Shown: positions 1 to 34,741 of the stretch, one piece after another | Numbering within the stretch: position 1 is the stretch's first letter | Layout: every line of letters starts with the position of its first letter | Assembly (NCBI GenBank): GCA_019058425.1 | Contig: JAHPYZ010000052.1 | Coordinates: forward strand, 1 to 34,741 | Source: Promethearchaeota archaeon | Lineage (GTDB): Archaea; Asgardarchaeota; Lokiarchaeia; Sigyniarchaeales; SOKP01 | Length of the DNA stretch: 34,741 bases | Direction: 5' to 3' | Translations under genes and position numbers: made by a program | Notes under the pieces: generated by a model | Told to the model about the DNA's origin: nothing | What the model saw: the letters and a program-made list of their open reading frames with translations, nothing else | The model's database searches: none

Positions 1-1215
1 TCAGATGATTTTATATTGAGAGTTGGGGAAGCTATAAAAAGTGGTACTAGTATAGCTTTACTGAACGATCAAGTAATGATCCCTGGTCTTGTTAATCGAG
101 GTTTTACTTTAGAAGACGCTAGAGAATATGCACCAATAGGATGTGTTGAACCTCAACATCCCTATAAATCGTTTGGATCAACAAATGCTAATCAATTTAA
201 TGTAGTGAAATGTTTAGAGTTAGCATTGAATAATGGAGTCGATATGATAAGTAGGAAGGATTATGGTCTTAAGAATAATAAAAAAATTAATTCTTATGAA
301 GACCTTTGGAATGCTTTTAAGAATCAAGTTATTTATTTCATTAACTATATGGTAAAGACTATGTATTTTCTTGATAAAGCGATTGCTGAACTTACACCAC
401 AACCATTTTTATCTGCTACTATAGATGATTGCATTGAAAGTGGACTTGATATAACTAATGGTGGTGCTGTTTACAATTTTACTGGACCACAACTTATCGG
501 TTTAGCAACAGTTGCAGACAGTCTTGCTGTAATTAAGAAGGTTACATTTGAAGATCAACTTCTTTCATTTGAAGATTTAGTTCAAATGCTTGCTAAGAAT
601 TATCGGGGTGTTTATCGAGGAAAAAAAGGAATAGAATGGCGAGAATACTTTATCAATAAAATCCCGAAATTTGGAAATGATGATGATTATGTTGATAATA
701 TAGCTGTTGAAGTAGCTAAACATTATTGTGAAGAAATCTCAAAACACTCAAATTACAGAGGAGGAATATTCAATCCCGGGATTTATTCTACAACCTTCCA
801 TTTAGCATTTGGTGTTTTCACAGGAGCATCGGCAGATGGAAGAAAAAAGACAGAACCTCTTTCAAATGGTTTATGTCCAACAAGTGGTTTGGATAAAAAG
901 GGTCCAACTGCCATTCTCAATTCAATTAAAAAACTCAATAATGGTTTAATGACAAATGGTAACTCATTGATTTTAGCTTTTCATCCAAATACATTAAATA
1001 TAGAAATCTTAAATCCACTTCTACGAACATTTTTTGTGTCTAAAGGTGGTTATCAAATACAATTCAATGTCGTAGGAAAAGAAGCTCTGTGTGATGCTCA
1101 ATTAAATCCCGATAATTATAGAGGTTTAATTGTAAGAGTCGCAGGATATTCCGTATATTTCACAGAATTATCGAAAGATGCTCAAGATGAAATTATCGCC
1201 AGAACTGAGTATTAA
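1..1215 (+). CDS. Glycyl radical enzyme, C-terminal part (5' end outside window)
   Basis: The reading frame is open from base 1, so the gene begins upstream; about 400 C-terminal residues remain of a family usually near 800. Two catalytic landmarks are visible. The motif GCVEP (Cys codon 142-144) is the active-site cysteine with the adjacent glutamate typical of diol dehydratase, choline lyase and related members, unlike the Cys-Cys of pyruvate formate-lyase. The C-terminal RVAGYS motif (Gly codon 1144-1146) carries the glycyl radical, followed by the usual LSKDAQDEIIARTE ending. Such enzymes are oxygen-sensitive and need a radical-SAM activase, which is not in the window. The substrate cannot be decided from this fragment. 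The T-rich run at 1219-1227 just after the stop is a plausible terminator. Confidence 0.92.
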   Translation, partial: SDDFILRVGEAIKSGTSIALLNDQVMIPGLVNRGFTLEDAREYAPIGCVEPQHPYKSFGSTNANQFNVVKCLELALNNGVDMISRKDYGLKNNKKINSYEDLWNAFKNQVIYFINYMVKTMYFLDKAIAELTPQPFLSATIDDCIESGLDITNGGAVYNFTGPQLIGLATVADSLAVIKKVTFEDQLLSFEDLVQMLAKNYRGVYRGKKGIEWREYFINKIPKFGNDDDYVDNIAVEVAKHYCEEISKHSNYRGGIFNPGIYSTTFHLAFGVFTGASADGRKKTEPLSNGLCPTSGLDKKGPTAILNSIKKLNNGLMTNGNSLILAFHPNTLNIEILNPLLRTFFVSKGGYQIQFNVVGKEALCDAQLNPDNYRGLIVRVAGYSVYFTELSKDAQDEIIARTEY

Positions 1216-1270
1216 TCTTTATTTTTTTAAAATTCTAAGAAAAATAATAAAAAATTTTAGGTATTCTGAC

Positions 1271-1283
1271 TTTTAAAATATAA
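1271..1283 (+). promoter_or_regulatory. TATA box of the tRNA-Ala gene
   Basis: The AT-only element TTTTAAAATATAA is centred about 26 bases before the first tRNA base at 1304, the normal archaeal TATA-to-start spacing. It could also drive valS as a tRNA-mRNA cotranscript, since only 31 bases separate the tRNA from valS. Confidence 0.55.
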
Positions 1284-1303
1284 TTACAATAATGATTATA
1301 GTT

Positions 1304-1405
1304 GGGCCTGTAGATCAGTGGAAGATCGCTTGATCCTATTAAGCTGGATGCTTAATAACAAGATTCGCATTCAAGAGGTCACGGGTTCAATTCCCGTCAG
1401 GTCCA
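1304..1405 (+). tRNA. tRNA-Ala (anticodon CGC) with a 30-nt intron
   Basis: The cloverleaf folds completely once an intron is removed. The acceptor stem GGGCCTG pairs with CAGGTCC and contains a G3-U70 wobble pair, the universal alanine identity element; the discriminator is A. The D stem is GATC/GATC and the T stem is ACGGG/CCCGT with loop TTCAATT. The anticodon stem CTTGA/TCAAG encloses TTCGCAT, giving anticodon CGC at 1366-1368. The intron is about 1334-1363; its exact ends are ambiguous by up to three bases because GAT is repeated at both junctions. It lies at the 5' side of the anticodon loop, not the canonical 37/38 site. An internal hairpin ATTAAGC/GCTTAAT (1338-1356) forms inside it. 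Mature length is 72 nt and CCA is not encoded. Confidence 0.88.
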
Positions 1406-1436
1406 TTCTATTAATAACATCTGAAAAGGACTTTCA

Positions 1437-4037
1437 ATGGAAAAGGAGATACAATATCCAAAAAGATTTAAGTTTAAGGTAATCCAAGAAAAATGGATGG
1501 ATTATTGGAACGAAAAAAAAATTTATGCTTTTAATAAACAACGAGAAGGTGAAATATTTACAATAGATACACCACCTCCATTTGTTAGTGGAGTTTTACA
1601 TATAGGTCAGTATTTAAATTATGCTTGGATAGATTTTGTGGCAAGATACCATCGAATGAGAGGAGATAATGTATATTTTCCTCAAGGATGGGATTGTCAT
1701 GGATTACCTGTAGAGTTGGCAGTAACTAAAAATTATGGTGTAAAGAAAGACGATCGAGAAAAATTTCTAGAGAAATGTAGAGAATGGGTAGAAAACAATA
1801 TCAAAAATATGACGAGGCAATTGGATGAGTTAGGATATTCTACAGATTGGGATTATACATATAGAACAATGAATGACGATTATAAACGAAAAGTTCAACT
1901 TTCATTATTAGATTTTTATGATAAAGGTTTGCTTTATAGAGATAAATTCCCAACTCATTTCTGCGTGAATTGTGAAACTTCTGTTGCAAAAGCAGAAGTT
2001 GGTTATAAAGATGAGTCAGGGAAATTATGGTACATAAAATTGCCCATTACGGGGAGAGAAAATGAATTTGTCACAATAGCTACTACACGACCCGAATACA
2101 TGGAAGCATGTGTTGCTATAATGGTTCATCCAAATGATGAGCGATTTTATGATATTTCTGCGGCTGAAATAGAAATTCCTTTTACAAACCGTAATGTTAG
2201 AGTTTATATGGATAATACAGTTGATATGAATTTTGGTACTGGTGTTGTTTATGTTTGTACATATGGAGATGAGATGGATATCAAATGGAAATTTGAGTAT
2301 AATCTTGATGAGATCCAAATTTTTACTGAAGATGGTCATATGAATGAGAATTCCAAATATCAGGGGCTAACAATTATGGAAGCAAGAGCTCAGATAGTCG
2401 AAGATCTTGACAAAATGGGGTTAATTGAAAAAATTGAGGATTATGAACATAGTATTATTATACATTCAGAACGATCATCTTGTAGTAAACCTATTGAATA
2501 TTTGCCTGTATATCAGTGGTTTATTAATGTTAAAGATTTCACAGATGAAATTATTGAATCTGGAGAATTAATGAAGTGGTATCCAGAAAAACAAAAACAA
2601 CGATTAACGGATTGGGCAAAGGGTTTAGATTGGAATTGGGTGATCTCACGTCAACGTTTTTTCGGTACACCTATTCCATTTTGGTATTGTGAAGATTGCG
2701 GTGAGATTATACCACCTGAACGAAAAGATTTACCATTAAATCCTACAGAGATTTCACCTCCAATTAAACAGTGTCCAAAATGTAAATGTAATAATATTAT
2801 TGGTGAAAAAGATGTTTGTGATTGTTGGATTGACTCTAGTCTTACACCCTTAGAGATATCAAAATGGACTGAAGATAATGAGTTCTTTAGAAGAGCCTAT
2901 ATGAATGCCAAAGTTCATCGCTCGCAAGGTTATGAAATTATACGAACTTGGTTATTTTATACGCTATTTAGATGTAAAGTTTTAACTGGAAAAGCTCCTT
3001 TTCATGAAGCAATGATTAATGGAATGGTTGCTGGTCCGGATGGGAGGCATATGTCGAAGAGTCTTGGAAACTATATTGCACCAGAGGAGGTTATGCCTGA
3101 ATTTGGAGCGGATTCAATAAGATATTGGACTGCAATGGGATCACTTGGAGATGATTATCCATTTGAATTCACTTGGATTAATCTACAAAACAAACAGCCT
3201 GTATCAAATGAAAAAATAATGACCGAAATGAAAAATCTTCCTGAGGCTAAATTTAACAAAAAATATCGTAGGAAGTTTGAACAATTAATTGGAGCTTCGA
3301 GATTTTTGACTAAGATTTGGAATGCGTATAGATTTTTATATTTAAATTTAAAAAAAATAAAATTGAATAATATTGATATTAATCCTAAGGAATTATCGCC
3401 GATTGATTGCTATTACTTTTCAGAATTTAATAAAAATTTAAATTTAATCACTAGTTATTTTGATGAATATAACTGGCACGAAGCAATGATGATCTTACGG
3501 ATATTCTTTTGGAATGAAATCTGTGATAACTATATAGAAGCTATAAAGCACAAATTTTATGCAGAGGATCATAGAATAAGAGAAATTTCTTTAAAAAATG
3601 CTTTAAACCTTTTTTATAAATTATTGACAACAACTTCTGTTATTATGCCATTTATAACAGAAGAGATATATAATATTCTCTATAAACAATTCAAAGACAT
3701 TGAATCTATTCACTTTGAAAATTGGCCAGAATCTTACGAGAATATTTCTGAAGGATTATCGGAACAAGGTAAAAAAGGTATTGAAATCATAAAATTCTTG
3801 AGGATGATAAAATCAAAACTTCAAATACCATTGAATGAGAGTATTAAGAAGGTTGTTTTTATATCAGAAACAGATCAACATAAAGAATTTGAGCTCCTAA
3901 AGGAAGATATCAAAAAAACAATTAGAATAAATAAATTAGAGATAATAGGGAAAGAATCTGAAAAAAATATCAAAGAAAAACCAGATATAATAGAAAATTT
4001 TGAAGATCAGAATATTAAATTTTATTTTTTTAAATAG
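1437..4037 (+). CDS. valS: Valyl-tRNA synthetase
   Basis: This class I aminoacyl-tRNA synthetase charges tRNA-Val and edits misacylated threonine. The 866 residues match the usual archaeal ValRS length. Visible motifs are the HIGH-type signature LHIGQ (residues 54-58; the last residue is often Asn in archaeal ValRS), PQGWDCHGLPVE, the editing-domain motif ATTRPEYMEACVA (from about residue 215), GTGVVYVCTYGD, and the KMSKS loop written HMSKS at 538-542 followed by SLGNYIAPEEV. The Cys pairs C418/C421 and C446/C449 look like a zinc ribbon. The TTRPEYMEAC and GWDCHGLPVE patterns separate it from IleRS and LeuRS. An AAAAGGA Shine-Dalgarno lies 6 bases before the ATG. It follows the tRNA closely and converges on scpB, with 15 bases between the stops. 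Confidence 0.95.
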   Translation: MEKEIQYPKRFKFKVIQEKWMDYWNEKKIYAFNKQREGEIFTIDTPPPFVSGVLHIGQYLNYAWIDFVARYHRMRGDNVYFPQGWDCHGLPVELAVTKNYGVKKDDREKFLEKCREWVENNIKNMTRQLDELGYSTDWDYTYRTMNDDYKRKVQLSLLDFYDKGLLYRDKFPTHFCVNCETSVAKAEVGYKDESGKLWYIKLPITGRENEFVTIATTRPEYMEACVAIMVHPNDERFYDISAAEIEIPFTNRNVRVYMDNTVDMNFGTGVVYVCTYGDEMDIKWKFEYNLDEIQIFTEDGHMNENSKYQGLTIMEARAQIVEDLDKMGLIEKIEDYEHSIIIHSERSSCSKPIEYLPVYQWFINVKDFTDEIIESGELMKWYPEKQKQRLTDWAKGLDWNWVISRQRFFGTPIPFWYCEDCGEIIPPERKDLPLNPTEISPPIKQCPKCKCNNIIGEKDVCDCWIDSSLTPLEISKWTEDNEFFRRAYMNAKVHRSQGYEIIRTWLFYTLFRCKVLTGKAPFHEAMINGMVAGPDGRHMSKSLGNYIAPEEVMPEFGADSIRYWTAMGSLGDDYPFEFTWINLQNKQPVSNEKIMTEMKNLPEAKFNKKYRRKFEQLIGASRFLTKIWNAYRFLYLNLKKIKLNNIDINPKELSPIDCYYFSEFNKNLNLITSYFDEYNWHEAMMILRIFFWNEICDNYIEAIKHKFYAEDHRIREISLKNALNLFYKLLTTTSVIMPFITEEIYNILYKQFKDIESIHFENWPESYENISEGLSEQGKKGIEIIKFLRMIKSKLQIPLNESIKKVVFISETDQHKEFELLKEDIKKTIRINKLEIIGKESEKNIKEKPDIIENFEDQNIKFYFFK

Positions 4038-4052
4038 GAAAGATTACTAAAA

Positions 4053-5081
4053 TTATCTTTCTCCTTCTTCACTTTCATTCATGGGTTCACCCTGTTCTAG
4101 CCCTTCAATATCAGTGGAAGGTTCATTTTGTCCACCTTCTCCATTTTCACTTATTGGTTCACCATGATTTACTTCTTCAATTTCTGCTGGAGGACCACTT
4201 TGTCCTCCTGCTTCAAGTCCTAATTGTTTTACCATAACTTGCTTCATTAATCTTTTATCTTTTGGTAATCCAAACATTTCTGCATACTTATCAGTTGTAG
4301 TTAATTCTTGAGATCTTCCTTTTTTTACAGCATCTATGAATTGATTATCTAAAAGGTACTTTACATGCTCATAAGCACCACTACCCCTTAGTTTAATAAC
4401 CATAGATTTTAAAATTGGCTGTTTTAAAGCGATAATCGTCAATGTTCTTAAATATCTTTCTGCTATTGCCCCTCCTTTAGCAAATTTTGATACTTTTTCT
4501 GTGTATTCTGGTCTAATCTGCATTTGATATCTATCTCCAATTTGGGCTATGATTAGTGAAGTAATTCGCTCTAGATAATCAAAAGCCAGTTCATTTACTA
4601 AAATCTCAACTTCTTTTTTAGGAAATTCTAATTTATTTGATAACTCTTCTATTGTTAAAGGTCCACCCGCAGCATATAAAGCAGCTTCAATGAAGTTACG
4701 ACGAAGAGTCCTTTCATCAAGTTCTAAGGCTTTTTCATCAATTAGGGTACTTTCTGACACACTATCTATTACTGTTTTTTCATCTTCAAACTTTTGCTCA
4801 TCCGGAGATTCTTCAATTAGGAGATTTTCTAGTTCTTGATCATATTCTTCATTTAATTCGGCTTTTTCAATATCTTCAGAATTTGAGTCTATTTCTTCAA
4901 TGATCTCATCTTCAATTTTATCTATTGAATCATCTACCTCTGATTCTTTAGATTCCTCTTCAGGAAAATTGTCAATTTCTTTAAGATCTTCTTTAAATTC
5001 TTCAGTTTCTTCTTCTTTAATAATATTTTCGGAGTTTTCTTCTATTTCCTCATTAGTTTCTTCATTTGAATTTTCTTCCAA
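4053..5081 (-). CDS. scpB: Segregation and condensation protein ScpB
   Basis: ScpB is the winged-helix (kite) subunit of the SMC-ScpA-ScpB condensin, acting on the nucleoid with the two genes upstream. The conserved part spans about residues 124-275: RNFIEAALYAAGGPLTIEEL, then FDYLERITSLIIAQIGDRYQM and ERYLRTLTIIALKQPILKSMVIKLRGSGAYEHVK, the two winged helices. The core is preceded by about 120 strongly acidic residues rich in Glu, Asp and Ser, and followed by a Gly-Glu-Pro tail made of two imperfect 24-residue repeats (292-315 and 316-340). Typical ScpB is about 180-230 residues, so 342 is long. Translation starts at TTG (5079-5081); GTGAT just upstream matches the 3' part of the archaeal Shine-Dalgarno. 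It is last in the operon. Confidence 0.9.
   Translation of the reverse strand: MEENSNEETNEEIEENSENIIKEEETEEFKEDLKEIDNFPEEESKESEVDDSIDKIEDEIIEEIDSNSEDIEKAELNEEYDQELENLLIEESPDEQKFEDEKTVIDSVSESTLIDEKALELDERTLRRNFIEAALYAAGGPLTIEELSNKLEFPKKEVEILVNELAFDYLERITSLIIAQIGDRYQMQIRPEYTEKVSKFAKGGAIAERYLRTLTIIALKQPILKSMVIKLRGSGAYEHVKYLLDNQFIDAVKKGRSQELTTTDKYAEMFGLPKDKRLMKQVMVKQLGLEAGGQSGPPAEIEEVNHGEPISENGEGGQNEPSTDIEGLEQGEPMNESEEGER
4062..4208 (-). repeat. Two imperfect tandem repeats coding the ScpB C-terminal tail
   Basis: The coding sequence for residues 292-315 and 316-340 of ScpB repeats the pattern GGQ-x-P-x4-IE-x3-GEP-x-[NS]E. The first copy is 4137-4208 and the second 4062-4136. The units are diverged at the DNA level, so this is an old duplication. 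Confidence 0.7.
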
Positions 5082-5116
5082 TTCTCATCACTTCTGGTTA
5101 TAATTTTAAATATTTT

Positions 5117-6136
5117 TTAACTAATATCTACTGAAATATTTTGAAAATCTTCATCTTGTAATATTTTTATTTTATTTCCAGTAGACAAGAACATTAAGGC
5201 TAAAAACATACGTACTAATGAAAATTTCCGCCCTATACTACTTTCTTCTTCATTTTTGATAATATCCATTAAAACATATATACTGGTTTCTTTATTGTTT
5301 AAATTAATTGTGGCTTTTATTCGATTATACCACGATTCATGCAATTCTTGAACAGTTTGTTCCTTTCCGCTAATATGTTTTAAGAGTTCTTTAGGTAATT
5401 GTGCTTTTGATTTCATTTGGATCTTTTGTTCTTTAAGTTCATCTCTTCGTATTCTCCGTCTTTTTAACTTCTCTTTATTCTGCATTACTTCAATAATAGC
5501 CGATCTCATGGCATCAAATAATTCATCCTTTGTAGCAATTTGCATTTTAGGAGAAATTGGTTGTGGTAATGTTTTTGGAATAGATCTAGAATGACTTTGT
5601 CTGAATTTTTCTAGTTCTTCTCTTCGTTGAATTTGTTCTTCTTCTTTTATTATACTTGAGATTTTATAATGATGTAGAGATGCCGAGGTTTTTAACGCTA
5701 TCCCAGAAATTTTATAGTTAATTAAATCTTCATGGAGCATATTATCAAAAAAAGTGTCTACTAGTTTTGATAGATCATAAAAGGCAATATCAGATTCTTT
5801 TGCTATTTCAGTATCTAAAAGACTTGAAAATGGTGGTTTTTGCCAAAATTTCAATTCAGTTTTTTCCTTTCTCAATAATGCAAGATCTTCTTCATCATCA
5901 TCAAATTCGGCTACTAATTCTACCTCAGGCTCTACTTGTTCTTCTATTTCTGGTTCTTGAGATCGATCGATAAAATCGGGATGAGATGTAATTTCTTTTA
6001 ATAAATCAACAATATCTTTTTTCTTAGCTTTAGTAGGAATTTTAATATGATTTTTCGATGCAAATTCTCTTAAGACTTTCACAGTCCATTCATTAAATTT
6101 GAAATTTTTATCAGATGATTCTTCATTCTTTGAAAT
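5117..6136 (-). CDS. scpA: Segregation and condensation protein ScpA (kleisin), probable AUU start
   Basis: ScpA is the kleisin that bridges the SMC heads and binds ScpB. The N-terminal kleisin core (DIAFYDLSKLVDTFFDNM followed by YKISGIALKTSASLHHYKIS) and the C-terminal winged helix (SLVRMFLALMFLSTGNKIKI, then QDEDFQNISVDI) are recognisable, joined by a basic linker. The extreme N-terminus resembles a SAP DNA-binding helix pair (WTVKVLREFASKNHIKIP). The first conventional start is GTG at 6082, but this would cut the SAP-like motif after its first two residues. The frame stays open to a TGA at 6143-6145. The Shine-Dalgarno GAGGTGA (6143-6149) sits 6 bases from an ATT codon at 6134-6136, which I take as the start, giving about 339 residues. 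It lies 28 bases after smc and upstream of scpB in one operon. Confidence 0.85.
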   Translation of the reverse strand: MSKNEESSDKNFKFNEWTVKVLREFASKNHIKIPTKAKKKDIVDLLKEITSHPDFIDRSQEPEIEEQVEPEVELVAEFDDDEEDLALLRKEKTELKFWQKPPFSSLLDTEIAKESDIAFYDLSKLVDTFFDNMLHEDLINYKISGIALKTSASLHHYKISSIIKEEEQIQRREELEKFRQSHSRSIPKTLPQPISPKMQIATKDELFDAMRSAIIEVMQNKEKLKRRRIRRDELKEQKIQMKSKAQLPKELLKHISGKEQTVQELHESWYNRIKATINLNNKETSIYVLMDIIKNEEESSIGRKFSLVRMFLALMFLSTGNKIKILQDEDFQNISVDIS

Positions 6137-6164
6137 TATAATTCACCTCTTTGAAAAAAGATCT

Positions 6165-9100
6165 TTATTCTGTTATTGTAGGCTCTACATCTTCAAGTTC
6201 AAGAATTCTTTTTGCCTCTTCTTCTAAATCAACACTAAAGATATCAGTTATTCCACTTTGTTGCATTGATACACCATAGATTCTGTCTGCGTTAACTATA
6301 TTTTCCTCTCGATGACTAATCACCATGAATTGAGCTTGTGAAGCAAATTCCTTAATTACCATAGAAACCCGATGAACATTAGGACCATCTAAAGCCGCAT
6401 CAATTTCATCCATTACATAAAATGGTGCGGGATAAAATTCTTGAACAGCAAATATAAAAGATAATGCTACTAATGTTTTTTCACCACCGCTTAATATTTC
6501 TAATGAACTTATTTTCTTACCCCTCGGTCTTGCTTCTATGCTAATACCTCCTTCAAATGGCTTATCTGGTCTATCCAAAATCATTTTCGCTGAGCCACCA
6601 GGACTAAGTTTTTGAAAAATCCTGCTAAATTCTCTATTGATCTCATGGTATGCTTTCATAAATGTTCTGGTCTTTTCTAGTTCAATCTTGTCAATAGCAT
6701 CTAAAATTGATTTTCGTTCTCTTTGTATTGTCTGTCGCCTCATGTCTATCTCATCAAATCTTTCTTTTACAGTATCATATTGTTCAATTGCCTTTAGATT
6801 CACTGGCTCAAGAGTTTTTTTCTTCTGCGTTTTTTCTACAATATCAGATTGTAATTCTGCTTCTGAAAGACCTTCTGTTATAGTAGGTAATGACCCATAT
6901 TCTTTCGAACGCTGGAATAATGTTTCAATTTGATCTGTACACATTAATTTCCTTGATTCAAAATTATTAATTTTTGAATTTTCCATTGACAGATCTGATT
7001 TTAAATCAGTTATTACCTTCTGGTATTGTTTTTGCTTTTTCCATGATTCATCTTTCTCTTGTATAAACTTATCAATTTCCTTTTGTTTTTCATTTTTCTT
7101 TTCATTTTCACTATCTAAATTTTCTTTAAAAGTTGTTAATTCTTTTGCTATTGATTCTATTTGTTCTTCAGTTTCTTTTATTTCTTGATGTAACCCAATT
7201 ATCTTTTGTTCTCTTTCTTTATTTTTATTTAACTCATTCAACTTCCCTTGGGATTTCTGCAAATCTTTATTTAATTTGTTTAATTTCTTTTGGGCCGCTT
7301 TTTGTGATTCTAACTCTTCTTTTTTTTCATTTCTTAATGTATCTATTATTTCTTGCTTTTTATCCACATTTACTTGAACTTTTTCAACCTGAGAATTAAA
7401 TCCTTCAATATCTTTTAAGCAAGTTTCAATACTATTTTTAGCTTCAACATTTTCTTTTTTAATATCTTCAATAGAGTTTATAATCCTCATTACGTTTTCA
7501 AGCGCCCTCAAACGATCCATTGTATCTTCAAGTGCTTTATTTTCCTCATCGATTTGTTTTCGCAAATTACCTGTTTTTTCCCAGAAATTCTCTTTTTGTA
7601 GAATGAGTTCATCTATATTTTTTTGTAGTGAATTTTGCTCCTCTTGATTATTTTTTATATTCTCTTCGGTATTTATAATTAAACTTTTCTTTTCTTCAAT
7701 AGACTTATTCAATTTTTCTATGTTATCATCAATTTCAGTAATTGTATCAAATAGATTCTGAATTCCGTGTAATTCTTGTAATTTTTCTCTTAAATTATCT
7801 GATTCTTTTTGTTTTTGATCAATATTATCTTGAATTGTGGTTAAGTTATCCCAATATGTATCCTTTAACTTGGTTAACTTTTCTATATCAGTATCCATGA
7901 CACTAGATTCAGATTGCCTAGTCTTAATTATTTCATCTCTTTCATTAATCTCGACTTCTCCTTTTTTAATTCTCTCAGTTAATTCAGTATTTCTTTTATT
8001 AATTTCATTAAGTCTCTTATTATAGACAGAGAGATTTTCAGATAAGTGTTTTTCTTGAATGCTATTTTCAGTTAATTGCTTTTCAATTATGTTAAAATCA
8101 TCGGTCTGAGAACTAATTGTATCTGATATATCTTCCAATTGTTTGTATAGTTCTTGACTTTTGGACATAGTGAGTTTTCTTAAAGAAAGATATACATTTT
8201 CAAGAATTTCCATTAGATCTTGAACAAAACTATCAAATGTGGAGGTTGAACTTTGTACTTCAATATCAGCTGATTCTTTTACTCTATCGATTAATTGATC
8301 AATCGTATCATCGGCATTATCTGTGAACATTTTTAAAGTTTGCATAATAGGGTCTAACATTTCTGTCATTTCAGTAGATTTTTCAGTATCTTTACCAATA
8401 TCCTCAACAGTTTTCATAATGTCAAAGATGTCTAATATGAACTTTTTAAAATCTTCTGCTGATGATTCAATCGCCTCTGCATTTGATTGTTGTATATTGC
8501 TCTTTATAGATTCAACTGAAATATTAATATTCTGGGTAAGCATGTTTAAAATTTGGAGAATTCCTGTAATATCTTTTGTATTTTTCTCATATTCCTCTTC
8601 TGAAGACTCAATTTTTTTTGTTAAATTTTCTTTCTCTAGTGCAAGATCCTCCAAACGTCTTTCTACATTCTCCTTTTTTGTAATAAATTTTTCAGTAGAA
8701 TCTGTAATATCTTGAAGATTTTTATTATGAGTATTTACTTGTAATTCTAAATTATTCTTCTCTCGATCTAATTTTGTTAATTCTTTTGTAAGAATTTTTA
8801 ATTCAGTATTGATATTATCAATCTTTGCATTATTATCATTGATTTCTGAGTCATAAGAGTATTTTTTCATCTTGAAAAGCTCAAGATCTTGTTCATTCTT
8901 TCGATATACTGAATTTTCTTGCTTCAACTTTGCTTTTAAATCACTTAATTCTTTGTTTATGCTTTCATTTTCACTTAATAATTCCTTTACTGCTTTTTCA
9001 GCATCTTGACCCTTGCTTAAATCAGTAATTTTTTTCTCTATAGTAGTTTTTTTTTCTTCTAATTCTTGTATGTTACCCTGATTCATTTTAATTTCTGTAC

Positions 9101-10616
9101 TTATAGATGATAAAGTTGCTTGAAAATTAGCCAATTTTGAATTAAGTTGATTTTTTTCTGTCTGGATAGAGGTAATTTTATTCTCTAGATCTTTTTGATT
9201 TTGATTTTCTTTTGAAATTTTAACATTTAGATCATTTATTTTATTTCTAATTTCTGATTCTGCTTTCTTAGTTGCTTCAATAGCCTCATCAATACTTTCA
9301 GCATCTTTTTTTAATTTCTGTAATTCGTTTTCTAATTTTTCCTTCTTTTCTTCATTTTTTTTTATATTCCCTCTTAAAACCTTAATTTGAGCGTTATTAG
9401 ATGATACACTTTGTTGTATTTTAGAGATTTCTGCTTGAAAAAGGGTTTTTTCATCTTCGTTATCTTTTATTTTAAGGTCTAGTTCCGTTTGGTTTTGTTG
9501 TTTTTTTTCAATTTCTTTTTTAGCATCTTCTATATTTTCTTCACTCTCTAAGATTTCATTTGACACACTTTCAATCAATGAATCAAAAGTCTGTTCTTCT
9601 TCGAGTTTCATTTGTAGGTTCTCTAATGTTTCAATTTCTTTTGTTAATTTATCTATGGATTTCTTATCTAAATTCAAAGTTGTCTGACTTGATGATATTT
9701 GAGTTTTAATTTGAGTAATATTTTCGGTTATTGCCTCTCTTTCTTTTTCTTTATCAGTGATAGTTTTTTGGATATTATCCATAACAAGAGATTCTTGTTT
9801 TAATATATCTTCTTGTCGGTTAATTTTTTCTTGCAATTCTTCAACGATTTTTGAAGAATTTTCAATTTTTTTTTCTAGTTCATCCTCTTCTTCTCTCAAT
9901 TTTGAAATTTTTAAAGCGATGAGCTGTGAATTCATATAATTTATTTGTTCATCTAATTCTTTCCAAGCTAAAGCATCGTTTTTTTCTTTTTCAACTTTTT
10001 TCAATTGAGCTGATACTTCTTTAAAGATTGCTTCAAACTGTCCTAAATCTCTTTCTGCTTTTTCTAATTCTTTCATTGTGGCATCCTTCATTTCATCATA
10101 TTTTTGAAGGCCAATTAACTCCTCAATGAATTTCCTTCGATCTTCAGGATTCATATGCGTTAATTCAACTATCTTTCCTTGTAATACAAACTGATTACTA
10201 CCATCGGGATCTACATTAGCTGCTGCTAAGGCATTTAGTATTTGTTGACGAGTAGCTTTTTTTCCATTCATTTTATATCCTCCGCCCCCACCTCGTATTA
10301 TAACACGTGTAATCTCAAAATCACTTGTCCCTCCGGGAAAAACATTTTCTGAATTATCAAAATATAATGTAACTGATGCCCTTTGGGAGGGATTTTTCCC
10401 TCGTGACCCTGCAAAGATAAGATCCTCTAAACTTTTAGCCCTCATTGTTTTTTTACTTAACCTGCCTAACGAAAAACATAAAGCATCTATTATATTAGAT
10501 TTACCCGCACCATTCGGTCCTACTATACATGTGAATCCGCTTGAAAGTCTGATAGTTACTGTTCGATCTCCAAAAGATTTGAAACCACTCATAGAAATTT
10601 TTTTAATATAAGTCAA
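6165..10616 (-). CDS. smc: Chromosome condensin SMC ATPase, enlarged and with an atypical centre
   Basis: SMC dimers with ScpAB compact and segregate chromosomes by loop extrusion. The N-terminal head has Walker A GPNGAGKS (33-40). The C-terminal head has the signature LSGGE (1375-1379), Walker B FYVMDE (1399-1404) and D-loop DAALD. Long heptad-rich coiled coils run from about 170 to 685 and from about 809 to 1330, roughly 515-520 residues per strand. The protein is 1483 residues against the usual 1170-1190. No canonical hinge sequence is present; the centre instead holds two related helical segments (686-737 and 757-808). No CxxC zinc hook is present, so it is not Rad50. The TTG start (10614-10616) has GGAG seven bases upstream. 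It is first gene of smc-scpA-scpB. Confidence 0.95.
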   Translation of the reverse strand: MTYIKKISMSGFKSFGDRTVTIRLSSGFTCIVGPNGAGKSNIIDALCFSLGRLSKKTMRAKSLEDLIFAGSRGKNPSQRASVTLYFDNSENVFPGGTSDFEITRVIIRGGGGGYKMNGKKATRQQILNALAAANVDPDGSNQFVLQGKIVELTHMNPEDRRKFIEELIGLQKYDEMKDATMKELEKAERDLGQFEAIFKEVSAQLKKVEKEKNDALAWKELDEQINYMNSQLIALKISKLREEEDELEKKIENSSKIVEELQEKINRQEDILKQESLVMDNIQKTITDKEKEREAITENITQIKTQISSSQTTLNLDKKSIDKLTKEIETLENLQMKLEEEQTFDSLIESVSNEILESEENIEDAKKEIEKKQQNQTELDLKIKDNEDEKTLFQAEISKIQQSVSSNNAQIKVLRGNIKKNEEKKEKLENELQKLKKDAESIDEAIEATKKAESEIRNKINDLNVKISKENQNQKDLENKITSIQTEKNQLNSKLANFQATLSSISTEIKMNQGNIQELEEKKTTIEKKITDLSKGQDAEKAVKELLSENESINKELSDLKAKLKQENSVYRKNEQDLELFKMKKYSYDSEINDNNAKIDNINTELKILTKELTKLDREKNNLELQVNTHNKNLQDITDSTEKFITKKENVERRLEDLALEKENLTKKIESSEEEYEKNTKDITGILQILNMLTQNINISVESIKSNIQQSNAEAIESSAEDFKKFILDIFDIMKTVEDIGKDTEKSTEMTEMLDPIMQTLKMFTDNADDTIDQLIDRVKESADIEVQSSTSTFDSFVQDLMEILENVYLSLRKLTMSKSQELYKQLEDISDTISSQTDDFNIIEKQLTENSIQEKHLSENLSVYNKRLNEINKRNTELTERIKKGEVEINERDEIIKTRQSESSVMDTDIEKLTKLKDTYWDNLTTIQDNIDQKQKESDNLREKLQELHGIQNLFDTITEIDDNIEKLNKSIEEKKSLIINTEENIKNNQEEQNSLQKNIDELILQKENFWEKTGNLRKQIDEENKALEDTMDRLRALENVMRIINSIEDIKKENVEAKNSIETCLKDIEGFNSQVEKVQVNVDKKQEIIDTLRNEKKEELESQKAAQKKLNKLNKDLQKSQGKLNELNKNKEREQKIIGLHQEIKETEEQIESIAKELTTFKENLDSENEKKNEKQKEIDKFIQEKDESWKKQKQYQKVITDLKSDLSMENSKINNFESRKLMCTDQIETLFQRSKEYGSLPTITEGLSEAELQSDIVEKTQKKKTLEPVNLKAIEQYDTVKERFDEIDMRRQTIQRERKSILDAIDKIELEKTRTFMKAYHEINREFSRIFQKLSPGGSAKMILDRPDKPFEGGISIEARPRGKKISSLEILSGGEKTLVALSFIFAVQEFYPAPFYVMDEIDAALDGPNVHRVSMVIKEFASQAQFMVISHREENIVNADRIYGVSMQQSGITDIFSVDLEEEAKRILELEDVEPTITE
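8193..8561 (-). repeat. Internal tandem duplication at the SMC hinge position
   Basis: SMC residues 686-737 (8406-8561) and 757-808 (8193-8348) align without gaps over 52 residues with 14 identities and many conservative changes. Shared anchors are I-x-Q-x-L-x-M-x-T-x-N at the start, then S, SS-x3-F-x2-F-[IV]-x-D, and a final I-x3-V. The pair is separated by 19 residues and its midpoint (747) is close to the midpoint of the whole protein (742). Confidence 0.75.
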
Positions 10617-10788
10617 AATTAATCTCCATTTCCTACCATTATTAATAAAAAAATAGTGTGATTATACCTATAAATATATAAGATAGCTTATTAAAAAAAT
10701 CTGTTTTACATTTTCTGATTTTTTAAATCACTTTGAAATGATTTTTTTTCTTAAATTTCAAAAAAAAATGTTTAATTTTTAGACTATT

Positions 10789-11982
10789 TTAATACTGGTT
10801 AAAAATAGCATCAATAATTACTTTAATTTGTTTAGGATTCATCAATATAAAGAAAGAATCATAGTTTACTCCACTAAAACTCTCATCAGTATTTTTATTA
10901 TGAAATATCCTTTTTGATGGTTTTATAATTCCAATATTCAAAAATTCTTCGATCATCTTACGAAATTCATTAAAACCCTTTTCATATTCCAAAGTCTCAC
11001 AAGAAATTTCATATAATTCATGTAATTCTTTAAAGGAAATATAATATCTATTTTTTCTGGTAAAATAGTTTGAAAAATTATCTAAAAATATTACAGTTAA
11101 TATATCTTCTTCAGAAAGATAATTAATCATGTTAAACTCATCAGAAATTTGCATTGAATCAAATTCATTTTGACAAATATCTAATACTTCAAAATTATCT
11201 GTATTATTTTTGTTCTTTAATATTGGATATAAATCTCGAATAATTTCAATTCCTTTACCTGGAACTGGAACATATTGTTCACAGATTAAATCTGTTATAT
11301 ATCTAATAAGATTTCTATCTATTTCATGTGAAAAACTTAATTGTACTCTTTGTTTAAGAATAGAATAAAGTTCTTGATAATTGTAAAAATCTAATTTTTT
11401 TTTTAAATCAAATTCAGAGAATAAATCCATTGTTCCGGGTTGGATGATTTTATTAACTGTCGATATTAGAGTTATATTTGATTCTTTGCCAAATTGCAGG
11501 AATTTATTAAAAAGTTCAGGTTCTAAATATTCAACATTATTAAATAAAAAGAATAAATGAGAATCTGTTCTATTACAAATGAATTTAAACGTATTCCATA
11601 GGTGTAGTACCTCTGAATTTAGTAAAAGGCGAAAATCTAAGTTAAAATTTGATAATCCATTTATTTCATTTAATAATAAAAAAATTAATTCCTCAGGGTT
11701 TTTTTCTTTACAATCTATACTTATTTTATTAATCTTTATGGAATCTTTGTTTTGATTTAAAATATCATTTAATACTTTGTTTACTATTACTTTCTTTCCA
11801 ATACCATTAATTCCTTGATATAGTATATTGAGATTAAACTCATCAGATATTGAATCATTTAAAATCGAAAAGAGGGAGTTTTCTTCTTTTTGTCTGTGCA
11901 ATAAATTTGGAGGGATATAATTTGGGTCAAAAAGAGCTTTTGGTCCTACATAATTTTTATTTATATTGGATTTTGCTATCAT
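10789..11982 (-). CDS. Orc1/Cdc6-like AAA+ protein with degenerate Walker B
   Basis: The opening, ALFDPNYIPPNLLHRQKEE, matches the start of archaeal Orc1/Cdc6 initiators, and the 397-residue length fits AAA+ ATPase plus winged helix. Walker A is GINGIGKK (57-64), keeping the lysine but replacing the following Thr/Ser with Lys. The Walker B site reads FFLFNN (144-149), so the Asp-Glu pair that binds magnesium and activates water is replaced by two asparagines. A sensor-1-like Asn is kept in STVNK. The C-terminal third (YISFKELHELYEI through NIGIIKPSKR) looks like a winged helix. It may bind origin or other DNA without hydrolysing ATP, or regulate a true Orc1 elsewhere. An STAND-type regulator is a less likely alternative. 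A GC-rich dyad lies in its upstream region. Confidence 0.7.
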   Translation of the reverse strand: MIAKSNINKNYVGPKALFDPNYIPPNLLHRQKEENSLFSILNDSISDEFNLNILYQGINGIGKKVIVNKVLNDILNQNKDSIKINKISIDCKEKNPEELIFLLLNEINGLSNFNLDFRLLLNSEVLHLWNTFKFICNRTDSHLFFLFNNVEYLEPELFNKFLQFGKESNITLISTVNKIIQPGTMDLFSEFDLKKKLDFYNYQELYSILKQRVQLSFSHEIDRNLIRYITDLICEQYVPVPGKGIEIIRDLYPILKNKNNTDNFEVLDICQNEFDSMQISDEFNMINYLSEEDILTVIFLDNFSNYFTRKNRYYISFKELHELYEISCETLEYEKGFNEFRKMIEEFLNIGIIKPSKRIFHNKNTDESFSGVNYDSFFILMNPKQIKVIIDAIFNQY

Positions 11983-12020
11983 ATTTTAAACCTTTGTTTA
12001 AGTTTATTTTAATCACAAGT

Positions 12021-12053
12021 ATTTAAACCCCACCCACAGGGGGGTGATTAAAA
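12021..12053. promoter_or_regulatory. GC-rich imperfect palindrome upstream of the Orc1/Cdc6-like gene
   Basis: In otherwise very AT-rich intergenic DNA, CCCCACCC and GGGGGGTG face each other across ACA, flanked by TTTAA and TTAAA, giving an imperfect dyad of about 31 bases. It lies 39 bases upstream of the Orc1-like start codon. A G-run ending in GGGGT is a feature of archaeal origin recognition boxes, and orc1/cdc6 genes often sit by origins, but the rest of the ORB consensus is absent. It may instead be an operator. Confidence 0.4.
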
Positions 12054-12167
12054 GTAAAATTAAACCATATCTTTATTATAAAAAGAAACCTATTTTCCTT
12101 TATTTTAGATTAAAATCATCTTAAAAGTTTTATGGATAACTTAAAAATCTTAATTTATGATTGAGGA

Positions 12168-13127
12168 TTAATCAAAACTCTCTAGTAAATTTTTCAAATT
12201 ATCTGCTAACAACGGTAGATATTCATACGATTTAATTTTCACTTTTTTATTTAAACAAAGAGCAATTAGATAAAATCTTGTATTACTGATATCTAATTTT
12301 CTCAGAAAGATTATACCCTCTTTTTGATATTTGGATTGTTTCTCTGAAAATTCTACATTTGTTACAATATCAATTGTATTTATATCCCATTCTTCTAATT
12401 TTTCCAATGCTTGAGTTAATCTTGGAGCGATAGCTTCACAAATTTTCTGGTAGCTTTCATCAGTGGTCCTACTAGCAATTATAAAGCAATTTTGATCAAG
12501 GAGCAGCATAGAACTATTGTATGTTTTTCCCATATATTCTTTCAATAAGGATTCAAACATTTTTGATTTATGTGTTGCATAAAAAACCCCATCAGAAAAA
12601 GCTTTCAAAAGACTTGGTTCATCATATATTGAAGTTCTATATATAGAAAACTTAATATCTTTAATAGCGGATTTAATTTGATTTTCTAGATAATTCAGGC
12701 GATCTATGGTTTCTTTCTTATTTTTAACATCAGGATCATATTTATGGAGCAATATTAATAACTGAAAATTTTCTGGATGAGATTCTGAGGCTACATTTAT
12801 AATATCATTAAGAAATCTTATTGCTTCTTCAAATTTCTTTGGTGCTTGGATATCAATAACATAAAATATTGATTGCATATCGGTAAAATATTTGCTTTTA
12901 TCGCCCAGATATATTTTTCTATAACCTTTTTGACCCCCTAAATCCCATCGGACAATAGATGTCCCCAATAATGAGTTTGTATAGAAGGTTCTTTTTGCTT
13001 TTATAGTTGGTTTAACAGTAGGTAGTAAACTAAATTTTTTATCTAATAATAACAAAATTGAGGTTTTTCCGCCACTTTCTAAACCACAAAAAAGGATTTT
13101 TTTTAATTCATTTGAACCATTCATCAC
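12168..13127 (-). CDS. Rag/Arf-like small GTPase with roadblock-like C-terminal domain
   Basis: The N-terminal half is a small GTPase domain. G1 is GLESGGKTS (15-23), the switch-II motif is WDLGGQ (61-66) as in Arf and Rag families, and G4 is HKYD (128-131) as in Rag/Gtr proteins (HKMD), where most GTPases have NKxD. The glycine before Gln (GGQ) is Arf/Rag-like. After about residue 195 comes an alpha/beta domain (MLLLDQNCFIIASR, then FYLIALCLN and a terminal amphipathic helix) consistent with a roadblock/longin fold, as in Rag heterodimers. This architecture is characteristic of Asgard archaea. The start may be GTG (13127) or the next codon ATG (13124). It lies 18 bases after the nitrilase gene and is probably cotranscribed with it. 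Confidence 0.88.
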   Translation of the reverse strand: MMNGSNELKKILFCGLESGGKTSILLLLDKKFSLLPTVKPTIKAKRTFYTNSLLGTSIVRWDLGGQKGYRKIYLGDKSKYFTDMQSIFYVIDIQAPKKFEEAIRFLNDIINVASESHPENFQLLILLHKYDPDVKNKKETIDRLNYLENQIKSAIKDIKFSIYRTSIYDEPSLLKAFSDGVFYATHKSKMFESLLKEYMGKTYNSSMLLLDQNCFIIASRTTDESYQKICEAIAPRLTQALEKLEEWDINTIDIVTNVEFSEKQSKYQKEGIIFLRKLDISNTRFYLIALCLNKKVKIKSYEYLPLLADNLKNLLESFD

Positions 13128-13145
13128 AAATTACAAGATATTGTT

Positions 13146-13964
13146 TTATTTATTAATTGTTCTGACTTTTATTTTGTTTTTATCTATTTGTTCTTTTAGA
13201 CGAATTTTCCTTAATTTACTTGGAAAATTTAAATCAATTATATCAAAAACGAAACCACTTGAATCTCTTGGTCCTTCAACAATTTTTAACTTTGATGGGG
13301 ATATCTTACCTTCTTGGAAAGAAATGATTTTGCTATCTCCTATAAATCTTCTTTTCATATACTTACCAAAAGTATTACATGCAACAACGGGTACTCTATT
13401 TTCAAGAGCACGTGCTTTTAGATAAACTTCCCAATTTTCCATTCCATCATCTCTTATTTGGGTAGGCGAAAACAATACATCTGCTCCGTTTTCAACAGCT
13501 AACCGAGGTGTTTCAAAAAAAGCCATATCAAAACATATAAGAACTGAAAAAAAATGAGAATTTCCATGCTTAAATAAATTCAATTCTTTACCTGGCTCAA
13601 AGTATTCACGTTCATAAGCATATAAGTGAATTTTATCTTGCCTACCAATTTCTTCACCGTTTTCATTAAAATAATAACATGTTATGATAGGTTTTTTTAA
13701 ATTATTTCTTTTTTCCCAAATTGCTCCTGACAAGATTTTAACATTGTAGTCTTTAGCAAGAGTTTTAATAAAATTATAATCATGACCTCTTTGTTCCTGA
13801 AAATTTTGATTAAGATCTCTATGAAATGGAACCCATCTTTCAGGTAAGCATATTATATCACAATTATTATATTCTTCTAATAATGCTTTTAAAATTAGTT
13901 CGATTTCTTTATAACATTTATTTCTTTTGTCAAAAATATTTGGTTGAATACATGCTACTCTCAT
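13146..13964 (-). CDS. Carbon-nitrogen hydrolase (nitrilase superfamily)
   Basis: This 272-residue protein has the complete nitrilase catalytic triad: Glu42 in LPERW, Lys111 in DKIHL and Cys144 in LICFDMAF. The family hydrolyses or condenses non-peptide C-N bonds through a Cys-acyl intermediate; the members nearest by eye are small amidases such as omega-amidase-like proteins. The fold-typical opening RVACIQPNIFD and the later segment ENGADVLFSPTQ with ALENRVPVVACNTFG are present. There is no signal peptide, so it is cytoplasmic. It sits between the HAD phosphatase (12-base gap) and the GTPase (18-base gap) in a minus-strand operon. The substrate is not predictable from this context. Confidence 0.92.
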   Translation of the reverse strand: MRVACIQPNIFDKRNKCYKEIELILKALLEEYNNCDIICLPERWVPFHRDLNQNFQEQRGHDYNFIKTLAKDYNVKILSGAIWEKRNNLKKPIITCYYFNENGEEIGRQDKIHLYAYEREYFEPGKELNLFKHGNSHFFSVLICFDMAFFETPRLAVENGADVLFSPTQIRDDGMENWEVYLKARALENRVPVVACNTFGKYMKRRFIGDSKIISFQEGKISPSKLKIVEGPRDSSGFVFDIIDLNFPSKLRKIRLKEQIDKNKIKVRTINK

Positions 13965-13976
13965 TTTACTGATTAC

Positions 13977-14726
13977 TTAGGGATTTGTTTTGTTAATTTC
14001 ATCAATTATCTTAAAAATATCATTCAAGTTGGAGATCTCATAATTAGGTTTATAGTTTTCTTGGATTTCTAATTCTGCCTTATAATCATCGTACTTTCCT
14101 CCACGATGAAGATACACACTATAAATGTTGTTTAAATTAGCAGGAATTATATCTTTATCAATACGATCTCCTACGTATATGGTCTCTTGACCTTTAACTT
14201 CAAATTTCTTTAAACAATAATTAAATAATTCTGGATTAGGTTTTTTAATTCCAATTTCATCTGAAATTACTACTAAATCAATTAATTTATCAATTTTAAG
14301 CCTTAATATCTTTTCATATTGCTTTATTGGGATTCCATCTGTTATAATCGCTGTTTTTATAGAAAATTCTTTCAATTTAATTAAGATTTTCTCAACATCA
14401 TTATAGAGTTTTATTGAATTTACTTTTTCTTCATGATATGCCATAACAGCAGCAGCAATATATTTATATCGATCGTTATATGAGATGAATTCAATGTTTT
14501 CCTCAATCTGATTCAATCGTTTAAGAAAGTGATTATAATGTTTTGAGGAATTTGATCCATACTCTTTCACAATTTCACTCAATATTCGAATCGCTCTCTT
14601 TCTATCCATTTTCAAACCCATTTTAAACATTGCATCAATTCCCTTAATTCTAGCTCTTTCAGATAATCCTGTTGAGTCAAAAAGACAATCATCTAAATCA
14701 AATCCAATTAATTTTATGGGACACAT
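13977..14726 (-). CDS. HAD-superfamily hydrolase, subfamily IA
   Basis: A probable cytoplasmic phosphatase of 249 residues. The four HAD motifs are in order: nucleophile and acid FDLDDCL (Asp10, Asp12), motif II ITDG (Thr129), motif III Lys in KKPNP (161-165), and motif IV VGDRIDKD (185-192). The helical cap domain lies between motifs I and II (about residues 20-100), typical of subfamily IA and of the archaeal phosphatase group like PH1421. It is first gene of the HAD-nitrilase-GTPase operon and diverges from the longin-like gene across a 208-base region. The natural substrate is unknown. Confidence 0.9.
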   Translation of the reverse strand: MCPIKLIGFDLDDCLFDSTGLSERARIKGIDAMFKMGLKMDRKRAIRILSEIVKEYGSNSSKHYNHFLKRLNQIEENIEFISYNDRYKYIAAAVMAYHEEKVNSIKLYNDVEKILIKLKEFSIKTAIITDGIPIKQYEKILRLKIDKLIDLVVISDEIGIKKPNPELFNYCLKKFEVKGQETIYVGDRIDKDIIPANLNNIYSVYLHRGGKYDDYKAELEIQENYKPNYEISNLNDIFKIIDEINKTNP

Positions 14727-14934
14727 TGTAAGTTTCCAATTTTATATTTAATTTATTAAAACAATTCCAATTGATTGCTTATATTAATTTTACTAAGATA
14801 TTAGAGGTAAAGTTAAGATAAATTTATTTATCTTTAATAATATATGATCTTCAATATTAATTTATTTTAGGTTAAACAGAAAAAAAGAGCTGTTTTTGTT
14901 ATATAATAAATAAATCGTAATGGAGATTTATTAA

Positions 14935-16182
14935 TTGAAAACCATCGTGGCTTTGTCATATTTTCATCGCAAAATTGGTCCATTAGTCTTTTATTCTTAT
15001 CCAAAGAATATGTTAGAAAAGGATTTATCAAGTAAAGTAGCAAACATTATGGATCAGCAATTTAGTGAAGGTTTTTTTACACATTCTTTTGAAAATCTAA
15101 AATCAATGAATTATTATTTTGAGATTCATTCTGATTGGGCTCGTGGAAATCAAGAAATGTTAATGGTTTCAATAATTCTTGATCAACAAATACCTCTTGA
15201 AATTGAAGAGAAAATCTCAATTCTATGTACAGAATTCTCAGAAAGATTACAATCAAATGAAGAAATTTTTATGGCATTTTATATAAATGATATAAATAAT
15301 TTTGATGAAGAGGATCAAGAGAATATAATCAAAAACGAATCTTTAATAGAAGCATGGGTGAACAATTTATATTGGGTAATTATAGAAGATACACGAGAAA
15401 AGACTGAAGAAGAAAAAATTGCAATTTTATTAAATGATCGTCATGTATTCAAAACTTTAGAAAAGTTGTCCAAAGGTCCAATTCCATTAGAATGGTTAAG
15501 AGAATGGTATTTTGAGGAGTTCCCGGAAAAAGATTTTAATGATACCATCAATACTTTAGTGGAGAAACAATTTATTTTTATTAATCAAATAGGTTTAGTA
15601 GAGAAATATGTTCTTTTATTAAAAGAAGTAAATGCTGAAAGGATTCCTCCAGATAGTGTTATAGAATACATTGATGATAAACCAGAATTAATAGAATTAC
15701 TACTTCCTAAAGTTCAAGAATATTATAGTGAATATGAAAAGAAAAATAAAGACCAAATAAGAGAAGATGCTTTTACTTTGTTTCAAATTATGGCTGATTC
15801 AAAAAAATATAATGTCCTTTCAGAATTAAGAAATGGTTTGATTTCAAAAGATAAACTACCTAAATTGGTCTCAAAGAAATCTTTAGATTCTTTAATGGAG
15901 AATATTGATTTTTTAAAGAAGTATGATGTTATTGAAGAATTAGATTATAATGATGAAACCTATATAGTTTTAAAAACAAATTTACAAATTACAACTGCTT
16001 TTCCCGAATGGATGAGGAAACTTTTGCCAAAAGAATCTGAGCCCGTAGTAGCAGATAAATATTCCACTAAACTGAATAATAGTGAAGAATTTACTGATGA
16101 AGAAATAGCTAGATCAATTGGAAAAAATGAATCTACTTTAAAAAATACGAAAAGGAGAAATAATAAAAAAAAAAAATTGTAG
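14935..16182 (+). CDS. Longin-like plus winged-helix protein, Asgard type
   Basis: The first 120 residues read as a profilin-like/longin fold: VALSYFHRKIGPLVFYSYP, a helix, YYFEIHSDWARG, then EMLMVSIILDQQIP and MAFYIND. Longin domains occur in eukaryotic trafficking and GTPase-regulatory proteins and are common in Asgard genomes. Residues about 165-240 (VFKTLEKLSKGPIPLEWL and onward) and about 275-360 (AFTLFQIMADSKKYNVLSEL and onward) each look like a winged-helix unit, so a regulatory or GTPase-partner role is possible. The C-terminus is a lysine-rich tail. The TTG start (14935) is supported by GGAGA nine bases upstream. No catalytic motif is visible. The domain reading is by pattern only. 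Confidence 0.65.
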   Translation: MKTIVALSYFHRKIGPLVFYSYPKNMLEKDLSSKVANIMDQQFSEGFFTHSFENLKSMNYYFEIHSDWARGNQEMLMVSIILDQQIPLEIEEKISILCTEFSERLQSNEEIFMAFYINDINNFDEEDQENIIKNESLIEAWVNNLYWVIIEDTREKTEEEKIAILLNDRHVFKTLEKLSKGPIPLEWLREWYFEEFPEKDFNDTINTLVEKQFIFINQIGLVEKYVLLLKEVNAERIPPDSVIEYIDDKPELIELLLPKVQEYYSEYEKKNKDQIREDAFTLFQIMADSKKYNVLSELRNGLISKDKLPKLVSKKSLDSLMENIDFLKKYDVIEELDYNDETYIVLKTNLQITTAFPEWMRKLLPKESEPVVADKYSTKLNNSEEFTDEEIARSIGKNESTLKNTKRRNNKKKKL

Positions 16183-16263
16183 GATAATAATATTTATTAA
16201 ATTAAGCACGGTTATTAAAATTTAAACTGGTCTTTAATAAAAGTTTTAGATGAATAATTTAAA

Positions 16264-16509
16264 ATGTCTGAAGAAGATGAAACTATTTTAGATTTAAAAA
16301 ATCTTTTGGGTTATATGGGGATTGAAATATTAGTTGCAATTCATAATGGGGCAAAAGATTGTGAGACAATTAAGTTATTTTCAGGTTTACCAATTTCTTG
16401 TATAAATGGAAGAATTCCTGTTCTAATTGATTTAGGTCTTATTAAAAAAAATAATGAAGAGTATTTTTTAACAGAGAAGGGAATTTTTTTTAGAAAAAGT
16501 TTTAAGTAA
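16264..16509 (+). CDS. Small winged-helix DNA-binding protein
   Basis: An 81-residue protein consisting of one winged helix-turn-helix: a helix (DLKNLLGYMGIEILVAIHNG), a DCETIKLFSGLPISCINGRIPVLIDLGLI recognition segment, then the wing KKNNEEYFLTEKGIFF. It resembles ArsR/MarR-type transcription regulators but has no metal-binding cysteines beyond two scattered ones. It follows the longin-like gene by 81 bases in the same direction and could be cotranscribed. Confidence 0.75.
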   Translation: MSEEDETILDLKNLLGYMGIEILVAIHNGAKDCETIKLFSGLPISCINGRIPVLIDLGLIKKNNEEYFLTEKGIFFRKSFK

Positions 16510-16527
16510 TAAACTTTATAAAGTTAA

Positions 16528-16600
16528 GACATCAGTTTGGGGCGACAATGTCATCGCTACCGAGCAAGTAGCTATCTTTGTCATAAGGTCATCATCTGTC
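16528..16600 (-). ncRNA. Candidate box C/D small RNA
   Basis: On the minus strand, GACA (16597-16600), then box C ATGATGA (16589-16595), and at the other end box D CTGA (16532-16535) followed by TGTC (16528-16531). GACA and TGTC form the closing stem expected of a box C/D kink-turn. A C'-like GATGA lies at 16551-16555, leaving 15 nt (16536-16550) before box D as a possible guide. A 5-bp hairpin GCTAC/GTAGC sits in the middle and no clear D' box is present, so at most one guide is evident. The RNA would lie just downstream of the minus-strand gene ending at 16609. On the plus strand the same DNA forms hairpins ending in a T-run (16616-16620), so a terminator for 16264-16509 is an alternative. 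Confidence 0.4.
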
Positions 16601-16608
16601 AAATGATG

Positions 16609-17094
16609 CTAATCCTTTTTACTATTTAATTTTTGATTTTTAATATCCTTTTTATAATATTTTCTCATATAATATCCTGGTCGTTTTAAACCACCACTTT
16701 CGTTGATTAAACGCTCCAATCCCCCTTCTTGTGAAACAATTTTTTTGTAGGAGTCATAATCTTCCTCAGAAATCTCATTTCTTTTCATTAAATAGTCTAA
16801 AATACTAAAAACATCTTCCTTTTTTGTACATCTTCTAATAAAATCAATCGCTCCTGGATTATATAACTCATTTGGGCTGTAATTTTTTGATTTCTGGAGC
16901 TCATCTTTATGGAATTGTTCAATTTGATCTTCGATTGAGTCAATTTTTATTGATTTCGTTTGTTCAGAGAGTTCTCTCTTCAAGTGAGGAAAATGTTTAA
17001 GAAATTCTTCTTCATTATAGGATAGCGTTAGTCCTTCTTTATTTTCAATTTTAAATTTCTTATTAGGTTTATCTTCTTCATTATCTTGTTCCAT
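16609..17094 (-). CDS. Conserved archaeal protein, DUF2095-like
   Basis: A 161-residue soluble, highly charged protein. The core GAIDFIRRCTKKEDVFSILDYLMKRNEISEEDY, followed by GGLERL and GYYMRKYY, resembles a small archaeal family of unknown function that I recall as DUF2095 (pattern IDFIRRC-x-T, YL-x-RGEI, GYY). The N-terminal 20 residues and the C-terminus are lysine-rich tails. No catalytic residues are evident. It converges on the small winged-helix gene, with the candidate box C/D RNA between them. Confidence 0.6.
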   Translation of the reverse strand: MEQDNEEDKPNKKFKIENKEGLTLSYNEEEFLKHFPHLKRELSEQTKSIKIDSIEDQIEQFHKDELQKSKNYSPNELYNPGAIDFIRRCTKKEDVFSILDYLMKRNEISEEDYDSYKKIVSQEGGLERLINESGGLKRPGYYMRKYYKKDIKNQKLNSKKD

Positions 17095-17563
17095 ATTTTT
17101 AGGATCTCGTTTAAATTAATTCTTTAAATTAATTTAGTTTCAGGTTAACTTATCAATTAAAAACTTCTTAATTTTAGTAATATATTATGTCAAGATAAAT
17201 ATTTTGATTTTCTCACTTAAAAGCTTTATTGAATATGATCCTACCTTTAATAATACCACAAAAGCTTCTTTAAAGAATAAAAAGAATTCTATAGATTTAA
17301 ATCTAAATGAATAGAATTCCATATAAAAGATTTATAGTTTAATTCTTGTTTACGAGAAGAACATATTAAATTTCTTTGATTAAAATAAAAAAATTCAATA
17401 TTAACTTGAACTTATTAAATATCGGGTAAATTAAACCAATATATCTTTATTACTTAATAATTTGTTAACATATTCTTTTTAATAAGTGAAATTCTTTAAT
17501 TAAAATTAGGACTAATAAAAATTATATAATTTAGGATTATTAAATTAAAATCGAGTATTAATA
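17095..17563. other. 469-base AT-rich intergenic region with a long dyad
   Basis: No reading frame, tRNA or rRNA is visible. The clearest structure is an inverted repeat at 17284-17319: GAATTCTAT (17284-17292) and ATAGAATTC (17311-17319), enclosing the perfect 12-base palindrome AGATTTAAATCT (17293-17304). It lies between divergent genes and must hold their promoters, but individual TATA boxes cannot be singled out in such AT-rich DNA. Confidence 0.6.
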
Positions 17564-18292
17564 TTGTTTAACCTTAAGATTAAAACTTTTATTCATCAAA
17601 ACATTCCTTATTCCTTTAATTGGAATAAAGAACACCATAGAAATAAATATTCGCAAATCATTTCTAACCGAGGTGAATTAAATAGACTCAAGAACCATTT
17701 TAAAAAAGTTTATGAAGGACAGATCCCTAATACTCTATTCAATTCAAGAGAATTTCCAAGGGTATCTCAGTTTAAAATAAAAGGACTTAAAACTGCATTT
17801 ATTAGAAGTATTGGTAAAAGTCTGATTAGATCGGGTAAAATTCAATCAAATGATTCCAAATCAAAATTATCTCAATATGCACAAAAAGTTTTTGATATTT
17901 ATCAAGAAAATAATTTCGGGAGCATCCCTGGACATGATCCCATTTTAAAAAACATCTTAATAAAGGATAAAGATTCTATTGCAATAGAAGTTCCTATTTG
18001 GAGTAAAATAGATAATAAAGTGATTACAGGCCATATTGATTTGATACAAATTGAAAATGACATCGTAAAAGTGATAGATTATAAACCTGAAGGTAATTTT
18101 CTCCTTTCTCTCCCACAAGTTGCCATGTATGGCTTTTTAGTTAAATCCAAATTAGATATTAAAAAAATTAAATGTATTTCATTTAATAAACAGAGTTCTT
18201 GGGAGTACGAACCCGATATATTGTCTGAAAGCATAAAGGATTATTTAATCTCTCAAAAAATTAATGATAGACCATGGGAAAATTTTTTATAA
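17564..18292 (+). CDS. PD-(D/E)XK nuclease-fold protein (Cas4/RecB-like)
   Basis: A 242-residue protein with the nuclease motifs of the RecB/Cas4 group: Glu142 in AIEVPIW, Asp159 in GHIDLI, the D-x-K motif Asp172-Tyr-Lys174 in VIDYKP, and the Q-x3-Y motif Gln185/Tyr189 in LPQVAMY. These predict a magnesium-dependent DNA end-processing or exonuclease activity. The four cysteines of Cas4's iron-sulfur cluster are absent, and no cas genes or helicase are near. The TTG start at 17564 has no clear Shine-Dalgarno, so the N-terminus is uncertain. It stands alone between a long AT-rich region and a convergent membrane-protein gene (12-base gap). Confidence 0.8.
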   Translation: MFNLKIKTFIHQNIPYSFNWNKEHHRNKYSQIISNRGELNRLKNHFKKVYEGQIPNTLFNSREFPRVSQFKIKGLKTAFIRSIGKSLIRSGKIQSNDSKSKLSQYAQKVFDIYQENNFGSIPGHDPILKNILIKDKDSIAIEVPIWSKIDNKVITGHIDLIQIENDIVKVIDYKPEGNFLLSLPQVAMYGFLVKSKLDIKKIKCISFNKQSSWEYEPDILSESIKDYLISQKINDRPWENFL

Positions 18293-18304
18293 CTTAATCT
18301 AAAA

Positions 18305-18580
18305 TTAGATTTTCTTCTGTTTTTGTGTTGATAATTCGCTTTTTTCTTCTAGTTTTAAATAACCCCGAATTAAGAAATAACACAAGATTAAGGCAATAAA
18401 CTCTGAAATAAGTCCAACAAATGTAATTATTGTGCCATTATATCCTAAATATCGGAGTAGTAAAGCAAGTAGTAAACCTGAACATGCTAGAGCTACAAGG
18501 ATTATACTTTTAATAATTTCAACAAAAGAGTCTTTTAAGTAAATTATTTCTTTCTTAATCCATGAAAATATTGAGACCAT
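18305..18580 (-). CDS. Small membrane protein, two transmembrane segments
   Basis: A 91-residue protein with an amphipathic N-terminus (MVSIFSWIKKEIIYLKDSF), two hydrophobic segments (about 25-43 and 50-72) and a charged, Lys/Glu-rich C-terminal tail. By the positive-inside rule both ends should be cytoplasmic. No family is recognised. It converges on the nuclease gene. Confidence 0.6.
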   Translation of the reverse strand: MVSIFSWIKKEIIYLKDSFVEIIKSIILVALACSGLLLALLLRYLGYNGTIITFVGLISEFIALILCYFLIRGYLKLEEKSELSTQKQKKI

Positions 18581-18729
18581 AAGAATTTACTCCACATTTT
18601 CTTTTTATACTTTAAATAGATTAAATAATGATTATTTTAATAGCTTTATCATTTCCCTATAAATGTTTAAAAACAAGAGCAAGAAATTAAAGATTAAATT
18701 TCTCCTAATATGTAGTCTATTCAAAAAGC

Positions 18730-21120
18730 CTACTTTTTACTTTTGAATTTAGTATAAAGTGCTTTATCTAAAAATCGTCCAATTTTACTGGCAATTTGAT
18801 TTCCAATTTCATATCTCTCTCCATTTAAGATATTCCTTCTTTCTTCTTGAGATGGCTTCCTAGTTAGTCTTTTTGTTAAAACTTTTTCAGTTATATCATT
18901 CACAATTCCCTTAATTTTTTCATAATTAGGTAATTTAATATCTGAAGTAAAATTTGCAATTTTCTCTACAGCGAATTTAAAAAATTCACTCATCAACTCA
19001 ATTGGATCTCCTTTTAATTCACTATGAAGCTTAATATTATCTGTAGCGATTTTACTATCTTTTTCTTGCCAATATAACTGATTTGGATTAATTCCAGGAC
19101 TATTAATCCTCATCATGGAACTTGTAATTCTACGTTCAATCCAATTTAAAGTACTTAATTCTTGTACTTCACGAATTTTTTTAGATATCTCCACTTTTTC
19201 TTTCTCTTTTAACTCTATTATTTGTTCAACTTCTGATTTACGACTTTTTTCAAACGTTTCAATTCTCTTAATTATATCATATCCTATACAATATGAAATT
19301 GGAGATATAATATCGGTTTTCAATTTTAGTTGAGCAATTTCGCTATATATTGGACTTACATTGCTTTTTAAATCAGAAATTGATTCTTTTAAAGATTTTT
19401 CTAGCAATCTTGCTAATATAAATCCGTTAACCAAGAAGGGCTGATTATTTGCGTTAAAAATTATAACTAATTCTTCCTGTCTTTTATTTATTCTCTTAAT
19501 AATCAACTCTTCGAGTTTTACCTTAATCCATTCTTCTGAATCCGTTGTACCATCCATTTTTTTTAATGCTAATAAATATAATGATCTATCATTAGAAACC
19601 TTAAGATAGACCTCAATTATTCTACTAAGCTGCCTTAATATCTTAGAAAGGATATAGAAGAATATATTTTTAGCAATTTCACTAAGAATATCTTCAAATT
19701 CTAAAACAAATAATAGATGAGAGTAACTTTTTAATTTTAATCCACCTATAAATACTTTATCTATAGCTTCCTTTTTTCTGATATATTGTATTAAATTATT
19801 TATTGTTGTACCTGTTTTTTCTTCCAAAAGTTTAATTATATCAGGATAGTTGTTTATCTCTTGACTTATTATGGTTAATAATTCAAATTCAGAAATATCC
19901 TTAGAATTATCTATAATATCTCTGATATTTATTATATTTTGCTCGGAAATCGCTTTTTTAGCTAAATAGATTAAATTTTGTTTTGGATCATTTAGAGATA
20001 CAATGTCTAGTTTTTTTATGTTATATCTAACCATGCTAGTTTTTACTTTTTCTGCTATATCTTCATCCAAATTGAAAAAATGTGAAATATTGTAAACTCC
20101 ATATTTCTGAAAAGTATAGATTATATCCTCAAATCCACATTCATTTATACCTTGTAAAAAATAGATAAAATCATTAGGATTCCTCTTTAGTTTTTGAAAT
20201 AAAGCTAATTTTAAAAAACTTAGAATTTTTGACTCAAACTGCTCATAATCAATTTTTTCTTTAAGTGCGTTTTCTATTTTATAAATAAGGTCTTTTTTAA
20301 GATTATTTGCTTCCATAATTACCTTCAATCCTGGTATTGAAATTGGAAACTTGTCAAAATTATAATCTAATATCTTTCTCTTTATCATTCTAACTGGCAT
20401 TGCTTCCGTTTGCAATTCTTTATATGATTTAAATTCAAAATCAGTACGAATTCTATCAATTGACCGGTTTAATGATGCTAATTCGATGAATTTATCTTCC
20501 TTTTCTTCTAATTCTAATTTTTTCTCCAAATCTACGGAGATATCTTTAAAAGCAGCTGTTTCATCCAAAATACCTTTTTTAACTTCATTACTTAAACCTA
20601 TTAAATCACTTATAAAATCATAAAAGTAGAATTGTGGATATTTCAAAATGATTTCCTGCAATTCTTGTTCAATTTTAACTTCAATATCCTTTAACATTCT
20701 CTCTTTTTGAATATCTTGAAGTGTTTCTTTTCTTTCTTCAATTAAAAAAGAAATCATGTTATTCTCTAAATCAATAATCTTATTTAATAGATTAACTTCT
20801 AAATTTAATGAATTTTTCAATAAAGAATCAACTTCTTCAATAATGACCTTTTTTTCTGAAAGCTCTAAATTCTTGGTTGAGTCAAAAGTAAACTTCTCTG
20901 TATCTAAAAGTTTTTCAACTCTAATTCCTAGACTGTGGTAAATATGCACGGTAGCTGTAGCGATTAACAAATCACTGAAACTAGTCTTCTTACTAATAAG
21001 TTCAAAGATTTTGTTTTTATCAGCTTCCCTTTTGAAATGAGATATTATTAAATCAACAGTTTGGAAAAATCTAAATGAACTTTCAACAGCAGTCGTTTTT
21101 CTTTTAACTCCACTTATCAT
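18730..21120 (-). CDS. Large helical protein of unknown function, coupled to the gene upstream
   Basis: Not recognised. About 796 residues, predicted almost entirely alpha-helical, with amphipathic and coiled-coil stretches (about 80-230 and 630-680) and a basic C-terminus. No P-loop, nuclease, protease or transmembrane motif is visible. Its ATG at 21118-21120 overlaps the TGA of the upstream gene as ATGA, with GGTGAGAG as Shine-Dalgarno, the classic arrangement for translational coupling. An in-frame ATG at 21135 would add five residues but lacks a good ribosome site. Tight coupling with a partner of similar size suggests a stoichiometric complex, perhaps a scaffold. The codon and base usage looks like its neighbours, so recent transfer is not indicated. 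Confidence 0.75.
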   Translation of the reverse strand: MISGVKRKTTAVESSFRFFQTVDLIISHFKREADKNKIFELISKKTSFSDLLIATATVHIYHSLGIRVEKLLDTEKFTFDSTKNLELSEKKVIIEEVDSLLKNSLNLEVNLLNKIIDLENNMISFLIEERKETLQDIQKERMLKDIEVKIEQELQEIILKYPQFYFYDFISDLIGLSNEVKKGILDETAAFKDISVDLEKKLELEEKEDKFIELASLNRSIDRIRTDFEFKSYKELQTEAMPVRMIKRKILDYNFDKFPISIPGLKVIMEANNLKKDLIYKIENALKEKIDYEQFESKILSFLKLALFQKLKRNPNDFIYFLQGINECGFEDIIYTFQKYGVYNISHFFNLDEDIAEKVKTSMVRYNIKKLDIVSLNDPKQNLIYLAKKAISEQNIINIRDIIDNSKDISEFELLTIISQEINNYPDIIKLLEEKTGTTINNLIQYIRKKEAIDKVFIGGLKLKSYSHLLFVLEFEDILSEIAKNIFFYILSKILRQLSRIIEVYLKVSNDRSLYLLALKKMDGTTDSEEWIKVKLEELIIKRINKRQEELVIIFNANNQPFLVNGFILARLLEKSLKESISDLKSNVSPIYSEIAQLKLKTDIISPISYCIGYDIIKRIETFEKSRKSEVEQIIELKEKEKVEISKKIREVQELSTLNWIERRITSSMMRINSPGINPNQLYWQEKDSKIATDNIKLHSELKGDPIELMSEFFKFAVEKIANFTSDIKLPNYEKIKGIVNDITEKVLTKRLTRKPSQEERRNILNGERYEIGNQIASKIGRFLDKALYTKFKSKK

Positions 21121-23423
21121 AAGTCTCTCACCCATTCTCTATAAACTTCTTTAAAGTTATCTGATAACTCAAATCTGGCGTTATTATGCCAAAATTTAAA
21201 ATCAATTATATGAAAAAGTTCACCTTTGAATAATTCTTTTTCTTCATTTGTCAAAATATGTTTTAGAATTACTGTTAATGGTCTTGGTATAAGTTTTGAA
21301 AAATATTTCAATTCGGTTTTCTTAATATAGTTATAAAATGTCTCATCTATGTCGAGACTAAAAAATTTAGAAGGAATTAAATTCTCTAATTGGAGATTTA
21401 TTTCATTTAATTCATTTTTGATATTATTTTTCACATATTGGGGAAATTCTATATTAATACCAATACTAAGCTCATAATTTTTATAAAATTCAAGTAATAG
21501 ACTCCTTTCTTCAGAATTAGTTATTTTTGCTATATAGTTGTCTAGGAAATATGGAAAATTTTTTATATTTTGTTCTTTTGATTCTCTTTCCTCGAAATAC
21601 CCAATAAAATCGTCATATACTTCTGCTAAGGTCCATAATCTATGTTCTTCTGGTTTAAGATATTTCTTTGAGTAATCTTTTATCCAATCCAAAATATAGA
21701 ATTTCCATTCAAGACTTATACCTCCTATTCTCTTTTCTAAAAATCTATGAAATCTATTTGAAAATGTTACAGGATCACTAATTTCTGCGTCAGGTTCTTC
21801 TTTAATATATCGATTAATTGTAGAATGTCTTAGAACATAGCTCAATAAATAATTTAATTCACTTGAAAATTTTTTAAATTTCTCTATATGATCTTTTATT
21901 GTATCTAAGGTACTTTCCATCTGGATTTCTGTAAATGAGATCAAATCATCTATTTTTAGACCTATATCGTCAAAGAAGGCATCAATATTATTAGTAATTA
22001 AGGATTTAAACTCCCGTATTAGTTCTTTTTCATCATAGATAAGATTTTTTCTAAGTAGAATTGAATGTGTTTCAATTTGATTAAAAATATATGCTTTAAA
22101 TTTTTTAATTAATCTTTGACCTAAAATTTTTGCTGGTTTTTGCTCACGGTCGAATTTCTGATTTAGATTTTCTGATAAATTTATTGTTAGAGTTTTTAAT
22201 CTACGATATGAAAGATATCTTGGAAGTGATTTCTTTATGATATTAAAACTATTATTAAGTATTTCAGCAAAATAATTGAATACTGAACTTAATTCTATTA
22301 TTCGTAAATTTTCTTTTTGAGTTATTGACTGTTCGATAAAAAATTTTGCAATATTCCATATATTTTCAAAATTTTCGCTTTCTAATTTTCCTTTATTTAG
22401 TATAAAATGCTCGAATTTATTTAATAATTCCTTTAAATCCCCCATTTCCCCCGTACTGAGGAAACTCCTAGAATATTCCAAAAATTTATTGAAAAATCCA
22501 TGTAAATCAACAAATTCTTTATTTAATTTGGAGATTAACCACTCTGCCGTATGAGATTCCATATATTTATCTATTTTATCATTAATGTAACTAATTATAA
22601 AGTGTATTATCTCATCTTGAGATTCATCTATTGTTCCAGTATTTGCTAAGTTAATGAGGTTAGTACCTAAATTCAATGTTTTATCTACTATAAAATTAGC
22701 ACTGGGTTCAGATATTGAAAATTTAAGATGTTCAATTGCTTGTTGACCATCAAAAGGCGTTTTTATCTTTTGGAATGTTGGATTTATGAACTTAATCTCT
22801 ATAGGTTTTTTATACCATAAAACTTCAACATTGGAGAGTACCTTACCATATGTAGTTAACATTTCTTTTTCTGTTGGAAGGGTTTTACTCAATCCAATTA
22901 ATTTTTTATTCCATTTTTCTTCAACTAGTTCCCCATAAAGTTTTTTATTGAACCTTGATGCAAATTTGTTATATATTTGCTGTTTATTTTCTTTACTTAA
23001 TTCTGGACGTTCAGAAAACTCCTCAACCTCAAAAAATAACCTACTTATATTATCTAGCGATTCTCTAGATTTATGTATATCTAAAACACCTGTTTCTGGC
23101 TTTAAAGCTAGTAATAAGCTTTCACAATCCTTATATTTTCCTGGTAAAAAGATCATTGATTGAGGGTATATATTCAGTTGAGAGCTTTTTTCATCAAAAT
23201 TGTATAATTCAAATTCAATACTATATACTTCTGCTCCCGTGTAATCTCGTAAAATCGCATTATACATCATTAAATATTTTACAACTTCTTGTGAAAGCTC
23301 ATTTACTTTCTTTTTAGTGAGCCTTCCTGGACCAATTACATCTCCAACAATAACGTCATTTGGCGATAAATACCCAAAGATCAATGAATATTGATAACCG
23401 ATAGATTCTCTTGTTGTTATCAT
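21117..23423 (-). CDS. Large protein of unknown function, partner of the downstream helical protein
   Basis: Not recognised. The 768 residues open with an alpha/beta segment of about 130 residues (SLIFGYLSPNDVIVGDVIG, YSIEFELYNFDEKSSQLNIYP, MIFLPGKY), followed by a helical body with many amphipathic repeats to the end. No catalytic motif, metal site or membrane segment is seen. It is the first gene of a two-gene unit; its stop overlaps the next start by four bases. About 360 bases of intergenic DNA separate it from the divergent roadblock gene. The proximity to roadblock and longin proteins may point to a GTPase-regulatory or cytoskeletal scaffold, but this is only a guess from location. Confidence 0.75.
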   Translation of the reverse strand: MITTRESIGYQYSLIFGYLSPNDVIVGDVIGPGRLTKKKVNELSQEVVKYLMMYNAILRDYTGAEVYSIEFELYNFDEKSSQLNIYPQSMIFLPGKYKDCESLLLALKPETGVLDIHKSRESLDNISRLFFEVEEFSERPELSKENKQQIYNKFASRFNKKLYGELVEEKWNKKLIGLSKTLPTEKEMLTTYGKVLSNVEVLWYKKPIEIKFINPTFQKIKTPFDGQQAIEHLKFSISEPSANFIVDKTLNLGTNLINLANTGTIDESQDEIIHFIISYINDKIDKYMESHTAEWLISKLNKEFVDLHGFFNKFLEYSRSFLSTGEMGDLKELLNKFEHFILNKGKLESENFENIWNIAKFFIEQSITQKENLRIIELSSVFNYFAEILNNSFNIIKKSLPRYLSYRRLKTLTINLSENLNQKFDREQKPAKILGQRLIKKFKAYIFNQIETHSILLRKNLIYDEKELIREFKSLITNNIDAFFDDIGLKIDDLISFTEIQMESTLDTIKDHIEKFKKFSSELNYLLSYVLRHSTINRYIKEEPDAEISDPVTFSNRFHRFLEKRIGGISLEWKFYILDWIKDYSKKYLKPEEHRLWTLAEVYDDFIGYFEERESKEQNIKNFPYFLDNYIAKITNSEERSLLLEFYKNYELSIGINIEFPQYVKNNIKNELNEINLQLENLIPSKFFSLDIDETFYNYIKKTELKYFSKLIPRPLTVILKHILTNEEKELFKGELFHIIDFKFWHNNARFELSDNFKEVYREWVRDL

Positions 23424-23787
23424 AATCTTATTTTTCTAACAATATGCTATTTTCAAATTTATAATGTAAATGTGCGAATTTTTTATGCTCTTCCCTTAAA
23501 AAAATTCAATAGTTATTTTAAATATTGTTAAGATTATTAAATATTAAAATTTACTTTTGAATAGTAAATAAAGTACTCAAATAAAAATATTATAGTAGAA
23601 TTAGTTTTATCTGATAAAAAGCTACTAACAACATACTCTTGTAGACTGTATAATTCATATGATTTAAGAGAATTTAATTTTAACTTAAAATAAAGTTGAA
23701 ATATTAAAAATAAAAATATAATAAGAAAAAAATTATTATATTTATAATAATAATTATAAAAGCTAATAACACCAAAGGTGTAGACTT
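23424..23787. other. Divergent intergenic region
   Basis: AT-rich DNA between the two-gene helical-protein unit and the roadblock gene. The strongest TATA-like stretch is at about 23735-23758 (TTATATTTATAATAATAATT) and would suit the roadblock gene. A small perfect hairpin ACACC-AAA-GGTGT at 23769-23781 contains the roadblock Shine-Dalgarno. I see no RNA gene or further reading frame. Confidence 0.5.
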
Positions 23788-24192
23788 ATTCAATTTGGGT
23801 CTGATTTAGGAATCAATCAAGATGATATCGAAAAAATAAGTCCTCAAATTACATTTATTACTTCTAATGCAGATATTGAAGCAATTGCTCTTGTAAGTTT
23901 TGAAGGATATCAAATAGCTTTCTCCGCTTTACCACAATATCATGTTGATGGAGATCAATTCTGTGGACTTGCTAGCGCATTACTAATGACGGGAAAATCA
24001 ACTATACATACTTTATTCCAAGAAGATTTAAGCGAAATTATAGTACGCGCAGAAAATGGTTATATTGTTATTACCAATGCTGGAAGATTGGTGATAGTAT
24101 GTGCTGGAACTATTATCGATACACTAATGAAGACGGTCAAAGTCATGAGAATTGCAGCAAAAAATCTCTATAAAATATTCGAAGGTCGTTAG
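23788..24192 (+). CDS. Roadblock/LC7-domain protein, probable AUU start
   Basis: The 134-residue product has the roadblock pattern: DIEAIALVSFEGYQIAFSAL, then FCGLASALLMTGKSTIHTL, EIIVRAENGYIVITNAG and RLVIVCAGT, ending in a helix. Roadblock proteins act as small-GTPase partners or regulators and are abundant in Asgard archaea. The first ATG (23986) would remove half of the domain. Upstream the frame stays open to TAATAA at 23764-23769 and contains no ATG, GTG or TTG codon. The best start is ATT at 23788, seven bases after the Shine-Dalgarno AAAGGTG (23774-23780). If AUU is not used the gene would be 5'-damaged, but the domain itself looks intact. Confidence 0.78.
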   Translation: MQFGSDLGINQDDIEKISPQITFITSNADIEAIALVSFEGYQIAFSALPQYHVDGDQFCGLASALLMTGKSTIHTLFQEDLSEIIVRAENGYIVITNAGRLVIVCAGTIIDTLMKTVKVMRIAAKNLYKIFEGR

Positions 24193-24284
24193 TTCTCTAT
24201 AAATCTTAAATTTTATTCCTTCATTCTTTTTCTAAAAATTAAGAATTCAAAATATTAAAAAATTTCTCAGAAAAAATAAATAGG

Positions 24285-24302
24285 TTTTTATTTAAAATTA
24301 AA
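24285..24302 (+). promoter_or_regulatory. Possible TATA element for the leader-trpB2 transcript
   Basis: The stretch TTTTTATTTAAAATTAAA lies 42-59 bases before the leader ATG at 24344, so a transcript starting about 25 bases after it would carry a short 5' region before the leader peptide. The AT-rich background makes this weak. Confidence 0.3.
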
Positions 24303-24343
24303 TAGTTTAATTAAAAGGTTTAATAAGCTTTTTATTTACAATT

Positions 24344-24394
24344 ATGGCAACTGTAAATATAACTTGTTGGCAGTGGCCCTGGCAGTGGCAATAA
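24344..24394 (+). CDS. Tryptophan-rich leader peptide upstream of trpB2 (candidate attenuator)
   Basis: ATG at 24344 opens a 16-codon frame ending TAA at 24392-24394: MATVNITCWQWPWQWQ. Codons 9, 11, 13 and 15 are all TGG, so four of sixteen residues are Trp, and the next gene 143 bases on is tryptophan synthase beta. This is the layout of bacterial trp leader peptides, in which ribosomes stall when charged tRNA-Trp is scarce. The Trp codons form a perfect direct repeat whose copies can each pair with a downstream segment, and T-runs follow. No strong Shine-Dalgarno precedes the ATG (AAAAGG at 24313-24318 is far), so initiation may be near-leaderless. The proposed role is inferred from codon content and position only. 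Confidence 0.65.
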   Translation: MATVNITCWQWPWQWQ

Positions 24395-24404
24395 AGCCAC
24401 TTGC
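24368..24404 (+). promoter_or_regulatory. Mutually exclusive hairpins over the leader Trp codons
   Basis: TGGCAGTGGC occurs twice, at 24368-24377 and 24380-24389. The AGTGGC end of either copy can pair with GCCACT at 24396-24401; two further pairs with GC at 24403-24404 extend the helix across a bulged T. The second copy gives a six-base loop (AATAAA). A ribosome stalled on the Trp codons would cover both copies and free the GCCACT segment. A T6 run follows at 24420-24425. Confidence 0.5.
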
Positions 24405-24438
24405 AATGGATTAAATTTATTTTTTCCCTTTAAAAATG

Positions 24439-24464
24439 CTCTCAAAACATAAGAGTCTCTTTTT
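24439..24464 (+). terminator. Candidate terminator between leader and trpB2
   Basis: CTCT (24439-24442) and AGAG (24452-24455) can form a short hairpin with a nine-base loop, followed directly by TCTCTTTTT (24456-24464). Archaeal RNA polymerase terminates at oligo-T tracts, so this could be the attenuation site. The stem is short. Confidence 0.35.
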
Positions 24465-24471
24465 ATACGCG

Positions 24472-24522
24472 CATTAAATATATTGATTTCCAATATCTTA
24501 ATGACACACGTCTTAAGATGTG
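24472..24522 (+). promoter_or_regulatory. Two dyads immediately upstream of trpB2
   Basis: CATTAA (24472-24477) pairs with TTAATG (24498-24503), with ATATTG/CAATAT inside, giving a two-part hairpin. Next comes CACA...CTTAAG...TGTG (24505-24522), an imperfect palindrome 16 bases before the trpB2 start. They may be RNA structures of the leader or an operator for a Trp-responsive repressor. Confidence 0.35.
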
Positions 24523-24537
24523 AAAAAATGAACATAT

Positions 24538-25953
24538 ATGGTAATAAAAATGGTAGATTATTTCAATGGAAGGATATTTTTACAACCAAATGAGATACCG
24601 AAAGATTGGGTAAATATTTTACCGGATTTACCTTCTTCTATGACGCCTTTAATTAATCCAATGGATGGGAAACCTGCACCTCCAGAAATGGCATTTGCAA
24701 TTTTTCCTAAAGAATGTGTAATGCAAGAAGTCTCTCAAGAGCCTAGAGTACCCATTCCTAAAATGTTAAGGGAAATTTTCGCGAGTACATATCGACCTAG
24801 TCCTCTTCATCGCGCTTTGAGATTGGAAAAAGAATTAGGGATAGAAGGAGATGATATTAAAATATTTTATAAAAATGAGTCATTATCTCCTACAGGTTCA
24901 CATAAACCTAATACTGCTATAACTCAAGCATATTATGCGAAAAAAGAGGGAACAAAAGAACTGGTCACCGAAACAGGTGCGGGACAATGGGGTTCAGGTT
25001 TGGCTTATGGATGTAATTTGTTTAACCTTAAATGTACTGTTTATATGGTAAGAGCAAGCTTTTTCCAAAAACCAGGTAGAAAAATTTTGATGAGATCCTT
25101 TAATGCTGATGTCCATGCGAGTCCTTCAAAGTTAACTGAATCAGGAAATTCTTTCTTAGAAAGGGATCCTGAACATCCGGGAAGTTTAGGTATCGCGATA
25201 TCTGAAGCACTGGAGCATAGTATGAGAAGTGATATAATAAAATATTCTCTTGGAAGTGTTGTAAATTTTGTACTTTTACACCAAACCATTATAGGACAAG
25301 AAACGAAAATTCAACTGGCAAAAGTGGGAATTGAAGAACCAGATATATTAATTGGTTGTATGGGAGGTGGTTCAAATTTTGCGGGATTGATGATTCCATT
25401 TGCTATAGATAAACTAAATGGAAAAAGTCCAAATATGGAAATAATTGGTGTAGAACCTAGAGCTTGTCCAAGTGTATGTAAAGGAGATTATAGATGGGAC
25501 TATGGGGACTCATCAATGAAAGGACCCATAGTAAAGATGCATACATTAGGACATTCCTTTATTCCAAGCCCAATTCATGCAGGAGGATTAAGATATCATG
25601 GAATGGCTCCTATAATTTCAATTTTACATAACAATCGTGTCATTAATGCTACTATGCACCATCAAACCGCGGTAATCGGAGCCGGTATTCAATTCGCTAA
25701 GGCTGAAGGAATATTGCCGGCACCAGAAGCTGCACATGCTGTAAAAGAAGCAATTGATCAAGCATTGATAGCTAAAGAAAATAATGAAAAGAAGGTTATT
25801 CTATTCAATCTTAGTGGGCATGGATTCTTTGATTTATTAGCTTATAAGGAGTATATGACTGGAAATTTAAAGGACTATGAACTTCCTACGCAAGAAATCC
25901 AAAAAACATTAGCTTCGGAAGAAATGCCTGTTATTGATGAATCTCAATTTTAA
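24538..25953 (+). CDS. trpB: Tryptophan synthase beta chain, TrpB2 type
   Basis: A PLP enzyme that condenses indole with serine to tryptophan. The PLP lysine is Lys123 in GSHKPNTA. The substrate loop reads ETGAGQWG (145-152), and the phosphate-binding glycine loop is GCMGGGSN (273-280). The long N-terminal extension before the lysine and the 471-residue length fit the TrpB2 subgroup (TIGR01415), which often acts without TrpA or as an indole-salvage enzyme; no trpA is in the window. The start could be ATG at 24538 or the fifth codon ATG at 24550; neither has a clear Shine-Dalgarno. The upstream 143 bases carry the Trp-rich leader and possible attenuator, suggesting control by tryptophan supply. 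Confidence 0.93.
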   Translation: MVIKMVDYFNGRIFLQPNEIPKDWVNILPDLPSSMTPLINPMDGKPAPPEMAFAIFPKECVMQEVSQEPRVPIPKMLREIFASTYRPSPLHRALRLEKELGIEGDDIKIFYKNESLSPTGSHKPNTAITQAYYAKKEGTKELVTETGAGQWGSGLAYGCNLFNLKCTVYMVRASFFQKPGRKILMRSFNADVHASPSKLTESGNSFLERDPEHPGSLGIAISEALEHSMRSDIIKYSLGSVVNFVLLHQTIIGQETKIQLAKVGIEEPDILIGCMGGGSNFAGLMIPFAIDKLNGKSPNMEIIGVEPRACPSVCKGDYRWDYGDSSMKGPIVKMHTLGHSFIPSPIHAGGLRYHGMAPIISILHNNRVINATMHHQTAVIGAGIQFAKAEGILPAPEAAHAVKEAIDQALIAKENNEKKVILFNLSGHGFFDLLAYKEYMTGNLKDYELPTQEIQKTLASEEMPVIDESQF

Positions 25954-26058
25954 ATAATTTTTCTCTCTTTTTTTTATTATTTCGACTCTCTTTTCTTCAA
26001 GTAAATATTAAAAAAAATAAAACCTTTAAGTATTAAAATTTCTTGAGTTTGGTCGTTA

Positions 26059-27129
26059 TTGAATATTTATTCGATAATAATTATTTGCACTTTGTATATC
26101 TATGGATTTATTCTTTTGTACATTACTTTTTTAGCAAGAAGAAATAATGAGAAAGGTGCTTTTATCAATAATTTAGCAAATGGATTGGTCTTAATAATAT
26201 CAATAACTGTTAATCTCATTTTAACAAAAATCTTAAACCTCATTCATAAAGAATTGTTAGTTTTTCCATTTAATATTTTAATGATCGGTTTTATTGGGAT
26301 ATACCTTCCTCTATTTTATCTCTTTATTTCTCGTGAGAAGCATAGAATTAGAAATAAAAACAAAAATATTGAAAATAATAAACTAAAACCACATACAGAG
26401 CTTCCTCTTAAGTATGATATATATAGGAAATTAACCCATTTAGTAGTTTTAGGAATAGTTCTTTTTTATTTTACTCTTGGTTTTTTAATCCAAAATTTCT
26501 TCATATACCTATTAGAATACATACCTGATTTCATTTCAAATTTATTCCGTATTGGTGGAGATATTATGGTTTTTACCCAAAATTTAGTGGTTTTTTTAGT
26601 GGGAATTTCTTTGTTAGGGTTATTGACTGCAGATTTTGTTAGAATATTAAATCCCGAAAGTTACCCATTAAAACCTGTTAATCAATTATTAAGAGAAAAA
26701 GAATTACATTTTAGAGTAGGACCTCACATTTCAATGAGTATTGGATGTTTTTCAATAATAATAATTTTTGGCTTAATTCAACCAATAGGACCTGTAATCA
26801 TTTGTACATCAATGGTCATGTCTATTTTTGGCGATATGGCCTCTAATTTAATTGGTAGGACAATGGGACGGAAAAAAATTAGAAGAACAAATAAAACCTA
26901 TGAAGGTTTAATTTCCGGTATAATTATTTCCTTCATATCTGGATTAGTTTTTTTATATTTAATTGAAAATTATTATGGATTTAGATTATCAATAATATTT
27001 TTAATTCCATTAGTGGGTGCATTGATAATCGGATTATTGGATTATTTAGATTTAGAGATTGATGATAATTTATCTTTCAATTTCTCTTTATCAATTGTGC
27101 TATTTTTAATCTCAATTCCATTAATATGA
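26059..27129 (+). CDS. Polyprenol/dolichol kinase-like integral membrane protein
   Basis: A 356-residue polytopic membrane protein with about eight to ten hydrophobic segments. After a charged loop (residues about 96-120) come the family landmarks RKLTHL, REKELHFRVGPHISMSIGC, and SIFGDMASNLIGRTMGRKKI followed by NKTYEG and GIISGF-like transmembrane helices. The GD-x-A-x3-G-x3-G-[RK] and KT-x-EG motifs define the SEC59/DGK1/CdsA-like group, which includes dolichol and phytol kinases and CTP-dependent lipid kinases. It probably phosphorylates a polyprenol for archaeal glycosylation or lipid synthesis, at the cell membrane. CDP-archaeol synthase (CarS-like) is an alternative. The start is TTG (26059). 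Confidence 0.78.
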   Translation: MNIYSIIIICTLYIYGFILLYITFLARRNNEKGAFINNLANGLVLIISITVNLILTKILNLIHKELLVFPFNILMIGFIGIYLPLFYLFISREKHRIRNKNKNIENNKLKPHTELPLKYDIYRKLTHLVVLGIVLFYFTLGFLIQNFFIYLLEYIPDFISNLFRIGGDIMVFTQNLVVFLVGISLLGLLTADFVRILNPESYPLKPVNQLLREKELHFRVGPHISMSIGCFSIIIIFGLIQPIGPVIICTSMVMSIFGDMASNLIGRTMGRKKIRRTNKTYEGLISGIIISFISGLVFLYLIENYYGFRLSIIFLIPLVGALIIGLLDYLDLEIDDNLSFNFSLSIVLFLISIPLI

Positions 27130-27192
27130 ATTAAGTAATAATAATTTGAAATTATCACAAATTTTTTCAATTAAGGTATTTTTTTTTATGGG

Positions 27193-27699
27193 ATGTTAGA
27201 AGAAAAATTGAAAATTGATAAAATTTCTAAAGGTACCGTTATTGATCATATAGATGCCGGATATGCCTTAACAATTCTTAATCTTACTGGTATTGATGAA
27301 TCCAAAAATTTAATAACCATAGGAGTCAATGTCTTATCTAAAAAATATCAAACTAAAGATATTATTAAAATTGAGAATGTTTTTTTGAATGAAACTCAAA
27401 TGCAACAAATATCTATACTTTCCCCTAATGCTACGATTTCTTTAATAGAGAATTATAAAGTAATTGAAAAGAAAAAAGTAGAACTTCCAAAAACAATAAA
27501 AAAATTAATATTATGTGTAAATCAGACATGCATTTCAAATTCAGAAAAGGAACCTATATTAAGTGAGTTCAAAGTTCTTGAAGAAAAACCTTTAAAAATT
27601 CAGTGTATTTATTGTGAACGTATTTATAATTTAGAAGCAATAGTTTTTACGTCAAAAGAAAAGAAGGAGAAAAAATTAATACAAAGATTACAATTATAA
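27193..27699 (+). CDS. pyrI: Aspartate carbamoyltransferase regulatory chain
   Basis: PyrI binds the nucleotide effectors of pyrimidine synthesis and couples them to catalytic PyrB. The N-terminal allosteric domain shows KISKGTVIDHIDAGYALTIL, NVLSKKYQTKDIIKIEN and the PNATIS segment. The zinc domain has Cys108, Cys113, Cys138 and Cys141 in the C-x4-C...C-x2-C arrangement of the E. coli protein. The length (168) is a little above the usual 150 because of a Lys/Glu-rich C-terminal tail. The ATG at 27193 is the first in-frame start. pyrB, normally adjacent, is not in the window. Confidence 0.95.
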   Translation: MLEEKLKIDKISKGTVIDHIDAGYALTILNLTGIDESKNLITIGVNVLSKKYQTKDIIKIENVFLNETQMQQISILSPNATISLIENYKVIEKKKVELPKTIKKLILCVNQTCISNSEKEPILSEFKVLEEKPLKIQCIYCERIYNLEAIVFTSKEKKEKKLIQRLQL

Positions 27700-27716
27700 A
27701 AACTATATAGTTATCT

Positions 27717-28157
27717 TTATAAAAATAACTCAAGAATAGATGAGAATCCCGGAATAAATTTAAGAATTGTATGAAGAAAAACGCCACAAATCATAAATAA
27801 GAAGAAAAACATACCAATACCGGGTAGAACAATATTTTTATAGTTCCACTCTTCTTTATCATATTCATATTTATAAATTAGGAAACTAACTACAAAAGGG
27901 AACACAAACCACCAAATAATCATCCAAAGAAATAAGAACCATCCTATTAATCCAAATATAAGTCTTCCTACGATTGCACTTAGAGCTCCGGTTATAGCAC
28001 GAACCCAATATAGTTTTGTTTCCTTTTCTAATCGTAGATCTAAAGTTGTTAAAGGTCTTTTTTCAGGCTGAATTACTTTTTTCTCTAGTTCTTTCTTCTT
28101 CTCTCTTATTAATCTTTGTCTTCTTTTTTTAATATCTACCTTCTTGCGTTTCCCCAT
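27717..28157 (-). CDS. Membrane protein with basic N-terminus
   Basis: A 146-residue protein: a very basic, coiled N-terminal 35 residues (KRKKVDIKKRRQRLIREKKK), then an amphipathic stretch and three hydrophobic segments (about 55-80, 80-95 and 108-135). The basic end should be cytoplasmic and could touch nucleic acid or ribosomes. No family is recognised. It converges on pyrI (17-base gap) and diverges from rqcH (72 bases), so its promoter lies in that short space. Confidence 0.65.
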   Translation of the reverse strand: MGKRKKVDIKKRRQRLIREKKKELEKKVIQPEKRPLTTLDLRLEKETKLYWVRAITGALSAIVGRLIFGLIGWFLFLWMIIWWFVFPFVVSFLIYKYEYDKEEWNYKNIVLPGIGMFFFLFMICGVFLHTILKFIPGFSSILELFL

Positions 28158-28229
28158 AATTACTATTATAAATATTATTTATTATAAAAATCATTATATA
28201 ATATTGATAAATTAAGATTAAAACATAAA

Positions 28230-30290
28230 ATGATTAAAACTGTAAAAGAATTTTCTAATTTTGATGTATTCGCTATTGTAAAGGAATTAGATTCTGTGTT
28301 GACAAATGGTACAATTCTAAATATATATGAAATTGAGGATTTATTAATTGTAAAAATCAATACCAATTTTGGAAAAAAGAATTTAATTATTAAGAAGGAT
28401 TCACGGATAAATTTAACTGAATATGATTATCCTATCCCTAACTATCCAAGTCAATATATCAGTTCTCTAAGGAAACTTTTAAAAAATCGCAGGATATTAA
28501 AAGTATTTCAGCACCAATTCGATAGAATTATCGTAATTGAATTGAGTAATAAAGATGGTAAGCCTTGGAAGTTTGTAATTGAATTATTTAATAAGGGAAA
28601 TTTTCTATTATTAGATGAAAAGAATATTATTATTGTTGCTAAAAAATACAGAAAATTTAGAGATAGAGACCTTCTAGCTCAAAAAGAGTATTTTTTTCCT
28701 AAATCTCAAGGAGAAAATTTTTTAACACTAAATATGGAAGAATTTTGTGATTTATTTAAAAACTCTGATGTAGAGATTGTCAGAGATCTCTCCCGAAATA
28801 TACATATTTCTGGTTTATATAGTGAAGAAATATGTAATAGAGGAAATGTTAATAAGAGGCTTCTCGGAAAAGATCTTTCTGATGGAGATTATGAAAAATT
28901 ATATGAATCATTCAAAAAATTAAGAAATCAACTTTTATTTGGTAAAATTTACGCACACATCGTTTTCGATCAACAAGGAAATCAGTTATTTGTACTTCCA
29001 TTTGACCTCGAAATTCTTAAAGATTATGATAAAAAAGATTTCCCTTCTTTTAACGAAGCTGTTGATGAATTTTATTCAAAGATAGACTCTGAAGTTTTAA
29101 AAAGCCCAAAAGACCAAGGAATTAATAATCAAATTAAATCTCAAGAAAAAATATTACGCAATCAACAAGAATATCTTGAAGAGCTAAAAGAAAAAAAGAA
29201 AAAATATTACAAAATCGGAGATTTAATATATGCTAATTTAAATTCATTAGAAAAATTATATTCTGTTATATTAGATGCTAAAAATAAAGGATATAAATGG
29301 GAAGCAATTAATAATAAACTTCAAGCTGCAAAATTAGAAAATCTAGATGGAACTGAATTCTATGAAAAAGTTATTCCTTCAAGTAATCACTTAGTGATAA
29401 AAATCAACAATTATGACGTTTATATTGACTTAAAGAAAAGCATTGGACAAAATGCTAATGACATATTTTCCAAAGGCAAAAAAGCTGAGAAAAAAATTCA
29501 AGGAACATTAACTGCTGTTGAAAAATCTAAAGAGAAATTACATAATTTAAAAATTGAAAAAGATTCAATTGAAACGGAGGTTAATTTTCTAATCAAAAAG
29601 CCAAAGAAAAAATGGTATGAGAAATTTCGATGGTTTGTATCTTCTGACGGTTTTCTAGTTATAGGAGGAAGAGATGCTAGTTCTAATGAAACTATTTTCA
29701 AAAATCACATAGAAACAAAAGATTTAGTATTTCATACTGTTTTCCCAGGTTCTCCATTAGTCGTTATTAAAAATTTAGAAGCTAAGACAATTCCTGTGAA
29801 TACAATCCATGAAGCTGCTGATTTTGTAGCCAGTTATTCAAGAGCATGGAAGGAAAATTGGGGTGTTGTTGAAGTATTTTATGTCTTACCAAATCAAATT
29901 TCAAAAAGTCCACCTTCAGGTGAGTTTTTACCCAAAGGATCTTTTATAATATCTGGTAAAAAGAATTTTATTAAAAATGCTAAAACAGAATTGACAATTG
30001 GACTAAAAATGACAGAGTTAGAAGCAGATTCAACAAATAGTAATAAAATATATTATCCCCAAATCATTTCTGGTCCAGAATCTACAATAAAAAACCAAGC
30101 AATGATTAATGTAGATATAATGCCCGCAAAATCAAGTGGATTAACAAAAGGTAAACTAGCAAAAGAGATTAAATCCCATTTCATAAGAAATTGTGATAAA
30201 GAATCTAGGATTTGGGTTAAATTATTATCTATAGATGAAATAATTCTTTTTTTACCTAGTGGTATCTCAAGGATTAAATCAGGTAATTAA
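28230..30290 (+). CDS. rqcH: RqcH/NEMF-family ribosome quality control protein
   Basis: RqcH (Rqc2/NEMF, FbpA family) binds the 50S subunit carrying peptidyl-tRNA after ribosome splitting and directs C-terminal tailing in the bacterial and eukaryotic systems; archaeal members are assumed similar. The 686 residues show the NFACT-N domain (MIKTVKEFSNFDVFAIVKEL to about 200), a middle coiled coil (about 300-335 and 420-450) and the NFACT-R domain, opening with KWYEKFRWFVSSDGFLVIGG and containing the conserved GGRDA motif (479-483), then KDLVFHTVFPGSP. The C-terminal short NFACT-C-like segment (about 610-680) is present. Start is ATG 28230. Its stop overlaps the convergent GDPD gene by four bases. 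Confidence 0.93.
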   Translation: MIKTVKEFSNFDVFAIVKELDSVLTNGTILNIYEIEDLLIVKINTNFGKKNLIIKKDSRINLTEYDYPIPNYPSQYISSLRKLLKNRRILKVFQHQFDRIIVIELSNKDGKPWKFVIELFNKGNFLLLDEKNIIIVAKKYRKFRDRDLLAQKEYFFPKSQGENFLTLNMEEFCDLFKNSDVEIVRDLSRNIHISGLYSEEICNRGNVNKRLLGKDLSDGDYEKLYESFKKLRNQLLFGKIYAHIVFDQQGNQLFVLPFDLEILKDYDKKDFPSFNEAVDEFYSKIDSEVLKSPKDQGINNQIKSQEKILRNQQEYLEELKEKKKKYYKIGDLIYANLNSLEKLYSVILDAKNKGYKWEAINNKLQAAKLENLDGTEFYEKVIPSSNHLVIKINNYDVYIDLKKSIGQNANDIFSKGKKAEKKIQGTLTAVEKSKEKLHNLKIEKDSIETEVNFLIKKPKKKWYEKFRWFVSSDGFLVIGGRDASSNETIFKNHIETKDLVFHTVFPGSPLVVIKNLEAKTIPVNTIHEAADFVASYSRAWKENWGVVEVFYVLPNQISKSPPSGEFLPKGSFIISGKKNFIKNAKTELTIGLKMTELEADSTNSNKIYYPQIISGPESTIKNQAMINVDIMPAKSSGLTKGKLAKEIKSHFIRNCDKESRIWVKLLSIDEIILFLPSGISRIKSGN

Positions 30291-31030
30291 ATTTTGTCAA
30301 ACCAATGTCTTATTTCTCTGATATTCTTATAGTCATCAAATAAAATCCCATCAATCCCCAAATTAATTAAAGATTTAATCTGAAATATTGGATCGTGATA
30401 CGAGATGAAGTCCCATGCCAATGATTTAATGTCATTGTCATGGCAAACTTCTATGAATTCAACAGAGATAAGATTTGATCTTAGACTTATTAAATCTGGT
30501 TTAAAACTTAATTGCTTCATTCTCCCAAATTTCAAGAAATCAACGATCTTGATTCCCAATCCTTTTGTAATATTATAACAAACTCTACTATTTGGATATC
30601 TTTTTTTAATTTCTTGTAAATCTACTAAGTTCCTCCCACTGAAAATACAATCTTCAAATATATTATTTTTTTTTACAATTTCCAAAATTTCATCTCTTAT
30701 ACTGTTATCTTTTAACTCAATCATAAACTGTACCTTTCTTTTTAACTCCTCAAGAACTTCTGATAGGAGTGGAACCATACAATTATGGATTTGAGTCCTA
30801 TATTTTTCAATTTCATTATAATTATGATTGATTATTAATCCTGAACCATTTGTGGTTCTATCTAAAGATGAATCATGCATTATTATGAATTTTTCGTCTT
30901 TAGTCTTCCTAACATCAAATTCAATACAACTCGCCCCAAATTCAATTGCTTTTTTGAAGGCTTCTATTGTATTTTCGTCAAAACTAGTTCTTGTGCCTCT
31001 ATGCCCAATATAAATTAAATCTGAGCTCAT
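30287..31030 (-). CDS. Glycerophosphodiester phosphodiesterase
   Basis: GDPD enzymes hydrolyse glycerophosphodiesters to glycerol phosphate and alcohol in a TIM barrel with a metal ion. The active-site landmarks are HRG (10-12), CIEFDVRKTKD with Glu37 and Asp39, and the MHD motif with His52, followed by LDRTTNGSG. The later metal-binding Glu is in MIELKD. The length (247) is normal for a soluble cytoplasmic member, with no signal peptide. It is last gene of a minus-strand group with two membrane proteins (25-base gap) and may recycle archaeal ether-lipid or headgroup diesters. The stop overlaps rqcH. Confidence 0.94.
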   Translation of the reverse strand: MSSDLIYIGHRGTRTSFDENTIEAFKKAIEFGASCIEFDVRKTKDEKFIIMHDSSLDRTTNGSGLIINHNYNEIEKYRTQIHNCMVPLLSEVLEELKRKVQFMIELKDNSIRDEILEIVKKNNIFEDCIFSGRNLVDLQEIKKRYPNSRVCYNITKGLGIKIVDFLKFGRMKQLSFKPDLISLRSNLISVEFIEVCHDNDIKSLAWDFISYHDPIFQIKSLINLGIDGILFDDYKNIREIRHWFDKI

Positions 31031-31055
31031 TTTCGAATTAATGAAAAATATTGTC

Positions 31056-31472
31056 TTAAAACTCTTGGATAATATATAAATAAATTAATAATAATATGAG
31101 TCCAAAAAGAGTAAAAATGAAAACCCAAACATTTAAGATTGTTTGTCCAATAGAAAATAGGAAAAGTAGTAGTAGTTCTTTCCAATTTAATGGTTTACCA
31201 ATTAATTCTTTATAATTTCCGATACTAGTTATCATGAATAAGAAAAACAGCAGTATTGCTATTACTTTAACTGTAATATCAATAAAGGTCCAAAATATAT
31301 CTGTATTTATTAGAAGGGATATTATACCGGTATTAAAGAATATAGATATAACTAAAAAAAATCCTCCTAAAATAGCTGAAATTATTACTGATTTAAAAGC
31401 AAAATTTTCATCAGAACGATGTTTTTCTTTAAATTTCCGTTCTTTTTCTATTGGTTTCGGAATTTTTGACAT
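31056..31472 (-). CDS. Small polytopic membrane protein
   Basis: A 138-residue protein with a basic, charged N-terminal 25 residues and three or four hydrophobic segments (about 28-48, 62-84, 98-134). The positive-inside rule puts the N-terminus in the cytoplasm. No family is recognised. Its ATG lies one base after the stop of the upstream gene, so the two are almost certainly translated together, suggesting that it partners the anchored extracellular protein. Confidence 0.65.
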   Translation of the reverse strand: MSKIPKPIEKERKFKEKHRSDENFAFKSVIISAILGGFFLVISIFFNTGIISLLINTDIFWTFIDITVKVIAILLFFLFMITSIGNYKELIGKPLNWKELLLLFLFSIGQTILNVWVFIFTLFGLILLLIYLYIIQEF

Positions 31473-31473
31473 T

Positions 31474-32268
31474 TTATCGTTTTAATTTTTGAATTCTTTC
31501 TTTTAATTTGAATATTTTATAAATATAAAATCCATATAGAATCACTATAACACTAAATATTACAATGCACAAAACATTTAAAAAAACACCAGAAAGTGGT
31601 AACGCTGAAGATGGGAGTGATTCTAGGTTAATAAGAACTATAGCACTCTTTTTAATCCCATTTGGATAAGAGGGAGTTTCTCCGTATGTAATATTAAACG
31701 CGTAAGATTCACCAAATGCTAATGCTACATCCTCGTTATTATTCGTATCATTTTTGATAGGAATAGAAAACTCATAATTTGAAGTAAGTCCCTCTATTTT
31801 TGCTGCTCCCTCTCCATTATTTTCAGTATCGATTGAAAAAACGCTATTATTTATATGATAATCAAAATAATTAAATTGATCTCCTGAAATGTTGGAAAAT
31901 TGTATAATTTTAGCATCGATAAAATCTTCTTTATTCTCTGAAGTATTATTTGAAATAATAAGACCCACAAATTCAGTGAAATTATGATATCCACTTTCTA
32001 ACTCTAATTGAACAGAGATATAGAGATTGTTATCATTTTGCATAACCCAACATTTAATAGGTAAATCCTCTAAAAGAATCTCCGTTTTTGTAGCTTTATT
32101 CCATTCTCCTGACAAAAGATCAATAACTCCATCTATTTCAGGTGATTCTCCAAATTTGGAATCGATTTCTTCAGATGCTCCATAACCATCTAATGCAAAA
32201 AATATAGAATTTACCGTTATAAGCACTATTGCAATGCATAGAAAGGCTCTGAAAGTTCTTTTCTTCAA
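31474..32268 (-). CDS. Secreted, membrane-anchored protein with DOMON/CBM9-like domain
   Basis: A 264-residue protein with an N-terminal signal segment (KKRTFRAFLCIAIVLITVNSIFF), an extracellular domain and a C-terminal anchor (about 225-250) ending in a Lys-rich cytoplasmic tail. The outer domain opens with IDGVIDLLSGEWNKATKTEI and continues LPIKCWVMQNDNNLYISVQLE, a pattern shared by carbohydrate-binding family 9 and DOMON beta-sandwich domains that bind sugars or heme. Several N-x-S/T sites (NTS, NIS, NNS, NDT, NIT) could be glycosylated. It is first gene of the group running into the small membrane protein and GDPD. Confidence 0.65.
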   Translation of the reverse strand: MKKRTFRAFLCIAIVLITVNSIFFALDGYGASEEIDSKFGESPEIDGVIDLLSGEWNKATKTEILLEDLPIKCWVMQNDNNLYISVQLELESGYHNFTEFVGLIISNNTSENKEDFIDAKIIQFSNISGDQFNYFDYHINNSVFSIDTENNGEGAAKIEGLTSNYEFSIPIKNDTNNNEDVALAFGESYAFNITYGETPSYPNGIKKSAIVLINLESLPSSALPLSGVFLNVLCIVIFSVIVILYGFYIYKIFKLKERIQKLKR

Positions 32269-32461
32269 GATCGTTAAGCTACTAAATTTTAAATGATTCT
32301 ATTTTCTGTATTTCCTAATGTTAAAATTGATAATTAAAATTTAATTTAATATTTTTTGCTTATTCTTTTGATTTTTCTAAAGTTCCAACATATAATTTAT
32401 ATATCAACAATAAATATTAAAGAAACATTCTTTAGACTAATCTTATTTTGAGAGTTTAATT

Positions 32462-32941
32462 TCAAGCAAGGAAATTTGGGAGCATTATAGCACAATTAAA
32501 TTTATTTAAATAAACTACAATATAATTTATTAAACTCTTAATTTCTCTTTTTGCTTCTGGCAAATTTTTATCATTAAATTCCGTAAATGGTTTAGGACCT
32601 ATTGCAACAAGTTTCCCTGATAAATCTTTTTCTCTTTTGATAAAAAACCAAAATGGTTTTCTTTTTTCATTATCTTTTATAATTAAAAGCATCCATGGAT
32701 TAAGAGTCCAGTTATCATTGTCAGGCCCTATTACTTTTTCAATCGCTTTTATAGTAAAATATTTCTTAGTTATTTTAATGGTTTTATAAAGAGCATTAAA
32801 ATAGCTTCTTTTAATCTTTAAATATCCTCCAAAATATACTTTTGCATCAAATAGTTCAAGCTCTTTATCTTCACCATTTGAAAATTTTAAAAAAACTTTC
32901 CATGTATTCATAATTGTTTTATTTGCTTTTTTTAAGTCCAA
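32462..32941 (-). CDS. Uncharacterised protein, possibly PH-like fold
   Basis: Not firmly recognised. The 159 residues look like a beta barrel followed by a long amphipathic helix: TWKVFLKFSNGEDKELELF, KVYFGGYLKIKR, TIKITKKYFTIKAI, WMLLIIKDNEKRKPFWFFIK, then EAKREIKSLINYIVVYLNKF. This order is reminiscent of PH-like domains. The TTG start (32941) overlaps the upstream gene by 23 bases; an ATG at 32911, eight bases after the upstream stop, is an alternative and leaves the fold intact. It is last gene of the rpp30-pop5 group. Confidence 0.55.
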   Translation of the reverse strand: MDLKKANKTIMNTWKVFLKFSNGEDKELELFDAKVYFGGYLKIKRSYFNALYKTIKITKKYFTIKAIEKVIGPDNDNWTLNPWMLLIIKDNEKRKPFWFFIKREKDLSGKLVAIGPKPFTEFNDKNLPEAKREIKSLINYIVVYLNKFNCAIMLPNFLA

Positions 32942-33353
32942 TTTCTTCTATTATTATTTCTTTAAATATATTTTTAATCTTATCTAAAGAAGCTTTTAAT
33001 TCCTCAAATTTGACATCATCCAAACTTAAGTTTAAATAACACTCATAAAACAGTTGTTTCTTGATTATTAAGGCTCCTGATGTGTGAATAACTTGAAAAT
33101 TCTGAAGAATTTTAGATATGTCGTCAACAATTTCATTAGAAAAATCGAAACCTGAAAAGGTTACCTTTGTAATTTTTTTGTTTTTTAACGGATAAATTGA
33201 TAATTTTATGGAATTCTCTATTGTTGATTGAACTATCAAAATGTATGGATAAGTCTCAATATTTTTGATTTCTAATAAGGAAATTCTTAATACATTTTTG
33301 CTGATGTTATCGATTTGTTGAATGTGTGCTTTTGTTAAATTATATACTTTCAT
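32919..33353 (-). CDS. Uncharacterised protein with ferredoxin-like/ACT-like C-terminal half
   Basis: Not recognised. The 144-residue product has an N-terminal alpha/beta part, then a beta-alpha-beta-beta-alpha pattern (KKITKVTFSGFDF, helix EIVDDISKILQNF, QVIHTSGALIIKK, LFYECYLNLS, helix FEELKASLDKIKNIF) as in ACT and other ferredoxin-like domains that bind small molecules. It follows pop5 by 27 bases and overlaps the next gene, so it probably belongs to the RNase P operon. No catalytic residues are evident. Confidence 0.55.
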   Translation of the reverse strand: MKVYNLTKAHIQQIDNISKNVLRISLLEIKNIETYPYILIVQSTIENSIKLSIYPLKNKKITKVTFSGFDFSNEIVDDISKILQNFQVIHTSGALIIKKQLFYECYLNLSLDDVKFEELKASLDKIKNIFKEIIIEEIGLKKSK

Positions 33354-33380
33354 TGTTAATTGAAATTTGAATCTATCATT

Positions 33381-33719
33381 TTAATCTATTTTACTCCATT
33401 TATTAGCTTTTCTTATTGCTTTTATTGTTCCTGAAGTTTTTTTAGGCACCAATATCACCCTTGTTTCATTTATATCTTTCACAAGGCTTAAAGCTGAAAT
33501 TAATATTTCTTTTGTCTGATGTGTGCATCTTATAATTCCATAATCTTCATCTAAATTAAGTTCAATCAACCATAATCCAATTTTATTTGCTTCTTTCAAT
33601 CCAAAATATCGCCAGATCGATTGCCAAATTGATTTAATTAGAGAATTTTGAGTAATTTCTTTTTTACTTTCTGTAATTATTTTAAAAAAGATATATCTTT
33701 GTCTTTCCTTACTAACTAT
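33381..33719 (-). CDS. rnp2: RNase P protein Pop5, probable AUA start
   Basis: Pop5 (Rpp14 family) pairs with Rpp30 on the specificity or catalytic face of RNase P RNA. The C-terminal half shows the family core GLWLIELNLDEDYGIIRC and the SGTIKAIRK ending. The longest conventional start (TTG 33599) gives only 72 residues and removes the N-terminal half of the fold. Upstream in frame the translation continues with the typical opening KERQRYIFFKI and a helix SLIKSIWQSIWRYFG. The frame is closed by TGA just beyond ATA at 33717-33719, which overlaps the Rpp30 TAG stop as ATAG. The Shine-Dalgarno GGTGA (33726-33730) is six bases away. This gives 112 residues, the normal Pop5 size. Confidence 0.85.
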   Translation of the reverse strand: MVSKERQRYIFFKIITESKKEITQNSLIKSIWQSIWRYFGLKEANKIGLWLIELNLDEDYGIIRCTHQTKEILISALSLVKDINETRVILVPKKTSGTIKAIRKANKWSKID

Positions 33720-34441
33720 TTTATATCACCATCTCTTAATATTCTCACTTCTGGTTCAAAATTTTTCTTTAAATGTTTTTGAGATCTTTCTATTAATAAA
33801 ATTGGATTATGATTAAAGAGATTTTTAGCTTTCTCTAAAGGAATTCCTAATAGAGAATTACAGATACTTATTAACGCCCTTGGGTGTCTGAAATCATACA
33901 TGTCATTAAAATTACCACTTATAATACAATTGCCTTTTAATTTTATAGCTAACTGAATGGATCTATACAAGTTCCTAAAATTTTTTGATTGATATATCTT
34001 ATTTCTTACCATTATTGGAGCCATCGAAAATTCTAAAAATGATTTATTCTGTTTAGTGAGTGAAATTATTCCGGGAGTAAGTGTCTTTAATATTTCTGGA
34101 TTAGAAAAAGATACGATATCCACTCTTGAATCTCGCGCTGCATGGATTTGAACCTCTTTATTTAAAGACTCAATTGAAAGAATATCAGAAAATTTATTAA
34201 AATGCTTGATTCTACTTTTATAACTATTTAGGTTATCTAATCTTAAATTTATTCGATAATAAATATTTAATTTCGTCTCTTTTTCTATACTCTTTTTATA
34301 TTCTGATGATATTTTTGTTGCAATGTTTTTAAGTTCAATGATTATATTTCTTATTCCTAATTCTTCACATAATTTTAAACTCCTTATAACTTCACTGAAA
34401 TTATTGAAATCTAAAGGTAATCTTGATTCAAAATAAGACAA
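33716..34441 (-). CDS. rnp3: RNase P protein Rpp30
   Basis: Rpp30 is the TIM-barrel-like protein subunit of archaeal RNase P, which matures tRNA 5' ends together with Pop5. Recognisable segments are VDIVSFSNPEILKTLTPGIISL, FLEFSMAPIM, NCIISGNF, RHPRALISICNSLLGIP and the closing NPILLIERSQKHL. The 241 residues match the usual length. It starts at TTG (34439-34441), ten bases after GAGGT. It is first gene of a four-gene minus-strand operon, with pop5 overlapping its stop codon. It diverges from the DUF39-type gene. Confidence 0.9.
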   Translation of the reverse strand: MSYFESRLPLDFNNFSEVIRSLKLCEELGIRNIIIELKNIATKISSEYKKSIEKETKLNIYYRINLRLDNLNSYKSRIKHFNKFSDILSIESLNKEVQIHAARDSRVDIVSFSNPEILKTLTPGIISLTKQNKSFLEFSMAPIMVRNKIYQSKNFRNLYRSIQLAIKLKGNCIISGNFNDMYDFRHPRALISICNSLLGIPLEKAKNLFNHNPILLIERSQKHLKKNFEPEVRILRDGDIK

Positions 34442-34512
34442 AAATAATATAACCTCAAAATAACTTGCTTTTCTCTTTATAATTATCTTAAGAATTGTAT
34501 AAATAAAAAAAT

Positions 34513-34533
34513 TTTATTATAAATAAATATTTA
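34513..34533 (+). promoter_or_regulatory. Possible TATA box for the DUF39-type gene
   Basis: An AT-only stretch TTATTATAAATAAATATTTAA lies 36-56 bases before the GTG start, with GTGATG as a Shine-Dalgarno-like sequence in between. It fits an archaeal TATA box with a short 5' leader. The background is AT-rich, so confidence is low. Confidence 0.35.
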
Positions 34534-34568
34534 AAATGTTAGTTTTTGAGAAGAAGTGATGATTTCTA

Positions 34569-34741
34569 GTGGTTAAAAAAAGAAAACTTTCAGAAATCAG
34601 AAAAAAGATTGAAGATGGTTCGGCAGTTATATTAACCGTTCAAGAATTATTAGATCAGATTAATGAAGGTAAGAAGGTTAAATTTGAAGATGTAGATGTT
34701 GTTACAACAGCAACTAAAGGACTTATGAGTGGAATTATGGG
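34569..34741 (+). CDS. DUF39-type homocysteine biosynthesis protein, N-terminal fragment
   Basis: The window holds the first 57 residues. VVKKRKLSEIRKKIEDGSAVILTVQEL, then FEDVDVVTTATKGLMSGIMG, matches the start of the DUF39 family (MJ0100-like), L-aspartate semialdehyde sulfurtransferase, which makes homocysteine from aspartate semialdehyde in anaerobic archaea. The VDVVTT-T-G-MSG pattern is the family's N-terminal signature. The start is GTG at 34569, since an in-frame TGA at 34560-34562 closes the frame upstream. The gene runs off the window end. The ferredoxin-like partner expected downstream cannot be seen. Confidence 0.65.
   Translation, partial: MVKKRKLSEIRKKIEDGSAVILTVQELLDQINEGKKVKFEDVDVVTTATKGLMSGIM

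Follow-up and report, generated by a model that had tools for sequence, protein, structure and literature searches.

Tiny Trp-rich leader peptides appear to switch tryptophan genes in Asgard archaea

Attenuation of the bacterial trp operon is ribosome-mediated and acts through the trpL leader peptide. A short frame with four Trp codons, located ahead of trpB2 in an archaeal genome, raises the question of whether archaeal trp genes may also be controlled by translation of a leader. The frame lies in contig JAHPYZ010000052.1 (positions 1 to 34,741, called the window here), which is contig C59 of the 4.64-Mb genome G000; the nearest named relatives of this genome are Lokiarchaeota MAGs. A first-pass annotation had described a frame of ATG, 16 codons and TAA with four alternate TGG codons, followed after 143 bases by a recognisable trpB2. 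The frame is present in the sequence exactly as described (Table 1), and the gene behind it was confirmed as TrpB2 by NCBIfam models (NF009057, E 9e-186; TIGR01415, E 1e-169). The gap of 143 bases holds for a start at 24538, but ATG 24550, the start kept in relatives, is probably the right one on comparison; GGTAAT just upstream of this ATG was kept in many relatives, as seen by eye.

An antisense gene over the leader was considered and rejected, since the minus-strand open frame at 24332-24535 was not kept in relatives; antisense open frames of at least 50 codons cover the leader in 6 of 42 trpB2 loci of the family. Elsewhere in the window, three long frames (18730-23423 and 26059-27129) had no Pfam or NCBIfam match at E 0.001. 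A 102-nt tRNA gene at 1304-1405, just 5' of valS, was found by Rfam and missed by ARAGORN; it looks intron-containing, with the anticodon CGC by eye. At gathering score, tRNA was the only Rfam match in the window.

Table 1. Coordinates of the leader, its associated elements and trpB2 in the window
Feature	Position	Strand	Basis and remarks
TATA-like promoter box (TTTTTATTTAAAA)	24285..24297	+	by eye; 59 nt 5' of the leader ATG
Helix P1, 5' arm (5' leader region)	24316..24324	+	best contiguous helix
Trp-rich leader frame	24344..24394	+	ATGGCAACTGTAAATATAACTTGTTGGCAGTGGCCCTGGCAGTGGCAATAA = MATVNITCWQWPWQWQ*, 16 codons including ATG, then TAA
Four Trp codons, alternate positions	24368..24388	+	TGG at 24368, 24374, 24380, 24386
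Hairpin P2 (AGTGGC / GCCACT), leader stop codon in loop	24384..24401	+	fixed-register pairing
Helix P1, 3' arm	24410..24418	+	best contiguous helix
U-rich tract (TTTATTTTTTCCCTTT), candidate premature termination site	24416..24431	+	base composition
Conserved hairpin F (GCGC-ATTAA ... ATTG-ATTTC-CAAT ... TTAAT-G-ACA-CAC)	24461..24518	+	covariation
trpB2 (TrpB-like tryptophan synthase beta, PLP enzyme)	24538..25953	+	NCBIfam; conserved start probably ATG 24550

TrpB2 was present in 44 of 58 relatives and in 61 of the 83 genomes of the class. Sixty-four regions upstream of trpB2 were taken, leaving out two genes, a split trpB2 in G041 and a partial one in G049; 63 of them were aligned, and L140, which had no TrpB2 alignment, was scanned separately. 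A Trp-rich short frame was found 5' of trpB2 in 54 of the 63 aligned regions (54/64 counting L140). Forty-eight of these leaders came from an automatic scan for short frames with TGG-NNN-TGG, and six with other Trp spacing were added by reading (L040, L041, L043, L124, L129 and L130). The frame, its Trp codons, its start and its stop were kept in the 54 regions, and the other codons and the flanks varied, across four families of the order, other orders of the class and a single genome from outside it; the first-pass annotation had proposed this comparison, and its outcome favours a leader. In other families of the order the peptides end in ..NWAWPRRE, ..PWAWRP, ..YWAWREL or ..TWPWH, in other orders of the class in ..WRWQWCWRWQ (L141), ..FWCWQ (L142) or ..IWPWNN (L143); the peptide of L145, from a genome of another class, ends in ..FWAWRWLTWP. 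The leader was absent in six loci of the window's family (L011, L016-L019 and L139) and, by scan and reading, in L135, L138 and L144 of other families; in L140 no TGG-NNN-TGG frame was found and two copies of TGTACA were present. Retention of the nucleotide sequence with loss of the frame, which had been named as grounds against the proposal, was not seen, and the leaderless loci lacked the sequence as well. Among eight non-Asgard TrpB2 loci (L119 and L120 left out) there was no alternate-Trp frame, and L116 had a frame with two distant Trp codons. The leader regions of family f7 (L141, L142, L180 and L181) share a GGACTGGAATTAA-like stretch 5' of the Trp codons, which might represent a promoter element or else a longer frame.

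Leaders were also found before trpD and trpE. IGPS (trpC) was matched in 22 of the 58 relatives, 19 of the matches being strong; the partial matches of G010, G024 and G032 (E 6e-6 to 2e-4) were scored as no trpC, that of G010 lying over the family cut-off together with its neighbours. Around the 19 strong trpC loci, a Trp leader precedes trpD in 16 (15 in the set of 69 leaders described below, plus L181); none was found in L179 and L182, and the contig of L163 (G048) was too short to judge. Eighteen trpD operons in total carry a leader (the 15, L181, L234 and L236), and trpE carries one in five genomes (L235, L237, L238, L240 and L241); all 18 trpD and all five trpE genes were confirmed by NCBIfam. 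A short frame of ~100 codons lies between leader and trpD in L183 and L236. At L239 (G034:C12:151500-156000) a Trp leader precedes a decayed trpE; G034 has no trpC match and bears a trpA fragment on the same contig, and L239 may be left over from a lost pathway, its leader still in place.

A sequence profile of the leader end (model R1, 51 sequences) was searched in the 83 genomes of the class and gave 59 matches in 52 genomes. Because 50 of these were training loci, only the nine new matches test its specificity. Two of the nine lie before trpD (L234 and L236), five before trpE and one before the decayed trpE of L239, and the only one that is not before a trp gene was the weakest (E 0.0058); by this comparison the leader is specific to trp genes. 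Two training leaders (L170 and L172) escaped the profile, and genomes without a match are therefore not proven leaderless. The kept frames before trpB2, trpD and trpE lend support to the first-pass reading that trpB2 may be controlled through translation of the leader peptide. A search for His leaders gave a weak negative result, because hisG need not be the first gene: HisG was present in 16 of 31 genomes, and 15 loci with their flanks held four frames with at least 4 His in 9 residues, none of them convincing. None of the five His-codon runs in the window's genome was in a short His frame.

The coding signature was assessed in the set of 69 leader loci, with L181 outside the set and L015 left out of the ATG test owing to too little upstream sequence. 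For frames with several possible starts, the ATG near the Trp codons was chosen. ATG starts 60 of the 69 leaders, TTG or GTG was needed in the other nine, and the leader of L181 has no ATG, GTG or TTG start. An in-frame ATG at least 4 codons 5' of the first Trp, with no stop between, was observed in 58 of 68 loci against 8.05 expected from shuffled upstream sequence, and in 36 of 43 representatives against 5.3 expected. The leaders are 11-48 codons long with 2-6 Trp each (only two Trp in 23/69), and the last Trp lies 1-4 codons from the stop in 65 of the 69. The comparison thus brings out a coding signature and conservation of the Trp codons, and the leader frame looks translated. Across families the peptides have little in common except Trp, so that conservation lies in the codons and not in a working small protein; the only conserved part of the peptide is the run of 2-6 Trp codons adjoining the stop.

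Leader position tracks the biosynthetic capacity of the cell. In the window's family, trpB2 has a leader in 20 of 20 genomes with trpB2 but without trpC, and in only one of six genomes with trpC; the other five have a trpD leader, and two of these (G022 and G031) have a trpE leader as well. This association of trpB2-leader placement with trpC gave a Fisher p of 9e-5, ignoring kinship. The window's own genome gave neither a trpC nor a trpA match in family searches.

TrpY and the leader are distributed oppositely in the genomes compared. TrpY was matched in 6 of the 58 relatives, strongly in five (G047, G051, G052, G055 and G057, two of them over the curated cut-off) and weakly in G048 (part of the model, E 8e-4), and it was not found in the window's genome. 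A leader is present somewhere in 43 of the 58 genomes, among which TrpY occurs in G051, in addition to the weak partial match of G048; in G051 the TrpY gene stands beside trpB2, and the leader is a doubtful two-Trp frame (L143). Among the leaderless genomes with an examined trp gene (G042, G047, G052 and G057), three of four have TrpY, and its gene is divergent from trpB2 in G052 and G057 and, by coordinates, in G047. Eleven of the 58 genomes had no examined trp gene. The opposition of TrpY and leader gave a Fisher p of 0.001, ignoring kinship. The sequence TGTACA, which we take to be the TrpY box at the promoter, was absent in the 69 leader loci from 200 nt 5' of the leader start through the stop. 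In leaderless loci, TGTACA was seen 5' of trpB2 in L138, L144 and L140 and 5' of trpE in L182; in L138, L144 and L140 a TrpY gene is divergent from trpB2.

Several elements surround the frame in the window (Table 1). Many of the 69 loci have a TATA-like match ~50-63 nt ahead of the leader ATG, several being without one, and this placement argues against a trpB2 transcript starting 3' of 24394. The arms of helix P1 are often 5-20 nt 5' of the leader ATG and often 20-35 nt 3' of the stop. Free duplex folding was uninformative for P1 (mean z -0.7 over the 69 loci, 9 below -2), and contiguous helices were therefore scored. Cognate P1 arms pair better than non-cognate ones, a result reached in 0 of 300 permutations of 52 family loci, and the cognate advantage holds in other families too (300/300 permutations) with quite different sequences. 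Scored alone, P1 had p<=0.05 in 24 of the 69 loci, and in the window it was not significant (p 0.23). For hairpin P2, the fixed register gave 158 of 234 pairs in 39 distinct rows from the 52 family loci, the best of 5000 permutations being 149; this is a sharper test than contiguous-helix scoring against shuffles, under which just 10 of 69 loci had p<=0.05. A third helix, from the start codon to the first Trp codons, was found in 12 of 52 family loci only, and 29 of 500 permutations reached it. From 30 to 60 nt after the stop, the family loci are G-poor and have a T fraction of 0.52 compared with 0.39 upstream, with T exceeding A in 51 of 52; in other families T exceeds A in the tract after P1 in 14 of 17 loci. 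The helices and the U-rich tract thus emerge from the comparison of loci.

Hairpin F was found by pattern in 47 of 52 family leaders, ~100 nt after the leader stop, and its covariation score was above all 500 shuffles (44 distinct rows). RNAalifold gave no consensus structure for F, and F had no Rfam match. A model trained on F (R2) scored the window's F at E 6.7e-13 and gave 20 matches in 19 genomes of the genus, 13 of them at trp leaders and seven at E 1e-4 or weaker; two of the weak ones are the reverse strand of F, and L243 and L244 are not before trp genes. The distance from F to the leader stop is 64-113 nt (47 loci), to the annotated trpB2 start 39-66 nt (41 loci) and to trpD 54 to 325 nt (6 loci). 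As a conserved structured RNA element, F thus goes with the leader rather than with the gene. Against shuffles, the leader core by itself showed only slightly better folding (z -1.56), and the whole 241-nt upstream stretch gave z -2.88. P1, P2 and F are mutually compatible in the window's family, where no mutually exclusive terminator/antiterminator pair of the bacterial type was recognised; overlapping alternative arms were seen, by eye, only in L143 and L145. None of 20 leader loci matched an Rfam covariance model (T-box, trp leader and others) at E<=1.

In Asgard archaea, the trp genes appear to be switched through translation of a tiny Trp-rich peptide encoded ahead of them. We propose, with a probability of about 0.7, that translation of the leader monitors charged tRNA-Trp and thereby selects either premature termination or read-through. 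Sensing of the Trp supply by the leader is well supported by the sequence comparison; we infer termination as the output, the direction of the response, the role of F and the coupling. Ribosomes on the leader frame would read the supply of charged tRNA-Trp. When Trp is ample, the ribosome would complete the frame and leave, and the leader RNA would then fold, P1 linking the 5' side with the stretch ~20-35 nt after the stop and P2 closing around the stop codon; a polymerase without a trailing ribosome would halt in the U-rich tract, through archaeal U-tract or FttA-dependent termination. When Trp is scarce, the ribosome would stall at the Trp codons and keep P1 and P2 open, and with the stalled ribosome close behind the polymerase, transcription would proceed through F into trpB2 or, at other loci, into trpD operons or trpEG. 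FttA is described in passages of one paper as preferring U-rich RNA and cutting behind the polymerase, and its authors hypothesise there that a coupled ribosome excludes it (PMC11616081). The leader end, some 30-60 nt 5' of the U-rich tract, fits well with such an exclusion. We lean slightly towards regarding these leaders as an Asgard family of Trp-codon attenuators with an architecture of its own (Trp codons at the stop codon, the long-range helix P1, the U-rich tract and hairpin F), in which the stalled ribosome would shield the polymerase from U-tract or FttA termination.

The same Trp-codon sensor might instead act on the trp mRNA, the stalled ribosome altering its translation or stability and not transcription. 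The conserved hairpin F at a short distance from the annotated trpB2 start would suit such an output, as would a small hairpin just 5' of the trpB2 start, seen by eye in part of the family. However, the distance of F is fixed to the leader stop and is not kept relative to the gene, as the trpD loci show, and covering of the ribosome site by F is therefore not general; termination also accords with a U-rich tract following P1, and we consider an output on the mRNA rather unlikely. In a TnaC-like mechanism, the signal would be arrest of the nascent peptide induced by Trp and not starvation for charged tRNA. While a Trp-rich peptide ending at the stop codon is in keeping with it, the peptides repeat Trp with no fixed pattern across families, and the genes downstream make Trp and do not degrade it, so that arrest of this kind seems very improbable.

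Two further explanations take the frame to be incidental or accidental. The regular 6-base spacing of the TGG repeats and the partial conservation of their DNA within the family could point to an RNA or DNA binding site, for a TRAP-like protein or as an operator. The excess of in-frame ATG over the roughly 8 expected and the many leaders with only two Trp speak against this, the spacing shifts by whole codons with the frame kept (WHCFWHR, WHGLWRF), and other families keep the peptide pattern but little of the DNA; a binding site is thus scarcely probable. As to a chance open frame, the window's genome contains 85 copies of three alternate TGGs (TGGNNNTGGNNNTGG) on both strands, roughly one in every 109 kb of strand, against 41 copies of the reversed pattern; a single case would therefore prove little. 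Chance was nevertheless rejected and is given a negligible probability, in view of the recurrence of such frames in relatives before trpB2, trpD and trpE, the profile matches, the ATG excess and the 22-base Trp-codon core, which has a single occurrence in the 4.64-Mb genome even when 3 mismatches are tolerated.

The proposed switch resembles bacterial trp attenuation in that a short tandem-Trp frame stands after a putative promoter and ahead of trp biosynthesis genes, with RNA helices and a U-rich tract around it. It differs in its archaeal host, in the Trp codons at the end of the frame adjoining the stop, in the long-range P1 joining both sides of the frame and in F ~100 nt after the stop, and in that no bacterial-type antiterminator/terminator pair was recognised in the window's family and no Rfam match was obtained in 20 leader loci. 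T-box RNAs also sense tRNA charging ahead of amino acid genes, but they bind the tRNA directly, without translation, and the T-box model had no Rfam match in the window or in the 20 leader loci. The likeness to TrpY is Trp-responsive control of archaeal trp genes, suggested here by sequence, whereas TrpY is a DNA-binding repressor with its own operator. TnaC likewise involves a Trp-responsive leader peptide, as is proposed here, but its arrest by free Trp is described as lying ahead of a catabolic operon (PMC8429421), while repeated Trp codons stand ahead of biosynthetic genes here.

The first-pass annotation named DNA-binding repressors such as TrpY as the background for archaeal trp control, to which one regulator should be added: a 2019 paper describes, besides TrpY, an activator of aromatic amino acid genes in Thermococcus, Tar (TK0271), and remarks that, TrpY aside, knowledge of Trp control in archaea was scant (PMC6737238). 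According to a 2021 paper, archaea had no known attenuation or antitermination mechanism (PMC8448881), and another source includes archaea in a broad statement about upstream frames acting by attenuation, the passage giving no archaeal example (PMC10219788). No report of archaeal leader-peptide attenuation was found in the open papers searched, in part of their text, with most subscription papers and all preprints outside that scope. Such control is thus known from bacteria and not from archaea in the literature searched, and a report elsewhere is possible.

The leader would tie TrpB2 to the Trp supply in genomes that gave neither a trpC nor a trpA match, as if the enzyme were making Trp from indole. 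If the proposed mechanism is true, U-tract or FttA termination would gain a regulatory job, and organisms that are very difficult to work with would come with a natural Trp reporter. Transcription-translation coupling in Asgard archaea would likewise become directly testable, through a leader whose action depends on a ribosome following the polymerase closely.
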